DNA of 63,878 nucleotides from a virus, in IMG/VR virus record IMGVR_UViG_3300021378_001715, positions 1-63,878 of that record; one strand, given 5' to 3'. Position numbers and translations under genes: made by a program. Of this stretch, positions 1 through 63,878 are shown in pieces. The notes below the pieces were generated by a model. That model was not told the origin of the DNA. It saw only the letters and a program-made list of their open reading frames with translations, and searched no databases. Position 1 is the stretch's first letter; each line of letters starts with the position of its first letter.

Positions 1-1390
1 TTCCACTTAATACATGAGTTGGAGTAGTATCGTCAATAGTAATGGTCTGCATATACGGACCAGGTTCCAACTTACTTGTTTCAATAATTTCTTCTGCTTT
101 TTGTAATGCAGCATTCAGTGTACGATAGGCATAACTTAATGCTCTACCTTCTTTACCTGCCGGTGTATTAACTTGGTTATCGTCACCTTGTAAACTAACA
201 AACAAGTTTACGTTACTTGCATAACTTGTGTTGTCTACATAAAATTTAGTAGCGGCTTGTAAATCTTCTAAGCCTGTTGTAATGTTTGCTAAGTCACCTG
301 GGTGCTTGTCAAGGTAAAGTGTACCATCCATTTGGTCACCTTGACGTCTAAGTGCAGCCTCTCTAGGCATCGCTTCGTTAGCAAGGAACTTACCGTCTAG
401 TATACTTGGTTGATATTCTGCATCAACTAGTGATTGTGTTCCCGAACCAGTACCTGCTTGGAAACTGATCTTTCTATTTGCTGTAGCATTTTTTGCAGCC
501 TCAGCATTTTCATAAAATTCTAGTGATGTTGCACTTGCAACTCTAACATAAACTGGATTTAGATCTGTAAGTGGTTGAGCAACGGCACTTGATGCTGGTG
601 TTGCTGTTGCACTTGTGCCTGTAGTTTCGTATCTAAATGGTAAACCATTAGCACCACTATCAAGTCCGTGACCTGCTGGAACAGTAATTAATGTTCCGTC
701 TACAGTTCTACCAGTAATATTGGCAACGCCTGCTGTAAAACTATCAATAGTGAATGAATAATCTTCTGTAAAGATTTGATCTTCAGTACGAACTCTAATT
801 TGTGCGCCAGTGCCGCCACCAGTTGACTTTAGATAATTGGTATCTGCAAATCCTTTTGATATTGCAACACTGTCAGTTGTATATCCTGCACCATCGTGTG
901 CAGCATTAAGAACGGATAATTTACTTTCAATGTCATTAAGACTGGTTGGCATACCAGCAATAATATTTCCTGAAGCATTAATACCACCACCAGTTGAATT
1001 AATTTTTGGTTTTTCGTCTTCTTCTAGTTGTCCGCCAGCCGCTGTTACAACAATGTAACCGCCTTGTGTTAAACTAAATGTAACAGTATCATCGATAGAT
1101 GCATCAAGGAAACTGTTACTAACTAATTTTCTAAATTCTAACTTGCTACCTTCAGCAGCAACGTCTACTACTGGTAAAGTAGGTCTTGAAAATGTACTAG
1201 GATTCTCTTGGAGTTGTGTTAGTGTTGGAGTATCACTAAATTCAGTAAATGATATCGAACCACCTTGTCCAAATACAGCATATAGTTGGGTAAAATTATC
1301 ATTTACCTTTCTAAACGCTTCTCTAATACTATCGCCGGTTCCGTCATTACCTTCAACGCCGATATTAATGTCTTGTTTACCTTGTGCCAT
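1..1390 (-). CDS. Giant virion structural (fibre-like) protein, N-terminal part, cut by the left edge
   Basis: The reading frame opens with ATG at 1390 and stays open for 463 codons to the left edge. The N-terminus (MAQGKQDINIGVEGNDG, then SIREAFRKVNDNFTQLYAVF) is typical of large T4-like marine phage tail or baseplate-associated structural proteins. Near the edge it contains an FVSLQGDD...AYRTLNAALQKA stretch, which in such proteins begins a beta-helix-like module. One base of a codon is left at position 1. The right-edge gene supplies the other two bases, and the combined frame is continuous, so this is very probably the N-terminus of the gene ending at 53749. Its role in the virion is inferred from family resemblance only. 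Confidence 0.8.
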   Translation of the reverse strand, partial: MAQGKQDINIGVEGNDGTGDSIREAFRKVNDNFTQLYAVFGQGGSISFTEFSDTPTLTQLQENPSTFSRPTLPVVDVAAEGSKLEFRKLVSNSFLDASIDDTVTFSLTQGGYIVVTAAGGQLEEDEKPKINSTGGGINASGNIIAGMPTSLNDIESKLSVLNAAHDGAGYTTDSVAISKGFADTNYLKSTGGGTGAQIRVRTEDQIFTEDYSFTIDSFTAGVANITGRTVDGTLITVPAGHGLDSGANGLPFRYETTGTSATATPASSAVAQPLTDLNPVYVRVASATSLEFYENAEAAKNATANRKISFQAGTGSGTQSLVDAEYQPSILDGKFLANEAMPREAALRRQGDQMDGTLYLDKHPGDLANITTGLEDLQAATKFYVDNTSYASNVNLFVSLQGDDNQVNTPAGKEGRALSYAYRTLNAALQKAEEIIETSKLEPGPYMQTITIDDTTPTHVLSG

Positions 1391-1391
1391 T

Positions 1392-1775
1392 TTATGTGAG
1401 CTCCGTTATTTTCTCGTTATTTTTTTCGACAGCATCCATGTCGAAGTTTACACTAATTCCACACCCACATGCACTCTGTGCGTTAGGGTTATTAATTACA
1501 AATTGTGTTTGAAATACATCTGTTTCATAATCTATTGTACAATCAAACAAATACATGTGAGCCATAGAATCTATAACTAAATTTCCTTCACCTGTATTAA
1601 TAATTTCATCGTTTGGACTAACATCTTCTTTTACTATCATACCCCAGTCATATTCAAAACCAGCACATCCGCCACCTTTAAGGCTTAAATGCACTCCAAA
1701 ATGCTCTGCATTAGTAGCACAAAGCTCGTTAATTTTGTTTTTTGCATTTTTTGTGAGTGTAATAGGTAAAATCAT
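1392..1775 (-). CDS. HesB/IscA-type iron-sulfur cluster assembly protein
   Basis: This 127-residue protein is full length for the A-type Fe-S carrier family. It has the three conserved cysteines: Cys37 in the GGGCAGF motif, and Cys103 and Cys105 in the C-terminal SACGCGISV motif. These proteins hold a [2Fe-2S] or [4Fe-4S] cluster and pass it to apo-enzymes. It starts 1 nt beyond the end of the structural gene and has a GATAAATA late-type box about 20 nt upstream of its start. Phage copies may mature Fe-S proteins during infection or serve virion assembly; which applies here cannot be told. Confidence 0.9.
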   Translation of the reverse strand: MILPITLTKNAKNKINELCATNAEHFGVHLSLKGGGCAGFEYDWGMIVKEDVSPNDEIINTGEGNLVIDSMAHMYLFDCTIDYETDVFQTQFVINNPNAQSACGCGISVNFDMDAVEKNNEKITELT

Positions 1776-1791
1776 TGCGTCTCCTTACTGT

Positions 1792-1799
1792 TATTTATC
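1792..1799 (-). promoter_or_regulatory. GATAAATA late-type promoter box upstream of iscA-like gene
   Basis: The minus strand reads GATAAATA, one base from the T4 late consensus TATAAATA. It is followed by AGGAGA and the ATG at 1775. Position and orientation suit late transcription of the iscA-like gene and perhaps of the structural gene behind it. Confidence 0.5.
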
Positions 1800-1832
1800 G
1801 ATAGTTTTTATAATCTTAATGTAAATATAGTT

Positions 1833-2120
1833 ATGTTTATAAAAGAATACAAACAAAAGAAGCGGCATGTAAGGCATTCTAAATGCGGGAAAAAACATTC
1901 TTACATTAGAGAGTCTACTCATGTAGTATTACGTTGTGATAACTGTAATACAGAGTTTGAACGACCAAGAGGAAGTATGGACCCTAAGCGGTTAACAAAC
2001 AACTACTTTCATGTATGTAAGAACTGTGATAGTAAGGTTTTTGCACAGAAAAAGGGAGTCGAACGCAAACATGTTTGGGACATGAGCGTTTCAAGTAATT
2101 TAGATATTAGTAAATTATGA
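1833..2120 (+). CDS. Small zinc-ribbon protein, function unknown
   Basis: This 95-residue basic protein has two CxxC pairs, CDNC at 35-38 and CKNC at 62-65, which together look like one four-cysteine zinc site. The N-terminus is rich in Lys, Arg and His, suggesting nucleic-acid contact. It is one of few plus-strand genes here and is transcribed divergently from the iscA-like gene. A defective HNH-type domain or a transcription-associated zinc ribbon are both possible; no catalytic residues could be recognised. Confidence 0.7.
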   Translation: MFIKEYKQKKRHVRHSKCGKKHSYIRESTHVVLRCDNCNTEFERPRGSMDPKRLTNNYFHVCKNCDSKVFAQKKGVERKHVWDMSVSSNLDISKL

Positions 2121-2375
2121 TCTGTAACGAGCTGTTACATAACAGCAATCAGGCCCATCTTCGTGATCTAAGCCCTCTTTAGCATTTTTAAACACAGTTG
2201 CACACCACTTTTCTCTAGCATAAGGACTAACGATATCATCTATTTCAATAGTTTCGTTAGTCTCTTTGTTAGTAATAGCAACATTCCATAACTTTTTTGA
2301 AACGCCATTAGTTGCACGTTCGTTATCGGATTCGTTCATTTCAATGATATATGCACCAACGTCTTCAGTTGCCAT
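2115..2375 (-). CDS. Hypothetical acidic phage protein
   Basis: An 86-residue protein beginning MATEDVGAY. The ATG at 2375 is preferred over a TTG ten codons upstream because AAGAGAAG lies just before it. Its 3' end overlaps the convergent zinc-ribbon gene by a few bases. No domain was recognised. It forms a run with the 55-residue membrane protein and the 60-residue protein upstream of it. Confidence 0.65.
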   Translation of the reverse strand: MATEDVGAYIIEMNESDNERATNGVSKKLWNVAITNKETNETIEIDDIVSPYAREKWCATVFKNAKEGLDHEDGPDCCYVTARYRS

Positions 2376-2377
2376 TA

Positions 2378-2545
2378 TTAGTCTTCTCTTTTCCAGATAG
2401 TCCAAGCACCGTATGCAATAGCGCCATAAGCCGCTAACTTAGCAAAAGGTCCTGCAATTAATACAATAACGCCAACGCCTATAAGCATTGCTCCATCCCA
2501 AGATGTACGCTCTTCTAAACGTGATTTAATCCATTCTCTAATCAT
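2378..2545 (-). CDS. Small membrane protein, 55 residues
   Basis: The gene starts at ATG 2545, with GAGGAG before it, and stops at 2378. The protein has a charged N-terminus (MIREWIKSRLEERTS), then a hydrophobic stretch from about residue 19 to 46 (MLIGVGVIVLIAGPF and following), and a charged tail. Its start overlaps the stop of the upstream gene (ATGA), which supports translational coupling. Similar very small membrane proteins are common in marine T4-like phages; function unknown. Confidence 0.75.
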   Translation of the reverse strand: MIREWIKSRLEERTSWDGAMLIGVGVIVLIAGPFAKLAAYGAIAYGAWTIWKRED

Positions 2546-2724
2546 GATGTTTTTGCTCCTCGAAAAGTTGATACGTTAGACATATCTCTCTTTTCATCTT
2601 TTAATTTTACAGGTTTAATAACTGGCACTTTGGTCATTACTCCAACTCCATTTTGTGCATCTGCACGTAAACCTGTAATTCTATCAAGTTTTAAACTTTT
2701 TGTTCCAACCATTCTATTAGCCAT
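2542..2724 (-). CDS. Hypothetical small phage protein
   Basis: A 60-residue basic protein (MANRMVGTKSLKLDRITGL...) with an AGGAGAT ribosome-binding site and a perfect TATAAATA late box about 25-30 nt upstream of its ATG. No domain recognised. It is the first gene of a late transcription unit that continues into the membrane protein and the acidic protein. Confidence 0.7.
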   Translation of the reverse strand: MANRMVGTKSLKLDRITGLRADAQNGVGVMTKVPVIKPVKLKDEKRDMSNVSTFRGAKTS

Positions 2725-2745
2725 TTTTAGTATCTCCTGTACTAG

Positions 2746-2753
2746 TATTTATA
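2746..2753 (-). promoter_or_regulatory. TATAAATA late promoter, minus strand
   Basis: An exact T4-type late box on the minus strand, followed by AGGAGAT and the ATG at 2724. It overlaps a second perfect box on the other strand (2750-2757) by four bases, so the pair forms a compact divergent promoter. Confidence 0.7.
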
Positions 2754-2757
2754 AATA
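2750..2757 (+). promoter_or_regulatory. TATAAATA late promoter, plus strand
   Basis: An exact T4-type late box on the plus strand, about 34 nt before the ATG at 2791 of the SAP-like protein. It shares four bases with the divergent minus-strand box. Confidence 0.7.
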
Positions 2758-2790
2758 AATGTACCAGAAATATATATTATGGAGATTATT

Positions 2791-3030
2791 ATGTTTAAAT
2801 GGCTTAAAAGTTTTTTTAGTGATGCTGGGTCAGTACCTGTCGTAATAGACCAGGTAATGTCAACACCTAAAAAGACAGCAGCTAAAAAGGCTACAGTAAA
2901 AAAAGCAGATCTTGTTAAACTAACTAAAGCTCAACTTGAAGAAAAAGGTAGAGAATTTGGTATAGAAATTGACAAGAGGAAAAAGAAAGACGATTTAGTT
3001 AAAGAAGTATTTAACGCTTCTAAGAAGTAG
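2791..3030 (+). CDS. Small basic protein with SAP/Rho-N-like C-terminus
   Basis: A 79-residue protein starting at ATG 2791, preferred over ATG 2779 because GGAG lies at the right spacing. Residues about 3-10 form a short hydrophobic patch (FKWLKSFF). A Lys/Ala-rich linker follows, then a helix-extended-helix segment (LVKLTKAQLEEKGREFGIEI) resembling SAP or LEM-type nucleic-acid-binding motifs. It converges with the next gene, overlapping by 11 nt. DNA binding is inferred from this resemblance only. Confidence 0.65.
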   Translation: MFKWLKSFFSDAGSVPVVIDQVMSTPKKTAAKKATVKKADLVKLTKAQLEEKGREFGIEIDKRKKKDDLVKEVFNASKK

Positions 3031-3319
3031 ATCTAGCAATAGCAGCTGTATGCTGCTCAATGGTTTTTTCACAGCGAGACAGTTTACGTTCTAGAACGTT
3101 TAAGGCTGCTCGCTGTTTTCTTATTTGTTCTTCCAAACTAGATACATAACGCTGACTTGGAATTTGTAACTCTGAGCCATCTTCACCTAACATAGTGAAA
3201 TGGTCGACACCTTGACCTTTAAGTCCACCCGCTACGCGGTTAGGATTTTTTGTCGACTCTTTTTCAGAGTGTTTCGAGCTGGCGCCCTTGTTCCCGTACA
3301 TTTTGTTCAAATAGCTCAT
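3020..3319 (-). CDS. Coiled-coil phage protein, function unknown
   Basis: A 99-residue protein starting at ATG 3319 (MSYLNKMYGNKGAS), with AAGGAAAG upstream. The C-terminal half (about residues 58-95) is a predicted coiled coil (SSLEEQIRKQRAALNVLERKL). A perfect TATAAATA box lies inside the 3' part of the UV endonuclease gene just upstream, so this gene can be expressed late on its own even though it overlaps uvdE by 56 nt. Confidence 0.7.
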   Translation of the reverse strand: MSYLNKMYGNKGASSKHSEKESTKNPNRVAGGLKGQGVDHFTMLGEDGSELQIPSQRYVSSLEEQIRKQRAALNVLERKLSRCEKTIEQHTAAIARSTS

Positions 3320-4349
3320 AGTCTTTCCTTGCGTCATAATATTTATACAAATCAATGCTGGCAAGATTTTTCATCTTACTCTCACACATAATGTCTGCAT
3401 AATCTAAAAATTCTAATGCCCAGTCATTTGCTTCGTTGTTAGGATACCAATCACTGTGGGCTCTTAGTTTTTGTTTCTTGTGTCCTGCTTCTAGTAAGTT
3501 TTCCATGTTAGGTAAACTTTCATGTGTGAAGCCTTCGGGCAACCATTCATCTCTACTGTAACTGTAATGTATAACAGGACGCACACCACGCCATGAATCT
3601 ATCATGCGAGCAAATCTAGCGTCGGTTGGACGAATGTATTCTCCTGTACGGACCCAGTGATGGTGTATGTCGAGTACAAGTGCAAGGTCGTCTGCAAGTT
3701 CGAGGCTTGCGTCGACACCCCACGACATTTCGTCGTTCTCGATCGTAATGCAGTTTCTCGCTTCTTGAGATAATCTTGGGAGGACTGCTTTGATACCGGC
3801 TGGACCTTGGCGGCCGCTGATGTGTACATTGCACTTAAAATCTTGGAATTGTTTGCCGTATCCCATCCAGCGTATGACATCGGTGTGATATTCAAATTCT
3901 TCTACGCTCCTATCTACTATTTCCGGATTATCCGAAGCAAGGACTGTAAATTGGCCTGGGTGCATGGAGAGTCTAACATCGAGCTCTTTCGCTTTTTGTC
4001 CGACTTTTGCAAATTCTTTCTCACAGTATGCAACCACATCGGGCTTACGCCAATAATAAGACCACTCATGCTGGGTATAAACAGGAAGTACATCACTACC
4101 CAGTCTGACCATTCTAAGCTCTCGAGGAAGGCTTCCCACATAATCAATTAACTTTCCGTATGACGCAATATTGTGAACCATAATATCCCACAAGCGTTCT
4201 TCAGCAACATCACGTGTTTGTCTGTTCAACCACTGTACTGTTGTGCTACGAGTATTTAGCGGTCGTTGAATTTCTTCTAGTAATTTTTTCTTTTGCGTTT
4301 GGTCGTTGTGCATGAATTTACATGCAAAGCCTATACGTTTAGTGTCCAT
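3264..4349 (-). CDS. uvsE: UV damage endonuclease, UvdE/UvsE family
   Basis: About 361 residues, complete for the family. UvdE enzymes nick DNA 5' of UV photoproducts and use a TIM-barrel with metal-binding His, Glu and Asp residues. Visible motifs are SMHPGQF (about 128-134), TIENDE (about 201-206), LDIHHHW (about 227-232) and HSDWYP (about 298-303), the usual order. The ATG at 4349 lies next to a TTG at 4355. The gene overlaps its neighbours on both sides. It probably repairs phage DNA during infection in sunlit water. Confidence 0.9.
   Translation of the reverse strand: MDTKRIGFACKFMHNDQTQKKKLLEEIQRPLNTRSTTVQWLNRQTRDVAEERLWDIMVHNIASYGKLIDYVGSLPRELRMVRLGSDVLPVYTQHEWSYYWRKPDVVAYCEKEFAKVGQKAKELDVRLSMHPGQFTVLASDNPEIVDRSVEEFEYHTDVIRWMGYGKQFQDFKCNVHISGRQGPAGIKAVLPRLSQEARNCITIENDEMSWGVDASLELADDLALVLDIHHHWVRTGEYIRPTDARFARMIDSWRGVRPVIHYSYSRDEWLPEGFTHESLPNMENLLEAGHKKQKLRAHSDWYPNNEANDWALEFLDYADIMCESKMKNLASIDLYKYYDARKDYELFEQNVREQGRQLETL
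3340..3347 (-). promoter_or_regulatory. TATAAATA late promoter inside uvdE
   Basis: An exact late box on the minus strand within the uvdE coding sequence, about 20 nt before the start of the coiled-coil gene at 3319. This is a compact internal promoter of the type common in T4-like phages. Confidence 0.65.
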
Positions 4350-4506
4350 GTCCAAAGTGTACTCCGGTAAAATAACCTATTAGTAATGATAATGGGATAA
4401 TAATTAGTAAATCCATTATCCAGTGAAGTGCGATAGCAAGAGATATAATTTCTTTCCAGTGTACTTTGCATACATCAGCCCAGTTTTTTATGCGTCTTAG
4501 TATCAT
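4339..4506 (-). CDS. Small membrane protein, function unknown
   Basis: About 55 residues from ATG 4506 (MILRRIKNW...), whose start overlaps the stop of the phosphomannomutase gene as ATGA. An ATG at 4527 is an alternative. A hydrophobic segment (LIIIPLSLLIGYFTG) spans about residues 33-48, and the tail is His-rich (HFGHGH). No family recognised. Confidence 0.6.
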   Translation of the reverse strand: MILRRIKNWADVCKVHWKEIISLAIALHWIMDLLIIIPLSLLIGYFTGVHFGHGH

Positions 4507-5228
4507 AGATGTTTTAATATATTCCATGTTTCGTTATAATTGTTAATATTATAACATATTCCTAGGTCCTTGTCAATGATTTCTCTTTTAAGTGGATAGT
4601 CATTTCCATCTTTATCCATTCTATCACCAAAGAAGTATATTTCATCTTTAGGATCAAAATCAACTAGTATTTGGCTCTTATCCCAACCTACTGGCGATAT
4701 ATCTATACCTGTTTCACCACCTGGTTTGGCTTCCATTGCTGGAAATTGTAAATTGAATTCTCTAGCAATTCTATTACGTTCGTTTGTCGTTGTATCAAAG
4801 TCTACATATAACTTACGTTCACCTAGTGTAGCATTGCGTCCTACAGTACTGAAGTTAACCATACCTGCTCGTTCTTCAATATGATTACCTGTACGTAAAC
4901 AAAACTCTGATAATTGTATTTCTTTACGCAACCAATTTCTTGCTACTTCTGGCAAACTCCATTCTTTTGATCTTACGTTAAACTCGCCTTCCCAAACATC
5001 ACAGCCTGAACAGTTATATACACGTTCACATAAACTGTATATTTCTTCTCCAATTTGTTCTATTGTTTTTTCTTTATCGCTACCTGTAACAAGGTATACA
5101 AGATTGTTAGCACAAAAGTCTGAAAAGAACACTGCAAAGTCGTCGTTTATTTTTCTACGACTAGGCGTTAGTGTTCCGTCAACGTCAAAAATATAATGTT
5201 TCTTTATTTCCAATTTTCTACCACCCAC
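4503..5228 (-). CDS. Eukaryotic-type (HAD-fold) phosphomannomutase-like protein
   Basis: A 241-residue protein matching the PMM1/PMM2 family along its length: FDVDGTL with the nucleophile Asp near residue 15, VTGSD near 47-51, AGMVNFSTVGRN (family MLNVSPIGR), IDISPVGWDK near 175-184, and YFFGDR...GND near 198-210. These enzymes interconvert mannose-6-phosphate and mannose-1-phosphate, the precursor of GDP-mannose. The start is GTG at 5228 or TTG at 5213; neither has a strong ribosome-binding site. It overlaps a glycosyltransferase gene, suggesting a joint role in sugar supply and transfer. A HAD phosphatase with altered specificity is possible. Confidence 0.8.
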   Translation of the reverse strand: MGGRKLEIKKHYIFDVDGTLTPSRRKINDDFAVFFSDFCANNLVYLVTGSDKEKTIEQIGEEIYSLCERVYNCSGCDVWEGEFNVRSKEWSLPEVARNWLRKEIQLSEFCLRTGNHIEERAGMVNFSTVGRNATLGERKLYVDFDTTTNERNRIAREFNLQFPAMEAKPGGETGIDISPVGWDKSQILVDFDPKDEIYFFGDRMDKDGNDYPLKREIIDKDLGICYNINNYNETWNILKHL

Positions 5229-6016
5229 GGATCTTTACACATTTCTGGATTTGGATCACCATGAAAAACTACAACGCAACATTCAACTCTTGGAACTACA
5301 TCTTCAATAAGTCTAAATGTTCGACTGCCTCTTTTGCCTCCAGGTGCCCAATCTCTACTTTTTCTTACTTCCCATTTCCAACTCTGAGTCCAACTATCTG
5401 GATACAGCATTGCTTGTTGTTTTCGTGTAGAAGCATATAACCAATCTTGATCACCAAAATGCTGTCTCATAACTTCTTTAGGATTCTTTTCAAACTCGTC
5501 CCATACATGTGCCAACTGTCCTGTTTTAAATCTAACAATAGAACTGTTATATTTAGGCCACTTTGGTCGCATTGCTCTAGTATAGTCTCTAACAGTACAC
5601 CAGTGATCAGGTTGGTATGTGAACAACTTATCTATATTGGAAGATATTACAACATCTAAATCTAAGTAAAGTATTGTGCCGTTAATAGGTAAGTCTTTTG
5701 AAAACATGTAAGGCTTGTTCCACCAGCCTTCGAGACCTTTTGGCAAAGGAATAGTTTGTATGCCAGGAAGGAGGTAAGCAGGGTCTTCAGTAATACAAAC
5801 AAATTCATGTTCAAGTGTACAATGACGCTGTGTCATATTGTATAACTTGTTTACATAATCTGCAGAGTACTTCTGACCGTGCTTTAGACAAAGGATATAG
5901 CGTCTGTCGCTGGTGTTACGTTCTTCAGCAACAACTTTAGTAGCAAGGCCCTTTTCAATTGCTTTACGGGCTTTACGTTGCTCCTTTGTTTCTCCTGGTA
6001 TATATGTCTTAGCCAT
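5204..6016 (-). CDS. Putative glycosyltransferase, GT-A type
   Basis: 270 residues with a basic N-terminus and a core in which YLDLDVVI (DLD at about 119-121) fits the metal-binding DxD motif of GT-A glycosyltransferases. The preceding WWNKPYMF resembles the acceptor-loop region of GT8-like proteins. A late ECCVVVFHGDPNP segment gives a conserved-looking HGD. It overlaps the QueD gene by 8 nt and the PMM-like gene by 25 nt. The target (host envelope sugar, virion protein or modified DNA base) is unknown. Confidence 0.7.
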   Translation of the reverse strand: MAKTYIPGETKEQRKARKAIEKGLATKVVAEERNTSDRRYILCLKHGQKYSADYVNKLYNMTQRHCTLEHEFVCITEDPAYLLPGIQTIPLPKGLEGWWNKPYMFSKDLPINGTILYLDLDVVISSNIDKLFTYQPDHWCTVRDYTRAMRPKWPKYNSSIVRFKTGQLAHVWDEFEKNPKEVMRQHFGDQDWLYASTRKQQAMLYPDSWTQSWKWEVRKSRDWAPGGKRGSRTFRLIEDVVPRVECCVVVFHGDPNPEMCKDPWVVENWK

Positions 6017-6488
6017 CTACGTGTGACATCTTTTGCACTGAGTATGGTGTATAGATTGCACTATTAGCACCATGCTCTGCACATTCAGCTGATTCACACC
6101 AACAACGTCCATCGCTAATTTCTCTAATAAGTTCATCAGCAAACTTCCATGCGTGATATGCGAACTTCTCACAACCAACACCATCAAAAGTTCTAATCTC
6201 TGCTAGACCTTTTTCTTCTAATGCTTTAAAAGTTTCTAGTTCTGGGTCTGCAATATCAATTGCTGTCTTGTGATCAAAACTATCTTCGAGCCAAGCCTTT
6301 AGCGGCTTCAATCCGCCGAAGTCAACCGCCCAGTTTTTCTCATCTAAGTCTGAACATCCAAATACAAATTTGAACTGTAAACTATATCCATGAAGTAAAT
6401 GACAATGTGAATGCATTGCCTTAGGTTGACGGAACACCGCTGATAGTCCGATGTTGTGTCCGTATGTTTTAGTGCTATAATAAGCCAT
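6009..6488 (-). CDS. QueD / 6-pyruvoyl-tetrahydropterin synthase homologue
   Basis: 159 residues of the T-fold family that makes 6-carboxytetrahydropterin in the queuosine/preQ0 pathway. SHCHLLHGY at 27-35 keeps the catalytic-type cysteine (Cys29) and one zinc-type His (His33), followed by DFGGL at 56-60. The usual second His of HGH is Tyr here, and the normal first zinc His position reads VFRQ. Marine phage homologues share this form as far as I recall. Phage queuosine genes can serve tRNA or DNA (7-deazaguanine) modification; no queC, queE or folE was seen nearby. Confidence 0.8.
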   Translation of the reverse strand: MAYYSTKTYGHNIGLSAVFRQPKAMHSHCHLLHGYSLQFKFVFGCSDLDEKNWAVDFGGLKPLKAWLEDSFDHKTAIDIADPELETFKALEEKGLAEIRTFDGVGCEKFAYHAWKFADELIREISDGRCWCESAECAEHGANSAIYTPYSVQKMSHVDG

Positions 6489-6567
6489 GTTATTCTCCTA
6501 TATAAATAACGGCGGAGTATTTAAAGAGGGTCGACGTATTAAAGTCCTCTGTATAATAGTTATTATA

Positions 6568-7152
6568 TTACAAATTGTTTAGGTTGTCAAGTGAAATATT
6601 GGAAAAATTCCAATAATCTGGTAATTCCCAATAACGATCTTGATAGATATTAAACTTAACTTTTGGAAAACATTTAAACACCATACCAATTTGATGTATC
6701 CAATATCTTGGGTCAATGTTTCTGCTTTCTACTTTAGCATAGTTAGGTGTACCTTTGTATATATTATTAACATTTTGTGTTTTACTATATAAATCAAAAC
6801 CTATTAGGCTAACTATGTCGCCTTTTGACTTCATTGCGGCTAGTAGTAATGCATAAGGTCCGCTCCCCCACTGAAACGGTTGGTCGGGTCTTGTCATTCC
6901 GTTGTAGGGTAACTTAGGAACTGTTCGAACTCTTTCAATACCTTCGTATCTTTGAATCCAATCTTCTCTGGTATAAATTATTGTATGTTGATTTGCGTTA
7001 GATTTAACGGCTTCGTCAACCATTCTTCGATCAACACAAACTAAATGGTCCATTTGGTAATCACGCATAATAGCATTACATCCAAACTTTAGTCCAGATA
7101 AGGAATCTATATTGATTTTTGATCGGCTTTCGCCGTTTCCGAATACATACAT
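6568..7152 (-). CDS. Putative sugar-transferase-like protein with GNGES motif
   Basis: 194 residues beginning MYVFGNGESRSKIN, a nucleotide-binding-like GNGxS motif also seen at the N-terminus of GT42 sialyltransferases and DUF115 proteins. Further on are FGCNAIMRDY, QWGSGPYALLLAA and VSLIGFDLYS, compatible with an alpha/beta fold. It sits in the sugar-gene group with the glycosyltransferase and PMM-like protein. Function is inferred from these short motifs only. Confidence 0.6.
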   Translation of the reverse strand: MYVFGNGESRSKINIDSLSGLKFGCNAIMRDYQMDHLVCVDRRMVDEAVKSNANQHTIIYTREDWIQRYEGIERVRTVPKLPYNGMTRPDQPFQWGSGPYALLLAAMKSKGDIVSLIGFDLYSKTQNVNNIYKGTPNYAKVESRNIDPRYWIHQIGMVFKCFPKVKFNIYQDRYWELPDYWNFSNISLDNLNNL

Positions 7153-7170
7153 AAAAATATTTAGTGAAAA

Positions 7171-7512
7171 TTATTTTTTGTTAGATTTTTTTGTTCGAGA
7201 CTTGATTTCTTTTTTGACATCAACTATGTCATCTTTAACTTCCTCAAACTTTTCAGTTGCTCGAGTCATTAAGTTTGCAACCTGTACCATTACATTAATT
7301 GCCCACCACCACCATACACAGGCGACAGCAAAGAAAAATGCACCCCCAACTACTAATAGTTGTTCTGACAGTGTATTAAAACCAAATACATGTAATAGAA
7401 AGAAGACCGAGAGAACAATCAGTGGTACTGATTTACCAAATATTTTCCATGTGTTTGCTTGTCGTGATGTTACAGTTCTGATTTTCTCATAGAAATTTGA
7501 GTCTTTTCGCAT
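7171..7512 (-). CDS. Membrane protein with C-terminal coiled coil
   Basis: 113 residues with two adjacent transmembrane segments (about 28-45 and 49-75, including LLVVGGAFFFAVACVWWWW) and a charged C-terminal coiled coil (TEKFEEVKDDIVDVKKEI). A holin-like or envelope-associated role is possible, but no family was recognised. Confidence 0.65.
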   Translation of the reverse strand: MRKDSNFYEKIRTVTSRQANTWKIFGKSVPLIVLSVFFLLHVFGFNTLSEQLLVVGGAFFFAVACVWWWWAINVMVQVANLMTRATEKFEEVKDDIVDVKKEIKSRTKKSNKK

Positions 7513-7532
7513 ATTTTATTCCAGTTCTTAGT

Positions 7533-8675
7533 TTAAGAAGCAATCTGTCCGAAAGGCTTCCAGCTTCCTGGAGTACCTTCACGAACACAAATCCAACCAA
7601 CATAACCAGTTGGCTTAGGATTGTCAGACCATACTATATCACCTTTTCTGTATGATCCTGTAGTTGGAATATCATTTCCAACTTCGAACTTTTTGCCTTC
7701 AAACCGAACTGGGCCTGCTGTAGTTACATCGCAATCAGGTGTTATATTAACTCCTAATTTTCCTTGTACAACAGTCTTAGACTCAATATTTGATCCTATA
7801 GTAATTTTACCAGATTCGGAAATAGATAATCTAGTTGTATTGTCCGTAACAATATTTAAATCAGTTGTAGTATACGAACCCATAGTAACACTGTTAGTAT
7901 CTGGTTGTATAATAAATTCTGAATCACCGTCTACGATACTTACAAGTGCATTACCTGCATCTGTACCAATACCTAAACGCATTGTATTCGTGTCCCAGAA
8001 TATAAACTGATCAACATCTAATGAACCTGTTGTTTTTAGGTCTCTTAGTGTTCCGACTTTTCTTAAACTACTACTAAGGACGTTAGTACCTAACGTGTCT
8101 TGCGAAAGAACACTGGTTCCTCCGATAGCAAAAGACGAGTCTTTGTGTAAATCGATAGTTTCAGTTGAGAAAAACTTACTACCTTGATACACAAATTGTC
8201 TAGTGTGTCCATCACCTATAAACAACAAACCTTTTCCGTTAATCGATCCGTTGTCGTCGGGTGTAAAAGTTAAAGGACTGTTTCTTTCTTGTCTTACGTC
8301 TGAAATTAATTCATTAACGTGAAGTTTAGTAACAGTCATTTCACCATCAACAAAAATATTGCCATGTACTTGAGCGCCTTGACGCATGTGAAGCCTACCT
8401 GTAACAGTAGTTTCACCAACAATGTTTTCAACATCAATATTATCGGTAGTTATACCGTCATCATCGACTTGAACTATTAGTTGTGTAGCATCATCTTTTA
8501 TGCCAATACTTTGAAATTTTGCAATTTTACCTGCGTAAATTTTATCGCCACTTATGCTCCTATCTGGTAGTGAGTCTACAGTGACTGGTTTATTAGAAAG
8601 GACTCTTAACACATCGTTAAGTTGTGCAAACCCCTGTTCTATTGTGTTTAAATTGTTCTTATCGATATCGCTCAT
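7533..8675 (-). CDS. Fibre-like virion structural protein
   Basis: About 380 residues (MSDIDKNNLNTIEQGFAQLNDVLRVL...). The N-terminal helix is followed by repetitive beta-rich sequence (TTVTGRLHMRQGAQVHGNIF, KTTGSLDVDQFIFWDTN) typical of phage fibre shafts. The C-terminus (VGWICVREGTPGSWKPFGQI) resembles small tip domains of marine phage fibres. The ATG at 8675 is preferred over a TTG at 8690 because a GATAAATA late box lies at 8681-8688, directly in front of it. Confidence 0.75.
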   Translation of the reverse strand: MSDIDKNNLNTIEQGFAQLNDVLRVLSNKPVTVDSLPDRSISGDKIYAGKIAKFQSIGIKDDATQLIVQVDDDGITTDNIDVENIVGETTVTGRLHMRQGAQVHGNIFVDGEMTVTKLHVNELISDVRQERNSPLTFTPDDNGSINGKGLLFIGDGHTRQFVYQGSKFFSTETIDLHKDSSFAIGGTSVLSQDTLGTNVLSSSLRKVGTLRDLKTTGSLDVDQFIFWDTNTMRLGIGTDAGNALVSIVDGDSEFIIQPDTNSVTMGSYTTTDLNIVTDNTTRLSISESGKITIGSNIESKTVVQGKLGVNITPDCDVTTAGPVRFEGKKFEVGNDIPTTGSYRKGDIVWSDNPKPTGYVGWICVREGTPGSWKPFGQIAS

Positions 8676-8680
8676 GTAAG

Positions 8681-8688
8681 TATTTATC
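8681..8688 (-). promoter_or_regulatory. GATAAATA late-type box before fibre-like gene
   Basis: The minus strand reads GATAAATA six bases before ATG 8675, within the end of the upstream gene. The leader would be very short, so either translation is nearly leaderless or the box is fortuitous. Confidence 0.4.
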
Positions 8689-9991
8689 AAGATACCTTCA
8701 ACAGTATGGTTTCCGCATTTATACGCCCGTTGAGCTTTGTATCGGTGGTTTTTATGTCATCCATAAACTTACGCAACGCAACCTTTCCTGAGTTTTTAAA
8801 CTCTTTAAGTTGTTCTTCTGGCTTACGCAAAGTCTTCTGTATACTTTCATCCTCGTGGAACCCTGTAATAGTAGTGCCTTTAACTTGTAGTCCACTACCA
8901 GGACGTTGCATCTTTTGCGGATCTGGATCTTTAGCAATATATTTGCCAAGTTTACGTGTCTTACAATTAAACACCCAAAGTTCACTAGCATATATTATGT
9001 CTGCAGGATTAACACTTACAATACTGTACTTGTCATCTGACTTTTTAAACTTTAGTTTCTGTACTAGTTTTTCTGCACTATATACTTTTGCTTTACGTGG
9101 TCTACGTGTTGCTTTAGCACTCTCAATAACCATGTCACATGCTGACATAATCTTTTCTAAAGCCTTCAGCCAAGTAGCCATTTCTTTTTTACTTCTATGT
9201 GAGTAACCTTCTTTTAACTGTTCCCAGTCATCCGCTTCTTTCCAGTTCTTTTCGGCTAACTTTTTAAGTTGTCCTGAAGTAGGAATATTGTGCCAGTCAA
9301 CTACTTCACGTAATTCTGAACTATAAATTTCTTTAATTTTTCTAGCATGAGCTTGAGTTATTTTTTGTCTAATGAAATGTTTATTAATATCAAAATCGTC
9401 AACTTTAAATGTTTTCGGATCTTCTACATGTCCATCTAACCACTCATCAATCGCTTCACATGCGGCATGGGCTTGTAAAAGAATACGATCTTGAATAGTT
9501 AGTACAGGTTTTGCTAACTTATCTTCTTTTTTCTTTTCTTCAACTTTATTCTTAAGTGCTGTTTTGCCTTCAACGATTGCTTCGTCAACTCGTAGTTTTA
9601 AAAATTCAGTTGAACATCGAAGCTCACCTCTAGTACCTGGAAGACTTTCCCAATGTGCTGCTTCTTTATCTGTCTTTTTTGGCGCACCCATCATATCCAT
9701 ACGTGCAACAATACTTGCTGTAATACTAAGAGCTCTGCCCGGAGCGGCTTTTACGGCCTTGATTTTCTCTTTATCATAACCGTTGTCTTCCATCCACTTA
9801 GGAACATACGAGTATAAGTCTACAGGCTTAAAGTGTTCGTAATACCAATCATGTGTATGACGTCTAAAGCGATGTATCTGCTCGCCAGTCCACTCTTCCC
9901 AGCCCTCCCATGAAGGTTCCTTAAGTTTTGCTCCACGTTGAAGCCGGGGAGCAGCTCTAGGCTTTTTTCTTTTAGTCTTTGGCAGTGCCAT
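8687..9991 (-). CDS. Large basic phage protein, function unknown
   Basis: 434 residues with a Lys/Arg-rich N-terminus (PKTKRKKPRAAPRLQRG) and long predicted helices, including EEWTGEQIHRFRRHTHDWYY, AIDEWLDGHVEDPKTF and KEMATWLKALEKIMSACDMV. I recognise the overall look from marine T4-like phages but no assigned function. It has a clear ribosome-binding site (GGAG) at ATG 9991 and is followed by the fibre-like gene with a 4-base overlap at the alternative TTG. Confidence 0.7.
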   Translation of the reverse strand: MALPKTKRKKPRAAPRLQRGAKLKEPSWEGWEEWTGEQIHRFRRHTHDWYYEHFKPVDLYSYVPKWMEDNGYDKEKIKAVKAAPGRALSITASIVARMDMMGAPKKTDKEAAHWESLPGTRGELRCSTEFLKLRVDEAIVEGKTALKNKVEEKKKEDKLAKPVLTIQDRILLQAHAACEAIDEWLDGHVEDPKTFKVDDFDINKHFIRQKITQAHARKIKEIYSSELREVVDWHNIPTSGQLKKLAEKNWKEADDWEQLKEGYSHRSKKEMATWLKALEKIMSACDMVIESAKATRRPRKAKVYSAEKLVQKLKFKKSDDKYSIVSVNPADIIYASELWVFNCKTRKLGKYIAKDPDPQKMQRPGSGLQVKGTTITGFHEDESIQKTLRKPEEQLKEFKNSGKVALRKFMDDIKTTDTKLNGRINAETILLKVS

Positions 9992-10056
9992 TTTTCAATC
10001 TCCGAATCAAGTTTATAAAAAGTATATATACAAAAATAAAAAAAGTCAAGTCTTTT

Positions 10057-10296
10057 CTAATTCTTTTTCTTCAATGAAAGATAAGTTACGTACTTGTCGT
10101 TTATATATCCTGTTAATGTTACTTTATATCCGTACGAATAATCATCGGGGCTAATCTGGTATGAAATGTCTGAACCGTGCTTCATGCAAAGTTTTCCTTC
10201 TGGTGTTTGTTGCCACTTGTAGATTGGTGCAGAAACGTAGAGTTCAGGATCCTCTACGTCTGCCATGTTGAACGTATACAGAACGTATCTGTCCAT
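10057..10296 (-). CDS. Hypothetical small phage protein
   Basis: A 79-residue aromatic-rich protein (MDRYVLYTFNMADVEDPELY...) with a probable small beta domain. It follows the 87-residue membrane gene by one base (TAAGATG) in a three-gene run. No domain recognised. Confidence 0.6.
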   Translation of the reverse strand: MDRYVLYTFNMADVEDPELYVSAPIYKWQQTPEGKLCMKHGSDISYQISPDDYSYGYKVTLTGYINDKYVTYLSLKKKN

Positions 10297-10297
10297 C

Positions 10298-10561
10298 TTA
10301 CTCTTTTAGATGCTTTTTTTTATTATAAGGCGTCTTAAGAGTTTGAACAAGTTCGTTTTGTTCTTTTTTAAAATCAGCATATCGATGCCGAATAATATCT
10401 TGCGTAAGATCAATGAAGATTAATATTGGTGCAAGAAAAAATAAATCTTCATGAACAAATATAGCACTTAGAATTGCAATCGCAAAATATGCTATCATTC
10501 GTTTTGAATGAGGTTGCATATCTGTAAAGTTCCATTTTACAAAATATAAGATATGTTTCAT
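10298..10561 (-). CDS. Small membrane protein
   Basis: 87 residues with hydrophobic segments at about 22-38 and 40-53 (YFAIAILSAIF, LFFLAPILIFI) and a charged C-terminal tail (KKEQNELVQTLKTPYNKKKH). GAGG lies before the ATG, which abuts the stop of the upstream membrane gene. Function unknown. Confidence 0.6.
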   Translation of the reverse strand: MKHILYFVKWNFTDMQPHSKRMIAYFAIAILSAIFVHEDLFFLAPILIFIDLTQDIIRHRYADFKKEQNELVQTLKTPYNKKKHLKE

Positions 10562-10562
10562 T

Positions 10563-10973
10563 TTATGCCTCTTTATTAGGGTTCCAAATAGTTAAATTTT
10601 TAGTCTTAAGTCTATTTACAACAATGTTGTATCGTGACTGTTCTGCTTTCCATTCCTTTAACCATTTATGACCATCACGTTCTGCATCAACAAAGATTGC
10701 ATTAGTCATTGCCAGTGGTACTAAGATTGCAAAATGAACAATAATACTTGCTACAGTATTATAACCAAACCACCCTAGGTAGTTTGCGGCTAAGAATCCA
10801 AACCATACACTCCATATAGTAAACAATACCAACATAAAGTAAGTTTGTAAACTTGGGTCTGGGATATATTTTAGTGGATTATATTTAACGTCCATTACTC
10901 GTCTCCAGCCACTTACGAGACTCATTGTAGTTCGTCTAAATAGACTTGGCTTTTTTAAACTCGGTTGTATCAT
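10563..10973 (-). CDS. Membrane protein, function unknown
   Basis: 136 residues from ATG 10973 with AGGAGAAAGGA upstream; an upstream TTG is unlikely. It has a basic N-terminus, two transmembrane segments (about 45-70 and 78-100) and a charged tail. The segment VKYNPLKYIPDPSLQTYFML resembles the 15994-16299 protein (KNPLSNIPDFSTRHMIMQVL). The two look like paralogues. Confidence 0.65.
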   Translation of the reverse strand: MIQPSLKKPSLFRRTTMSLVSGWRRVMDVKYNPLKYIPDPSLQTYFMLVLFTIWSVWFGFLAANYLGWFGYNTVASIIVHFAILVPLAMTNAIFVDAERDGHKWLKEWKAEQSRYNIVVNRLKTKNLTIWNPNKEA

Positions 10974-10983
10974 TTCCTTTCTC

Positions 10984-11085
10984 CTAATCAACGTGATTTC
11001 TTATAAACTCTTTTATTACATGAATACCGTATGACATCCATGTAACAACTAGTAAACTAACAAATAATAATTCAAAATTATTCAT
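10984..11085 (-). CDS. 33-residue membrane micro-protein
   Basis: The gene starts at ATG 11085, overlapping the ligase stop as TAATG, with GGAGAA at good spacing; it stops at 10984. The peptide (MNNFELLFVSLLVVTWMSYG...) is one transmembrane helix with a short basic tail. Coupling to the ligase stop and the good ribosome-binding site are the main evidence; function unknown. Confidence 0.55.
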   Translation of the reverse strand: MNNFELLFVSLLVVTWMSYGIHVIKEFIRNHVD

Positions 11086-12425
11086 TATAATTTTTCTCCG
11101 GGCTCAAAGCCACGGAATGTTTTAAATCTTGGAAAACGTAAACTATAAGTTCCGTCTTGGTTTTGTGTTACAGCATCAGCTCTTACTTCTACAAGTTGAC
11201 CTGTGATATCAGTGCGACTATTCCAAAAGTCGTCACGATTAGCATCACTAAAGCCACTGCCGACATTAACATTAATTTTCTTTCCGTCATCAATTCCTTC
11301 ACAAACAAATGCACCAAGTCGTCCTTCATTTCGTCCTGTTCCTTCTTCGACATCCTTTACCTCTAATGTTACCTCAATGAACGGCTTTGCTTTAAGCCAT
11401 GCATGAGTTCGCTTACATTCATAAGGAGCATCAACGTCCTTAATCATAACTCCTTCGTAACCACCGTCTACAGCCGCTTTATTTAACGCTACAAAGCGTT
11501 CTTGGCCTTCAGGAGTGTCTAAGTCTACATCTTCCCAATCCAACGCTTGTACGTGCTCTAAGACGTCTGCATGGTCTTCTACCCAATGCTTAGTAATTTG
11601 ACTTCTAAAGCTCTGCGGCTTATCCCAACTACCTGCTTTGAAGCAACCTAAAGGAATAGTATCAAACAAATGCAATACAGCATCAGTAGTTTGTTTACCA
11701 TCTTTACGATGTACTTGTTTCATAAGATCTTGGAAGTTAGCACTCATTACCTCTCCATCTAATACTAGCGGATAAGGTACAGGGTGATCTTTAATTACAG
11801 TTTCAATTTCTTCAATAATATGTCCAAAGTTATGAAACTGTTTACCGTTACGACTAAACATTTCTACCTTGTCGCCTTGGATAATAGTAATGACTCTTAC
11901 GCCATCTAGTTTGATTTCAATTTGCTTTTTACCAACCATCTTTTTTTCGTGGTTAGCAGAGTCGTGTGCTAGACTACATGTGAATGTAGGAATCATATAT
12001 TTTGTTTCGCCTTTAGGATTAAACCTTTTGGCAACTTTGTTTACAGTCTTTTCACTTACACCACAACGTAAATCCTTAATTAAGATACGTCTGTAAAAGC
12101 CATTCCATTGTTCTGCGGTTGCTGTTGACATTACAAGTTCAATAGCATCTCTTGCCGCATGTCCTGTAAGTTCTCTTGCAATAAGTTTATCTGCAAGTTC
12201 TTTAAATATTTTCCACTCACAACCTTGTGCAGATAATACTTCGTTTTCTGCTTTTTCAGGTACTTGCTTAACGCCAAATGTTACTAGTGGATCAAGAGCC
12301 ATTTGAACACCTTCAAAGAACTCGTCGAGTCCTTCGCCCATTGCACCAAATACAATAGCCTCTTTGTCCAATCTGCTATTGTGTTGTTCAAGTTTTGATA
12401 TTATGTCTTGTGGTTGTGTTCGCAT
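11085..12425 (-). CDS. ATP-dependent DNA ligase
   Basis: 446 residues matching phage ATP-dependent ligases. The adenylation motif reads EIKLDGVR with the acceptor Lys at about 172. Later motifs are DGEVMSANFQDL, a VMIKDVDAPYECKRT region and WLKAKPF, followed by an OB-fold C-terminus (GRLGAFVCEGIDDGKKINVNVGSGF). It seals nicks during replication and repair. It heads the run that continues through the micro-protein and membrane genes and lies downstream of tRNA-Asp and tRNA-Glu. Confidence 0.93.
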   Translation of the reverse strand: MRTQPQDIISKLEQHNSRLDKEAIVFGAMGEGLDEFFEGVQMALDPLVTFGVKQVPEKAENEVLSAQGCEWKIFKELADKLIARELTGHAARDAIELVMSTATAEQWNGFYRRILIKDLRCGVSEKTVNKVAKRFNPKGETKYMIPTFTCSLAHDSANHEKKMVGKKQIEIKLDGVRVITIIQGDKVEMFSRNGKQFHNFGHIIEEIETVIKDHPVPYPLVLDGEVMSANFQDLMKQVHRKDGKQTTDAVLHLFDTIPLGCFKAGSWDKPQSFRSQITKHWVEDHADVLEHVQALDWEDVDLDTPEGQERFVALNKAAVDGGYEGVMIKDVDAPYECKRTHAWLKAKPFIEVTLEVKDVEEGTGRNEGRLGAFVCEGIDDGKKINVNVGSGFSDANRDDFWNSRTDITGQLVEVRADAVTQNQDGTYSLRFPRFKTFRGFEPGEKL

Positions 12426-12497
12426 ATGTTGCCTCTTTGTATTTGCCTAATTGTTATATACATTATAACCTCTAATAGATTAAATGTCAACCACTAA

Positions 12498-12572
12498 TGG
12501 CGGTCTGACGGGGAATCGAACCCCGAACGCCGCCGTGACAGGGCGGAATTATAACCGTTTAACTACCAGACC
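12498..12572 (-). tRNA. tRNA-Asp (GTC)
   Basis: A cloverleaf with acceptor GGTCTGG/TCAGACC, anticodon stem CCGCC/GGCGG and loop CTGTCAC (anticodon GTC), T-arm CGGGG-TTCGATT-CCCCG, discriminator G and an encoded CCA. Confidence 0.93.
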
Positions 12573-12578
12573 GTAAAA

Positions 12579-12653
12579 TGGTAGCCCGTAGGAGAATCGA
12601 ACTCCTGTTGCATGGATGAAAACCATGTGTCCTAACCACTAGACGAACGGGCC
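12579..12653 (-). tRNA. tRNA-Glu (TTC)
   Basis: Anticodon stem CATGG/CCATG with loop TTTTCAT (anticodon TTC), T-arm AGGAG-TTCGATT-CTCCT, and encoded CCA. The first acceptor pair is G-T. It lies 6 nt from tRNA-Asp. Confidence 0.92.
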
Positions 12654-12665
12654 TACTAAGTTATA

Positions 12666-12863
12666 CTACGTGATGTTGGTTGCTTGTAGACCTTTAGGGC
12701 CTTCAATTATTTCAAATGTAACTTCTTGGTTTTCTGCTAAAGACTTGTATCCATCTCCATTGATGCCTGAGTGATGTGCAAATACATCTGCTCCGCCATC
12801 GTCTGGGGTAATGAACCCAAATCCTTTAGTTGCATCAAACCATTTTACTTTTCCTGTTACCAT
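12666..12863 (-). CDS. Cold-shock domain protein (CspA family)
   Basis: 65 residues, full length for a single cold-shock domain. Visible are the start [16 protein letters not shown] with RNP1 (KGFGFI), RNP2 (VFAHHS) and the ending ATNIT. It binds single-stranded RNA or DNA and can melt mRNA structures. It lies just upstream of tRNA-Glu and tRNA-Asp, so all three may share a transcript. A role in helping phage translation is inferred. Confidence 0.92.
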
Positions 12864-12923
12864 TCTATCTTTCTCTCTATTGTGAAGTCTTACCTTCGGT
12901 TATTAATTCTAAAGGTAAATCCT

Positions 12924-14741
12924 TCAAAATATGTATGCAATACTAGCAAGGTATGTTCTACCTGTCTGCTTGTATCCATGTGGTTTATTATAACGCTTAT
13001 TAGTTACGTTGTCAACCTTTATTTCAAATAAAATGTTGTCCACATACTTTTGGTATGACACATCAAAAAGTGATACTGACGGCATTTCTGTTCTTTGCCA
13101 AGTCGAACTGTGAATATCGTCATACTTTCCGTCATACCTTGCATTAAGTTTTAGTCTAGTAGTACTGTCAACATCATAATATATATTACCGTTGTAACTA
13201 TGTTTTGGTCGACGCAAAAGATCCTGTCCGTTTGTATCTTCTGTAAACAATAATGTATAACCGTTTACTAGAGTTACTGGACCAAACGTATTTGTATATT
13301 GTATTTCTACACCATTGTGTCTACTTGTACCTTTATTGTTATATGTTGAACCTTCGTATGTCAATGTATCCTTAACTGAAGTAGTAAACACCGCAACATC
13401 TAATGCTCCGTCATTATATCCAATTTCATAAGACTTACTAGTTTCAGAAAATAAGTTTGGATTGCCTTCAAAACCGTAATTATCTATACCATACATTTCG
13501 TAAACGGTAGGAGTTTTAAATCCTGTTGAATGACTTAACCTATAATTGCCTCTTGCTATACCAACTCTATATGTCCATTCGTTTTTGAAGTTACTAGCAT
13601 TGTCATATCTTACACCAAACGACCCAACAGTACCGTCTATTACATAATCACTACCAAAGAATAGTCCTGTATTATTACGTGTTGCATTTACTAATGAAGT
13701 ATAATATGGCAAATTAACTTCAAAATCTGCTTTAGAAGTTACGTACTCTAGTCCATATGTAAAGTCTATTTCGTTTATTGTAGACGTTTTATGTGTTAAA
13801 AATGTATCGCTAATACTGTTATAGTTACTAACCAATCCGTCATCTGTGTATTGTCTTTTATGTTCTGAATTATTATAAACAAACGCAGTAGTTTTATTCT
13901 TTAGTGCTATTTGTCTATTGTTAAATTTCCAATTACCTGTATAGTCAAGATCATCAACACCACCTCCGTCAAGATTGCTATCGTTATTTCTACCAATTAA
14001 ATTTCCAGTTAACACATATCCATTGTCTAAATATGTTTCGTATACAAAGTTGTAATTACGAAATACATATGGATCAGTTTCAGGACCTTCTGCTACACTG
14101 ATACTATCACTAGATTCTTTTTCAATATCAAGGCTAAAAAGATGAGCACCTACACTTTCACCAAGACTTAAATTTTGTTTCTTTAGGTTGTTTGATCCTA
14201 GTGTATACTTTAATTCATTATTATAATTAATACCTGATTGTAAGTTAATTACACCTCCAACAGCATCAGGTCCATACAATGAACCAGCCGGGCCTTTTAT
14301 AATTTCAATTTGATCAAACCCTAATATTCCTATTTGTCCTAGATCGTCATTTCCAGAAATTGTACTATGGTCTTTAATACTAATACCGTTAATAGCAATT
14401 AATGAATGATTGCTATTTGTACCTCTAATAAACAAACTTGTTTGTTGTCCTTTAGGTCCAGTTGTTTGTAAGTCAACTCCAGATACTTCTATATCGTCTA
14501 GTTCGTCTGCTTCTATTACATTTGAACTGTATGTTTTTGCTCTGTGATCACTTGCTGTACGGTATGCATATATTGTAATTTCTAATGGGTCAACTGTGTG
14601 TCCATGGTATGTTAAATGGTCATCTGCATTGGCTCGTAATCCAAAAAACAGTAGTGCTATTAAGCCCATAGTTATAATATTGTCAATTCTAAATAATCTT
14701 TTCAAATCTTTTTTAATTCTTCCTTTTTTAAGTGTAAGCAT
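12924..14741 (-). CDS. TonB-dependent outer-membrane receptor, BtuB-like
   Basis: 605 residues from ATG 14741 (AAAGGAAAC upstream). It has a signal sequence (about 24-42, ITMGLIALLFFGLRANA), then a plug domain with SLFIRGTNSNHSLIAINGIS and IEIIKGPAGSLYGPDAVGGVINL (about 100-170). A long beta-barrel follows, with SHSTGFKTPTVYEMYG, and the protein ends in Phe, as outer-membrane barrels do. The family imports vitamin B12, siderophores or heme using host TonB-ExbBD. It overlaps the 3' end of a DUF6580 membrane-protein gene, which favours a cofactor such as B12. I know of few phage receptors of this kind; host origin is likely. Confidence 0.9.
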   Translation of the reverse strand: MLTLKKGRIKKDLKRLFRIDNIITMGLIALLFFGLRANADDHLTYHGHTVDPLEITIYAYRTASDHRAKTYSSNVIEADELDDIEVSGVDLQTTGPKGQQTSLFIRGTNSNHSLIAINGISIKDHSTISGNDDLGQIGILGFDQIEIIKGPAGSLYGPDAVGGVINLQSGINYNNELKYTLGSNNLKKQNLSLGESVGAHLFSLDIEKESSDSISVAEGPETDPYVFRNYNFVYETYLDNGYVLTGNLIGRNNDSNLDGGGVDDLDYTGNWKFNNRQIALKNKTTAFVYNNSEHKRQYTDDGLVSNYNSISDTFLTHKTSTINEIDFTYGLEYVTSKADFEVNLPYYTSLVNATRNNTGLFFGSDYVIDGTVGSFGVRYDNASNFKNEWTYRVGIARGNYRLSHSTGFKTPTVYEMYGIDNYGFEGNPNLFSETSKSYEIGYNDGALDVAVFTTSVKDTLTYEGSTYNNKGTSRHNGVEIQYTNTFGPVTLVNGYTLLFTEDTNGQDLLRRPKHSYNGNIYYDVDSTTRLKLNARYDGKYDDIHSSTWQRTEMPSVSLFDVSYQKYVDNILFEIKVDNVTNKRYNKPHGYKQTGRTYLASIAYIF

Positions 14742-15183
14742 GTTTCCTTTGTAATAATAATGACAATGCTGTACCATATACTAATGTGCTTAGTAACAGT
14801 TTAAAGTCAAATGGTATAGCCATTGCATAAGTTTGTAATAATGACATACTAGGATTTGATAACCACACAAAGAAGTTTACAATAACATGCCACAGTCCTA
14901 TACCAATAATACTAGTATAAACATAATTGTTAATGCTACGTGATAATGATATGATAAGTGCTAACACAAAATACACTACTAAATTTATTGCACTAAAACC
15001 TAAGAATAAGTCTGATAAAAACATTACTCCTAGCGGTACAGAATAAGATAATAGTTTATTTTGTGTTAACGGAAAGAATATTGCTACAGCAAACAATGGG
15101 GTAAAGTTTGCGTAACTTGGATCTAATATAGGTAACACTCTTGCTAACAAAAGTGCTCCTACTAAAACTACTAATTCTTTCAT
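14728..15183 (-). CDS. DUF6580-type putative transport membrane protein
   Basis: 151 residues, almost all hydrophobic, with about five transmembrane helices. The family signature is visible: YANFTPLFAVAIFF, VPLGVMFLSDLFLGF and NFFVWLSNPS. Members resemble S-components of ECF vitamin transporters and are often found near TonB receptors (from memory). The 14-nt overlap with the receptor gene argues for joint uptake of one substrate across both membranes. The ATG lies 9 nt after the CCA of tRNA-Ala with no visible ribosome-binding site, so the message may be leaderless after tRNA processing. Confidence 0.75.
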   Translation of the reverse strand: MKELVVLVGALLLARVLPILDPSYANFTPLFAVAIFFPLTQNKLLSYSVPLGVMFLSDLFLGFSAINLVVYFVLALIISLSRSINNYVYTSIIGIGLWHVIVNFFVWLSNPSMSLLQTYAMAIPFDFKLLLSTLVYGTALSLLLQRKHAYT

Positions 15184-15191
15184 AATTAAAA

Positions 15192-15267
15192 TGGTGGAGC
15201 TGATAGGGATCGAACCTACGACCTACTGGATGCAAACCAGTCGCTCTCCCAACTGAGCTACAGCCCC
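15192..15267 (-). tRNA. tRNA-Ala (TGC)
   Basis: Acceptor GGGGCTG/CAGCTCC, anticodon stem CTGG/CCAG with loop TTTGCAT (anticodon TGC), standard D and T arms, encoded CCA. Confidence 0.94.
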
Positions 15268-15317
15268 ATATAATATAATTATACTTCTTTTTAATTAAAA
15301 GTCAAGAAAGTGGTAAT

Positions 15318-15392
15318 TGGCATGCGAGCAGGGATTCGAACCCCGACTAACGGTTTTGGAGACCGCTGTGCTACCATTAACACCACTCACAT
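15318..15392 (-). tRNA. tRNA-Trp (CCA)
   Basis: Acceptor ATGTGAG/CTCGCAT, anticodon loop CTCCAAA (anticodon CCA), T-arm CGGGG-TTCGAAT-CCCTG, discriminator G and an encoded CCA. Confidence 0.88.
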
Positions 15393-15407
15393 AAAACTTT
15401 TTTTATG

Positions 15408-15483
15408 AACTACACTATCTTTAGCCCTTTCGAGGCCTCTGTCTCTGCAAAAACACCTTATTGCAGTAAGGCGTAGTGTAGTT
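15408..15483 (-). ncRNA. Candidate structured RNA between terminator and tRNA-Trp
   Basis: A perfect 9-bp inverted repeat, AACTACACT...AGTGTAGTT, closes a 76-nt element. Inside it, CTGCAA...TTGCAG can pair, and the alternative hairpin CCTTA-CTGCAA-TAAGG competes for the same bases. GCCT/AGGC can enclose the first hairpin. It lies just after the T-tract of a minus-strand terminator and 15 nt before tRNA-Trp. No known riboswitch or tRNA pattern was matched. A processed small RNA or a switch controlling the tRNA/receptor transcript are possibilities. Confidence 0.35.
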
Positions 15484-15484
15484 T

Positions 15485-15523
15485 ATAAAAAAAGCCCCTA
15501 ACCGAATTAACTGCTAGGGGCTT
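15485..15523 (-). terminator. Rho-independent terminator
   Basis: The minus strand reads AAGCCCCTA, a 14-nt loop, then TAGGGGCTT followed by a run of T. The 9-bp GC-rich stem and the T-tract make a strong terminator closing the unit of the 19-residue peptide. Confidence 0.88.
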
Positions 15524-15551
15524 GCTTAAAATAACTTTTTAAAAAGTCACG

Positions 15552-15611
15552 TCAAGACATACCCCCGGTAGGTGGCCAATTTGTAATATAAATTGTGTTA
15601 GTCTGTGACAT
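15552..15611 (-). CDS. 19-residue peptide gene
   Basis: ATG at 15611, stop TGA at 15552; the peptide is MSQTNTIYITNWPPTGGMS. A perfect TATAAATA late box lies 27 nt before the ATG, purine-rich AAGGAATACGGAATA precedes it, and a strong terminator follows about 30 nt after the stop. That makes a complete monocistronic unit around a very short frame. It could also be the leader or body of a small RNA. Evidence is the arrangement only. Confidence 0.4.
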   Translation of the reverse strand: MSQTNTIYITNWPPTGGMS

Positions 15612-15637
15612 GTTAGTATTCCGTATTCCTTATTATG

Positions 15638-15645
15638 TATTTATA
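15638..15645 (-). promoter_or_regulatory. TATAAATA late promoter
   Basis: An exact late box on the minus strand with no larger gene between it and the terminator at 15485-15523. It therefore appears to drive only the 19-residue frame or a small RNA of about 100-150 nt. Confidence 0.65.
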
Positions 15646-15674
15646 ATACACTCTTTATTTTGTTGTGTCAACCT

Positions 15675-16001
15675 CTAAGTGATAATCCAATCCATATTCA
15701 TCCAGTCTGTATCTTCAGGCATCAGTTCAACTGTATCCCCAAAGCGTTCTTTAAGTTGATTATACACGCCGGCGTTATTCATACGCAACCCGTAACCTCC
15801 TTGATGGCACCAATACACAGAACCAGAACTACCATAGAATCCATACAGATATGCCTGTTTCTCTACACCCGTGATACCGCTGTTCATACGCCAACTGTCG
15901 CCATCTAAGTAACCGCCAGATGTTCCAACAAGAAGACGATAGTGAGGATCATCGCCTTTCATCTTGATAACTACCCAGTTGTCGCAAGTGTAATCACTCA
16001 T
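15675..16001 (-). CDS. Hypothetical phage protein
   Basis: 108 residues from ATG 16001 (MSDYTCDNWVVIKMKG...), overlapping the upstream gene by 8 nt. Composition suggests a small beta-rich fold with Gly/Tyr/Trp-rich stretches (VGTSGGYLDGDSWRMNSG, YGSSGSVYWCHQGGYG). Similar short proteins with an N-terminal CDNWVV segment occur in marine phages as far as I recall; function unknown. Confidence 0.65.
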   Translation of the reverse strand: MSDYTCDNWVVIKMKGDDPHYRLLVGTSGGYLDGDSWRMNSGITGVEKQAYLYGFYGSSGSVYWCHQGGYGLRMNNAGVYNQLKERFGDTVELMPEDTDWMNMDWIIT

Positions 16002-16299
16002 GTTCGCCACCAACACCGCGAGAGTTAATTATATTATCACGTACAAACATTTTTGGATTGCGTTTTGCTGTTTCAAATGTTACTACTGTAACTGCAATCG
16101 CACCTAGCAACAATGCATGAAGCACCATACTAATGACGCCTGCCCACATGCTACCTACGATGATAGCAAACACAATACACCACATCCATGCTAGTACCTG
16201 CATGATCATATGTCGTGTACTAAAATCCGGAATATTACTTAGTGGATTCTTTTCGTGATCCATTACTACATTCCAACAGTTGTATACCCATTCTCTCAT
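15994..16299 (-). CDS. Membrane protein, paralogue of the 10563-10973 protein
   Basis: 101 residues with two hydrophobic segments (about 31-53 and 56-76). The N-terminal part, NPLSNIPDFSTRHMIMQVL, resembles NPLKYIPDPSLQTYFMLVL of the protein at 10563-10973, so the two are probably paralogues. AAAGGACC precedes the ATG. Function unknown. Confidence 0.65.
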   Translation of the reverse strand: MREWVYNCWNVVMDHEKNPLSNIPDFSTRHMIMQVLAWMWCIVFAIIVGSMWAGVISMVLHALLLGAIAVTVVTFETAKRNPKMFVRDNIINSRGVGGEHE

Positions 16300-16368
16300 C
16301 TTAGGGTCCTTTCTTTGTTTCTACTATACTAACATAACATCTAATAATAGATGTGTCAAGTAAAAAGA

Positions 16369-16443
16369 TGGCTCCGCAGGTAGGGGTCGAACCTACGACC
16401 AATTGATTAACAGTCAACTGCTCTACCACTGAGCTACTGCGGA
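16369..16443 (-). tRNA. tRNA-Asn (GTT)
   Basis: Acceptor TCCGCAG/CTGCGGA, anticodon stem GTTGA/TCAAT with loop CTGTTAA (anticodon GTT), encoded CCA. Confidence 0.93.
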
Positions 16444-16449
16444 AAAAAG

Positions 16450-16525
16450 TGGAGCTCCCGGTCGGAATCGAACCAACGACCTACTGATTACAAATCAGTT
16501 GCTCTGCCTGCTGAGCTACGGGAGC
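16450..16525 (-). tRNA. tRNA-Thr (TGT)
   Basis: Acceptor GCTCCCG/CGGGAGC, anticodon stem ACTGA/TCAGT with loop TTTGTAA (anticodon TGT), encoded CCA. It lies 6 nt from tRNA-Asn. Confidence 0.93.
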
Positions 16526-16539
16526 ATAATTGCGTCAAT

Positions 16540-16547
16540 TATTTATC
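16540..16547 (-). promoter_or_regulatory. GATAAATA late-type box before tRNA-Thr/tRNA-Asn
   Basis: The minus strand reads GATAAATA between inverted repeats GCGTC and GACGC, 15 nt before tRNA-Thr. It may promote the tRNA-Thr/tRNA-Asn pair. Confidence 0.35.
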
Positions 16548-16592
16548 GACGCTTACTTGCCTTCTTTTCTAAAGCGGCTCTACGCTTCCTTT

Positions 16593-16883
16593 CTATTCAA
16601 TTACGGCTTTAATATCGCCTTCGCTAAGAATAATTAGTTCTTCACCGTCTGCATCAATCTTATCACTACCGGCAAATTGACCAAATACAATAATGTCACC
16701 GACATTAACATCGACTGGAGTAACTTCTCCGTTTTCTAAAACCCTTCCACTGCCGACGGCAATTACTTCTCCTTGGTTAGGTTTTTCTTGTGCTGTACCA
16801 GGTAGGAAAATACCACCTGCTGTTTTCTTTTCTTCTTCCTCACGACGTACGATCACTCGATCGTGTAATGGGCGAATCTTCAT
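16593..16883 (-). CDS. groES: GroES co-chaperonin
   Basis: 96 residues, full length. It begins [14 protein letters not shown], carries the mobile loop [17 protein letters not shown] (about 19-35) that contacts GroEL, and ends with [17 protein letters not shown] precedes the ATG. GroES caps GroEL so that substrates can fold. T4-like phages usually need a modified co-chaperonin (gp31) for capsid folding; this one is a true GroES. No GroEL was seen, so it must work with host GroEL. Confidence 0.95.
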
Positions 16884-16926
16884 AAATGTAACCTCTGATT
16901 ACTTATTAGTTTGTACTACTAGTTAA

Positions 16927-17000
16927 TGGAGCGGGTGAGGGGAATCGAACCCCTGTCCTCAGCTTGGAAGGCTGTGATAATACCATTATACTACACCCGC
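16927..17000 (-). tRNA. tRNA-Gly (TCC)
   Basis: Acceptor GCGGGTG/CACCCGC, anticodon loop CTTCCAA (anticodon TCC), T-arm AGGGG-TTCGATT-CCCCT, encoded CCA. Confidence 0.93.
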
Positions 17001-17004
17001 ATCT

Positions 17005-17094
17005 TGGCGGAGAGTGAGGGATTCGAACCCTCGATACAGTTGCCCGTATAACACCTTAGCAGGGTGCCGCTTTCGACCACTCAGCCAACTCTCC
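17005..17094 (-). tRNA. tRNA-Ser (GCT)
   Basis: A 90-nt class II tRNA with a long variable arm. Acceptor GGAGAGT/ACTCTCC, anticodon stem CACC/GGTG with loop CTGCTAA (anticodon GCT), encoded CCA. It lies 4 nt from tRNA-Gly. Confidence 0.93.
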
Positions 17095-17102
17095 GAATAA
17101 GT

Positions 17103-17414
17103 TTAAACGTTCCCTTCTTCTACTTTTGTTACACGATCATATTTGAAACTACGCCAACCTTTAGCGTTTGTGTCCCAAACTGTGACAGTACCTAATTTAG
17201 GTTTCGTGTTACTGTCTTTAGGGTGATTTTCTTCTGGAATGACTTTGAACGATTTTGTACATGTCATTACTCTTTCAGCACCATCAAGTTTATTGAATGT
17301 TACTACTAAAACATTTTCTTGTAACATTTTAGTTAGTGCTTCTTCAGTTGGAATACCTTTTTTCTCAGCAACAAACTCTTTTAGTTCGTCAACTCTCATA
17401 GCGGCTGCACTCAT
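17103..17414 (-). CDS. WYL_2 / SH3-like small barrel protein (DUF2693-like)
   Basis: 103 residues. After a helical N-terminus, the segment VLVVTFNKLDGAERVMTCTKSFKVIPEE, the following TVTVWDTNAKGWRSFKYDRV and the ending match a short SH3-like barrel family common in marine phages. GGAGGAA precedes the ATG, which overlaps the stop of the membrane gene upstream (TAATG). Nucleic-acid binding is possible but not shown. Confidence 0.75.
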   Translation of the reverse strand: MSAAAMRVDELKEFVAEKKGIPTEEALTKMLQENVLVVTFNKLDGAERVMTCTKSFKVIPEENHPKDSNTKPKLGTVTVWDTNAKGWRSFKYDRVTKVEEGNV

Positions 17415-17599
17415 TATAATTCCTCCGCAATACCTAAAAGTTCTGCTCCGATAAACAACACACCAGCGGCCGCATAACCACCCATGAAAAGAGCAATTCC
17501 TGCTACAATTCTAACCCCACTTTTTACAAGACTAATATAAAAATGTTTCTTGCTTGGGTCTCTAGGTTCTGGTACTGTTACTCTTTCCGGAATAGGCAT
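17414..17599 (-). CDS. Small membrane protein
   Basis: 61 residues: a proline/charge-rich N-terminus ([19 protein letters not shown]), then a hydrophobic stretch from about 28 to 57 (VRIVAGIALFMGGYAAAGVLF). Its ATG overlaps the clpP stop as TAATG, with GGAG upstream, so it is translated together with clpP. Function unknown. Confidence 0.7.
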   Translation of the reverse strand: MPIPERVTVPEPRDPSKKHFYISLVKSGVRIVAGIALFMGGYAAAGVLFIGAELLGIAEEL

Positions 17600-18186
17600 T
17601 ATTTTTTCTCCACAATTTGATCAACTAATCCATAGTCAAGTGCTTCTTGAGCAGACATAAATGTATCACGATCCATGTCTCTTTCAAAGTCTTCGTATGT
17701 CTTACCTTTTGAATTATGTTTAACATACAACTCAGTAAGGATAGTTTTCATTTTAGTTATTTCTTGATATTGAATTTCAATATCACTTTGCATACCGCGT
17801 GAACCACCGCTTGGCTGATGAATCATATGACGAGCATATGGCAACATCTTACGTTTGCCTGGCTCACCTGCTTGAGCAAGGAATGAACCCATTGAACATG
17901 CTTGTCCCATTACAATAGTATGAACAGGCGATTTGATATATTGCATAGTGTCATAAATGCTCATGCCACTTGTAATTACACCGCCCGGACTATTAATATA
18001 AAAATTAATAGGCTTATCAGGATTTTCACTTTCTAAAAATAACATTTGAGCAACAACTAAGTTAGCAACATTATCTTCAACTGGACCATTAAGCATTACA
18101 ATACGGTCTTTAAGTAATCGGCTATAAATGTCATATGAACGTTCGCCACGTGACTCTTGCTCTACTACCATAGGTACTAACGGCAT
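17599..18186 (-). CDS. clpP: ClpP protease subunit
   Basis: 195 residues, full length and close to bacterial ClpP ([21 protein letters not shown]). The catalytic Ser is near 98 in GQACSMGSF, the His near 123 in HMIHQPSGG, and the Asp near 170 in [15 protein letters not shown]. ClpP forms a double heptamer that degrades proteins fed by ClpX or ClpA, including those carrying an ssrA tag. The genome also carries a tmRNA and ClpS, so this subunit may build mixed or phage-only proteases with host ClpX/ClpA. No ClpX was seen. Confidence 0.95.
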
Positions 18187-18389
18187 TATGATCCTACCTT
18201 TATAATTGGTGAAATTGATGACGTATCATTATAATCGCCACTTTCATGATAACTACGTTTTGTAACATACTCAGTTAGCATGCCATCTTTTACACGTACA
18301 GTTTTAATTTCTCGATAAAGAACACCTTCGACATCTTCTGTCAAAGCCTTTGCATATGGTCCTTCCATAACTTCAATATTATCTTTCAT
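18186..18389 (-). CDS. Hypothetical small phage protein
   Basis: 67 residues ([20 protein letters not shown]...) with AGAGG before its ATG. Its stop codon overlaps the clpP start region. No domain recognised; translational coupling with clpP is likely. Confidence 0.65.
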
Positions 18390-18612
18390 ATCTACCTCTT
18401 AATTTTGCAATTTGCTTTGGACCAGTAGTTTGAAACTCTAATCCTATTTGATTTCCGACATACACCTTACCGTTGTATACCATGTGAATTTTGTTACCTG
18501 CAATAAATGCATTTAACGATTGGTTTTCTCTAAAGTTATCTATTTCAGCTTCAACGGTTTTTCCGTTGTCTGTGCATAAAATTTCAACTCTATCTTCGTA
18601 AACAGTAGACAT
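18379..18612 (-). CDS. Hypothetical small beta-rich protein
   Basis: 77 residues, with sequence (VEILCTDNGKTVEAEI, GNKIHMVYNGKVYVGNQIGLEF) suggesting a small beta barrel. AGGAGGA lies before the ATG. It begins the run leading to clpP. Function unknown. Confidence 0.65.
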   Translation of the reverse strand: MSTVYEDRVEILCTDNGKTVEAEIDNFRENQSLNAFIAGNKIHMVYNGKVYVGNQIGLEFQTTGPKQIAKLRGRYER

Positions 18613-18658
18613 ATATCCTCCTAATTTAAAACTATTATATAGTAAAACGTATTACGTG

Positions 18659-18904
18659 TCAACCTTTACTTTGCATTAGTTTAACATTAAGAACAAAGTT
18701 TTCAACCAACAATTTTGTTATTAATGATTTCATTACTAACGGCTCAACTTCCATTTCAGCAGCATGACTAGCCATCATAATGTATGCTTGTTCTTCACTA
18801 ATATTTAAGTTGCCCCAATTTATTGGATCGGCAATTTCGGTTTCTTTTGCTAACTCTGCAATAATTTTAACATCTGGATTTGTTGCTTCAAACATGTCAG
18901 TCAT
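18659..18904 (-). CDS. Hypothetical helical phage protein
   Basis: 81 residues from ATG 18904 (MTDMFEATNPDVKI...), chosen over an upstream TTG because AAGGAA lies before it. The composition is mainly helical and hydrophobic at the C-terminus (LITKLLVENFVLNVKL). It overlaps the upstream membrane gene by 8 nt. Similar small proteins occur in marine T4-like phages; function unknown. Confidence 0.65.
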   Translation of the reverse strand: MTDMFEATNPDVKIIAELAKETEIADPINWGNLNISEEQAYIMMASHAAEMEVEPLVMKSLITKLLVENFVLNVKLMQSKG

Positions 18905-19346
18905 CTTTATTAGTTCCTTTAAAGTGTCTTTCAATTGCAAGTTTGCAACTATAAAATACTAGATAGAAACTTGCTATAAATGTAGCAATTAATAATGTAA
19001 ATAACCAATTAATAGGATCTGACAAGTTGTAGAATAAACTAATATATGCATCAGCATCACTTTGATTACGGCTTTCGCCAAATTCTTCTTCGTATAACTT
19101 GTCTATACCTTCGTCAATTATTTCTTGTAACTCGTCTCGTTCTTCTTCATTCTCTACAGCAATAGCAAAGAGTTCATTCCACTCGTCGCCACCTACTTCG
19201 CCTGTGTATTCATATACAACTTCACAATACTCTTCCTCATATTGAGGTCTAAGTTCTTCCATTGTAAGCCTCTGCTGTATAGTGCTTGCTATAAAGCCTA
19301 TAAACACGGTGTAAACTACACCTGCTAGTATGTAATACTTTTTCAT
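18897..19346 (-). CDS. Membrane protein with acidic loop
   Basis: 149 residues with one hydrophobic segment at each end (about 5-22 and 114-132) and a strongly acidic helical middle (ENEEERDELQEIIDEGIDKL). The topology suggests a hairpin with the acidic part on one side of the inner membrane. Its start overlaps the upstream stop (ATGA). Function unknown. Confidence 0.65.
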   Translation of the reverse strand: MKKYYILAGVVYTVFIGFIASTIQQRLTMEELRPQYEEEYCEVVYEYTGEVGGDEWNELFAIAVENEEERDELQEIIDEGIDKLYEEEFGESRNQSDADAYISLFYNLSDPINWLFTLLIATFIASFYLVFYSCKLAIERHFKGTNKDD

Positions 19347-19753
19347 GTTAAACTCGTTACTATATTCATCATTACTGCTGTTCCGCTTATAGCACTACCT
19401 ATCATGATTGCTCTATCACCCCAGGCCATGCCTACATATACCCAACCACCACTACTGAGTACATATGCTACCTGTCCAAACATTGTAAAGCCTGCACTAA
19501 TAGAAAACACACCTATAACAGCCGCTACCATGCTAAACCATTTAACATACCAGTCAGGTGTGCCAGTCGGAGTAGTAGGAGTAAGTTCTTCGTTTTCCTG
19601 TTGTAATTCTGCAAGCTCTTGCTTTAAACGTTTTTTCTCTTTAGATAATTCCATCGCAAGATTACGAGCCCTACTTTCAGAAGAGACTTTATTGTATTCT
19701 TCTTGTGTCGTAGTATCGTCTAAATTTTCCAAATCAATCCCAGAGGTTTTCAT
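19343..19753 (-). CDS. Coiled-coil plus membrane protein
   Basis: 136 residues from ATG 19753, with GGAAAG upstream. A coiled coil (about 33-60, LSKEKKRLKQELAELQQENEEL) is followed by two hydrophobic segments (about 72-95 and 100-135). It forms an overlapping pair with the other membrane gene. Function unknown. Confidence 0.65.
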   Translation of the reverse strand: MKTSGIDLENLDDTTTQEEYNKVSSESRARNLAMELSKEKKRLKQELAELQQENEELTPTTPTGTPDWYVKWFSMVAAVIGVFSISAGFTMFGQVAYVLSSGGWVYVGMAWGDRAIMIGSAISGTAVMMNIVTSLT

Positions 19754-20156
19754 AATACTTTCCAAATAATCTAAATCCGTTAGATATTCTTTCTTGTTCT
19801 TTGTCCATTGCGTCTCGATCTTTTATATCAAAACGCATATATACTTCGTCCTTGTTTGCTTTACAGTCGAAAGCATAAATCATTTCTTTCATTACCCAGT
19901 CCCAACGCTCGTGAAACTTTTCATCTGTTTCACCGTTCTTGTTGTACTCGGATTCGTACCAGCCATCAGGCATACGAAGTTCTTCTGGCACATCATCGTT
20001 ATCTACAAATGGTGAACCGTGTTTAGTTTCTTGTAGTTGAATTAACATAGGTAAAATAATAGGAGCAAGTGTATGGTCCATGCTCCATGTGTCAAACGGT
20101 TCAATTTCTATATTGAACGCTCTGTTCTTTCTATAAGGACCTATTCTAACTTTCAT
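19734..20156 (-). CDS. Conserved marine-phage protein, function unknown
   Basis: 140 residues (MKVRIGPYRKNRAFNIEIEPFDTWSMD...). The DTWSMDHTLAPIILPMLIQL segment and the C-terminal QERISNGFRLFGKYYENLW pattern recur in marine T4-like phages as far as I recall. It is acidic and soluble. It overlaps the genes on both sides. Confidence 0.75.
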   Translation of the reverse strand: MKVRIGPYRKNRAFNIEIEPFDTWSMDHTLAPIILPMLIQLQETKHGSPFVDNDDVPEELRMPDGWYESEYNKNGETDEKFHERWDWVMKEMIYAFDCKANKDEVYMRFDIKDRDAMDKEQERISNGFRLFGKYYENLWD

Positions 20157-20322
20157 CTAGTTTTTTCCATATTTCTTTAAACAAACAAAATCTGTCGTGG
20201 CCATCTGCGGTTTTGTATATAAATTGTGTCGACAACACTTCTATAACAACACCTTGAAATGTTCCATTTAACGTACAAGTGTGTTCGACTTTGTCTCCTA
20301 TCTTAGGTGCTTTCTTAGCCAC
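20146..20322 (-). CDS. Small beta-barrel-like phage protein
   Basis: About 58 residues from a GTG start at 20322 (VAKKAPKIGDKVEHTCTLNG...), chosen because GGGGAG lies 5-6 nt upstream; an ATG at 20379 would need a long overlap with the upstream gene. The sequence suits a small SH3-like barrel (GDKVEHTC, GVVIEVLSTQFIYKTADG). Function unknown. Confidence 0.6.
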   Translation of the reverse strand: MAKKAPKIGDKVEHTCTLNGTFQGVVIEVLSTQFIYKTADGHDRFCLFKEIWKKLDES

Positions 20323-20518
20323 TATGCTCCCCAAATACTTCTGGAGCAAGTTGCTGTGCTTGCTCCATATGATACTCATCTGGATAATGTTTTAAACATC
20401 TCCGAGCTTCTCGCCTAATGTCCATAGGAACTCTAGGCGTTTTTTTAGGATCCATTAAATCAAGTAAAAACTTTTTTGTATTATCAATGGCCCATTTACG
20501 TTCAATCGGCATCGTCAT
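20315..20518 (-). CDS. Conserved small phage protein (helical)
   Basis: 67 residues (MTMPIERKWAIDNTKKFLLDLMDPKKTPRVP...) with GGTGGG upstream of ATG 20518. The arrangement of an N-terminal helix, a DPKKTPRVP turn and a RREARRCLKHYP helix is shared by small proteins in many T4-like marine phages and some bacteria. Function unknown. Confidence 0.7.
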   Translation of the reverse strand: MTMPIERKWAIDNTKKFLLDLMDPKKTPRVPMDIRREARRCLKHYPDEYHMEQAQQLAPEVFGEHSG

Positions 20519-20741
20519 ATATTACCCACCTTGAATGTTCCATCTCAAAATTTTGAGATGCATATATGTTTTTAAAATAATAAGTATCTTCATAGTTATT
20601 AGTATATTGCTTAAAATTCCATTCCCATTTATCTAATTTTTTACACCAGTCTTTTCCTTTGGACCGTAGATCACTGTGTAGTCTTACAGGGTAGCCTGGC
20701 ATCCAACGTTGTTTGTATTCAAAAATTTCTTGCGGTGTCAT
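20502..20741 (-). CDS. Hypothetical small phage protein
   Basis: 79 residues, rich in aromatic and charged residues (MTPQEIFEYKQRWMPGYPVRLHSD...). The start overlaps the upstream stop (TAATG). No domain recognised, but the segment WMPGYPVRLHSDLRSKGKDW looks conserved. Confidence 0.65.
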   Translation of the reverse strand: MTPQEIFEYKQRWMPGYPVRLHSDLRSKGKDWCKKLDKWEWNFKQYTNNYEDTYYFKNIYASQNFEMEHSRWVIYDDAD

Positions 20742-20944
20742 TAGTGTACCGTTGGTCCTTCATAAAATTCTTCTTCAGACACTCCAAAGTATGTAGCACA
20801 TAGTTTTACAATGGCTTCTGGTACGTCATCTTCGTCTTTACCATCAGGAATGAATAATCCTTTAAGTTCGCCAGTATTACTAACAATCAAACCCCAATCA
20901 TCATCTTCAAGAGATTCTTCAAATGTAATTTTTTGTTCAGCCAT
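20741..20944 (-). CDS. Small acidic phage protein
   Basis: 67 residues (MAEQKITFEESLEDDDWGLIVSNTGELKGLF...), very acidic, with AAGGAG upstream. Small acidic proteins of this form (WGLIV...GLFIP...PE.I) are common in marine T4-like phages. Function unknown. Confidence 0.7.
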   Translation of the reverse strand: MAEQKITFEESLEDDDWGLIVSNTGELKGLFIPDGKDEDDVPEAIVKLCATYFGVSEEEFYEGPTVH

Positions 20945-21377
20945 GATCCTTGCTCCTTATCAAGTCTTGTATGTTGTTGATATAAAACTTTCCATTTTTT
21001 ATATGCATTGTAACAGCGCCGCCGCTACTCCTAATATACGCTCTTCCACCATCAATCATTTTGCCACCTATAGATTTGTAATCGTGATGTGACTGACTGT
21101 AATAGTACTTACCTTCGTGTTCAATCATGCCAAACTCAAGTGACTCTATCTCATCTGCGTTTGTAATAAAAATATCTTTAGTTACTGGATGTTTGTACAC
21201 ACCAAAGTAATAATTACCAAACTCAGGATGTGGCGTTTCTCTATAAAAAATATCCATAGGAATATCACTTACACGCAAGTCTGAAGTACAAACATACTTT
21301 ACTGGTACGCCGTCTTTGTTTGAATAGTGTTCTTCTAACTGTGCTATGTCAAACAGTGATTGGTGTTGAATGTTCAT
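20937..21377 (-). CDS. Conserved phage protein, function unknown
   Basis: 146 residues, probably beta-rich (FGNYYFGVYKHPVTKDIFITN, MIEHEGKYYYSQSHHDYKSI). AAGG lies upstream. It overlaps the TilS-like gene by 29 nt. No enzymatic motif seen. Confidence 0.65.
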   Translation of the reverse strand: MNIQHQSLFDIAQLEEHYSNKDGVPVKYVCTSDLRVSDIPMDIFYRETPHPEFGNYYFGVYKHPVTKDIFITNADEIESLEFGMIEHEGKYYYSQSHHDYKSIGGKMIDGGRAYIRSSGGAVTMHIKNGKFYINNIQDLIRSKDHG

Positions 21378-21963
21378 CTTGTTTTACCTTCTTAAAAATT
21401 GTTTTGTGAATACCTGGATTTACACGAAGTGCATGTGGCATCATTTCATGTCTAATATAATTACGTATGTAACGAGTATCTTTGTTAGTTTCATCGTCAA
21501 TATAAGGTACATTTTTAAGATTGCACCAAAGTTCTAAATCCCGTTTGCGGGTAAGGCGAAAAGGACGAACAACATTACGATTCCTATACGGAATAATTTT
21601 TCCTTTACCATGCATACTACTCCATAACCAAGTTTCTACACAATCATCTAAATGATGTGCTGTTACAACAGGTGCATCTACACTATGAAAGAAATGATAT
21701 CTTTCAGTGCGCCAATACTCTTCCCAACTTTGACTCTTCTCTTTTGAATAGCGAGGCTTGCCATATAAAATACCCATTTTCTTTTCACCAACATAATGAG
21801 CAATAAACCTATATGCTTCTTTACTAGTTTCAGTTTGATGATCAAAAAACAAAATATTAGTATGATGATTGTTAGACAAAAAGTCAGCAATAGCCATACT
21901 GTCGACACCGCCGGAACATGCTACATGCAAGTAATAAGGCAATTTACCTTGTAACCGAATCAT
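21349..21963 (-). CDS. TilS-like PP-loop ATPase (short form)
   Basis: 204 residues from ATG 21963 (AAGGTG upstream; TAACATG junction). It has the PP-loop signature CSGGVDSM near 16-23, then TAHHLDDCVETWLW and RPFRLTRKRDL, the pattern of tRNA(Ile)-lysidine synthetase. Bacterial TilS is usually 320-430 residues, with C-terminal tRNA-binding domains that are missing here. No tRNA-Ile(CAT) gene was found in the window. It may modify host tRNA, or another tRNA, or act on a different substrate of the PP-loop family. Confidence 0.75.
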   Translation of the reverse strand: MIRLQGKLPYYLHVACSGGVDSMAIADFLSNNHHTNILFFDHQTETSKEAYRFIAHYVGEKKMGILYGKPRYSKEKSQSWEEYWRTERYHFFHSVDAPVVTAHHLDDCVETWLWSSMHGKGKIIPYRNRNVVRPFRLTRKRDLELWCNLKNVPYIDDETNKDTRYIRNYIRHEMMPHALRVNPGIHKTIFKKVKQDEHSTPITV

Positions 21964-21964
21964 G

Positions 21965-22705
21965 TTACACCTTATAGAGTTTAACGTAATTAAGTCTAGT
22001 TTCATTTGCACTAAACAATTTATTTTTTGTTTGTGCTTTAACTTTTGCTTTGATACGTTTCATCGTACCTATTTCATGTTCAAACTTGTTCATAAAACTA
22101 ACAAGGTTGCCGTCCATAACTGCTGTGTAGTTATAGCTCTCCCACTGACTACTAAAACGTTTGTCAAGGATTTTAATTACACCTTCAACTACATCTTTTT
22201 CATTACCTAAGTATTGTGAGTCACGATACTCAACACGGATGTCTTTAGTCAATCCTGTTTCATGTTTATCACGATTTACAAATTCAGGTATAAATGCAAT
22301 ACGACCTAAATTATTAAATGCTACAGTATCTTGTGATACACTATTAACCATATCACGTTTAAACTCATCAAGGTCACCTAACCCTAGCATTACATATCGA
22401 CGCATCCATTTTTGAATCTCTGCTACCATCTCGTAGTCTTGTTCAGTAGGTGTAGGCTTAGTGAAGTCATCAGGCGTAGGATTGTCAGTACTAGCAAATG
22501 CAAACTTAACAATCTCTTTGTTAGCAAATTGTGTTTTGTTTTCTTGTTCTGAAAAGCGTCTAGTGTCCTTAACATAAGAACCATTAATACGCTGTGCGGC
22601 ACAAGCATAAGCAAGTGCTTCTTGTGTAGGTACTGTTCGCAACGGGACACGATCCTTATGATTAAAAGTCTTACGAGAGTAACTTGGTTTTGCTGTTACG
22701 TACAT
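21965..22705 (-). CDS. Conserved phage protein, function unknown
   Basis: 246 residues (MYVTAKPSYSRKTFNHKDRVPLRTVPTQEA...). It includes YVMLGLGDLDEFKRDMVNSV and a basic C-terminal part (GTMKRIKAKVKAQTKNKLF), compatible with nucleic-acid binding. AGAGG precedes the ATG. I recognise it as a type found in marine T4-like phages without an assigned role. Confidence 0.7.
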   Translation of the reverse strand: MYVTAKPSYSRKTFNHKDRVPLRTVPTQEALAYACAAQRINGSYVKDTRRFSEQENKTQFANKEIVKFAFASTDNPTPDDFTKPTPTEQDYEMVAEIQKWMRRYVMLGLGDLDEFKRDMVNSVSQDTVAFNNLGRIAFIPEFVNRDKHETGLTKDIRVEYRDSQYLGNEKDVVEGVIKILDKRFSSQWESYNYTAVMDGNLVSFMNKFEHEIGTMKRIKAKVKAQTKNKLFSANETRLNYVKLYKV

Positions 22706-22726
22706 TGTGTGCCTCTATCTGTTTGC

Positions 22727-23137
22727 CTAATTATGTTTAATTATAGCACCTTTTCCGGTTACTGTCAACTGATTTATTACATCATCTAGTGTATAAATGT
22801 TATGATTTTTGCCTGCTTCATATACATGAAAATGATAGTCTTCAATAGTTTCTTTTATCTTTTCTAAGATAACTACTGGCGGCTCAGATATCCATTCTGA
22901 AAAACCTCTACCCTCCATTGTAATAGCATAGCCGAAAGTATCTTTTAGGACACCTTCTAAACGAGCAATCGGACTGTTCTTACCATACCATAAGTAATCA
23001 AAAGTTGCCATATGACTTTCAGAACTATAACTGTTTTGGTAAACACCTAGTCTTACCTTTGCCTTTGTTACACTTGTAATACCAATTTTACAAGCCTTGG
23101 CGCCAAGCGGATCTTTCATTAGATATAGAAATTTCAT
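22727..23137 (-). CDS. GIY-YIG / T5orf172-like protein
   Basis: 136 residues from ATG 23137 (AGGTGG upstream). KFLYLMKDPLGAKACKIGIT, a following KVRLGVYQNSY and LEGVLKDTFG resemble the T5orf172/MUG113 branch of the GIY-YIG fold, with Tyr, Lys-Ile-Gly and a late Glu in place. These proteins can be nucleases or DNA-binding partners. The final third has no recognised domain. It follows the ParB-like gene with overlap. Confidence 0.6.
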   Translation of the reverse strand: MKFLYLMKDPLGAKACKIGITSVTKAKVRLGVYQNSYSSESHMATFDYLWYGKNSPIARLEGVLKDTFGYAITMEGRGFSEWISEPPVVILEKIKETIEDYHFHVYEAGKNHNIYTLDDVINQLTVTGKGAIIKHN

Positions 23138-23138
23138 T

Positions 23139-24242
23139 TTACCACCTACACTGTGCTTGCGGAAGTTGTATACGACCAACTTTACTATTATATAAGTTCA
23201 CAATAGCATCATACACACGCCATTGATCGTGGTCTCTTGGATTAGTAAACCCTTTAGTATGTAACGCATTATCATACTGTTCCTTAAGACCAAGTTGTAC
23301 TGATGCAGGATCTCCCCATTCTTGAATAAACAGTTTACCTAGTTCTTTATCAAATTCTTCATCAATAACAAAACTTTCTACTTCTGCCATTTTATACAAC
23401 AATGCAATAGGTCTCCAAACTTCAAGTTCTGCGGCTGCCTTTTTCCAAGTCTTGTTATGAAATGCTAATGCACGTTTAAAGTATTTGCCTTTTACTCCGT
23501 AGTCATCTGACATTTCAAAAATTGTCTGTCCACTTTTAATCTGACTAAATGCATTTGGTGTGTTTGCATTACGCTTTGGAACAAATCCTGCTGCTTTTAA
23601 AATATTATACATTGCTGTTGTAGGACCGTCTTTAGTTTCAAGCAAAATCATAAATTCGTCATATGCATGTAACTTACGTTTGTTACGACTATTAATACGA
23701 ATCATGTTTTGTCCAGCAAGCCAAACAGCATATTCTACTCTGTCAGTAAATCCTGCTTCTTCTACAGTTTCATCTGTAATCATTGCGGTGTCAATATACC
23801 ACATAGGAATGCTAGTATAGTTTTGACGTTTCATTTCCTGTGCTGTATGATGTCCGTCCCAAAGCATATACATACCGTCAACTAAAATTGCTGTAGGCAG
23901 TAACACAGATGTATGTTCAAAATCTAGTTCAATTTTATATAAATGATTAGGTGCTACATCTCGTTGGAACCTAGGCCATAAGTAGCAATCTGTCCATTCT
24001 ACATATCCAAACTTTACAATACCTACTTTAGGATCAAACGGATCAGGGTTGTTTGGTTTCTTTTGTGGACCTAATACTACGTCAATTGCTTCAGCAATAT
24101 CTTGTAGTGGAATTATTCCGTTTTCGTAATTGTCCGCCATTGTACGAGTGTCAATAGCATCGTCTTTCATTTCGAATGGGGTTTTATATTTTGCCAGAAA
24201 CTTATTGATTTCAGTCTGACGATTATAAGGTTTAACTTTCAT
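23139..24242 (-). CDS. ParB/Srx-fold protein
   Basis: About 367 residues from ATG 24242, with GGAGAAG before it. The segment AILVDGMYMLWDGHHTAQEM (about 118-137) matches the ParB-like nucleotide/DNA-processing motif (normally DGHHR). The remainder is helical. Such phage proteins occur near DNA methyltransferases and may act as nucleases, CTPases or regulators. No partition locus is evident. Confidence 0.7.
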   Translation of the reverse strand: MKVKPYNRQTEINKFLAKYKTPFEMKDDAIDTRTMADNYENGIIPLQDIAEAIDVVLGPQKKPNNPDPFDPKVGIVKFGYVEWTDCYLWPRFQRDVAPNHLYKIELDFEHTSVLLPTAILVDGMYMLWDGHHTAQEMKRQNYTSIPMWYIDTAMITDETVEEAGFTDRVEYAVWLAGQNMIRINSRNKRKLHAYDEFMILLETKDGPTTAMYNILKAAGFVPKRNANTPNAFSQIKSGQTIFEMSDDYGVKGKYFKRALAFHNKTWKKAAAELEVWRPIALLYKMAEVESFVIDEEFDKELGKLFIQEWGDPASVQLGLKEQYDNALHTKGFTNPRDHDQWRVYDAIVNLYNSKVGRIQLPQAQCRW

Positions 24243-24352
24243 GTTCTTCTCCAAATATGCCTGCGTATCGAAATACTGGGGCGTTAAGTTTAAGTAGTTG
24301 CGTAACGAATTACTGGACTACTCTATTAATATAACACCTAGTCTACTAAGTG

Positions 24353-25501
24353 TCAAGTCTTTTTGAAAATATAAATGCCTTCGGACTTATAACTATTTTC
24401 TAATTTATTATTGCCTACACCTGGTCGGACGTTCAACAACATATCTAGTTGCTTAACATACTTGAACCCTATACTTTCGCTAAGTTCTTTCCAGCGATCA
24501 ACAATTTTAAATTCTTCTTTGCCATCTTTATAGTCTGCTATGTTTACAGCATACAGTCCGTCTTTAGCAAGAGCTGTGTGTAACATTTGTATAGTGGGCG
24601 TAACATAGTGTTCAAACCACTGATCTAGATTAGAACAACTGTTCATGCATTGTGTAGGCTCGTCAGTATAAGTTTCTAAATTAAAGTACGGTGGGCTACT
24701 AAATGCGGCATCATAGTATCCAGGTTTAGGTGTAAACTGTTCACTTGGTAAATGGTGCATTTCATATCCGCTACCTAGTCCTAAACTAGTCATAAGTTCG
24801 CCCAATGCTACAAGACCGTTATACGTTTTAGTATTAGGGTCAATGCCTGTGTAGTGGTATCTTAGATTACTTGTAAGCCCGCCTAACATGCGTCCGCCGT
24901 AACCTGAACTAAAGTCCAATACGTTACCCATAAAGGTAGGGCATATGTATTCGTATACAGCTCTAGCATTCATAGGCTTAAAGTTAGCAATAGTTCCTCC
25001 GCTAACTAGATCTAACGCTCTTCTAATGTTGGCAGGTAGTACACTATTACTACCCTCGTCTCTGTATTTAAAGCAAAAAGAGATAGCTCTTTTTAATCTT
25101 TTGTCGTCATAGAACCTTGCTCGCATACTAACCATCTTATCATTTCTAGAGTATGCTTCTTGCATATTAGGAAACCAAAATCTACTAAAGTTCTGTCCTG
25201 CTGTATTGCCCACAGCAATTTTATCATCTACTACTTTATGATGTTTTAGGCTTATTTTTTTTAATTCTTTTTTACAACCTTCAAGACTAAAGTATGTAAT
25301 TGGGATAACATTTACACTTCGATAGATATCAAATATTTCATCTTCTATCTTTTGCTTGCCTGCTTCGTCTGCAGAACTCCATTGCTCTTTTGAGTAAGAT
25401 GTTAGTTTGTCGTGTACATGTTCGTACCCTGTGTACACATCTGTGGTTGGATTAACATTCCATTCTTTGCAAATATGATTGTAATAAGTTTCAATGTCCA
25501 C
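24353..25501 (-). CDS. DNA methyltransferase-like protein
   Basis: About 382 residues from GTG 25501, whose start overlaps the upstream stop as TAGTG; GTG 25516 is an alternative. An AdoMet-binding motif I is seen in VLDFSSGYGGRM (about 194-205), a GIDPN acidic loop follows, and SSPPYFNLETY (about 268-278) is the catalytic motif IV of N6-adenine/N4-cytosine methyltransferases (S/D-PPY). The N-terminal 150 residues are unassigned. It may protect phage DNA from restriction. Confidence 0.8.
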   Translation of the reverse strand: MDIETYYNHICKEWNVNPTTDVYTGYEHVHDKLTSYSKEQWSSADEAGKQKIEDEIFDIYRSVNVIPITYFSLEGCKKELKKISLKHHKVVDDKIAVGNTAGQNFSRFWFPNMQEAYSRNDKMVSMRARFYDDKRLKRAISFCFKYRDEGSNSVLPANIRRALDLVSGGTIANFKPMNARAVYEYICPTFMGNVLDFSSGYGGRMLGGLTSNLRYHYTGIDPNTKTYNGLVALGELMTSLGLGSGYEMHHLPSEQFTPKPGYYDAAFSSPPYFNLETYTDEPTQCMNSCSNLDQWFEHYVTPTIQMLHTALAKDGLYAVNIADYKDGKEEFKIVDRWKELSESIGFKYVKQLDMLLNVRPGVGNNKLENSYKSEGIYIFKKT

Positions 25502-25935
25502 TATAACTGTGTCCACTTATATTTGGCAAAACCTTTTTCTTCAGCCCAACGGATAAACAAGCCACACTCTCTACCGTGTGCTTCTATTTCCCATGGAAGG
25601 TCCCAGTAACTGATTTTCTTAGGATTATATGTTTTACCATACCATGTGTCTGTTGAAGGATGCAACTCTCTACGAGCAAACTGTTTAACGTGAACCATCT
25701 CGTGAGCAAGTGTTTCTAATAAAGGACGTAATTTTTGAGTACAATCAAGTTCTATTTCAAACTCTCTATTGCTATCACCTTCTAGGCAATACCCCATAGC
25801 GTCTTTGGGCTTCTTCAGTTTTACAGTAATTTCAAGAGTACGCATACGAGGCATTAAAGTTTTAACACAAAACTCTGCCATGCTCTCTACATATTTGCGT
25901 TGATTAGGTTTGCCACCTGTAACTGTAATAAACAT
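25501..25935 (-). CDS. SprT-like zinc metalloprotease
   Basis: 144 residues with HEMVH at about 78-82 (the HExxH zinc motif), preceded by LRPLLETLAHE and followed by AHGRE, the layout of SprT-like phage peptidases. It may process DNA-protein crosslinks or virion proteins. It is translationally coupled to the methyltransferase gene. Confidence 0.8.
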   Translation of the reverse strand: MFITVTGGKPNQRKYVESMAEFCVKTLMPRMRTLEITVKLKKPKDAMGYCLEGDSNREFEIELDCTQKLRPLLETLAHEMVHVKQFARRELHPSTDTWYGKTYNPKKISYWDLPWEIEAHGRECGLFIRWAEEKGFAKYKWTQL

Positions 25936-25994
25936 ACACGCCTTCTTTTTTAGGTTATATGTATATTATAGCATCATATACTACTGATGTCAAC

Positions 25995-26210
25995 TTATAA
26001 TCTAAAGGTAATTCGTCCTTTGGACAGATCGTATGGGGTCATTTCTACCCTAACTTTGTCGTTCAATATCATTCGGATCTTGTTCTTACGCAATCTACCA
26101 CCTGTATAACAAGTTATTACGTGTCCGTTTTCAAGTTCAACTTTGTAAATTTGATTGGGTAAAACTTGTAATATTTTACCCTCTAACTCTAGTAATCCGT
26201 CTTTAGACAT
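25995..26210 (-). CDS. infA: Translation initiation factor IF-1
   Basis: 71 residues, full length. Bacterial IF-1 landmarks are conserved: [41 protein letters not shown] and the ending [16 protein letters not shown]-1 is an OB-fold protein that binds the ribosomal A site of the 30S subunit during initiation. GGAGAAAG precedes the ATG. With bS21 it suggests the phage alters the host initiation machinery. IF-1 is seldom found in phages of ordinary size. Confidence 0.93.
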
Positions 26211-26430
26211 CTTTCTCCAAATTAGGAATCAAATCATCAGCATCTTCTATTTTCTTAATTGATATTGATTTGGTGTCATGCATGAGTTTAATATCTAAAA
26301 CGTCACCTTCCTTCCAGCCCATCTTTTCAGATATCTCTGGTGGAATATTCATTAGCACATTGTTTGGATCATCTTTAATATCTTCAAAGATATCCTCTGC
26401 TTTAAATTCATATACGTTTTTATCTGACAT
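26203..26430 (-). CDS. AbrB/SpoVT-type swapped-hairpin protein
   Basis: 75 residues from ATG 26430 (GGAGA upstream; the TTG fifteen bases upstream is rejected). The C-terminal part, [26 protein letters not shown], is the AbrB beta-hairpin signature, giving a DNA-binding dimer. Marine T4-like phages often carry such regulators. It overlaps infA by 8 nt. Confidence 0.75.
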
Positions 26431-26445
26431 TAATTTTGTCTCCAA

Positions 26446-26553
26446 TTATAATAAAAGTAAACCTACTATAAATCCTATATTAAGTCCTATTGAACAAACT
26501 AATATAAAATCCTTAGAAAAGGAATACGGCACGAATTCTTTAGTGTCACCCAT
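26446..26553 (-). CDS. 35-residue membrane micro-protein
   Basis: ATG 26553, stop 26446. The peptide (MGDTKEFVPYSFSKDFILVC...) is an amphipathic N-terminus followed by one hydrophobic helix (FILVCSIGLNIGFIVGLLLL). An AATAAATA sequence lies just upstream, but no good ribosome-binding site. Its place in a gap otherwise free of genes supports it weakly. Confidence 0.4.
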   Translation of the reverse strand: MGDTKEFVPYSFSKDFILVCSIGLNIGFIVGLLLL

Positions 26554-26561
26554 GCATATAT

Positions 26562-27305
26562 TTATTCATCTTCCTCTAGCAAATGGTCCTCGTAACACTC
26601 CCAGTATCCTTCTTCTTCTAGGTACTCGTCTGTGTATTGATTAGGATCATCACGATACTTAGGATTCATATAGCCTACTTGTGCATAGTATCCTTTGCCT
26701 GTTGTGTCGTTGTAATCATAGTCTGCTTCTAGCTCTACTTTATCGTAATATACATTTTCGATAATTTCTGAAACGTTAGTTTCGACAGAACTAAATGCAA
26801 GTTTCTTAGGATCAAAGTCTTCGCCATCTGTTTCTACAAAGTAAGATGCAAAGCCACCTTTTTCACCACTGTGGAATACAAGTACTGGGAACATATTTGC
26901 AATGTCCTCTTCTGACAGGTAATCACTTGGTTCAGGAAGTTCATCATCATGATATGCTTCTCTACCATACAGATGATAACCATCTGTATTGATTTCGTTT
27001 TCGTCCCAGTTAAAATCATCTGAGCCATCTGCAGGAACTTCGTTAATTACAAAGCCTCCGTCAGCATATGCATTGTTTAGATGTTCAATGTCATCGCACT
27101 CATGCCAAGCATAAAATTCATCCTTAGGTTTAGGTGCATCAGCAATGCCCATTTCTTCATCTTCCCATTCATACCCTGTTATAGTATCAATAAGATCTGA
27201 TTCATCATAGTCACGCATGTGTTCTACAAAGTCAGCATTAATTTTACCAATTACAAGTTCGCCGCCATATCGACCGGCATCAATTCTAAATCTACGTTTT
27301 GCCAT
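26562..27305 (-). CDS. Very acidic conserved phage protein
   Basis: 247 residues with a short basic start (MAKRRFRIDAGRYGGELVIGKI) and a very acidic remainder ending EEEGYWECYEDHLLEEDE. AAGGAGGA precedes the ATG. Acidic proteins of this form occur in marine T4-like phages; a DNA-mimic or scaffold-like role is possible but unproven. Confidence 0.7.
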   Translation of the reverse strand: MAKRRFRIDAGRYGGELVIGKINADFVEHMRDYDESDLIDTITGYEWEDEEMGIADAPKPKDEFYAWHECDDIEHLNNAYADGGFVINEVPADGSDDFNWDENEINTDGYHLYGREAYHDDELPEPSDYLSEEDIANMFPVLVFHSGEKGGFASYFVETDGEDFDPKKLAFSSVETNVSEIIENVYYDKVELEADYDYNDTTGKGYYAQVGYMNPKYRDDPNQYTDEYLEEEGYWECYEDHLLEEDE

Positions 27306-27328
27306 AATAGGTCCTCCTTAAGACTCTT

Positions 27329-27405
27329 TGGCGCGGCTGAAGAGATTCGAACTCCTGACCCTTGGTTTCGTAGACCAATGCTCTATCCAGCTGAGCTACA
27401 GCCGC
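27329..27405 (-). tRNA. tRNA-Arg (ACG)
   Basis: Acceptor GCGGCTG/CAGCCGC, anticodon stem TTGGT/ACCAA with loop CTACGAA (anticodon ACG), T-arm with TTCGAAT, encoded CCA. Position 34 A would need conversion to inosine by host TadA. Confidence 0.93.
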
Positions 27406-27452
27406 GTATAATATAAAATTATTATAGTTGATCTTACCTCTTGTGTCAACCA

Positions 27453-27605
27453 TTAGGATTCCAATTTCTTTAAAACTTCTCTAATTAATTCACCGTTTCT
27501 TACGGCTAGTTGTTTAATTCTATCAATTTCGGATTCGCACTCTTGTACGAGCTTCTTAAGTTCTGCTACGTCTTTAGCTATGTGACCTTGTGTTGGATAA
27601 CCCAT
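27453..27605 (-). CDS. 50-residue coiled-coil protein
   Basis: ATG 27605 overlaps the stop of the oxygenase gene (TAATG), with GGAG at good spacing; it stops at 27453. The sequence (KDVAELKKLVQECESEIDRI) is one heptad-rich coiled coil. Function unknown. Confidence 0.65.
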   Translation of the reverse strand: MGYPTQGHIAKDVAELKKLVQECESEIDRIKQLAVRNGELIREVLKKLES

Positions 27606-28147
27606 TAAAACTCCATATCTGCGGCAACAATAAATCTATCTTCGTCACACGCTAGTATGCCCGGACGGTGCCATGTCTTGCCTGGAAATATCATCCAATT
27701 ACCTTTACGCCATGGAGCATAATAAGTCTCAGATGATATTCCATTAGGTGCAAGTTCTGTACCAGATGTTTCTAAATCGTTTTCCTCTGCTATTGGCAGG
27801 TGCAAATAGTATACTCCACTTATTGTAGTAGAGCCTTGTCTATCATGCTGATGCCAATATGTATCACGATTTTCTTGGGTCTTTATATTAGTTCTATATC
27901 CCCAACTCTTAACGCTCTTTATCTGTCTTTCTTGTTTCATGTAAGCAAAACAACTCCAGATAAAACTCATCTTTAAATTAGTCCAGTGTTCTCCTGGCTC
28001 GCCAAAGATGTTTACGTTAGTCTGATAGGGAGGACTATTATCCCAGTACTTTCCCTGTGCAATAAGATTACTAATATCTTTACACATTTCGAATCGCTGA
28101 TCTGGTGTAATTAGATTACCCCAATCATATAATTCATGTACTTTCAT
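27605..28147 (-). CDS. 2OG-Fe(II) oxygenase, phage type
   Basis: 180 residues. The iron-binding pattern is visible: YWHQHDRQG (HxD) followed by SGVYYLHL and, near the C-terminus, MIFPGKTWHRPG with the second His. This is the layout of the putative 2OG-Fe(II) oxygenases frequent in marine phages. It hydroxylates an unknown target using 2-oxoglutarate and oxygen. It lies just after the peroxiredoxin gene. A second member is at 44339-44914. Confidence 0.85.
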   Translation of the reverse strand: MKVHELYDWGNLITPDQRFEMCKDISNLIAQGKYWDNSPPYQTNVNIFGEPGEHWTNLKMSFIWSCFAYMKQERQIKSVKSWGYRTNIKTQENRDTYWHQHDRQGSTTISGVYYLHLPIAEENDLETSGTELAPNGISSETYYAPWRKGNWMIFPGKTWHRPGILACDEDRFIVAADMEF

Positions 28148-28711
28148 TTAGGCAACAGTCTTTAAATACTCTAATACTTTTTTCGGATCTGTTTCACCGT
28201 ATGGATCATTGTCGTCACTATGATTGTTACGTCCTGGCTCTTCAAAGAACTTTTCTACTACGCCATTTTTAACTACCATTGCATAACGCCACGATCTATT
28301 ACCAAAGCCTTGCTCAGGTTTACAAACAAGCATACCCATCATTTGAGTAAACTCACCTGCTCCGTCTGGAATAAATTTAATATTCTTTACGTCTTGATCA
28401 ATCATCCACTTACGCATAACAAATGTGTCGTTAACACTAACAACATAAATTTCGTCTACGTCTAAGTTACGAATTTGATCATATAGTTCTTCAAATCCTG
28501 GTACTTGGTATGTACTACATGTTGGAGTAAATGCACCGGGTAGTGAAAATACTACAACTCTTTTTCCATCAAAAATTTCTGATGACGTAACAGTTTTCCA
28601 TTCAAATGGATTTGCTTGACCGTTTGATGTATCTACAAACGTAATTGGTTGTCCGTCAGTTCTAACTCTATATTTAAAATCAACTGCCGGGACTTGTACG
28701 CCTTCTTTCAT
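28148..28711 (-). CDS. Peroxiredoxin (Prx5-like)
   Basis: 187 residues with PGAFTPTCS holding the peroxidatic cysteine near 65, VYVVSVNDTFVM and an IPDGAGEFTQMMGM segment, as in Prx5-type peroxiredoxins. These reduce peroxides with glutathione or thioredoxin. AAGGAG lies before the ATG. It is adjacent to an iron-dependent oxygenase and may protect infection-stage enzymes from oxidative stress. Confidence 0.9.
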   Translation of the reverse strand: MKEGVQVPAVDFKYRVRTDGQPITFVDTSNGQANPFEWKTVTSSEIFDGKRVVVFSLPGAFTPTCSTYQVPGFEELYDQIRNLDVDEIYVVSVNDTFVMRKWMIDQDVKNIKFIPDGAGEFTQMMGMLVCKPEQGFGNRSWRYAMVVKNGVVEKFFEEPGRNNHSDDNDPYGETDPKKVLEYLKTVA

Positions 28712-28834
28712 AAAAACTCCTTAAATTTCTATTGTTTAGTTATAATAGCATCATTACTTATATTTGTCAACCTATAAACGAAAGTAAAAATGGTAAATAC
28801 TTATAGCGAGAGCGTGAGGGACTAATATAGAACA

Positions 28835-29113
28835 ATGGAATTTTTAAAGATAGTAGGAGACGTAGGTTTTCCAATTGCGGGGGCTTTAGCAAGCGGATTA
28901 TTTGTGTTCACTACATTAAGATTTATTCTCGACAGTGTTACTGGAAGTGTCAATGGACTTAAAGGTATGATTACCGCTCTAAACAATCGAGTTCAAACAA
29001 TGAACAATGATCTAGTTAAGATCGACGCTCTTATGAGTTATGCACTTAACGTAAAACCTAACGTTGAACGTATAGCCGCTAACGAAGGCAAAGAAGACGC
29101 TAGGAGAGATTAA
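28835..29113 (+). CDS. Small membrane protein, holin-like
   Basis: 92 residues: a single N-terminal hydrophobic segment (about 9-32, VGFPIAGALASGLFVFTTLR) and a charged helical tail (LNNRVQTMNNDLVKID). It is the first gene of a plus-strand run of four membrane proteins. The 29288 protein has the same design, so the two look related. BhlA-like holins share this layout, but the assignment is tentative. Confidence 0.6.
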   Translation: MEFLKIVGDVGFPIAGALASGLFVFTTLRFILDSVTGSVNGLKGMITALNNRVQTMNNDLVKIDALMSYALNVKPNVERIAANEGKEDARRD

Positions 29114-29278
29114 ATGACCAAGTGGGATAAATTCTACAACAATCAAAATCCAACAACCCAGGCATGGCTAGACGCCCAGGCAAAAGATTTTTATAGAGAT
29201 GTTTTTGCAATAGGAACACCTTTATTTTTGTTTGGCGCAATATTTGGACTAGTAATAGGACTTAGTCTAGCAATATAG
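29114..29278 (+). CDS. 54-residue membrane protein
   Basis: ATG 29114 directly follows the stop of the previous gene; stop at 29278. A polar N-terminal half (MTKWDKFYNNQNPTTQAWLD) precedes one hydrophobic helix (TPLFLFGAIFGLVIGLSL). It sits between two holin-like genes in the plus-strand run. Confidence 0.65.
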   Translation: MTKWDKFYNNQNPTTQAWLDAQAKDFYRDVFAIGTPLFLFGAIFGLVIGLSLAI

Positions 29279-29287
29279 GAGTAATAC

Positions 29288-29617
29288 ATGTCTCAAGACT
29301 TAATTGACGCAATAAACCAATACGGCTTTCCCATTATTGCAGCCATGGGTCTTGGATACTTTGTCTACTACGTATGGAAATGGGTTACAACAGAAATTAA
29401 ACCTGTACTAGGTGAAGCAAACAGTACACTAATTGCACTAATTGATCGTATACGTATGCTTGATAACGATATGATTAGACTTAATCAAAAGATTAACATG
29501 ATACTAGAATTTAAAGAACAGTATGAAAAGCTCACTGGCAAAAGTTTTGACCTTGATCTAGATGAAATCGAAGACGCTATTTCTCAGGCTAAAGAGAATA
29601 AGAAGTCAACCAAATGA
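29288..29617 (+). CDS. Small membrane protein, holin-like (second copy)
   Basis: 109 residues, one transmembrane segment (about 11-30, YGFPIIAAMGLGYFVYYVW) followed by a charged coiled-coil-like tail (IRMLDNDMIRLNQKINMIL). It has the design of the 28835 protein (GFPI near the N-terminus, DNDxxxxxxK in the tail). GGAG lies before the ATG. Possible lysis protein; unproven. Confidence 0.65.
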   Translation: MSQDLIDAINQYGFPIIAAMGLGYFVYYVWKWVTTEIKPVLGEANSTLIALIDRIRMLDNDMIRLNQKINMILEFKEQYEKLTGKSFDLDLDEIEDAISQAKENKKSTK

Positions 29618-29979
29618 GTCCCGAGGTTGTTTTATTATTTTTATTAGTAATAAAGCATACTTTTGCAGACTTATTCCTTCAGACATTTAACAAGAATATT
29701 GACAAAACAAAATACTTAGGTAACGGTCAAATACACTATGCTCAGCATAGTTTACTTACGTTTTTAATAACTTTAAACTTTACTTCTGTTGAGTGTGCTT
29801 TAGTAGTTTCGCTTTTAGATCATTTGGCGCACTGGCATATTGATTTTTGGAAGTCGACGTGTGTGAAGTTGCTTGGTATTTCTCGTTCAAGTCCAACGTT
29901 CTTTCGTGTTCAAACATTGGATCAGGTCTTGCACTTTTCGACGTATTTTGCAATCGTAGCCTTAGTTGCATTTCACTAA
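29614..29979 (+). CDS. DUF3307-type membrane protein
   Basis: 121 residues, with about three transmembrane segments and the family pattern: LVIKHTFADLFLQ near the N-terminus, a middle LDHLAHWHIDFWKS, and TLDQVLHFSTYF at the end. Its ATG overlaps the upstream stop (ATGA). These proteins are common in marine phages and some bacteria; function unknown. Confidence 0.8.
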   Translation: MSPEVVLLFLLVIKHTFADLFLQTFNKNIDKTKYLGNGQIHYAQHSLLTFLITLNFTSVECALVVSLLDHLAHWHIDFWKSTCVKLLGISRSSPTFFRVQTLDQVLHFSTYFAIVALVAFH

Positions 29980-30058
29980 TTCTTCTTTTAATATTAATTA
30001 CTTTTTCTTCAATACTTAAACTACTAAAATCATTTTGTTGTGGCAATGAATACTCCAT
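29780..30058 (-). CDS. Possible gene antisense to the DUF3307 gene
   Basis: A 92-residue frame starting at ATG 30058. About 200 nt of its 3' part run opposite the DUF3307 gene; only the first 26 codons (MEYSLPQQNDFSSLSIEEKV...) lie outside it. That first part looks like a genuine helical N-terminus; the rest is low in recognisable features. The ribosome-binding site is weak. Confidence 0.3.
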   Translation of the reverse strand: MEYSLPQQNDFSSLSIEEKVINIKRRISEMQLRLRLQNTSKSARPDPMFEHERTLDLNEKYQATSHTSTSKNQYASAPNDLKAKLLKHTQQK

Positions 30059-32081
30059 TCCAATCTTTAGGTAGGTCTTGAGTTTTTTGGAATTTGCAAC
30101 GTTCTATCCACATATCATAATAGTCAGACATCTTGCCATCAAAATGATTATGTAGTGTATTACATAACTCTATTGCTTTGTCAAACTTTTGAGCTTTATA
30201 TGCTTCGTGCATATCCTCGTGTTTACGTTGTGCTACACGCCAGGCCGGACGTCTATTGTCTAACACTGTCCATATTGTTATACCGACAGTTTTTCCTTTT
30301 ACTGCTAAGTCATCTATTTTTAAGTAAAAGAAGTCCGACTTAGTACGTTGGTATGTAGCGTCTCCTACTAGTAAGGTACACCCGTATTCCTTACACTTTG
30401 ATTCAATCCTTGCTGCTGTTGATACTGAGTCGCCAAGAACGTCATACGAATGTCTCCTTGTGCTACCCATTTCACCAAGGTACCCCAAACCAGTATTAAT
30501 GCCAGCACCCATACCCACTGGCGGACGGTTATCTCGTTGTAATGTTTCATTAAACTTCTCCACTGCTTTTAACATATCTAGTCCACATTGTACAGCACTC
30601 TTAGGATGATCAGGATCATCAATTGGAGCATTGTGTACATGCATACTAGCATCACCAATATACTTAATAATCATACCGTCGGCGTCTAGTACTGGCTGTG
30701 TAATTGCATCCATGTAACCATTCATTATTTTTGTTAGGCCTTTAACGTCATCGCCAAAACTTTCACCTAAAGGAGTAAAACCTCTAAGGTCACTAAAACA
30801 TATACTAACTTCTTTCTTCATACCGTCTTTGATCAGTGCAGGATTTTCCTGTAACATACGTACAATAGTAGGTGATGCATATCCTGCAAATTGCTTTTTA
30901 ATTTCTTGCTTTTGTAGGTATTCACTTACAAATCTATTAAACACAGAATGTAAGCCTACAAGTATTACAGTAGCCAGCGGCATAGTTATGTCAAGTAGAT
31001 ACAAGTAGTTTGTCCATGCATAGTATGCACCATACACTAACGCTCCACTAAATGCAACTATCTTTGTACCAACTAACCAATAAGGTGCAAAACGTCCAAC
31101 TAGCACAAGGGCTATGCCTAAGATTCCTGTTGTGATCATTTCTGCTAAGAGTGCCCAGAATGGACGTTGTATTTGATCTCCGTCCATTACTGTTTGTAAG
31201 GTTACTGCCGCTGGTATGTAATTATATTGCGGTCCGGTTGGACTTGCAATAAGTCCCCCAATTCCTTCTGCGGTTATTCCAAGGATTACTGTCTTACCTT
31301 CTAAAGCCCAAAATTGATCTTCGTCTACTAAACTAATTTCTTCAAACTGTTTATTCCAACGTAACCATATTTGTGCATTAGGATCGGTTTTGATAATCGG
31401 GTAACCCGGAACACGTACAGCTTCAATACCGCCTTGATTCGCTTTTACTTGATAACTAGGATTTCCTGTCGCTGTCCTAATTACTTCCACTGCTAAAGCA
31501 GGATACGTATCTTCACCGATACGCATGATGAGCGGAACACGTCTTACTACACCGTCTATTTCTGGTGCTGTGTTTAAAACACCTACACCGTCTGCCGCTT
31601 CACCTAGCAATGGAATTGGTCCTAACATCCCCGGCCATTCAAACATGTATGGTAAAGGATCTCCTATTTTGGCTACGCCTCTAGGAACAGGATTCTTATT
31701 AACAGAGGTAGTTCCTGTTTGTGCAATTACTACTCCGTTATCTACAAGTGCTTCGGATAAAATATTATCTCCACCTAATCTATCAGGTTCAGAAAACATA
31801 ATAGGTATTACAATAATACCAGCACCTGCCTCGCGCAGCTTCCAGATTATATCTGCAATCTGATCACGCCTCCAAGGCCATTGACCGTACTTTTCAATAG
31901 CTGGTTCGTCGATAGTGACTACTACAATATCTTGGGAGAGTTGGGGCTCGTCAGTTTGTTGAAGTAAATCAAATTGCTTGAGCCGAGCTGTTTGCACTAC
32001 AGTACTATCACCGTAGTGTAACATTATCATTATAAAGGCAGTAATAAATGCTACTGACCAGTGTGTGATATACTTCGTCAT
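30030..32081 (-). CDS. CHASE2-domain class III adenylate cyclase
   Basis: 683 residues: an N-terminal membrane anchor (about 8-22), a CHASE2 sensor (about 30-305; DIVVVTIDEPAIEKYGQWPWRR), about three transmembrane segments (310-380) and a cyclase domain (about 420-610). Metal-binding Asp431 (FSDLRGF) and Asp477 (KYIGDASM) are present, as are adenine-selecting Lys473 and Asp547 and Arg558. The ribose-contacting Asn of GDxVNxAAR is Ser (GDSVSTAAR, position 554), which could lower activity. No ribosome-binding site is evident. CHASE2 cyclases often accompany FecR proteins in bacteria, and one is encoded at 34239. It should make cAMP in response to an extracytoplasmic signal. Confidence 0.88.
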   Translation of the reverse strand: MTKYITHWSVAFITAFIMIMLHYGDSTVVQTARLKQFDLLQQTDEPQLSQDIVVVTIDEPAIEKYGQWPWRRDQIADIIWKLREAGAGIIVIPIMFSEPDRLGGDNILSEALVDNGVVIAQTGTTSVNKNPVPRGVAKIGDPLPYMFEWPGMLGPIPLLGEAADGVGVLNTAPEIDGVVRRVPLIMRIGEDTYPALAVEVIRTATGNPSYQVKANQGGIEAVRVPGYPIIKTDPNAQIWLRWNKQFEEISLVDEDQFWALEGKTVILGITAEGIGGLIASPTGPQYNYIPAAVTLQTVMDGDQIQRPFWALLAEMITTGILGIALVLVGRFAPYWLVGTKIVAFSGALVYGAYYAWTNYLYLLDITMPLATVILVGLHSVFNRFVSEYLQKQEIKKQFAGYASPTIVRMLQENPALIKDGMKKEVSICFSDLRGFTPLGESFGDDVKGLTKIMNGYMDAITQPVLDADGMIIKYIGDASMHVHNAPIDDPDHPKSAVQCGLDMLKAVEKFNETLQRDNRPPVGMGAGINTGLGYLGEMGSTRRHSYDVLGDSVSTAARIESKCKEYGCTLLVGDATYQRTKSDFFYLKIDDLAVKGKTVGITIWTVLDNRRPAWRVAQRKHEDMHEAYKAQKFDKAIELCNTLHNHFDGKMSDYYDMWIERCKFQKTQDLPKDWNGVFIATTK

Positions 32082-32091
32082 ACAGTATTTA

Positions 32092-32310
32092 TTAATGATC
32101 GTATATGTAAGGTCCGTCTTGAACCTTTACAGGCTTACAATAAGCTGTAATTCTGTGTTCTTTAGGCACAAGATACTTTGATCCATAGTTACCATACTGT
32201 CGAGGTATACGTTTAGCGTAGTATTGACACACATCTATACTCCTAAAATACATAGGCGATGGTTGTTGAACTTCTGCTATCAACACAATTAACATAAAGG
32301 CATGTATCAT
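32092..32310 (-). CDS. Small secreted protein
   Basis: 72 residues with a hydrophobic start (MIHAFMLIVLIAEVQQ) suggesting export, two cysteines and a basic C-terminal domain (YYAKRIPRQYGNYGSKYLVP). It overlaps the next gene upstream by 4 nt and lies between the curli genes and the cyclase. Function unknown. Confidence 0.6.
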   Translation of the reverse strand: MIHAFMLIVLIAEVQQPSPMYFRSIDVCQYYAKRIPRQYGNYGSKYLVPKEHRITAYCKPVKVQDGPYIYDH

Positions 32311-32528
32311 TTTTCTATATCTCTTTGATGCTGTTTAAATTTTATTTGTTCGCGCTGTTCAAGTTGTGCTTTAAACATTTCTCGTACTTCAGGTGCGTTG
32401 TTGCTGTATGCTAAAAATTGTAATATACCACTCCAAGTATTTCCCATAAACAAAAGTTTACCATCTCTATATAATAATCCTTTGGTATCCCTATTATCAT
32501 ATACTAAATTCTTGTAGACATATTTCAA
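32307..32528 (-). CDS. Small phage protein, TTG start
   Basis: 73 residues. No ATG is available near the N-terminus; a TTG at 32528 with AAGGAATG upstream fits. The N-terminal half is beta-like (YVYKNLVYDNRDTKGLLYRD), the C-terminal half a charged helix. Function unknown. Confidence 0.55.
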   Translation of the reverse strand: MKYVYKNLVYDNRDTKGLLYRDGKLLFMGNTWSGILQFLAYSNNAPEVREMFKAQLEQREQIKFKQHQRDIEK

Positions 32529-32529
32529 T

Positions 32530-33012
32530 TTAAATCATTCCTTTGGCCTTTAATATAAAGTAAAACAATCCTCCAAGCATACTAACTAATGCTCCTATTA
32601 ATAAAGTAATAGCAACACCGTTTATTAATGCTTGCTTTGCTTCTGCTTGTTTGTATACTTCACGTTCACGTTTAGCACGTATCTTACGTTGCATTTCTTT
32701 TAGCTCGTCCCAAGTTCCAAAGCCAAAACGTATGTTTAGCATTTGTTGAAGTTCTTTTTCCATCTCCATAATTTTCTTTTCGTGGATAAGGAGATTGAGT
32801 GCTTCTTCTTCAACTGAGCCTGAGGCTAATAGTTTTCTAAATATTGGAGGATTCTTTTGCATCTGCTGACCTTTACGGAAGTCAGATACACTAGTGTACC
32901 ACTTGCCCATTTGGCCCATACAATTTTCAAATTCTTGACCAGCGTGTACGAATTTTTTTACAGTATTAAACGCTGTGGTTGCCGCGGCTACGGCGGTGAA
33001 TGGATCTATCAA
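32530..33012 (-). CDS. Conserved phage membrane protein
   Basis: 160 residues from TTG 33012 (AGGG upstream; a stop lies just before it in frame). It has an N-terminal MIDPFTAVAAATTAFNTVKK segment, a long coiled-coil middle and a C-terminal membrane segment (about 131-155). The same design occurs in T4-like marine phages. Function unknown. Confidence 0.7.
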   Translation of the reverse strand: MIDPFTAVAAATTAFNTVKKFVHAGQEFENCMGQMGKWYTSVSDFRKGQQMQKNPPIFRKLLASGSVEEEALNLLIHEKKIMEMEKELQQMLNIRFGFGTWDELKEMQRKIRAKREREVYKQAEAKQALINGVAITLLIGALVSMLGGLFYFILKAKGMI

Positions 33013-33060
33013 TACGCCCTACTTTCTAGCAGTCTGCCTTCTGCTGTCAGTAGTATTTAT

Positions 33061-34242
33061 TTAGTTTTGGGTAATTATAATACCACATCCGTTAGCATTT
33101 GCACAACTCCCGGTTAGTGTGTAAGTTTGTGCAGTTGATGAATTTTGTGTAGTTGACATATTGTATGCTCCGCCTGAGTTAGTTAGATCTACTGTTATAT
33201 TATGCGATCCATACCCACGTTGCTCACCGTATACAGAATGTCCGTCTCCAGTTAATACTATGTCAGCAAAATGAGTTGCACTATTTCTTTGTTCAAGTTC
33301 GACATTATTGTTGTCGCCTGTTATTTCGATGAAGCCTTGTTTTTTACTATCTGCATATTGCAAGTGACTTAGTGTGTTACTATCACCTGTTATAATATGT
33401 GCCATATGATGATCTGAACTTGCACCGTTACTGTTTACCTGTGACGTATCAACAGTATTACCATCGCCAACTACTGTTATGTATTGTTCATGGTTACCAC
33501 TATCATTGCCGTCAACTGATCCGTCCATCTTCTTACCTTGACGTAGATCACCTGTGTTATTGCTTCCAACTGTACTAACACGAATAAAACTACTGTTGGC
33601 TCCGCCGCCTTGAAATGATGTTAAACTATTATTACTACCTACAAGATGTCCTTCAAAAGTCATATAGTCGCCATCTTGTATCATTGATAGTACATTGTTA
33701 TCACCAGTAATTGGTGCGCTGGTAATTCCTCCAATACTATTGTAGTCACCATCCTGATCCATTACAACAGTGTTGTCGTCGCCATTGATTTCTGTACCAG
33801 CCGTATTGTAGTCACCGTCTTGTGTAATTGTACCAGTGTTATCGTAATCACCGCCGTCACCAAACTCTAAATTTGCCGCATTATTATTACCATTTTGTAT
33901 AATGGTTGCTGAACAGTTATTACCGTGGCAATCTACAATAGCATAGTTAGTATTGCCTGTTTGTGTAACTGTCTGTTGTCCATTGCCAGCACTCATATAC
34001 ACGCCTATATCATTGTCATCGCCTGTTTGTGTAAACGTTGTGCTTGTGTTATTACCGGAGATTGTGGCTTTAGTGGCGTTACCAGTAAGTGAACTAATAA
34101 CATTATTTTCACCATCTTGAACAATAGTCATGTCAATGTTATCACCAGCCTGGTTGATGTAAATCTCGTTAGCGTCAACAGTCTGCGCCGCAAAGTACAT
34201 TACTAATATTAATATTCCTAAATGTGTTCCTGTTATCTTCAT
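33061..34242 (-). CDS. Curlin-repeat protein (large)
   Basis: 393 residues: a signal sequence (about 1-24, ending TVDANE), then over a dozen degenerate curlin-type repeats with alternating Gly-Asp-Asn-Asn and Gln-Asp/Asn-Gly motifs (ITQDGDYNTAGTEI, LSMIQDGDYMTFEG). The repeats suggest a beta-solenoid that may form amyloid-like fibres, as CsgA does. The C-terminus has a cysteine pair (SCANANGCG). It is transcribed in the csgF-csgG-curlin-fecR run, with its start overlapping the fecR stop (ATGA). Function in the phage is unknown. Confidence 0.85.
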   Translation of the reverse strand: MKITGTHLGILILVMYFAAQTVDANEIYINQAGDNIDMTIVQDGENNVISSLTGNATKATISGNNTSTTFTQTGDDNDIGVYMSAGNGQQTVTQTGNTNYAIVDCHGNNCSATIIQNGNNNAANLEFGDGGDYDNTGTITQDGDYNTAGTEINGDDNTVVMDQDGDYNSIGGITSAPITGDNNVLSMIQDGDYMTFEGHLVGSNNSLTSFQGGGANSSFIRVSTVGSNNTGDLRQGKKMDGSVDGNDSGNHEQYITVVGDGNTVDTSQVNSNGASSDHHMAHIITGDSNTLSHLQYADSKKQGFIEITGDNNNVELEQRNSATHFADIVLTGDGHSVYGEQRGYGSHNITVDLTNSGGAYNMSTTQNSSTAQTYTLTGSCANANGCGIIITQN

Positions 34243-35363
34243 TGGCTATTTTGATATATGTCAATGCTATTAGGACCAGTTCCGATTCTATAATCTATTA
34301 ATTCGAAATCGCCCTGTTGTAAATTGATAGTATATCCTCCGCTTCCTTTACGCAACTTTAGGTATACATTGTTAGTTCCTATATTGTCATATCTTTCAAA
34401 TAGATATGATGGATCTACGTCTGTAATTCTTATTCCTGTTGTTGCATCAAACCCTAACTTAACTCCGCTAAAGTCTGTTTTTTGTTTTTCAAATTCATCT
34501 TTAAATAGTTCTGCTAATTGAATATTAAGTTGTTCTAAAATATCTATTAATAAGTCGCCTAACATAAAGTCTGTTTCGTCAAGTTCAGTGTGCCATATTT
34601 CTTCTTGGTCTTGAAATACTTCAACATCTAATCCATCAAACTCTAAATAATCAATACCTAAAATATCTGCTGTTTGTTTCTTTGCCTTTTTCCATTCTTC
34701 CTCGTCTTCAACCCATGGTGTTTTCTTTCTTACAATTAAAAGAGTATCAATCATATCTTCTGGTAAGTCTAACAGTCTGGGCGGCGTCGGAGGCTGTGAA
34801 GAAGTCTGTGTTGCCGTTGCTTGGAATGCTTGATTCATAATAACCATTCCTGCGTCTGTTTCCACTGTTATCTCTCCAGTATAACAGTTTCCAGCAGAGT
34901 CACAACTTGGTAGAAGCGTAATTAAACTTCCGCCAACTTCGTCCACAACCATTACGAAATCAGTACCACGTACACCGATTGTTGCACTTGGCGTACGAAT
35001 CTTAACATTTTGCTTATACTTCTTTGCAATTTGTCCAGATGCGTACCTTACTGTTCCTAATGACGCTTTTAGACTTAGTGATCCGATATCATTCGCTGGA
35101 TCAAACACAAATTCGTCAATAATAAGTTTACTATGTTGTGTGATATCTACTCGAGTATCGTCAATAAAGTCGATTCGCATAGTTCCGTTGGTAGTAACAG
35201 CAGCATCCATACTTTGTACTTCAGTACCAACACCACTACCAACTAAATCTCTACCTCTTTCAATCGCACCATTACCCTTTTGATCAGCTACTTGTCCAAT
35301 ATTTGCATATGCTGTAATTGGTAACCAAAGTAGTGCAGCGAGGATATACCTAGCAAACTGCAT
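34239..35363 (-). CDS. FecR-domain exported protein
   Basis: 374 residues with a signal sequence (about 1-21) and a FecR domain (about 30-190; FIDDTRVDITQHSKLIIDEF, RTPSATIGVRGTDFVM). A Pro/Thr/Ser-rich linker follows. Residues about 250 to the end form a further unassigned domain. FecR domains in bacteria pair with sigma regulators or with CHASE2 cyclases. No FecI-type sigma factor was seen; the cyclase two kilobases downstream is the likely partner (inference). It overlaps the curlin genes, so it is made with the curli apparatus. Confidence 0.85.
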   Translation of the reverse strand: MQFARYILAALLWLPITAYANIGQVADQKGNGAIERGRDLVGSGVGTEVQSMDAAVTTNGTMRIDFIDDTRVDITQHSKLIIDEFVFDPANDIGSLSLKASLGTVRYASGQIAKKYKQNVKIRTPSATIGVRGTDFVMVVDEVGGSLITLLPSCDSAGNCYTGEITVETDAGMVIMNQAFQATATQTSSQPPTPPRLLDLPEDMIDTLLIVRKKTPWVEDEEEWKKAKKQTADILGIDYLEFDGLDVEVFQDQEEIWHTELDETDFMLGDLLIDILEQLNIQLAELFKDEFEKQKTDFSGVKLGFDATTGIRITDVDPSYLFERYDNIGTNNVYLKLRKGSGGYTINLQQGDFELIDYRIGTGPNSIDIYQNSQ

Positions 35364-35365
35364 CT

Positions 35366-36076
35366 TTAGTCGCTCTGTGTAATGTCGATATCACTACCAC
35401 TAGTTTGCAAGTCAAGACTTATTGTTTGATCTTGAGCTGTACCACTTTGTGTGATGTCTACTGTATTACCACCACCAATTAGACTAATAGTTTGATTGTG
35501 TCCAGTTAAGCCTGAATCATCAACATTAATCGTAAAGGTGTTTGCTAGTGTTGAACTTCCGCCACTGTTAGCACTATTGTCAATAGTGTAGTTTAGCGCC
35601 AGGTCTGTTCCGTCTAAAGCCATATTCAGAATGTTTCCATTTCCGTCAATGTCTAACGTAACATTAGTATCATCAGCATCACCATTTTCACCTATATATA
35701 AATCTAAGTTAGTGTTGTCACCATCGATGTCAATTGTTGCTGTTACATCTTCACAGTTACCTGTAGATGTACTAGAACATTTGAAGTCGATATCGTTACC
35801 ACTACCATTTACGTCCCACGTACCAGTGTACGATGCACCTTTGATAAGTGCTGAAACGATGTTGGTATTTCCAACTTGAGATATACTAAATGTCATGGAT
35901 GCACCGTCCAGGTCTACGCCTGTAACTGCATCACCAATTTTATTTCCTGTACCGTCCTGAACAATATCTAAATCTAAAGTATCACCTACTTGCTCGATAT
36001 AGATATCATTAGCGGACGCAAAGTTTACAAAACTAGATAATAATAGAACTGTGAGTCCTGTATATATCTTTTTCAT
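35366..36076 (-). CDS. Curlin-repeat protein (small)
   Basis: 236 residues from ATG 36076 (GAGGG upstream; the ATG two codons earlier lacks spacing). It has a signal sequence ending FASAND and then curlin-like repeats (YIEQVGDTLDLDIVQDGTGN, HNQTISLIGGGNTVDITQSG). Its start (DIYIEQVGDTLDL) resembles that of the larger paralogue (EIYINQAGDNIDM). A nucleator/subunit pair like CsgB/CsgA is possible but not shown. Confidence 0.85.
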   Translation of the reverse strand: MKKIYTGLTVLLLSSFVNFASANDIYIEQVGDTLDLDIVQDGTGNKIGDAVTGVDLDGASMTFSISQVGNTNIVSALIKGASYTGTWDVNGSGNDIDFKCSSTSTGNCEDVTATIDIDGDNTNLDLYIGENGDADDTNVTLDIDGNGNILNMALDGTDLALNYTIDNSANSGGSSTLANTFTINVDDSGLTGHNQTISLIGGGNTVDITQSGTAQDQTISLDLQTSGSDIDITQSD

Positions 36077-36088
36077 AATCATCCCTCT

Positions 36089-37027
36089 TTATCGGTCTAA
36101 AGATTGTGCTTTTTTGTCCAGTTCCTCAGAGGTGTAACATTTGTCTTCTGTTTCACAATAAATAGAGACCCCTTCATTAGTGTTCTCTATTACTTCTGCT
36201 TCAGTTCCTGTTACCCGTTGTTCCTTGAACTTCCAAAGCCCTTCCTTTTCGCCTTGATTTATTATTTCAATTATGCCTGCCTCAATGGCTGCTCTCACGG
36301 CATAATTGACTGGTTCATTTACAGAGTATCCACTCTCCGCTTCGACAGCTTTTGTACCCATATCTAAAAACTTAAATACGTCCGCTCCGGATCGTGACGA
36401 TGCGATGACCTTTTCGGTAGCGACAGATAATAAAACCTTGCCGGTACTTACTGATACAATTCTCATCACCACGGTTACTGTGTCTATTCGATATTCAGTT
36501 TGTGCTCCAATGCCTAAATATCTGGCTCCTACACCCCCTGCTGCAACATTGCTATCATAACCTACAATGCCGCCCTCTAAAAGTAAACCTGCAAATAGCA
36601 TAGGTTTTAAAGGGGTTGGTCCTTTCTCTTTTGTGCGTTCATACTGTTCTCTTGTGGAACGAATCAGTTGACGCTCTTTAACTAAATTGTCTAGGCCTAC
36701 ACGCTCTACAACTTGAAACCACGTGCCGTTACCTGCCTCTTGTAATGCCTTTATTACCCATACTTCACTGCCTTGAGAAACTGCCGAAGAAAGATTAGCA
36801 ATATTACTTGCTGGTTTTCTTTGACCTGTTTTGTCTAAAAAGTTATAAACTGCTATTGTTATTACTGGGCCGTTTAATTCAGGGACATCTCTTAGTTCAT
36901 TTACTAAAGGAGCTGTCTGTACAGTTGGCTTCCAACTGGACTCTTTTGAATAATCTACCATGGAGGGGGTCATGGCACACCCAGTTGCTAACAGTGTCAT
37001 AGCAATAATTGAAAGCAAACGTATCAT
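36089..37027 (-). CDS. csgG: CsgG-type curli secretion channel lipoprotein
   Basis: 312 residues; a lipoprotein signal with lipobox LLATGC (Cys17). CsgG-family sequence follows: ITIAVYNFLDKTGQRKP, QVVERVGLDNLVKERQLIRS, FAGLLLEGGIVGYDSN and TVVMRIVSVSTGKVL. E. coli CsgG is about 277 residues; this one has an extra tail with two Cys. CsgG forms a nonameric outer-membrane pore that secretes curlins. CsgE was not found. It follows csgF directly. Confidence 0.92.
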   Translation of the reverse strand: MIRLLSIIAMTLLATGCAMTPSMVDYSKESSWKPTVQTAPLVNELRDVPELNGPVITIAVYNFLDKTGQRKPASNIANLSSAVSQGSEVWVIKALQEAGNGTWFQVVERVGLDNLVKERQLIRSTREQYERTKEKGPTPLKPMLFAGLLLEGGIVGYDSNVAAGGVGARYLGIGAQTEYRIDTVTVVMRIVSVSTGKVLLSVATEKVIASSRSGADVFKFLDMGTKAVEAESGYSVNEPVNYAVRAAIEAGIIEIINQGEKEGLWKFKEQRVTGTEAEVIENTNEGVSIYCETEDKCYTSEELDKKAQSLDR

Positions 37028-37519
37028 TTAAAATCCAAACTCCCCTGATCCAGGAATTGTTATTTCCGTATACGTACCGTCTTCATTTAATATTTGAAGG
37101 GTAATAGATCCTGTTAGTGGATCTCTGATCCACGTAATTGTAGAACCTTCTATTGTTGCTGTACCTGTTGTTGCTTGTGTACAAGTTCCAGCGGCCGCTG
37201 CAGCATCATCACATGAGCTAAACATACTGTCTACCATCTGTTTTGATATCTGTGCGTAAATTCTTGACTCTAAGTTTTTTAAGAACTTGTTGAGTGTTGT
37301 ATTCTCAAGTTCTCTTTCAATCCTTAGTGCTTCTGATCTTTGAAAATCAGCAATCTCTTTTTTACGATTATATTGTAGTTGCTCTACACTTAGTACATGG
37401 GTTGAATAACCGTTACCATAATGGAAAGCAGGATTCTTAAAACCCCATAGAATCTCTGTTGCCCCTGCATTAGTAAAAGTTAGTAACACAAGGATCGCCC
37501 CTAAACCATATTTTGTCAT
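37028..37519 (-). CDS. csgF: CsgF-like curli assembly protein
   Basis: 163 residues from ATG 37519 (GGAG upstream; an upstream GTG is rejected). A signal sequence is followed by ATEILWGFKNPAFHYGNG, the CsgF start that inserts into the CsgG pore, then a coiled helix, a Cys pair and a beta-rich end (TWIRDPLTGSITLQILNEDG). CsgF anchors curlin at the cell surface. It is the first gene of the run, behind a GATAAATA box. Confidence 0.85.
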   Translation of the reverse strand: MTKYGLGAILVLLTFTNAGATEILWGFKNPAFHYGNGYSTHVLSVEQLQYNRKKEIADFQRSEALRIERELENTTLNKFLKNLESRIYAQISKQMVDSMFSSCDDAAAAAGTCTQATTGTATIEGSTITWIRDPLTGSITLQILNEDGTYTEITIPGSGEFGF

Positions 37520-37577
37520 AATAATCTCCGAAGTTAGAGCCCTCACACTCTTATTCTATAATATATCCTTCTCGTTG

Positions 37578-37585
37578 TATTTATC
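37578..37585 (-). promoter_or_regulatory. GATAAATA late-type box before curli operon
   Basis: The minus strand reads GATAAATA about 59 nt before the csgF ATG, with no gene between. It suggests late phage expression of csgF, csgG, the curlin genes and fecR. Confidence 0.5.
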
Positions 37586-37668
37586 TAGGGAGTGGTGATA
37601 TTAACTATGTGTAAATAAGTAACACCTTTGCAAAAATTTGACAGATGCAAGTGTTAATATTTTGACAG

Positions 37669-39267
37669 TTATGCGGCTGTGTAGCCAGGGGTAGGTGTTT
37701 GCTGGTCGTCATTCCAATTGAAGCCGCCACCAGTAATAACCCTATCGTTATTCATTTGTCCAACTAAATCGTCGGCATCTTTAAAGATAGTGTAGTCTAA
37801 TGTATCTGTTCTAAGTAACATAACAGTTGTAATGCCGTCTGCTAAGTGATAACTTGCATATGCAATTTTAGAGTATGCAACATTCATCTTCTTCATGTCA
37901 ACAGTACCATCATTATTAATTGCATCAATAATTAGTTCTGCTGGCTTAAATGGTTTATGATGTGAATTACCTGCTTGTTCTTGACTTAGTTTCTCATAGT
38001 TTTGTACAAGAGCTTTAATTGTTGAAATAAACAAGTCAGCAGTTTGTTTTTTATTTGCATACGGTTCTAACACTTCGTTGTTTAGTGCATCAAAGCCTTT
38101 CTTGTTCCAGTTATACTTGCTACCTTTTTTGGCCTTGCCTTTAATAACATTGTATTGGTTACCATCGTAACTTTGTGCATCAATTTTTTGGAATGTTCCA
38201 TCTTTTTGCATTACTGGAATAGTTGCACCCTTTGGTGCTGATTGCATAATTTCGTTAATTTTGTTTGACCATGTTTGCCAACCTGTAGTTGCTTTAGCAA
38301 TAGCCTTACTATTGAAACGCCCACCGGTCTTTGCACTTGCTTTAATTTCAACTTCTTCATCGCCAATCTTTAGATCGCCCTTCTTGCCCTTTTCTGCAGG
38401 GTTACCCATCATTGACAATGCCATTTCGCCTGGACCAATAGCACCTGATGTTGTGCCAGGCGCATAACTAAAGATGTTTTCTTTTACAAATACATCAAAT
38501 ACTTTTTGATAGTTTGGGTTTACAAAATCTTTAACATTACCTCTGTCTACAGAAATAAGTCTTAGCATGTTAATTACTTTACCATCAACACAGGCTTGTA
38601 AAAACTCTTTAATCTCTTCAGCCTTAACATCACTTTCTTCCTGCATATCAAGTATTTTTCCAAACAGTGCCTGCTTTAGAGTTTTAGTAAACTTATCTGC
38701 GTTAATAGACATTTTCTTGTATGAAGATCTATCTCTTGCTGTCATATCACTTGTGTCTAAGTCTGCTGTATATCCTTGTACTTTGTTACCTAGTGTAACT
38801 AATACACCTGTAACGTCTTTAACAAAGTTAATTGCTTCGTCACGCTCAGTACGTGCTGAGTCTCTTGATGTTTTTATGTTTTCAGATGCTTTAGTAAGTT
38901 TGTCTAATGTTTCGTTTAAACTTGCTAAGAAAGATGCTTTTATGTTTTCATCAATATCACTTGCTTCAATAGTAGCAATATCGGCTTTTAATCTTTGTAA
39001 TGCAGATTCTGCTTCTTGGTCTTCACTACCTAATGCTTCTGTTTGCGGTTCTGGAGTTTTCTTAATATTCTTAGTAACAAAGTCTCTGACCTTTTGAGCA
39101 AGACTTGTTAAATTACTTACTACGTTAGACTTAACTGTTGGGTCCATAGTAGCAACAGCATTGCTAATAGCATCAATATCATGTATTGCATGTTGAGCTT
39201 CTAGTCCGGCATTAGCCGACTCGTCTAATTTTTTTGATTCTATAAGTTTAAAGTCACTGTAACGCAT
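37669..39267 (-). CDS. Large phage protein with nuclease-like motif
   Basis: 532 residues (MRYSDFKLIESKKLDE...). The N-terminal half is coiled coil (LQRLKADIATIEASDIDE). In the middle, GPGEMALSMMGNP, then GDLKIGDEEVEIKAS (about 297-311), resembles a PD-(D/E)xK nuclease site (D..ExK). Similar large proteins with a short N-terminal MRYSDFKL start are found in marine T4-like phages, often annotated as structural. A TATAAATA box precedes it. Confidence 0.65.
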   Translation of the reverse strand: MRYSDFKLIESKKLDESANAGLEAQHAIHDIDAISNAVATMDPTVKSNVVSNLTSLAQKVRDFVTKNIKKTPEPQTEALGSEDQEAESALQRLKADIATIEASDIDENIKASFLASLNETLDKLTKASENIKTSRDSARTERDEAINFVKDVTGVLVTLGNKVQGYTADLDTSDMTARDRSSYKKMSINADKFTKTLKQALFGKILDMQEESDVKAEEIKEFLQACVDGKVINMLRLISVDRGNVKDFVNPNYQKVFDVFVKENIFSYAPGTTSGAIGPGEMALSMMGNPAEKGKKGDLKIGDEEVEIKASAKTGGRFNSKAIAKATTGWQTWSNKINEIMQSAPKGATIPVMQKDGTFQKIDAQSYDGNQYNVIKGKAKKGSKYNWNKKGFDALNNEVLEPYANKKQTADLFISTIKALVQNYEKLSQEQAGNSHHKPFKPAELIIDAINNDGTVDMKKMNVAYSKIAYASYHLADGITTVMLLRTDTLDYTIFKDADDLVGQMNNDRVITGGGFNWNDDQQTPTPGYTAA

Positions 39268-39294
39268 TATTAGTTGTTCCTAAATTATTAATAG

Positions 39295-39302
39295 TATTTA
39301 TA
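39295..39302 (-). promoter_or_regulatory. TATAAATA late promoter
   Basis: An exact late box on the minus strand, 28 nt before ATG 39267 and overlapping the stop of the bilin reductase gene. Confidence 0.65.
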
Positions 39303-39990
39303 CTATTTTAGGAAACAGCATGTCTGTGCAGAACTTATCTACATCTTCTTCTGCAAGACCAGGTGTTTTCATAACGTTAGGCGTATGTGGATTTTGTTGC
39401 TGGTTATGACAGTAATAGTTCTGACTTGCTGCAACTATCTCGCAATTACCGTCACCGTCGGATAATGGTACTTCGTCAAACCAAGCATTAAGATTAGCAA
39501 TAGCAATGTCAATAATAGCAACTGCTTCTTCCTCTGTTTTAACATTGCCTGCAGCAAGCATTTTATCTGTAAAAATATTTGTTGCCCATTCAGGTAGTTG
39601 TCTTTGTTTGCTAGGAATAAATTCTTCAACACTTTCTCTGTATCCATCAATCATAGGATGGTCTGGATTAGAACTAGGACTAAAGTCATGGAAGGCTCCA
39701 GTCATTTTGTTTTTGCCTGCAATAACATCAAAGCCGTATATTGGCGCATCATTGTTAAGAACTGGAAAACAACATACATGCATCATCCATAAGCCTCTAG
39801 ACTCACGTGCATCTACAACATCAATATGTGCTCTACGAACACTATCATTTGCCCACACACGATTAATCCAACCATTCTCTGGTTGATTAAAATGTGATAA
39901 CCCTGGTTCTTCTATTTCTTTTGCTCGACTGTCAAAGATGCTTATAATTTCATCTTGGCATTCAATTAACCGGTTCCATATAACGCTCAA
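39298..39990 (-). CDS. Ferredoxin-dependent bilin reductase (PcyA/PcyX-type)
   Basis: 230 residues from a TTG start at 39990 (GGAG upstream; no ATG available). Core family signatures are seen: RRAHIDVVDARESRGLWMMH, PIYGFDVIAG and AFHDFSPSSNPDHPM with the conserved His and Asp, and a C-terminal YYCHNQQQNPHT. The enzyme reduces biliverdin to a phycobilin with electrons from ferredoxin. It overlaps the heme oxygenase gene by 29 nt, so the pair turns heme into a bilin. Phage members of this family include PebS and PcyX. Its sequence is nearest to the PcyA side; a product (phycoerythrobilin?) cannot be assigned from sequence alone. Confidence 0.88.
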   Translation of the reverse strand: MSVIWNRLIECQDEIISIFDSRAKEIEEPGLSHFNQPENGWINRVWANDSVRRAHIDVVDARESRGLWMMHVCCFPVLNNDAPIYGFDVIAGKNKMTGAFHDFSPSSNPDHPMIDGYRESVEEFIPSKQRQLPEWATNIFTDKMLAAGNVKTEEEAVAIIDIAIANLNAWFDEVPLSDGDGNCEIVAASQNYYCHNQQQNPHTPNVMKTPGLAEEDVDKFCTDMLFPKIV

Positions 39991-40528
39991 TGTCTAACTC
40001 CATTAGTTCTTTAAATAAGTTGGTTGCTGTTTCGAAACAAAACTTTGCTTCGTCTGCCATGCCGTCATGAATTTTACTACGTATGGCTTCTTTTAATTCT
40101 TGTGTGTCAACTTTGAAGTTATACATATTACCCGTGCCTGGAATACGTTTCTTAATCATTTGTCCGCCACTTAGGTCGCCCATGTGTAACGTATAAATGT
40201 GTGCCATCAGTGCTTCGGGATCAGCCATTATACTACGCATATGTTCGATGTATTTTTCTGTACTAGGTAGTATTGGTGGCTCTTCTTCTTTCTTAGTCCA
40301 CAACTCAAAGAAATCTTTTTCAATTTCTTGTTTACGTCTGATACCTGGAAGGTCGTCTAATACGCCATTTGCTCCTGCTATTGCTTCAAGTAGGTCATAC
40401 TTCTTATGTTGATTCCATAAGTAGATTGCGTATAATTCTGGATTGATCTTACCACTCATCATAACTTTTACAAATTCTTGTCTTTCTGCGTCTTTATGGT
40501 GTTCCCATGTAAGATCTTTTAGGCTCAT
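39962..40528 (-). CDS. ho1: Heme oxygenase (HO-1 type)
   Basis: 188 residues with the proximal-heme histidine in WEHHKDAERQEF (about His11) and the distal helix GDLSGGQMIKKR (about 133-144). It opens heme to biliverdin, CO and Fe(II) with ferredoxin. It is followed by the bilin reductase, and the clpS stop lies next to its start. Cyanophages carry such pairs for phycobilin making; here the host is probably not a cyanobacterium, so iron release or a photoreceptor pigment may be the purpose. Confidence 0.92.
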   Translation of the reverse strand: MSLKDLTWEHHKDAERQEFVKVMMSGKINPELYAIYLWNQHKKYDLLEAIAGANGVLDDLPGIRRKQEIEKDFFELWTKKEEEPPILPSTEKYIEHMRSIMADPEALMAHIYTLHMGDLSGGQMIKKRIPGTGNMYNFKVDTQELKEAIRSKIHDGMADEAKFCFETATNLFKELMELDIERYMEPVN

Positions 40529-40530
40529 AT

Positions 40531-40842
40531 TTACTCTTTCTCTAGTTTAATTTGTAATGGAAAGCCTTGACTTCTACTTTGGTCTTGTGCTTCAAGTGCT
40601 TTCTGTTCTGCTATTTCATAAGTATATATGCCAGCAACGCCTGAACCATCGGTATGAATGGTTAATGTTATTTTTTCAGCATTCTCGTTTGAATGTCTAA
40701 ATATTTCTACTAAAACTTTTATTACCCAATCAATAGGCGTAACATCATCATTCAGTAATACTACTTTAAACTTTGGTGGCTCAGATATTTGTTTAGATAA
40801 TTTCTCATCTATCTTTACATCTAAAATTACTTCTTCGCTCAT
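40531..40842 (-). CDS. clpS: ClpS protease adaptor
   Basis: 103 residues, full length. ClpS signatures are visible: FKVVLLNDDVTPIDWVIKVL, then TIHTDGSGVAGIYTYEIAEQ, and the end LQIKLEKE. It binds ClpA and delivers N-degron substrates, while it slows ssrA-tag degradation by ClpAP. GGAG lies before the ATG. With phage ClpP and tmRNA it forms a set acting on the same host protease. Confidence 0.9.
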   Translation of the reverse strand: MSEEVILDVKIDEKLSKQISEPPKFKVVLLNDDVTPIDWVIKVLVEIFRHSNENAEKITLTIHTDGSGVAGIYTYEIAEQKALEAQDQSRSQGFPLQIKLEKE

Positions 40843-40859
40843 TTCTTTCTCCGTTAAGT

Positions 40860-40882
40860 GGGGGAGGGTTTCCCACTCCCCC
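40860..40882 (-). terminator. GC-rich hairpin between hsp20 and clpS
   Basis: A 7-bp stem GGGGGAG/CTCCCCC with a 9-nt loop lies between the Hsp20 stop and the ClpS start. It has no T-tract, so it may be a processing or stability hairpin instead of a terminator. Confidence 0.45.
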
Positions 40883-40890
40883 TAGACAAT

Positions 40891-41352
40891 TTACTTGCCT
40901 GTTTCGCCTTCAATAGTAAGACCTTCATTGATCTTAATTTTCTTAGGCTGTAGTTCTTCTGGAACTTCACGTACTAGATGAATGTTTAGCATACCTAGTT
41001 CAAGGCCTGCACTTTTCACTTCTACGTGATCAGCAAGTGTGAACTCCCTACGGAAGTTGCGTCCGCCAATACCTTTATGTAGGTAATTAACGTCTTCATC
41101 TCCTTTAGGAGCCGTACCTTCAATTGTTAAAAGTTTGTTATCCTTTTCAATTGAAAGATTATCCATACCAAAGCCGGCAACAGCCAATGAGATCATATAC
41201 TCATCTTCGTTGATTTGTGCAATGTTGTATGGTGGATATCCATTCTTATTAGGGCTATTTTCAAACTGGCGTTCTAGCTCGCTGAAAATTCTATCGAAGC
41301 CGATAGTAGCTCTATGTAGTGATGGGATGTCTAAGGTAGTTAGTCTTGTCAT
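40891..41352 (-). CDS. Hsp20 / IbpA-type small heat-shock protein
   Basis: 153 residues from ATG 41352 with AAAGGAGG upstream. The alpha-crystallin domain (about 38-128) has YMISLAVAGFGMDNLSIEKD, GRNFRREFTLADHVEV and LNIHLVREVPEEL with the IxI-type tail (KIKINEG). It holds unfolding proteins for refolding by other chaperones. Marine T4-like phages often carry one. Confidence 0.9.
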   Translation of the reverse strand: MTRLTTLDIPSLHRATIGFDRIFSELERQFENSPNKNGYPPYNIAQINEDEYMISLAVAGFGMDNLSIEKDNKLLTIEGTAPKGDEDVNYLHKGIGGRNFRREFTLADHVEVKSAGLELGMLNIHLVREVPEELQPKKIKINEGLTIEGETGK

Positions 41353-41450
41353 AATGTTTCCTCCTTTAATAAGCAAGTTAACTATTGAAACCCTTTCGGC
41401 GTTTCAGTTTATTTAAAAATATGTAAGGAGAATCAATCTCCCTACACATT

Positions 41451-41458
41451 TATTTATC
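41451..41458 (-). promoter_or_regulatory. GATAAATA late-type box upstream of hsp20
   Basis: The minus strand reads GATAAATA about 100 nt before the hsp20 ATG. The leader between holds two small inverted repeats (GGAGA/TCTCC and TGAAAC/GTTTCA). Confidence 0.4.
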
Positions 41459-41476
41459 ATTTATAATACAAGTATA

Positions 41477-42064
41477 TTATAGATTGAGTTTAAAGTCAAC
41501 CCCAAAGAATGCTGTATCTTTCTTAAAATCATCGTCAAAATCGACTTCAACAAAAGGCGACACTGAGAATGATCCAAACTTGTATTTTGTACCTATAAAC
41601 GTTTGTAAATGGCTGTAATCTAAATTACTACCTTCATACGTATATTGTACATGTGGTTCAAAGATTAAGAACGGTGAACCAAACAATAAGTTAGGCTGTC
41701 CTTGTGCTTCTAAACCAAACTGTGGGCGATAACGCATAACGTTTTCTCTACCTTCTCTTGATCTATGTTCAAATCTTGAGTTGAAAAAGAACGCTCCATT
41801 TTTAATCTGCTTGACTTGAAAGCGAATCCAATCTTCGCCTACGCCTGCACGATCAATTTTTCTATACTCTAAACGATATGGATTTCCTTCAAAGTCATAT
41901 CTTAAGATACGCTGAGAGTAATCTTTATCAGCATACTCTCTTACACCAAAGGTCCAATTGTCTTTAGTTACGAAAGTGTTTACTTCTGTATAATCAAAAT
42001 CATCTGCACTAACAGTAGTTGTTGCAAAAATTGCAAGTATTCCTGCGATTATTAAATTTTTCAT
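41477..42064 (-). CDS. Exported outer-membrane-like beta-barrel protein
   Basis: 195 residues with a signal sequence (about 1-20, ending TVSADD), then alternating hydrophobic strands (RILRYDFEGNPYRLEYRKID, YSHLQTFIGTKYKFGSFSVS) and a terminal FGVDFKLNL. Size and pattern fit a small outer-membrane barrel. AAGGAG precedes the ATG. It may alter the host envelope; function unknown. Confidence 0.7.
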   Translation of the reverse strand: MKNLIIAGILAIFATTTVSADDFDYTEVNTFVTKDNWTFGVREYADKDYSQRILRYDFEGNPYRLEYRKIDRAGVGEDWIRFQVKQIKNGAFFFNSRFEHRSREGRENVMRYRPQFGLEAQGQPNLLFGSPFLIFEPHVQYTYEGSNLDYSHLQTFIGTKYKFGSFSVSPFVEVDFDDDFKKDTAFFGVDFKLNL

Positions 42065-42104
42065 ATTATCTCCTTAAATAAATTATAAAAAAGTTATTAA
42101 AATA

Positions 42105-42126
42105 GTAAGCACAACCTAGTGCTTAC
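42105..42126 (-). terminator. Weak terminator-like hairpin
   Basis: An 8-bp stem GTAAGCAC/GTGCTTAC with a short loop, followed by a T-rich but interrupted stretch. It lies between the permease and the outer-membrane gene. Confidence 0.4.
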
Positions 42127-42150
42127 CTCTATCCTATTAAGTGTACACTC

Positions 42151-43188
42151 TTAGAACAGTAATGTCAACCCAGCGGTGGCGATTACCAATCCACCCCATA
42201 AGCCTAATATAGTAATGTAATATCTCAACTTAGTTCCAAAGTACAGCATACCAATTGCTACGCACTTGTGCATAGGGCTAATTAGATAGCCTACAAAGTC
42301 TACTGCAAAGAACCAAGGAAGATACTCCAATCCATATATACTTGACATCAACACTGTGATGGCACCAAAGCGTGAACTGCTTCCTAGTGCAAATGCACCT
42401 AAGAAACTAAACACACTAAGACCAATAAAGCCAAGCGGGGTATTAATGTCCAATCCTGTACTTTCTAATCCTGTTTTAATTGCTTCTGTGTTAGAGACAG
42501 CAAAGTTAGCTAGAGCAATAATAAGAGCTACCCAGCCTATAAGTTTCCAGTCAACGTAACCTAGTAACTTCTTAATATCAAACGTTGCTGTACAAAACAT
42601 GTAATATAATGTAAGCAATCCAAATGACCACATAAAGTCTACGCCAGCTACAATAGCAACTACGCCTGCAATGTATGGAAATACATAACGTGTGATACGA
42701 CTTACTTTAATTTCTGTTCCGCAATCCTGTAATTGAACATCACTTTCTTTAACGCCCCATATCAAGTAGCCGAGAATAAAAGCAATACTTACAGCAAGCA
42801 ATGGCCACATCATACTCATAAATGCACCATAAGACAGTCCGAACGCCGCCATCGGCAGAATAACTGTTTTCTCTAGTGGTGACCAAAAGTAGTAGTGGTG
42901 TGTGCTTACATAATCAATTGGTCCAAACTTTTCTCGGCCACAACACCCTTTATCGGGTGCAAGTGTGTCTAACATGCCAGCACTAACTGTAACACGACCT
43001 TTGATAGGTAGTAGTCCTGTTAGGGCACTTACAATAGCAACTACCGCTTTCTTACTTTTTAAATTCTGTTCAAAGAAACAGAAGATGTCTTTGAACAAGT
43101 CGTTCTCTTTTATCATACCTGCAATCATCATTACAAATACAATTAGGAAAAGATAAACTTGTCCGCTATATAAAATACTTAAATCCAT
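42151..43188 (-). CDS. Polytopic membrane protein, DUF401/ion-transporter-like
   Basis: About 345 residues from ATG 43188 (AGGAAAG upstream), with roughly eight or nine transmembrane helices. The segment AIVSALTGLLPIKGRVTVSAGMLD and the later HHYYFWSPLEKTVILPMAAFGL resemble DUF401-type permeases. A cluster of cysteines (KGCCGREKF) lies in a loop. It is coupled to the GMP reductase gene. Substrate unknown. Confidence 0.7.
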   Translation of the reverse strand: MDLSILYSGQVYLFLIVFVMMIAGMIKENDLFKDIFCFFEQNLKSKKAVVAIVSALTGLLPIKGRVTVSAGMLDTLAPDKGCCGREKFGPIDYVSTHHYYFWSPLEKTVILPMAAFGLSYGAFMSMMWPLLAVSIAFILGYLIWGVKESDVQLQDCGTEIKVSRITRYVFPYIAGVVAIVAGVDFMWSFGLLTLYYMFCTATFDIKKLLGYVDWKLIGWVALIIALANFAVSNTEAIKTGLESTGLDINTPLGFIGLSVFSFLGAFALGSSSRFGAITVLMSSIYGLEYLPWFFAVDFVGYLISPMHKCVAIGMLYFGTKLRYYITILGLWGGLVIATAGLTLLF

Positions 43189-43192
43189 GATA

Positions 43193-44326
43193 TTACTTTC
43201 CTGCGTAAACCGCGTTAAACTGTTGTGTACAACGTACAAATGTAGTACACTTACTGAGTTGTTTAAGTCCTACTGCACCTGCATAGGTACAAGTGCTTCT
43301 TACACCGCCTAATAGGTCTTGTATTGTGTGCTTTACCTTGCCGCGATATGGAACCAATACTTCTCGTCCTTCGCTACTACGGTATTCTTTTAATCCACCA
43401 AAGTGTTTTTCGTTTGCGGCATTTGAGCTCATTCCGTAAAACTGTACATATTTTTCTTGTACAATTTTTTTCTGTGTTTGAATAATTTCGTTTGTTTCAA
43501 ATTGCTTTACAATTACTTCACCACCGCCTTCGTCGTGTCCTGCTAACATACCTCCCAGCATAACAAAGTCAGCGCCTCCGGCAAAAGCCTTGGCAACATC
43601 GCCAGGGCAAGTACATCCGCCGTCAGCGATAATATGACCACCGAGACCGTGTGCCGCATCGGCGCATTCAATAACCGCCGATAGTTGCGGATACCCCACA
43701 CCAGTTTGTATCCGAGTAGTACAAACACTACCAGGACCAATGCCAACCTTAACAATATCTGCTCCTGCAAGAATCAATTCCTCCGTCATTTCTCCTGTAA
43801 CTACGTTGCCTGCAATAATAACAATATGTGGATAATTATTACGCAACCCTCTTACAAATGTTGCAAACCTTTCTGAGTAGCCATTTGCTACATCAACGCA
43901 AACATACTTTAATTTATATCCAACTTGTTCGTATACTTCTTTGAACTTACTATAATCATTATCTGTAATGCCAATACTCATAGCAACATACTCTGTACGT
44001 TCTACTCTGTTGTTATTAACTAGTACGTCACCGTTGAAGTAATTTACAAGTTCGTCCTCACTATATGTTTTAACAAGACAAGTTAGGATGTTTTGTTGTG
44101 CAAGTGTGTCTGCCATTTCCATTGTACCGACACCATCCATGTTACTTGCAATAATTGGAATACCACTATAATGATATTCAGCGGAATTATCTGGAAATGG
44201 TGGATTATAATTCCTATATGTAAATTTACGATCTAAGTTTACTTCCTTGCGACTACCTAGTATGGATCGTTTAGGTCTAATCAGAACATCTTTGTAGTCA
44301 AGTTTTATATCTTGTTCAATACGCAT
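43193..44326 (-). CDS. guaC: GMP reductase (IMPDH/GMPR family)
   Basis: 377 residues with a TIM-barrel family signature: [12 protein letters not shown] at the start, [10 protein letters not shown] with the active-site Cys202, [16 protein letters not shown], and [15 protein letters not shown]. Lack of CBS domains and the YGMSS motif favour GMP reductase (GMP to IMP with NADPH) over IMP dehydrogenase. It would move guanine nucleotides from host pools toward adenine nucleotides for phage DNA. AAAGG precedes the ATG. Confidence 0.88.
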
Positions 44327-44338
44327 TATTCTACCTTT

Positions 44339-44914
44339 TTACTTTTTTTCGCCGTAGTTAAATGAAACACTGATTCTGTCAGTTGTTCCAATGTTTCCTT
44401 GAACACTATGTTTAAGCCATCCAGGAAAAATGTACAATGCATTAGTCTTAGCGGCATATGTTGCTCTTGTACTTGTATAGTAGGTTTCTTGTGCAATATC
44501 ATAGGGGATATGATATTCGCCGCCATCGTTTCTTTCAAATTGTATATTACCTTGATTCTCTGCATCAACATAATATACTCCACTTAATACACTACCTACA
44601 TGGTTGTGTAAGTGATTATAACTGTGTGGAGGATTAATGTTTATCCAAATGTTATATATTTCACATTCTTTTAAACCAACTTGTGTGGCACAAGTTTTCA
44701 TTTCTTCATTGAGGGTTTTTACTAAACGATCGATTTGATCAGACTCGCCTGGCTTTATATCGTTACTTTGCCAACCTCCGTAATTACTAATAACCCTACC
44801 TTTATCAGTTTGCTTACGTTGATACGCAAACTTCTTAAGTTCATCGTTATTAACTACGTGAATGATCGAGCTCCAGATAACACTCGGAAACCATAGTTCC
44901 GTATGCATTGCCAT
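44339..44914 (-). CDS. 2OG-Fe(II) oxygenase, phage type (second copy)
   Basis: 191 residues. NHLHNHVGSVLSGVYYV, then an internal beta segment and FPGWLKHSVQGN, fit the iron-binding His...His layout of the marine-phage 2OG oxygenase family; the acidic ligand is less obvious than in the 27605 protein. AGGAAG lies before ATG 44914. Target unknown. Confidence 0.82.
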   Translation of the reverse strand: MAMHTELWFPSVIWSSIIHVVNNDELKKFAYQRKQTDKGRVISNYGGWQSNDIKPGESDQIDRLVKTLNEEMKTCATQVGLKECEIYNIWININPPHSYNHLHNHVGSVLSGVYYVDAENQGNIQFERNDGGEYHIPYDIAQETYYTSTRATYAAKTNALYIFPGWLKHSVQGNIGTTDRISVSFNYGEKK

Positions 44915-44916
44915 GA

Positions 44917-45198
44917 CTACTTCCTACGTTTAATCTGTGACGGAGGTAACTTACCGTCCATTTCCATTTGACGTTGTTTCTTCATCCAACGAGCTCTGCC
45001 CGCCGCTTTTGCTTTTGCACGTTTTTCGCTAGGCTTTGTGTATTCTTGTCTGTCACGGACTTCTTGAATAATTCCAGCCTCCATAACTTTCTTTTTGAAA
45101 ATTCTTAGTGCTTTATTAAAATCGCCGTTTCTTACTTCAACAGTTAAACCATTTCCAAATGATTGGCTGTTGTCGTTTTTTCTATTGTTTCTTCTCAA
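44917..45198 (-). CDS. rpsU: Ribosomal protein bS21
   Basis: 93 residues from a TTG start with GGAGGAC upstream. The bS21 core is clear: LTVEVRNGDFNKALRIFKKKV, then EYTKPSEKRAKAKAAGRARWM and a basic tail. bS21 sits near the 16S anti-Shine-Dalgarno and affects initiation. Pelagiphages and other phages carry bS21 homologues. It supports a phage strategy of replacing a host initiation component, with IF-1. Confidence 0.9.
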   Translation of the reverse strand: MRRNNRKNDNSQSFGNGLTVEVRNGDFNKALRIFKKKVMEAGIIQEVRDRQEYTKPSEKRAKAKAAGRARWMKKQRQMEMDGKLPPSQIKRRK

Positions 45199-45580
45199 AC
45201 TGTCCTCCGATTGTTGCAGTTAAAAAGTCTAAATTATATAATCTATTCTTTGATAATACATTATACATGTTTTCACCACTGTTTGTCAACCAAAAAGTTT
45301 TGTTTTTGGAAATAAAATATGATGTGAAATCTTTTACTTTTGGGTCACAGTTATCAATATCTATGATAACATAGTCCGCGGCATGAAAGGTATCCATAAG
45401 CCATTCTGGTTCATGATTGGGTTCTTTCTGTTCGTATAGGTAAACTACAAATGGAATGTTATATTGCTGAACAAAGTCATTAAACTGTTCTTTAATAACT
45501 TCACTAGGATACACTAAAAGAAAACTTGGTTCGCTAGTGTAGTACTTGTCTGGTGGTGTAACTAATGTTATATCACTCAT
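45182..45580 (-). CDS. Conserved phage protein, function unknown
   Basis: 132 residues (MSDITLVTPPDKYYTSEPSFLLVYPSEV...), probably an alpha/beta fold (DYVIIDIDNCDPKVKDF). Its 3' end overlaps the rpsU start. The design is found in marine T4-like phages; role unknown. Confidence 0.7.
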   Translation of the reverse strand: MSDITLVTPPDKYYTSEPSFLLVYPSEVIKEQFNDFVQQYNIPFVVYLYEQKEPNHEPEWLMDTFHAADYVIIDIDNCDPKVKDFTSYFISKNKTFWLTNSGENMYNVLSKNRLYNLDFLTATIGGQFEKKQ

Positions 45581-47252
45581 CTTTGGGCCTGATGTTTTTC
45601 CATTTACTGTCTGAAGAGTTTTGTTCTTCGTTCTGTATATATCCTTGGCCCTCGGATGGTTGTTCTTGTTGTGGTTCTGTTTCCAGTTTGATTTGTTTGT
45701 TATTATCTTTAATCATAAACTTTTGCGGAGTAAAATGTTTTTCCCACGGTAACTCGTCTATCTTACCTTCCAGATATAATTGTTTGTATATCTTTAAAGT
45801 TAATGTAGGATTCTCGTCTTTCCATGCTTGTTTAGCAGTTTCCCAATCTTGTGTATCTTGTTCATCAAGTTTCTTTTGACGATCCTCTACTAATTCTTCC
45901 GATAATTTTATATCTTTTTTTTTCGGTTCTGGATCTACTTCTACTTCTTTTAGATCTTCTACTTCAGGAAGTTTATCCTCAGTGTCACCTATAATCTCTT
46001 CTGGTTCTGGTTCAAACGATGGCGGAACATTAGAAGCTATTACTTCTGCTCTCATTCGTTCGTAGTCTTTCCATTCATCGTTATCAAGTGCGGGCTTACG
46101 TTTTCTACCCCATTCAAATGTATACTGACTTGCTATAAGTAATAGTACAGCAAGTGGATCAAATACAAATATAATTGTAATAATAACCCAACGTACTGCT
46201 TCTTCTAACATATTGCGATCAGCACTTTCGCCGTATACAAACTCAGCAATGTATTTGATAGGTCCTACTTCTGCTTCTAGTTTTCTGTATTCTGCTTCTA
46301 GTTCAAACTTTTCATCAGTTAGGACTTCAATTTCTGCGTTTGCTGTGCGAACTCTTTCAAACTGTTCATCTAGTAACTCATCAAGATTAACATTGTCTGT
46401 TCCTAGTTTACTTCTTAGTCTATTAATAAGTTCGTTTGACTGTTTAATGTTATCTTCTGCAACAGTTCTTAATCTTTTAATTTCTTCACGTGCCGCTATT
46501 ACTGTAGGCGAACTTGCGGCTTCTTGAATCTTTACTACCCATTCTGCACGTTCTTCTTTCTTTTCGTCTTTCCAGTCGCCGATCTTTTCTGCTGTCTTTT
46601 TACCAAAGATACCATCTGCACTAGCACCAATCATTTGTTGTGCTTTTTTAACTTCGCCATTGTCTACATAACCTTGAAGTGTTTCTAGGTCTGCATCAAT
46701 TTTATCTAATTCGTTTTGGAATAATTGTGTTACGTTTGCAATTATATCATTCTGTTCTTTAATTGCAGGATTAATACGATCGTATGCTGTGTCAATACGT
46801 GTCTGTTCTTTATCAATCTGTTCTTGTATTTGTGAGTCGTTGTTGAATGTGCTTGACTCTAGTTCTCTAATTTTGTTTTCTGCACGGCCAATAACACTAA
46901 TGTATCTTGTTATTTCATCATCAATGCGTTCTACTTGAGCAACACTTTCTTCGCCAGCACTTGTTTGTTCAATATGGGCTTTACTTAAAAAGCCGAAAAT
47001 ACCCATACTTGTTATAAGCATGAGTACAAAGACGGCTACACTTAGATAACCTTTAAGCCACCAGGAAGCCTTCTTCCAATATTTGTGTAACCAAACAGCC
47101 GTTACTAGTTTACCAACTTCTAGTACCCCACCCATAATCATAATAGGAAGTGCGGCAGCCGCAAAAATAGCAACCAAACCTGCTACTGAATAGTATATCG
47201 CCACCGCTGAAATGCTTAGAGCAGTGATTAATGTTAGTATCGCTAACAACAT
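45573..47252 (-). CDS. Large coiled-coil membrane protein
   Basis: About 559 residues from ATG 47252, chosen because GAGAGGAAAC precedes it and the GATAAATA box lies just upstream; an ATG at 47303 would place that box inside the gene. About three N-terminal transmembrane segments are followed by a long coiled coil (VAQVERIDDEITRYISVIGR). Within it, QQMIGASADGIFGKKTAEKI resembles a peptidoglycan-binding repeat. A late hydrophobic segment (VIITIIFVFDPLAVLLLIA) and a charged C-terminal domain end it. Membrane or wall association is inferred. Confidence 0.7.
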   Translation of the reverse strand: MLLAILTLITALSISAVAIYYSVAGLVAIFAAAALPIMIMGGVLEVGKLVTAVWLHKYWKKASWWLKGYLSVAVFVLMLITSMGIFGFLSKAHIEQTSAGEESVAQVERIDDEITRYISVIGRAENKIRELESSTFNNDSQIQEQIDKEQTRIDTAYDRINPAIKEQNDIIANVTQLFQNELDKIDADLETLQGYVDNGEVKKAQQMIGASADGIFGKKTAEKIGDWKDEKKEERAEWVVKIQEAASSPTVIAAREEIKRLRTVAEDNIKQSNELINRLRSKLGTDNVNLDELLDEQFERVRTANAEIEVLTDEKFELEAEYRKLEAEVGPIKYIAEFVYGESADRNMLEEAVRWVIITIIFVFDPLAVLLLIASQYTFEWGRKRKPALDNDEWKDYERMRAEVIASNVPPSFEPEPEEIIGDTEDKLPEVEDLKEVEVDPEPKKKDIKLSEELVEDRQKKLDEQDTQDWETAKQAWKDENPTLTLKIYKQLYLEGKIDELPWEKHFTPQKFMIKDNNKQIKLETEPQQEQPSEGQGYIQNEEQNSSDSKWKNIRPKDE

Positions 47253-47280
47253 GTTTCCTCTCCCGGAGATCTCTATGTTG

Positions 47281-47288
47281 TATTTATC
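47281..47288 (-). promoter_or_regulatory. GATAAATA late-type box
   Basis: The minus strand reads GATAAATA about 29 nt before ATG 47252, the preferred start of the coiled-coil membrane gene. Confidence 0.5.
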
Positions 47289-47318
47289 GGTATTTTGGCT
47301 CATAATAAAGTGTTGTGT

Positions 47319-47756
47319 TTACCTAACAAGGAATCTCCAACCATCGTGTCCGACGTCTTGGCATCCAGTTTCTTCAAAATTACGTGTTTTACCTTTAACT
47401 GTAATTGTACTGTAAATTACTTTACAAAACCCGCTACTCATAGGATAACCATGAACGGTTTTTACACTTCCTTTTGCTGTACTTTCATACCAGTTATATA
47501 CTACACCGTAATCGCTTTCAAGTGCCGCTTGTATTGCACTATTCTGTTTACGTTTTTGCTCGTCGGTTAGCCGAAACCACTGATACTTACTAAGATTAAA
47601 AACTGTAGTAACTACTCCACCGTTAGCATAATTCATCTCAGCACTACTTGAGATACTTTTACTTTGCTGATAAGGAGTAGTTGTAGAACAGGCTCCTAAA
47701 CTAGTTAACAGTACCGTTAATGTTAAGAATTTCCCAACTGCCGTCAAGTTTCTCAC
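47319..47756 (-). CDS. Lipoprotein, 17-kDa-surface-antigen-like
   Basis: 145 residues from GTG 47756 (GGAG upstream). A lipobox LTSLGAC gives a lipid-modified Cys near 23. The C-terminal part (GFCKVIYSTITVKGKTRNFEETGC) resembles outer-membrane surface-antigen domains of alphaproteobacteria. First of three adjacent lipoprotein genes by coordinate. Function unknown. Confidence 0.7.
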   Translation of the reverse strand: MRNLTAVGKFLTLTVLLTSLGACSTTTPYQQSKSISSSAEMNYANGGVVTTVFNLSKYQWFRLTDEQKRKQNSAIQAALESDYGVVYNWYESTAKGSVKTVHGYPMSSGFCKVIYSTITVKGKTRNFEETGCQDVGHDGWRFLVR

Positions 47757-48033
47757 ATCTTACTCCTCTTACTTTTGTTAGTTTACCCCAACGGGTTTCG
47801 TTATACCAAAATTCTTCGCACCCTTTATCAATTCCTGCTCTTGCAATTTCCATTTGCGTACCAGGTCGATCAGTACACTCTAAAACAGTTTCACTATCTA
47901 CTGTTTGACCTTGTTCCATTTTAATAGTCTGGTCGGTGTAACAATACGGTGCATCATAGTCGTAGTAGTCGGGTGTGATTGAACACCCTGCACTACTAAT
48001 TACTATTAGACTGAGTAGAAGATACTTGAGCAT
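47701..48033 (-). CDS. Small lipoprotein
   Basis: 110 residues from ATG 48033 (GAGG upstream). Signal and lipobox VISSAGC near residue 17, then a Cys-bearing domain whose end (VRGVRCEKLDGSWEIL) resembles surface-antigen folds. It overlaps the lipoprotein genes on both sides. Confidence 0.7.
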   Translation of the reverse strand: MLKYLLLSLIVISSAGCSITPDYYDYDAPYCYTDQTIKMEQGQTVDSETVLECTDRPGTQMEIARAGIDKGCEEFWYNETRWGKLTKVRGVRCEKLDGSWEILNINGTVN

Positions 48034-48511
48034 TATTAGCCTCTGCAATCAATTGGTCGAAAGTTTCAAGTGGCATCTTGATTCTTACATACGTATGAAC
48101 TCTGCCTGTACTTGCAAGTTCGTATGAATACTTCTTAACTTCAAGATGTTCTCTAATTGTTGTGTCTTTAACAAGATGCTCTACTCGAGTTCTATCTTGT
48201 TTAGAATCTCCTGAGATATCAACTACTGTTGAGCTGTTTACAACTCCGTTGATACGTTCAGCAAACCCTTTTACTGCAAATGCGTATGCTTGTGACTCAC
48301 TTGCTTGTTCGTATTTGCTTTCGCCCATACCACATGCATAAGCGAATTTATCTTTCCAAAATAAGAATCCTTCAGATCCAATTTGTTCACAATCTGCGTA
48401 CCATTTGGGATTTGCTTTTGTTTCTCGTACATCAATTGTTGTCATTGATGAACATGCACCTAGGGTAATTATCATACCTACTAGTGTTGCTTTTTGAATT
48501 ACGCCTTTCAT
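47996..48511 (-). CDS. LPP20-like lipoprotein
   Basis: 171 residues from ATG 48511 (GGAGG upstream). Lipobox ITLGAC near Cys20, then GESKYEQASESQAYAFAVKGFAERI, the helix-rich LPP20-type pattern seen in outer-membrane lipoproteins with CsgG/FlgP-like partners. Association with the phage CsgG is possible but unproven. Confidence 0.75.
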   Translation of the reverse strand: MKGVIQKATLVGMIITLGACSSMTTIDVRETKANPKWYADCEQIGSEGFLFWKDKFAYACGMGESKYEQASESQAYAFAVKGFAERINGVVNSSTVVDISGDSKQDRTRVEHLVKDTTIREHLEVKKYSYELASTGRVHTYVRIKMPLETFDQLIAEANNAQVSSTQSNSN

Positions 48512-48589
48512 TTTAGCCTCCATTAGCCTATTAGTTTATTGTTATACTATACTATAGTATAGAAGATTAGTCAACCACTTTTGGTTAAC

Positions 48590-49171
48590 TTAGTGCCACC
48601 TATAAAAAATGTGTGATCCAATTCGACCAATCTGATCAAGTTCGGACGCCCATATAGGTGAAACATACGTTGCATGATAGTGAGTAGCACCTTCAGTAAT
48701 ACCTCTATAAGAACCTACATATACTAATCTCTCAGCAATGTCTTGAGCTCGCATCCACGAATCAATATCAAATGCTGTGTCGCTTCTGCCATCACACCAC
48801 CAACTAAATTGACATTTATTTCTAATAGGAATATACTTACGTTCGCTATCAAGCAGTTCAGGATATTGTTTTGTTTTCCAACTTTCCTTATACTTTCCGT
48901 CCTTTACTACTTCACAAATAGTATTCGGATAACGTGTATCCTTTACACGATTTAAAACTACATCAGCAACAGCATACTGACCTGCTAAGTTGTCTGCTCT
49001 TGCTTCATGATAGATATTCATTGCTAAACAATATAACTCAGGCTGGTCTTTTTCTGTAAAAAGTTCGCCTGGTACTGGATCTTGGAAAGTTGAAGGGTAT
49101 GCTACAGTTGATCCAATTAATCCAAGTGTCAACACCCCAACGCCTGCAACCCAATTTATAATCTTAATCAT
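48590..49171 (-). CDS. SleB-type cell-wall hydrolase (putative endolysin)
   Basis: 193 residues: a hydrophobic N-terminus (about 4-24), then the Hydrolase_2 domain. YCLAMNIYHEARADNLAGQ carries the catalytic Glu; AVADVVLNRVKD and CQFSWWCDG are family motifs. SleB proteins cut peptidoglycan as lytic transglycosylases. The export signal suggests delivery to the periplasm by Sec or as a signal-arrest enzyme. It is the best lysis candidate in the window. Confidence 0.88.
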   Translation of the reverse strand: MIKIINWVAGVGVLTLGLIGSTVAYPSTFQDPVPGELFTEKDQPELYCLAMNIYHEARADNLAGQYAVADVVLNRVKDTRYPNTICEVVKDGKYKESWKTKQYPELLDSERKYIPIRNKCQFSWWCDGRSDTAFDIDSWMRAQDIAERLVYVGSYRGITEGATHYHATYVSPIWASELDQIGRIGSHIFYRWH

Positions 49172-49173
49172 AA

Positions 49174-49626
49174 TTATCTCCTCATCCTTGCAATTTCTTT
49201 TGCTTGATCTGTTCCACGCATTACAGGAACAGCATTTGATTTATGCATTGTTGCAATGCCTACAATAAGATCACCTGTATACTTAGGTGTTTCTTTTTTA
49301 GTACCGCCCGAACATCCTCTATTGAATGTACCATTCTTGATTGCTTCTTCCATTGCAGAAGGAATCTTTGTTTCATCTCTTCGCCAGGATGAATCAGGAG
49401 TGTATGTGCCTCTACTTTTTACTGGCGCTTTATATTCACCTCTCACATACGAAATGTAGTCGTCTACTGTATCGTATTGTAATGAGTGATTGTTTGCTCG
49501 GCGCATAGATTTGTTATGCTTGCGCCATTCGATAGTATATCGATCGATATCCTTTTGTGTAAGAGCTTTCTTCTTACGTTTCTTAGTACTAATAGTACTA
49601 AGACCTCTCGCTAGATGCATTGTCAT
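49174..49626 (-). CDS. Conserved basic phage protein
   Basis: 150 residues (MTMHLARGLSTISTKKRKKKAL...), very basic at the start, with GAGGTAGG upstream. Later parts (YTPDSSWRRDETKIPS, KYTGDLIVGIATMHKSNAVP) recur in marine T4-like phages as far as I recall. Function unknown. Confidence 0.7.
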   Translation of the reverse strand: MTMHLARGLSTISTKKRKKKALTQKDIDRYTIEWRKHNKSMRRANNHSLQYDTVDDYISYVRGEYKAPVKSRGTYTPDSSWRRDETKIPSAMEEAIKNGTFNRGCSGGTKKETPKYTGDLIVGIATMHKSNAVPVMRGTDQAKEIARMRR

Positions 49627-49687
49627 TGTGCCTACCTCGTGCCTTTATTATAGTAATACTATAACACGAGTAAACACTAATGTCAAT

Positions 49688-50125
49688 CTATTTTGGTAAT
49701 GTTACTTTACCTTCACGTAGAAGTTTTTCTCTATTTGCCATGTGCTTCATTTCAACTTCTTCTTTTGATCCGCCAAAATATGCTACAGCATATCCTTCTT
49801 CAACAAGTACTTCAGTAACTCGCTTATCGTCTATAATAAAGTCTCCAAGGATTCTTCCAAACTTTCCTCTTTTATCTTCGCCACTTCTATCAATTTCTGT
49901 TTTAAGATGTTGAATTGATCCAATTGGTAACATTTCTTTTAGTCTTGCTTTTGATGCTAATCCAAATGCTTTTTCTACTTTATCTCTTGTTCTTGACTCA
50001 GGCGTATCTATGCCCATTATACGAACACGCTCTTTGTGCATCCACATTCCAAACCCTAAATCAATATCTATATCGACAGTGTCTCCATCGACTACTCTTA
50101 ATACTTTACATTTATATTCGTACAT
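49688..50125 (-). CDS. Staphylococcal-nuclease-like (SNase) protein
   Basis: 145 residues with the SNase fold pattern: KVLRVVDGDTVDIDIDLG, then ERVRIMGIDTPESRT with the metal-site Asp/Glu, and DKRGKFGRILGDF with catalytic Arg. GAGGG precedes the ATG. Such phage proteins may degrade host DNA or RNA, but no signal sequence is seen. Confidence 0.85.
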   Translation of the reverse strand: MYEYKCKVLRVVDGDTVDIDIDLGFGMWMHKERVRIMGIDTPESRTRDKVEKAFGLASKARLKEMLPIGSIQHLKTEIDRSGEDKRGKFGRILGDFIIDDKRVTEVLVEEGYAVAYFGGSKEEVEMKHMANREKLLREGKVTLPK

Positions 50126-50171
50126 ACTTGCCCTCGCTTTGTAATAATTATATGCCCGTATTATTTAGCCA

Positions 50172-50198
50172 TAAAAAAAGGCCGCATAAAGCGACCTT
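50172..50198 (-). terminator. Rho-independent terminator after porin-like gene
   Basis: The minus strand has AAGGTCGC, TTTAT loop, GCGGCCTT and a run of seven T. It lies just past the stop of the 50218-50625 gene. Confidence 0.85.
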
Positions 50199-50217
50199 TT
50201 AAGTTGCAGTATTTTAC

Positions 50218-50625
50218 TTAGAAGTTAAACGCTACACCAATTTCAATTTCACCACGACCTTTGTCTTTATTGTAGTCGTATGTTGTTTCGGCATATGCCA
50301 TTGTGCTTGAATTGATAGTATAATCAACACCAAGTTCTAGTGTTGGCTTATGACCTTCGTCCCAAATGTTTGTTACAGCAAAATCATCGCCTGATGCGTG
50401 ATCTGTTTCATACACTGTTAACGGAACTTCGCCATACATTGATAACGGACCTGCATTAGGTGTCCAACGTAATTCTGGCTCTACTGTAATGTGATTAGTT
50501 TCTGCATCTACTTTGTGAAATGCTTTTACTTCTGTGTTAAGTGACAGTCCGGCTATACCTAGATCTGCTGCACTTACTGATGTAGTAGCCAGAGCGGCTA
50601 CGATTGCTAGTACGGTTGTACGCAT
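50218..50625 (-). CDS. Small outer-membrane porin-like protein
   Basis: 135 residues; signal sequence ending TSVSAAD, then alternating strands (LNTEVKAFHKVDAETNHITV, PTLELGVDYTINSSTMAYAE) ending GVAFNF with the terminal Phe of outer-membrane barrels. It is short for a porin, which suggests about six to eight strands. It lies behind a long structured leader following the tmRNA terminator. Marine phages sometimes carry such proteins; role unknown. Confidence 0.75.
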   Translation of the reverse strand: MRTTVLAIVAALATTSVSAADLGIAGLSLNTEVKAFHKVDAETNHITVEPELRWTPNAGPLSMYGEVPLTVYETDHASGDDFAVTNIWDEGHKPTLELGVDYTINSSTMAYAETTYDYNKDKGRGEIEIGVAFNF

Positions 50626-50734
50626 TGATTAGTTTCCTTTTATTATTCTTATTAGTGAGCGAGGTGGGATTGTGTTGCTCACATTAATAGTTATCATTTA
50701 TGCACTCTTATTGTGCAAGAGTGAAAGAATAAAA

Positions 50735-50765
50735 GAAAAAGGTGTTACATCTCTGCAACACCTTT
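50735..50765 (-). terminator. Terminator after tmRNA
   Basis: AAAGGTGTT, a 10-nt loop, AACACCTTT and then TTCTTTT on the minus strand. A 9-bp stem closes the tmRNA transcript. Confidence 0.85.
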
Positions 50766-51050
50766 CCTGCTATGTTTGGTAACAAGGTCTAACTACCTCG
50801 TAGTAGCCCTTAGGCTGCTAATGCGAAGTTTTCGTTTGCTTCTATTTGTTTTCTTGCGATAACCGTGCTTGCGCCGGGCAACTCCACTTGTCTATTAACT
50901 ACCAGTCGATCCTAGTTCGACCCCATCAAAAATACATTCCCAGTTTATCAGTCTGTTGCTTCTGCTATACAGTAAGCAGAATGTATTTTTGGTGGAGTCG
51001 CCGGGTACTGCCCCCGGGTCCTGTATAGCGTTTGATTTGCTTCAACGTTA
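50766..51050 (-). ncRNA. ssrA: Permuted two-piece tmRNA (ssrA)
   Basis: Reading the minus strand, the acceptor piece comes first: a T-arm CCGGG-GGCAGTA-CCCGG, then CGACTCC, A and CCA (ending 50990). An intervening loop closed by a perfect 12-bp stem (50979-50990 with 50928-50939) follows. The coding piece starts with GGGGTCG at 50924, pairing with CGACTCC. The tag frame is at 50839-50810: GCA resume codon, tag ANENFALAA, then TAA. A TATAAATA box lies in front and a terminator behind. This is the order found in alphaproteobacterial tmRNAs. Exact mature ends are estimates. It rescues stalled ribosomes and tags products for ClpP-type proteases. Confidence 0.92.
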
Positions 51051-51056
51051 CAGTTA

Positions 51057-51064
51057 TATTTATA
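51057..51064 (-). promoter_or_regulatory. TATAAATA late promoter of the tmRNA
   Basis: An exact T4-type late box on the minus strand, directly in front of the tmRNA acceptor piece with no gene between. It implies expression by phage late transcription. Confidence 0.75.
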
Positions 51065-51083
51065 CAGTCATTTTTTGTGTTTG

Positions 51084-51299
51084 TCAACCACCTGGAACAA
51101 ATTCTTTTGGAGTATACCAATTCTTTTGATTATGTATGCGTCCAAGAAGTTCTTGTATCTCATGCATTTCTTCTTTGAGCTGAGGTGATGTTTCGCCTTG
51201 TGCAATAGCAAGTCCCCTACGTCCTGCTTTGGCTCTTAATGCTTGTTCAATAATCTCTATGTCTCGTACTTCAAGACTAAAATTTTTGTTAGGCTTCAT
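51084..51299 (-). CDS. Conserved small helical phage protein
   Basis: 71 residues (MKPNKNFSLEVRDIEIIEQALRAKAGRRG...), two predicted helices and AAAGGA upstream. It resembles small proteins found in many marine T4-like phages (DIEIIEQALR...EIQELLGRIHNQKNWY). Function unknown. Confidence 0.7.
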   Translation of the reverse strand: MKPNKNFSLEVRDIEIIEQALRAKAGRRGLAIAQGETSPQLKEEMHEIQELLGRIHNQKNWYTPKEFVPGG

Positions 51300-51311
51300 G
51301 GCCTATCCTTT

Positions 51312-51611
51312 CTACAGTTCGAATTCTAATTCAGCTTTTGTTTCTGCTTTTTCTTCTTCTGGTTTTATTGGTTCTAACCATGTATCCGGAATGTATGCAC
51401 GAGGCGATGGCCCTAACTGTATGCTTAGATCGTCTGCTTCAATCCACCAATAAGTGTCTGTAACAGCGGCTTGACAGGGCATGCCTCTATATGCAAATTG
51501 TGTTCCAGCTTCGTAGCGACCTATAAGTTCCGCTACTTTAACAATACGCCCAATGTTCTCTGGACGTATGCTAAATTTTATAACGGCTAAGTCGCCTTGT
51601 TTACACTTCAT
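51312..51611 (-). CDS. Small SH3-like phage protein
   Basis: 99 residues; KCKQGDLAVIKFSIRPENIGRIVKV and VTDTYWWIEADDLSI suggest a small SH3-like barrel, with an acidic tail (EEEKAETKAELEFEL). The start overlaps the neighbour upstream. Function unknown. Confidence 0.65.
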   Translation of the reverse strand: MKCKQGDLAVIKFSIRPENIGRIVKVAELIGRYEAGTQFAYRGMPCQAAVTDTYWWIEADDLSIQLGPSPRAYIPDTWLEPIKPEEEKAETKAELEFEL

Positions 51612-51825
51612 TATTTTTTTCGTATTTTGTTATTAATGCAGATAACTGATCTGACTTACGTAAGATTCCGTTTTCATCTACTATAAAAACATCGCCTGGC
51701 TTGTATAACCAATGGTCTTTTTTATCGCCATTTAATTGACGACCCATTACTTCTCCAGGCCATTCTCCTTTTACAGTAAAACTTCCGTCTGGAAAACTTT
51801 CAATATTGTAATCTACCCACAGCAT
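51601..51825 (-). CDS. Small phage protein, function unknown
   Basis: 74 residues (MLWVDYNIESFPDGSFTVKGEW...), beta-rich at first, with a C-terminal helix. AGGAAAGGA precedes the ATG. It lies directly downstream of the SHMT gene. No domain recognised. Confidence 0.65.
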   Translation of the reverse strand: MLWVDYNIESFPDGSFTVKGEWPGEVMGRQLNGDKKDHWLYKPGDVFIVDENGILRKSDQLSALITKYEKNNEV

Positions 51826-51837
51826 TGTGTTCCTTTC

Positions 51838-52983
51838 CTATTGTTTTAAGAGGTCTGATATTTGTTGTGCTAAGTGTCCAAACCATGCTTCGTCATGGCC
51901 TCGTGTAGTTTCAGCTGCTGTTCCTATTCTGATACCACTGGTTTCAATAAACGATCTAGGATCATTTGGAACTCCGTTTTTATTTACAGTAATACCATTT
52001 GCTTCTAACAAATCAGCTGCTTGTCTACCACTAAACTTACTCGATGACAAGTCCATTAAAATAATGTGACTGTCAGTTCCGTTAGTTTGTACTTCTAATC
52101 CATTTTCTAAAAACACTCTACACATTGCCTTTGCATTCTGTACTACTTGTTGAGCATATTCTTTAAACTCATCTGTATTTGCTTCAGAAAAACATTGTGC
52201 TTTAGCGGCAATGATATGCATCAACGGCCCGCCTTGTGTTCCTGGAAATATTGCACTATTAATTTGTTTTGTATATTCTGGATTATTCCATAGTATAATG
52301 CCGCCACGTGGGCCTCTAAGAGTCTTGTGTGTTGTACTTGTTACTATGTCTGCATATGGTAACGGACTAGGATATGCATTACCTGCAATAAGTCCTGAAT
52401 AGTGTGCCATATCAACTAATAGTAATGCTCCTACACTATCTGCAATTTCACGGAATAAACTCCAATCAATAGATCTTGGATACGCACTTGCACCAGCAAC
52501 AATCATTTTAGGTTGTACTTCTTTAGCCTGTGCCATTATAGCACCATAGTCTAATAACCCTGTTATTTCGTCAACACCATAAGTGTGTGCGTTATAGATC
52601 TTACCAGATATGTTTGGTTTACTACCGTGACTTAAATGACCGCCACTTGCTAGATCCATACCTAGTATTGTATCACCGGGCTTTAAAAATGCTTGATAAA
52701 CTGCGGTGTTAGCATTTGCTCCGCAATGCGGTTGTACATTTGCAAATTCACATCCATATAACTTTTTTAGTTCTTCTATGGCCAATGTTTCAATTTCGTC
52801 CATATGATCACAACCGTTGTAATATCTATTACCTGGATAACCTTCTGCGTATTTGTTAGTAAACACGCTTCCTGACAAGTCTCTTACAGCATCACTTGCA
52901 AAGTTTTCACTTGCAATTAATTCTATTGTGGTTGCTTGCCTATCAACCTCTTTGTCTAAAATTTCGTATATTCTTTGATCCAC
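51838..52983 (-). CDS. glyA: Serine hydroxymethyltransferase
   Basis: 381 residues from GTG 52983. PLP-enzyme signatures are clear: TIELIASENFAS, TNKYAEGYPGNRYYNGCDHMDEIE (written in part), and the lysine site STTHKTLRGPRGG with Lys220. It interconverts serine and glycine, giving methylene-tetrahydrofolate for thymidylate. The usual length is about 415-430, so the C-terminal domain is shortened; the last residues still look folded (GIRIGTAAETTRGHDEAWF). It fits with phage nucleotide supply. Confidence 0.92.
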   Translation of the reverse strand: MDQRIYEILDKEVDRQATTIELIASENFASDAVRDLSGSVFTNKYAEGYPGNRYYNGCDHMDEIETLAIEELKKLYGCEFANVQPHCGANANTAVYQAFLKPGDTILGMDLASGGHLSHGSKPNISGKIYNAHTYGVDEITGLLDYGAIMAQAKEVQPKMIVAGASAYPRSIDWSLFREIADSVGALLLVDMAHYSGLIAGNAYPSPLPYADIVTSTTHKTLRGPRGGIILWNNPEYTKQINSAIFPGTQGGPLMHIIAAKAQCFSEANTDEFKEYAQQVVQNAKAMCRVFLENGLEVQTNGTDSHIILMDLSSSKFSGRQAADLLEANGITVNKNGVPNDPRSFIETSGIRIGTAAETTRGHDEAWFGHLAQQISDLLKQ

Positions 52984-52984
52984 T

Positions 52985-53194
52985 CTACCAGATTCCTAAG
53001 TTCCTGCCGTTACCGGCAATAATGCTAAAACAGGTTACGACATGTAACACTATCCAAAAGGTGCGAAAAGCCAGGGCCTTCTTTACACTCGATTGAGATA
53101 TAGGAAGGAATTCTGGCTTATCGTCGTCTGTAATGCCAATGGGCATACCAACAGTTCGTGCCCATGTTCTGAGCCAACGCCGCTGGCCGCTCAT
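52985..53194 (-). CDS. Small phage protein with one membrane segment
   Basis: 69 residues with a basic N-terminus (MSGQRRWLRTWARTVGMP) and a hydrophobic stretch (about 46-62, FWIVLHVVTCFSIIAG). Its ATG overlaps the upstream stop (TAATG). A similar N-terminal RRWLRTWARTVGMPIGIT is known to me from marine phage proteins; function unknown. Confidence 0.65.
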   Translation of the reverse strand: MSGQRRWLRTWARTVGMPIGITDDDKPEFLPISQSSVKKALAFRTFWIVLHVVTCFSIIAGNGRNLGIW

Positions 53195-53379
53195 TACATA
53201 GAGTTCTTGCGTTCTTGAATTTCAGCTCGACGTGATTTTGATAATTTACCAATATCACCTAATGCTTTACGAGCTCTTGCAGCAGCCGCTTTTACATTCT
53301 TTTCTTCGAATGTAGAATGCTCTGCCATGTATGAATTGTATGCTTGAACGATTTGTTCGTGTAATGTTTGTTCTGACAT
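53194..53379 (-). CDS. Small helical basic protein
   Basis: 61 residues (MSEQTLHEQIVQAYNSYMAEHS...), with Ala/Lys/Arg-rich helices (KNVKAAAARARKALGDIGKL). GGAGAC precedes the ATG. Similarity to histone-like small proteins of marine phages is suspected; DNA binding is inferred. Confidence 0.65.
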   Translation of the reverse strand: MSEQTLHEQIVQAYNSYMAEHSTFEEKNVKAAAARARKALGDIGKLSKSRRAEIQERKNSM

Positions 53380-53452
53380 AATTGTCTCCTATTAAGTTTT
53401 AATTACGCAGTATTTAAATAATCTATGTCTTAGGGGTCTTAAATGTGGTTTA

Positions 53453-53749
53453 TTATGAATCAGCAAAAACGTCAGGACTTCCTGTTTTGGCCGCATTTGC
53501 TCCCCAACTTCCGTGTCCTGTAGTAGCATCAGTTTTTCTATGTACTGCTATGTTATTTGCAAACACAGTTGCTGATCCTGCAGCCGCACCATCACCGCAA
53601 ATAGTAGTATCACCTATTCTTACAGTTGATTCGTTATTAGTAAATACGTCAGGCGATCCTTCATTATAACTAGTTTGATGAAATGGGTTAGGTGTATTAG
53701 AGTCATGTCCTTCATGAACATCTAAATTTTTTCTTACTACTTCTGGCAT
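53453..53749 (-). CDS. PAAR-repeat spike tip protein
   Basis: 98 residues with repeated PAAR-type units: SPDVFTNNESTVRIGDTTICGDG, SATVFANNIAVHRKTDATTGHG, SPDVFADS. PAAR proteins form the sharp metal-tipped cone on the baseplate spike of contractile tails (T4 gp5.4). Its ATG overlaps the stop of the giant structural gene (TAATG), so the two are made together. Confidence 0.85.
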   Translation of the reverse strand: MPEVVRKNLDVHEGHDSNTPNPFHQTSYNEGSPDVFTNNESTVRIGDTTICGDGAAAGSATVFANNIAVHRKTDATTGHGSWGANAAKTGSPDVFADS

Positions 53750-56700
53750 TATATTGATCCTATTGCTATTTCTATTAATCTTACTTCAAACTCTTTTGGA
53801 CAGTCTTCAATTGACTTACCAATAACAGCACCGCCTACCCACGACTCAGTTCTACATGCAACGCCCGGAATTGAACTAGTTACTAGTAAGTCGCCTTTGT
53901 TAATTGGTCCTACTACATAACATGGTACTCGTCCTTTAAGTGCAACAGCAACACCTTTTGCTTCTGAGTTCATTAAGTATGCAGGGTCAGTTGATACAAC
54001 ACCTGCTACTTTAGTTGTTGCTAAACCAGTTGAAGTAGTAACTTCCTGCTCGCCGCCGAACATTACAACAGTACCTGGTCTATAGTTTATATCACTTGAA
54101 TAAACTTCCGCCAAATCCGCATATTCTGCTGATGTCGCTGTACCTTGGAACTTAGTTGTCCTTAGTGTTGCTGAGCCAGGTACATAAGTTAATCCGCCAG
54201 TACCACTACTATGTTCGTCTACAGTTAATTCTTTTAATTGTGCAGCAGAAGTATTATCTGATGATCCGTCAACGAATACTAAATTCCACTCTGCTGTAGA
54301 AGTTTGATTATTTTCAATATAACTTGTATATGATTTATTATCAGTATCAGTCCACGGCACATTGACATACATTCTATCATTGCTGTCTAATTCAATTGCA
54401 TAATAATTAGAAGCACTTGGTGTAGCACCTATTTTAACAAGACCTGCTGTACTATCTGTTGCAATATTATATGTTGTATTATTATCTGTAAATAACGCAT
54501 TTGCTGGTACTGCTGTTTTAACATTATCAAATGCCCAGTCTGAGCTAATTGCTGTAGTTGTTGCTCCATTAGTTGGGGTACTAGATATTGCAAGTTGAGT
54601 ATTATCATTTGGAGATGTAAGTGTTACTACGTAAGGATCTGCGGTTGTTCCAGATCCTGTTGTATTGGTTCCTAATGCTCCTGTAGCCGTTACAAACTTA
54701 ATAAATTTACCTTGACCAATAGTTACATCATCATCGCCACTGTCTCTTAAGGTCCAAGTAGTAAGTTGGTTTGTATTAGTATCTGTAAATAACGCATTTA
54801 CTGGTACTGCTGTCTTAACATTATCAAATGCCCAATTACTTGATATTGCTGATGTAGTTGCTCCATCAACAGGAGTATCGTCTACATCAACTGTAGTATC
54901 AGTTGAGCTAATTATAAATCCGTTAGCATTGTCACCATCAACCTCTATAGTTATATTTGTACCTGCTTCAACTGTTACTAGGTCTGCAGTACCGCTACTA
55001 GGATTAAGTTTAATATCAACTGAGTCATTAGTTGTTAAGTTATCAACTAAACTTAAATCGTAAGTTGTATTGTTGTCAGTTGGGAAAGTGGCTTCTACTT
55101 TAAATGCTGATGCACTTGTTCTAGTTACACTTACGTCTCCTCCGCCACTAATTGTAATATCATCATTGGTGCCATCGCTGTCTGTTAAACGTATTATTGG
55201 ATTGCTGTCATTACCTGCACTTGCTTGTACTACACTTGTTGAATATGTAGTATTGTCGTTAGCACCAGCAGCTGGCATTGTAAGTGTTTTAACATTGACC
55301 GCTGTTATATGACCTCTAGCATTTGATGTAATGCTGTCTATCACATCAAACGTTCCTGCGAATGACAAACTACTACTACCTGTTGTATCGGATCTAGTAA
55401 TATCTGCGTGATCAATTGTAATTGTTTCTGCAGCAGCTTGATTAAGTGTAAATGCTCCGCCTGTCGAAAGGTCAGTGCCTGCTGTAATTGTAATTTCTTC
55501 ATTACTTGGGGCTGTAACAGTAGCACTTCCTACAGTTAGAACATGGCCAAACTCGTCAAAGGTAATTTCATTTACAAATTCTTCAGCGCCAAGATCTACA
55601 TTTGCTATACTAGATGTATCAGCATGTGATACAGTATATGCTGTTCCGTCATCGGCACTAGCGGTAGTAGCAGATATACCGTCACCTGCTGTAATTGTTG
55701 ATGCATACTGACCACTTGTGTCTGTACCGAGTGCAACACTATTGGCTGTAATAGTAGTTGCAAAACTTGCTGTTGCACTACCTAAGTTGGTCATTGTTGC
55801 TGTGCCTGTACCCGTTACGTCACCTGTTAGTGTTACTGTAACTACAGGGTCTACTACATTCTGCAAGTATGACCAGTCTAGATTTCCTTCAAGTGTTCCT
55901 GCTGTAAATTTCTCAGCGCCAACTGTCCATACATCATCGCCTTCATTCCAAATTAATGTTTTGTTAGCAGCATTACCTCTTTCAATTTCAATACCTGAAT
56001 TTTGTGTTGGTGCAACGTTACCTGCAAGATTACTATTAAGTAAAATAATATTATCAGCAAGGTTAATTGTTTCTGTATTAACAGTTGTTGTTGTACCATT
56101 AACAGTTAAGTCACCACCAATAGTTACATTACTACTTGTTTCAAGAGTTGCAATACTTAAGGCGTTTGTCCATTGAGGTGCTGTTCCGTCTGCTTTAACT
56201 TGTAGTACATTTCTAGCACTACCAATGGTTAATTTTGTTAGTGTCTCATTATAGTCTGCTGGTGCGCCTCCTAGTACTGAACCAGCATATAATAAATCAC
56301 CTTGTGCATAATTGATTAAATTAGTTCCGCCTCGTTGTATTGGAACTCCTCTTGATAAGTTAACTGGGTTTAAGTAATAAGCACCTGTTTGATTATCAAG
56401 TTTATCAGCATCAATAACACCACCGTTGCCTGATGCCTTAGTAGTTACTCGTCCATTAGCGTCAATTTCAAAGTGATCAAAGTGGTAACTGGCAACACCT
56501 AATGTTTCTGTTCCTACACTTGGTGCTGCTGGGTTAGTATAACTTGCTTTTTCAATCTTAATGTCTACATTGTTATAAAAATTATCCCCGTTAACATCTG
56601 CACTTGTTAAGGTTATTGGATCGCCTGCTGTAGTATTTGTAATAGACTGTACAGCCGTTGCCCAAGTTTGATCTCCTCTTAAGAATGATTTGTCGTTTGC

Positions 56701-59700
56701 ATTTCCACTGGCAAGTCTAGATGTATCTACTACACCACTAATAATATTTCCTGCATCAATAGTTGTTGTACTTAAACTACTCCAACTTGATTCTAAGTCG
56801 CCACTAGTATTAACATCGTCTACTATGATAACATTTTGTTCTGTTAGTGTTGCATTTACAGCGCCGCCTTGGCTAGTTATATTAACAGGCGATACTGTCA
56901 ATCCAGCAACACTGTCTAGTGCCGCACCTCTTGCTTCGTGTAGTGTAAAACTGTTTAGTGTTACAGATCCAACAAAGAAAAAGTCGCCGCTGTCGACCCC
57001 AGTAGGTGGAGATGATGATTCAAACTTGATCGCATCTCCAGTGGATAGCCCATGGATTGGTACGAAGAAAGTATTAGCATATTGATTAACATTGAACACT
57101 TTAAAGTTGTGTGTTCCGCTACTTGATGATGTTATGTCTACTTTCCCAGCGGCTGTTAAACCGTAATTTGCAAAAAGTTCAATTTCTGTAGTTGTAAGAA
57201 CTTTTGCATAGTATGTAGTATTGTTGAGAAGACCACCTAATGGTGTATTTGCATTACTATCATAATACAACGGATCTCCGTTTTGTAATCCGTGTGCTGA
57301 TTGGAAAACAATTTTGTCATTAATAACATCAACATCTCCGCCACTGCCTGTACTTGTGGCTACGAATGCTTTAATTGACTGTCCTTGCTGTGCTAGTGTA
57401 TCTGTTGGAGGATTGTCATCAACTATAAAGTCTAAATTTATATTACTTGCTGTAAATTGTAATCCTGTATCTGCATTTAGATCAACATATAATCTATTTT
57501 GTATATCAGTTACACCAATGCTTATTGGACTACCACCTGAACGACCACCTACATCTGCATCATTAATTGTAACGTTATCAGATTCAGTATAGAACGACCC
57601 GCCTACTGTAACATCAAAACTAGTAATTGTTCCAGTTGCTCCAACAATGATATTTGCTTTTGCACCAGAACCATTTCCGCCTTGTATGCTTACATTTTCA
57701 TATGTACCTGGTGTAGTATATCCACTGCCTCCTGGTAACGTTGCTACATCAACAGCATTAAGAACACCAACAACATGGCTAGTTACAGTTGCTACCGCTT
57801 TACTTGTTGCACCTTGAATTGGTGTGCTGTTAGAAATTATAGTTGTAAAACTTGGTGTGCCACCATCTTGTAATACTAGGAACTGACTTATTTTGTCTGT
57901 TTTTAAGAAGTAGTTATCATTAATTGAGTTTACTGGTGAAACAATAGTAGGTACACTACTTGCACCTAAATTTCCTGTTCCGCTACTACTAAGAGTGTCT
58001 GTTGTATTAAACGTTCCTGTAATTGTGTTTACTAATTTAAGAGTTGATGTTGTACCACTTTCTTTTACAATACCAGTTGCGCCTGATGTTGCCTGTGTAA
58101 TAGTGTCGCCTGCTGTAACAGTTACAGCACCTGTTAGGTTTAACACAATTTCAGGGTAAGTTTCTACAACAATATCACCTGCACTAATATTTGGAGCAGG
58201 TATATCCTGTGATACAGTTAATCGTCCGCCGTATTCGTCTACAGTGAAACTTTCAAATGCTCCTGTTGGAGGAATAAGATCTTGATTAATTAAACCTTGA
58301 CTGTTAAGTTGAACAACGGCACTTGGTACAGCATTAGTACTTACATTTCTGTCAATGAAGTTTCCTAGTCTATCGTTCATAAACGATTTGACTGCTAACT
58401 GTGTTACAAGTCTTGAATCTAATGCTCCATCAACATCATTGTCGCCAAGGTCTGGATCATTACTAATTGCTGTAACTCTTACACCGCCACTTAGGCTAAG
58501 TGCCAAACTGTCTAATTCACCAATACTAACTTGGTTTCTAAATATGATATTACCAGTTCTGTTAAATGCTACAATAAAGTCACCGATCTTAAAGTCACCA
58601 AGTTCATTAGTACCTGAAGTATATACTCTACCCGGCAAGTCGCTGTATTGTTCAAATGTGTCAACACCTACGCCACCATTCTCTGGTAACGCATTATAGT
58701 CAACACCACTACCGCTATATTCCCAAGTGTGTGCTGATGAGTTTGTAATACTTGGACGATGTAACCATGCTTGATTACCTTGTAGTAAACCAAAACTTTG
58801 TACTTGTCTGTTTTTAGTAGTCTTAACAGCAGCATTAATTGTAATTAAATCTGTTCTATTAACTACATTGCTAACTGTTACAGAACTAACACTAATTTCT
58901 CCTGCATTTATAACAGCACCTGTACTAAAGAAGTTAGTTACTGAAACACTACCTTCTTGTACTTTTTCAACTGAAACTGTTATTATATTGTTATCAAAGT
59001 TTACAACAGTTGCACTAATATTATCACTACCTGATGTTGCTGATATCAATGCTCCTTTAGTAACAGTATAAGAACCTGCTGGCAAATAAACATCTTGGTA
59101 GTTATTATGGCTTGATAAAACTTCGTCAATGAATATTTCTTCAAAGTCATGTAACAGTTGATGAGTTCCTGTGCTTGATCCACCATTAACACCCGTAACA
59201 GGTTTAGTTAGATCAGCATCATGGAATAATTGTAGCGAAGTTGTATTGACAACAGAAACATAGTAAGTTGCTTCGTTAAGTAATCCTACTATTTCTAAAT
59301 TACCATTTTTATTATATTGTACTAGATCACCTGTAGATAATCCATGACTGCCAGTTGTAGCAATACTATTACCCGATGCATTGCCTGCTGTAAACGATAC
59401 TGTTACCCCTCTTGCTGTATCATTATTAAATGTATTAGTAACGTCTTGGCTTGCTAGGTTCATTACTCGCATTACATATTGGTTTACAGTATCACGTTGA
59501 AGTCCTACAATGTTAACATTTTGTACATTGTCTACAACACCAACGTTACCAATAATACCTTTGTCAGTGTCAAATACCCTTGGCGAATAACCTGTTGACC
59601 TTAATGCAAAGTAACCAAAGTTTGTTGCTGAGTTTGTAATAGATAGATAACCACCGTTCTGTGTTAAACACCCTTGTTCTGCAAAAATAACAAAACAACT

Positions 59701-62700
59701 AACCAACTGTGCATATGCATCGTTCATTACACGCCATGCTACACCTCCAAAGGATAGAATAGTAAATGCATTAGCAACCATACTCTTACCTTGTTCAGGC
59801 TGTCCATCTTCTGGTGTTACAGGATTCTCTGCTTCAATAGCATTACCCGGTGTGTTAGGAGTAACAACAAGGTCTCCGTCTATTTCAACACCATTAGCAC
59901 CTAAGAAGCTGATTACTGAACAGTTTTGTAAATATGGTGAAGTAGTTATTAACACTCGTGTGTTAGGCAGGTTTGTGTATCCTGCTCTACTTGTAGCAGA
60001 ATCATTTGGATTATCAAATGCTACAGCAAATCTAAATGCTGCTATAGGTACAGTTCCTGATAGTGCATCTCTAAATGTCATGTTAAACATGTAAGAAGCG
60101 TTACGCACTCTAAACATGTCTTCGTTTTCATTTGCTGGTCTTAAAATTACAGTTCTAATACTGTCGCCTACAATTGAAACATTGTCTGGAATAATTACAG
60201 GGTTATCAAGTATGTACTCGCCTGTTGCAACCATTACTGTAGCTCTGTCTACAACATCTTTAGATACATTGTATACCATGCCTGATGCAATTTGCATAGC
60301 ACGTTTGATAGTTGCTACAGGTGCTGTTACACCGTCATTTGTATCATTACCTTTTTCAGCACTTACATAAACTCTTTTACCACCAAAGATATCACTGTCA
60401 CTAAATCCTAGTTGTCCTAGTCCGTCTGTACTTACTAGTTGTCCTTTAGTTCCGTCTTGTAAAGGTAATATATAATCGTTTAAAGTTAACTTGTCATTTA
60501 GGAACAGCTCACTCCAACGTTTTGTATTTGTACCTAGGTCATATAAATCGTCTGTATCAGGTATAAGATTGCCTTCAAAGTCTGCTGATACTATAATTGA
60601 ATCTGTATCTGCATCACCAATTGTAATGTTTCCACCAATAACTACATTACCAGTAATCTCAGCATTGCCGTCAACTGTTAGTTTGGTCCCGTTGAATGTT
60701 AAGTTTGCACTATCTTCTATCTCTCCGTTAGTGCCTGCTAGTAATACTCGCCCTGCAGTTAAGTCCTCAACTTTTAGTGTTGCAATTTCTGCTGATGTTC
60801 CTACATCAAGTGTAGCAACGTCTATGTCTCCAGGCGTTACGATATTACCTGTTGCAAAGTCCATAGTAACTTTGTTTAGTCCGTCACCAAATTTAAAATC
60901 ACCAGTTTCGTCAATTTGTAATCTTTGTGTTCCTGCTGTATAAAAATCTAAATCATCATTGTCATTACCTGGAGTTGTTTCGCCTTGTACATAAGTGTCA
61001 CCGTCGACATCACTTACTCCACCTAATGAGCCCCATTGATTGGATGATAAGTAACCTTCAAATCTTTGTGTGTCAGTATTGTATTTTATATCACCAACAT
61101 TTCCGCCTACTACTGTTCCCGCTGACGGAACACTTAATCTTGTTGTAGCATCAAGAGTTGCTACTGTTAGCACACTGATATTATCAATGTTATTGCTGTC
61201 CATGTCTAAGTTGCCAGCCATAGCATTAGAACCATTTAGATCTAAGAAGCCCGGTCCTATAATTCCTGGTACACTTGCACCTGCATGGTTAAGCCCTAGT
61301 CTACGATTTACATAATTTCTTACAGCACTTTCTACTGGCACAGTGTCAGTTGCATTATCAGTCATGCCGTCGTCTGTACTGAATTCACTTACGGCAACAC
61401 CACGTTTAAATCCAATACCGTCTAAGTTTGAAAGAGCAATACTTGCGGCAAAAGTAACTGTACCTGTTCCCTGGTCAACTTTAAAATAGTCACCAACTCT
61501 AAAGTTACCGTCTTGGTCAGTTGTTACAAAGAACACACGCCCTTTACCTTCTTCTACTACTTCCCTTGCTTGGTTAGCAGCAATCTCTGGCTTACCATAA
61601 ATTTCTCTTGGGTAACTTGATGTTTGATAACTTCCTGTACCAATGTCAAGTAAATCATGTCCTGTAACTCTAAGTGTACTAATACCTACTGTAATGTCTG
61701 CTTGTCCGCCAGCTGGTAATCCTGCTCGTAGTGTAGGTTTATCTGGATAGCCGCCGAGTGATTTAGTAAGAGCTGGAGTAATATCTATTTCAGCATATGT
61801 TTGTCCTGTTGTGGCTTTATCTCTGTATGCTGTTACTTGGTGTATAGTATCATTAAATCCAAAGATGTATTTAGGTCCAGTTGTAATACCAAGATTAACT
61901 CTTGTTGTTTCGTTTGGATCTAAATCAGTATCAAGTCTGATAGTTGTATCGCCTACTTGTCCTGTTCCAGATGTACTACCTGCTGTATCGTCGACTACTA
62001 ATTTAATATAATCATACGATTCACGCAATGTAATCCTTGCTACGTTATCAGGCAAGCCGGCAACATCATATGCTAGTACACGATATACTTTATCTGGATC
62101 ATCGTCATACTGTAATGCTGTACTTGGTCTAGTAGGGTTAATATCTAATATGTCATCATACTTAATTACTTGGTTGTTACGTAAAACTACAGGAGTTCCG
62201 TCTGGTATAGTAACTTGAACACCAGGGTTACTTGCTTCTCCTGCTGAAATATTAAGTTGATATAATTGAGGTGAAGTTGATTCAACAGCACTAACACTAA
62301 TAACTTCATATCTAGTAAGATAAGTTGGATCGCCTAATACGTTATTTGCTCCACCATGATCAACATCAACTTCACTAATGTTATACGGTGCATATGAAAG
62401 ATTGTCAACATATATAACTGTGCCGCCTTGTATATTTGTGTAGGTAGCATCAGTCATTGCTGTACCAGTTTGAATCATATCATCAGCTAGTACTACATCG
62501 TCACTAACTTCTAGAGGATCACTACCTCTTGCTAATAATGCATAGTCACCGTATGCTGTTGAGCCGTTAAGTGATCTAATATCCGAACCGTTTTCTGCAA
62601 GGTAACTTACGTGACAGTAATAACAGAATACACTAACAGCTTCTGCACGTGAACCGTTTGTAGTATACAGTCCATAACCCAAATCGTTAACCTGTGTAAA

Positions 62701-63878
62701 GTCATTTGACAGCATGGATATATTACCTGCTGTTAATACTTCTATGTTATACGGAAGTGCTGGTAAAGTTTGCCCTGGGTTAATAACTACATAGTGTGCG
62801 TCAGTCCATGGAGTATCTGCTGACAACACGCAACGCCATTGATCTGCAGCAACTCCAACTTTGTCTACTTTGTTAATTTGCCATCTAACACCATCAATAA
62901 AGAAACTTGTCGGAGTTTGTGGTTCTCTGTAAATGTTATCAATAACAATTTCAGTTGTACTGTTTGCTTGTACAATTCTAGCATCTTGGTTACCACAGAA
63001 CCCGTCAACAAACATACCACCTGCAAAACTTACTTTAGGTGCTAGTGATTTACTAAAACTTGAACAAGTTTGTGTATAAGGTGATTTAGTAAGTATCTGA
63101 CCTTCTGGGTCAAGCACTTCCATAAATCCGCCATGTCCTTGAACAGATAGGTTTCTAATAATAGTAGCATCATTCATTAAAAATACATCAAGTGTATCGT
63201 TTTCTTTAGGAGCATTAAATCCTGTACCACGTATAATATTTGCAATGCCGCCTATAAAACTATTTGATATTACTTGTGCATCTGTTGTTAGTAAAGGTGC
63301 TATCTGTGTTGCAAGATAATCAAGCGCCGCAGCAGTTTCTGTTACTTGGTCTGCTGGTAGTTGACCTTGATACATTAATGCATTGTTTAGTGTTTCTAAT
63401 CTGCCACCATCTCGTAAGTCTATTGAAAGAGCATCAACAATATAGCCAACATCACGTTTACACTTATCTACATCATATGTTAAACTAGGATATGTACTTG
63501 TTATAAAAGTAATTACAGCATCTTGAAGTGTTACCTTACTAGCAAACAATGTATTATAGTCGTCAGTGTATGCACCTGGATTGGCAACAAAACTATATAT
63601 TAAGTTAGCACGGTCAGTTAAGTAGTGAGCACCAAACGGACGTTCGCCGACAACATTTGGGTCAAGTTCAAGTTTATCAGCATTACGTTTAAATCTTATC
63701 TCTGAATACGGACTTGCACTTGGTCCAGGTCTTGGTCGAATAATACTTCTTCTAAACTCATCACCTTTAATAGAAACATTGTTTGGAACTTTGATTGGAA
63801 AGTGTTCGTAGTAAATACCTGTTTCAAGTCTAATAGTTATTTCAGGAGATTCAGTTGCTCCTGAATTATAAGTTTGAT
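53749..63878 (-). CDS. Giant virion structural (fibre-like) protein, main part, cut by the right edge
   Basis: The frame is open from the right edge to 53749 (3,375 residues plus stop). The first ATG-like start inside (TTG at 63549) is not the real start, since clear protein sequence (ESPEITIRLETGIYYEHFPI, FRRSIIRPRPGP) continues to the edge. Two modules carry the pattern NVSI(K/V)GD...IRP, one at the edge and one near 60.4 kb (VYVSAEKGNDTNDG). Fibre-type repeats fill the middle. The last 120 residues (ADLAEVYSSDINYRPGTVVM...) match the autoproteolytic peptidase-G2-like ends of marine phage fibres. Joined to 1-1390 it gives 3,839 residues. Likely a large baseplate or fibre protein. Confidence 0.88.
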   Translation of the reverse strand, partial: QTYNSGATESPEITIRLETGIYYEHFPIKVPNNVSIKGDEFRRSIIRPRPGPSASPYSEIRFKRNADKLELDPNVVGERPFGAHYLTDRANLIYSFVANPGAYTDDYNTLFASKVTLQDAVITFITSTYPSLTYDVDKCKRDVGYIVDALSIDLRDGGRLETLNNALMYQGQLPADQVTETAAALDYLATQIAPLLTTDAQVISNSFIGGIANIIRGTGFNAPKENDTLDVFLMNDATIIRNLSVQGHGGFMEVLDPEGQILTKSPYTQTCSSFSKSLAPKVSFAGGMFVDGFCGNQDARIVQANSTTEIVIDNIYREPQTPTSFFIDGVRWQINKVDKVGVAADQWRCVLSADTPWTDAHYVVINPGQTLPALPYNIEVLTAGNISMLSNDFTQVNDLGYGLYTTNGSRAEAVSVFCYYCHVSYLAENGSDIRSLNGSTAYGDYALLARGSDPLEVSDDVVLADDMIQTGTAMTDATYTNIQGGTVIYVDNLSYAPYNISEVDVDHGGANNVLGDPTYLTRYEVISVSAVESTSPQLYQLNISAGEASNPGVQVTIPDGTPVVLRNNQVIKYDDILDINPTRPSTALQYDDDPDKVYRVLAYDVAGLPDNVARITLRESYDYIKLVVDDTAGSTSGTGQVGDTTIRLDTDLDPNETTRVNLGITTGPKYIFGFNDTIHQVTAYRDKATTGQTYAEIDITPALTKSLGGYPDKPTLRAGLPAGGQADITVGISTLRVTGHDLLDIGTGSYQTSSYPREIYGKPEIAANQAREVVEEGKGRVFFVTTDQDGNFRVGDYFKVDQGTGTVTFAASIALSNLDGIGFKRGVAVSEFSTDDGMTDNATDTVPVESAVRNYVNRRLGLNHAGASVPGIIGPGFLDLNGSNAMAGNLDMDSNNIDNISVLTVATLDATTRLSVPSAGTVVGGNVGDIKYNTDTQRFEGYLSSNQWGSLGGVSDVDGDTYVQGETTPGNDNDDLDFYTAGTQRLQIDETGDFKFGDGLNKVTMDFATGNIVTPGDIDVATLDVGTSAEIATLKVEDLTAGRVLLAGTNGEIEDSANLTFNGTKLTVDGNAEITGNVVIGGNITIGDADTDSIIVSADFEGNLIPDTDDLYDLGTNTKRWSELFLNDKLTLNDYILPLQDGTKGQLVSTDGLGQLGFSDSDIFGGKRVYVSAEKGNDTNDGVTAPVATIKRAMQIASGMVYNVSKDVVDRATVMVATGEYILDNPVIIPDNVSIVGDSIRTVILRPANENEDMFRVRNASYMFNMTFRDALSGTVPIAAFRFAVAFDNPNDSATSRAGYTNLPNTRVLITTSPYLQNCSVISFLGANGVEIDGDLVVTPNTPGNAIEAENPVTPEDGQPEQGKSMVANAFTILSFGGVAWRVMNDAYAQLVSCFVIFAEQGCLTQNGGYLSITNSATNFGYFALRSTGYSPRVFDTDKGIIGNVGVVDNVQNVNIVGLQRDTVNQYVMRVMNLASQDVTNTFNNDTARGVTVSFTAGNASGNSIATTGSHGLSTGDLVQYNKNGNLEIVGLLNEATYYVSVVNTTSLQLFHDADLTKPVTGVNGGSSTGTHQLLHDFEEIFIDEVLSSHNNYQDVYLPAGSYTVTKGALISATSGSDNISATVVNFDNNIITVSVEKVQEGSVSVTNFFSTGAVINAGEISVSSVTVSNVVNRTDLITINAAVKTTKNRQVQSFGLLQGNQAWLHRPSITNSSAHTWEYSGSGVDYNALPENGGVGVDTFEQYSDLPGRVYTSGTNELGDFKIGDFIVAFNRTGNIIFRNQVSIGELDSLALSLSGGVRVTAISNDPDLGDNDVDGALDSRLVTQLAVKSFMNDRLGNFIDRNVSTNAVPSAVVQLNSQGLINQDLIPPTGAFESFTVDEYGGRLTVSQDIPAPNISAGDIVVETYPEIVLNLTGAVTVTAGDTITQATSGATGIVKESGTTSTLKLVNTITGTFNTTDTLSSSGTGNLGASSVPTIVSPVNSINDNYFLKTDKISQFLVLQDGGTPSFTTIISNSTPIQGATSKAVATVTSHVVGVLNAVDVATLPGGSGYTTPGTYENVSIQGGNGSGAKANIIVGATGTITSFDVTVGGSFYTESDNVTINDADVGGRSGGSPISIGVTDIQNRLYVDLNADTGLQFTASNINLDFIVDDNPPTDTLAQQGQSIKAFVATSTGSGGDVDVINDKIVFQSAHGLQNGDPLYYDSNANTPLGGLLNNTTYYAKVLTTTEIELFANYGLTAAGKVDITSSSSGTHNFKVFNVNQYANTFFVPIHGLSTGDAIKFESSSPPTGVDSGDFFFVGSVTLNSFTLHEARGAALDSVAGLTVSPVNITSQGGAVNATLTEQNVIIVDDVNTSGDLESSWSSLSTTTIDAGNIISGVVDTSRLASGNANDKSFLRGDQTWATAVQSITNTTAGDPITLTSADVNGDNFYNNVDIKIEKASYTNPAAPSVGTETLGVASYHFDHFEIDANGRVTTKASGNGGVIDADKLDNQTGAYYLNPVNLSRGVPIQRGGTNLINYAQGDLLYAGSVLGGAPADYNETLTKLTIGSARNVLQVKADGTAPQWTNALSIATLETSSNVTIGGDLTVNGTTTTVNTETINLADNIILLNSNLAGNVAPTQNSGIEIERGNAANKTLIWNEGDDVWTVGAEKFTAGTLEGNLDWSYLQNVVDPVVTVTLTGDVTGTGTATMTNLGSATASFATTITANSVALGTDTSGQYASTITAGDGISATTASADDGTAYTVSHADTSSIANVDLGAEEFVNEITFDEFGHVLTVGSATVTAPSNEEITITAGTDLSTGGAFTLNQAAAETITIDHADITRSDTTGSSSLSFAGTFDVIDSITSNARGHITAVNVKTLTMPAAGANDNTTYSTSVVQASAGNDSNPIIRLTDSDGTNDDITISGGGDVSVTRTSASAFKVEATFPTDNNTTYDLSLVDNLTTNDSVDIKLNPSSGTADLVTVEAGTNITIEVDGDNANGFIISSTDTTVDVDDTPVDGATTSAISSNWAFDNVKTAVPVNALFTDTNTNQLTTWTLRDSGDDDVTIGQGKFIKFVTATGALGTNTTGSGTTADPYVVTLTSPNDNTQLAISSTPTNGATTTAISSDWAFDNVKTAVPANALFTDNNTTYNIATDSTAGLVKIGATPSASNYYAIELDSNDRMYVNVPWTDTDNKSYTSYIENNQTSTAEWNLVFVDGSSDNTSAAQLKELTVDEHSSGTGGLTYVPGSATLRTTKFQGTATSAEYADLAEVYSSDINYRPGTVVMFGGEQEVTTSTGLATTKVAGVVSTDPAYLMNSEAKGVAVALKGRVPCYVVGPINKGDLLVTSSIPGVACRTESWVGGAVIGKSIEDCPKEFEVRLIEIAIGSI
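54484..54567 (-). repeat. Direct repeat copy 1 in fibre gene
   Basis: An 84-nt copy encoding a segment of the type ISSDWAFDNVKTAVPANALF. It closely resembles the copy 297 nt away at 54781-54864. Confidence 0.75.
54781..54864 (-). repeat. Direct repeat copy 2 in fibre gene
   Basis: The second 84-nt copy, encoding ISSNWAFDNVKTAVPVNALF. Offset from copy 1 is 297 nt, exactly 99 codons, so it is an in-frame tandem domain. Confidence 0.75.

Follow-up and report, generated by a model that had tools for sequence, protein, structure and literature searches.

A permuted two-piece tmRNA gene with a putative composite early/late promoter in a Melnitz-like marine phage

The stretch of viral DNA analysed here (63,878 nucleotides, the window) carries on its minus strand, at about 51051-50766, a complete permuted two-piece tmRNA of the alphaproteobacterial type. 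It is likely, at odds of roughly two in three, that this is a phage ssrA gene forming a unit of its own, that it is read from a composite promoter made of an early sigma70-type element and a late box, and that it serves in ribosome rescue together with the SmpB of the host. The window phage is a Melnitz/pelagimyophage-like marine phage: 29 of its reading frames match Melnitz, including a syntenic curli block, and the cyclase shares 65.6% identity with its Melnitz counterpart and 46% with the one in HTVC008M.

The anatomy of the RNA was confirmed by covariance search (Rfam cmscan), in which the permuted tmRNA model RF04321 (tmRNA_permuted) matched 51051-50810 (-) with 100.3 bits (gathering 47) and RF01849 (alpha_tmRNA) matched with 88.3 bits (gathering 50), both over the full model and across the whole tRNA-like domain in permuted order. 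A first interpretation made from the letters alone (the sequence-only reading) had proposed such a tmRNA with a 12-bp closed intervening loop, the tag ANENFALAA and a terminator behind it, and all of these were recovered (Table 1). ARAGORN run on the window missed the tmRNA. The acceptor piece has the alpha-type T loop GGCAGUA and ends in an encoded CCACCA at 50990, the coding piece begins with GGGGUCG at 50924, and the acceptor stem GGGGUCG/CGACUCC is paired at 7/7 positions with G3:U70 present. A tally of G3:U70 across the viral set was discarded because the search pattern itself partly imposes this pair. The whole precursor folds with z = -5.0, and the acceptor stem and loop region, with its perfect closing stem, with z = -8.7. 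The tag frame has a stop codon and a hydrophobic C-terminus. Promoter, permuted tmRNA and terminator together span 51087 to about 50730 on the minus strand as a complete transcription unit, and the gene can be called a functional-looking phage ssrA gene.

Table 1. Coordinates of the tmRNA unit, of other genes in the window and of protein genes inside intervening segments of other phage tmRNAs.
Feature	Position	Strand	Basis and remarks
Sigma70-type -35 TTGACA	51082..51087	-	Sequence; immediately after or overlapping the upstream ORF's stop codon
TATAAATA box	51057..51064	-	TATAAA as sigma70-type -10, 17 bp from the -35; also a perfect T4-type late box
tmRNA acceptor piece	50990..51051	-	tRNA-like 3' part; RF04321 and RF01849
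Intervening segment	50925..50989	-	65 bases; closed by 12-bp stem; GAU directly before coding piece
tmRNA coding piece (predicted extent)	50767..50924	-	RF04321/RF01849 alignments
Tag frame ANENFALAA and stop UAA	50810..50839	-	GCAAACGAAAACTTCGCATTAGCAGCCTAA; RF04321 alignment agrees
Intrinsic terminator	50730..50767	-	14-bp hairpin and U-run; sequence and folding
GroES (Cpn10) gene	16593-16883	-	Window
ClpP protease gene	17599..18186	-	PF00574, 262.5 bits
Ferredoxin-dependent bilin reductase domain	39298-39990	-	PF05996, 59 bits
ClpS adaptor gene	40531..40842	-	PF02617, 97.8 bits at 40549-40782
Hsp20 gene	40891-41376	-	Window
Ribosomal protein S21-like gene	44917-45198	-	Window
62-aa intervening-segment gene	L024:244-429	-	63% identical to L338 protein
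62-aa intervening-segment gene	L338:1650-1835	-	63% identical to L024 protein
41-aa intervening-segment gene	L123:4844-4966	+	Homologue free-standing in G003
41-aa intervening-segment gene	L313:13001-13123	+	Homologue free-standing in G003

The sequence-only reading placed the gene under a T4-type late promoter, which is correct as far as the box goes: a perfect TATAAATA lies 5 bp ahead of 51051, the first model position and predicted start region. It does not hold as a late-only promoter, because TTGACA stands exactly 17 bp upstream and the box therefore doubles as the -10 of a sigma70 promoter close to consensus (TTGACA-N17-TATAAA, the -10 being one mismatch off the consensus TATAAT). The whole motif TTGACA-N17-TATAAATA has a single perfect match within the window, and TATAAT is the usual ending of the window's other sigma70 sites, the tRNA-Arg promoter at 27449 among them. 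The box as such was found seven times in the window versus 9.6 copies expected by shuffling, which is chance level, so the box alone is no evidence and its count was rejected as a stand-alone argument. A second composite promoter, TTGACA-N17-TATTATAAATA at 15671-15638 (-), precedes a reading frame of about 19 codons, itself upstream of tRNA-Trp and tRNA-Ala.

Viral permuted tmRNAs were collected through their T-arm pattern, and the promoter was not used for selection; one such pattern gave at least 120 matches in IMG/VR. Among the matches listed, TATAAATA was present 65-82 bases ahead of the CCA end in 78/124 upstreams, and 45 of these 78 had TTGAC exactly 17 bp upstream of the box. Sigma70-type sites beside a viral permuted tmRNA overlapped the box in 49/59 cases versus 5/265 for the other sigma70 sites of the same loci, again among the matches listed (Fisher 4e-42, redundant loci included); the tmRNA loci are related to each other, and the counts are thus not independent events. 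When reduced to 99 non-redundant upstreams among the matches listed, 57 had the box and 41 of the 57 also a sigma70-type site, the two being offset by 0 (about 30), +3, +5, +10 or +12. A scan starting from the composite motif found 112 distinct TTGACA-N17-TATAAATA sites in IMG/VR, 26 of which precede a permuted-tmRNA-like CCA end (full tmRNA pattern in 13, a T-arm-like CCA end alone in another 13), and for the extended -10 control TTGACA-N14-TGNTATAATA the corresponding number was 0/136. Unlike the window gene, plasmid-borne alphaproteobacterial ssrA genes, comparators that came from blastn of the window tmRNA against plasmids as short T-arm matches only, carry neither the TATAAATA box nor TTGACA-N17-TATAAATA. 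These comparative data favour a composite early/late promoter. The same motif also heads a second recurrent class, in which a short leader hairpin (TGTAGATGCC...GGTCTACA) comes before a protein gene's ribosome-binding site and start codon (L262, L268, L271, L276, L279, L284, L288, L304, L314, L333 and L363).

Of the tmRNA-bearing records that also have gp23, the T4-type capsid gene, 15 could be scored and 10 had the box, counting one NATAAATA form; it was detected in 0/5 of the non-T4 tmRNA-bearing isolates, which are without gp23 or gp55 (RcXuper, RcSimone-Hastad, DSS3P8, Cp1R7A-A1 and RcRudolph). T4-like carriers without a box include L046, L054, L078 and G027. A gp55-type late sigma was found in Melnitz, HTVC008M and many tmRNA carriers; neither gp55 nor gp23 was recognised within the 64-kb window, so it is from the relatives that we infer the late machinery and with it the late half of the composite promoter. 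Early and late elements before one gene, as in the window, are also seen in RB49, S-PM2 and Syn9, where such overlaps have been put forward as a 'middle' mode, but the genes reported there are protein genes under MotA control in T4 and not tmRNA genes (PMC2984593). Taking the comparative promoter pattern and this proposed mode together, the window tmRNA gene is probably transcribed from early through late infection and not late only.

The promoter could instead be a purely early sigma70 promoter, in which TATAAATA is the inherited -10 variant of the gene and is not used by the phage late polymerase. TATAAA could be a merely tolerated -10, the box is not above chance in the window, and the perfect -35 and the 17-bp spacer are kept in L213, L217 and Melnitz (L210) though the spacer sequence has diverged; in Melnitz the tmRNA promoter was published as early (PMC9004378). 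We consider this explanation unlikely, if still worth keeping in sight, as the other TTGACA promoters in the same loci favour TATAAT (85/186, among the matches listed) and almost never use TATAAATA, the box is kept without a -35 in some carriers, and the non-T4 phages are without it. In addition, the -10 and the late box are distinct, merely overlapping elements in some lineages, for example TATTATAAATA and TATAATATAAATA, with offsets of 3, 5, 10 and 12, and given several distinct overlap geometries a single odd -10 is not an adequate explanation. The original proposal of a purely late T4-type promoter with a coincidental TTGACA is very improbable: the perfect box does stand at a fixed distance from the gene and some relatives have it with no clear -35, but the 17-bp TTGACA spacing is unnecessary for T4 late promoters and yet recurs in the 45 boxed upstreams counted above and in Melnitz.

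The composite promoter thus remains the preferred reading, and the tmRNA behind it belongs to a known kind, as can be judged from the Melnitz paper and from the entries of the tmRNA database, which holds 79 phage sequences (PMC11915505). Two-piece tmRNAs of phages have been described before and are common among marine viruses; tmRNA was found in 402 of 18,146 phage genomes, with 53 two-piece forms, of which 50 were marine or aquatic (PMC9004378). With these figures and the IMG/VR matches at hand, the supposed rarity of phage tmRNAs is not supported, and a T4-type late box before a permuted tmRNA is not unique to the window either. Melnitz, a Methylophilales phage (MZ577095; PMC9004378), is like the window phage a T4-like marine myophage with a permuted alpha-type tmRNA, TTGACA-N17-TATAAATA upstream of it, a related cyclase and a common curli operon, but its tmRNA belongs to a separate clade, has the tag ANDNYVPVDYALAA, is followed by a glutamine riboswitch and lies in another gene neighbourhood. 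The publication placed this two-piece tmRNA behind an early promoter with the late half unreported, and the composite reading extends that early-only reading. The Pelagibacter phage HTVC008M (KC465899) is likewise T4-like, with an RF04321 match of 90.6 bits and related cyclase and curli genes, but no promoter of its own was seen for the tmRNA, which overlaps the end of the upstream ORF. The two-piece ssrA of Alphaproteobacteria (RF01849) resembles the window gene in gene order, T loop, acceptor stem and style of the tag.

The comparison with SAR11 and other alphaproteobacterial ssrA genes that had been suggested at the outset was made in part, by a tree of 97 rows on a short alignment of about 170 bases with SAR11 ssrA left out. 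In this tree the window tmRNA falls in an all-viral clade (support 97/88 for 18 rows and 97/92 for 35 rows), apart from Melnitz, HTVC008M and the host copies. A serine hydroxymethyltransferase-like (SHMT-like) gene, annotated 'methyltransferase' by PHROGs, adjoins the tmRNA, and five near relatives reached via this gene (G001-G005) have a permuted tmRNA at the same place. Other tmRNA types were seen in records sharing the SHMT-like gene, namely standard one-piece tmRNAs in L219/L225 (G006:10948-11294) and G017 (L224, G017:75049-75438) and a betaproteobacterial-type permuted tmRNA in G027 (L212). A search for the host through the acceptor 5'-part pattern in bacterial genomes returned one Acidobacteriaceae contig with no tmRNA match there, and this candidate was rejected. 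Permuted tmRNAs have been overlooked in several deposited phage genomes: they are unannotated in OP186293, MW677525, KT870145, MT188704, OP009285 and KC465899, and in RcRudolph the hypothetical protein RCRUDOLPH_61 is annotated across one. A GOLLD RNA (L004:713-1146, 150.7 bits) directly precedes the permuted tmRNA of the Roseobacter phage DSS3P8.

In trans-translation, RNase P and 3' processing enzymes yield the two pieces of the RNA, AlaRS charges the G3:U70 stem, SmpB delivers the tmRNA and the tag directs proteolysis. From this scheme we infer the processing, charging, timing of expression and benefit of the window tmRNA. Early in infection the host sigma70 RNA polymerase would read TTGACA-N17-TATAAA, and later a phage T4-type late polymerase with a gp55-type sigma would read the overlapping TATAAATA, the transcript starting within a few bases of 51051 with both polymerases. 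The closing stem would then join both halves of the acceptor stem in the precursor, the intervening segment would be cut out by the RNase P and 3' processing enzymes of the host, and the acceptor would be charged by host AlaRS. SmpB was absent from 19/19 phage records tested, and host SmpB would therefore serve, carrying the charged tmRNA to stalled ribosomes, where stalled chains would receive ANENFALAA and go to ClpXP-type proteases. That the tmRNA is instead decaying or a decoy, captured from a host and either without a role in trans-translation or blocking host tmRNA, has very little to commend it although phage DS6A makes a tag-less tmRNA-like RNA that inhibits tmRNA (PMC11915505) and a phage SmpB is absent, as the G3:U70 acceptor stem, the tag with its stop and the terminator are all intact, LAA-type tags are kept in 61/75 tags read from viral permuted tmRNAs among the matches listed, and the window tmRNA sits inside the all-viral clade. 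Should the composite promoter act in this way, the phages would be paying for ribosome rescue across the host-to-phage transcription switch, in contrast to the window's tRNA-Arg gene with its plain early-type promoter, and the reason why phages carry tmRNA could be tested directly.

A broader proposal, to which we would give somewhat less than even odds, is that T4-like marine phages carry their permuted tmRNA genes as stand-alone RNA cassettes, each with a purpose-built composite promoter, a host sigma70 -35 joined to the phage late box, that keeps rescue on throughout infection, and that in some of these phages the excised segment also encodes a small protein whose ribosome-binding site lies within the closing stem. 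The closing stem is kept as pairing and not as sequence, with a mean helix of 9.0 bp versus 4.0 for mismatched halves in 67 viral tmRNAs with loops of at least 28 bases among the matches listed. In L129 and L215 the segment is wholly different from that of the window and has its own closing stem, and the acceptor and coding pieces are almost unchanged (in L129, 74/75 and 150/150 positions identical to the window, respectively). Four phage permuted tmRNAs were observed to hold a small protein gene in the intervening segment, the proteins forming two families (62 aa and 41 aa); all four are full permuted tmRNAs by Rfam and all have an AAGG-type ribosome-binding sequence in the 5' strand of the closing stem (Table 1). 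The small-protein frames of L024 and L338 stop at the conserved TGA that immediately precedes the coding piece, and a Melnitz homologue of the 62-aa protein (52%) is a free-standing gene just upstream of the Melnitz tmRNA. The intervening segment of the window has no such reading frame. At the other extreme of length, L218 (G044:32900-33094) is a permuted tmRNA with an intervening segment of only 4 bases (CGAT).

The ClpP and ClpS genes noted beforehand in the same sequence were verified by their Pfam matches (Table 1). Beside them, the nine tRNAs and the tmRNA, the window has the S21-like, GroES and Hsp20 genes as a translation and proteostasis set, which fits a phage investing in these functions. 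A reading frame that runs for at least 3375 codons and is still open where the window ends occupies 53749-63876 (-) and has only weak similarity to a protein of G007.
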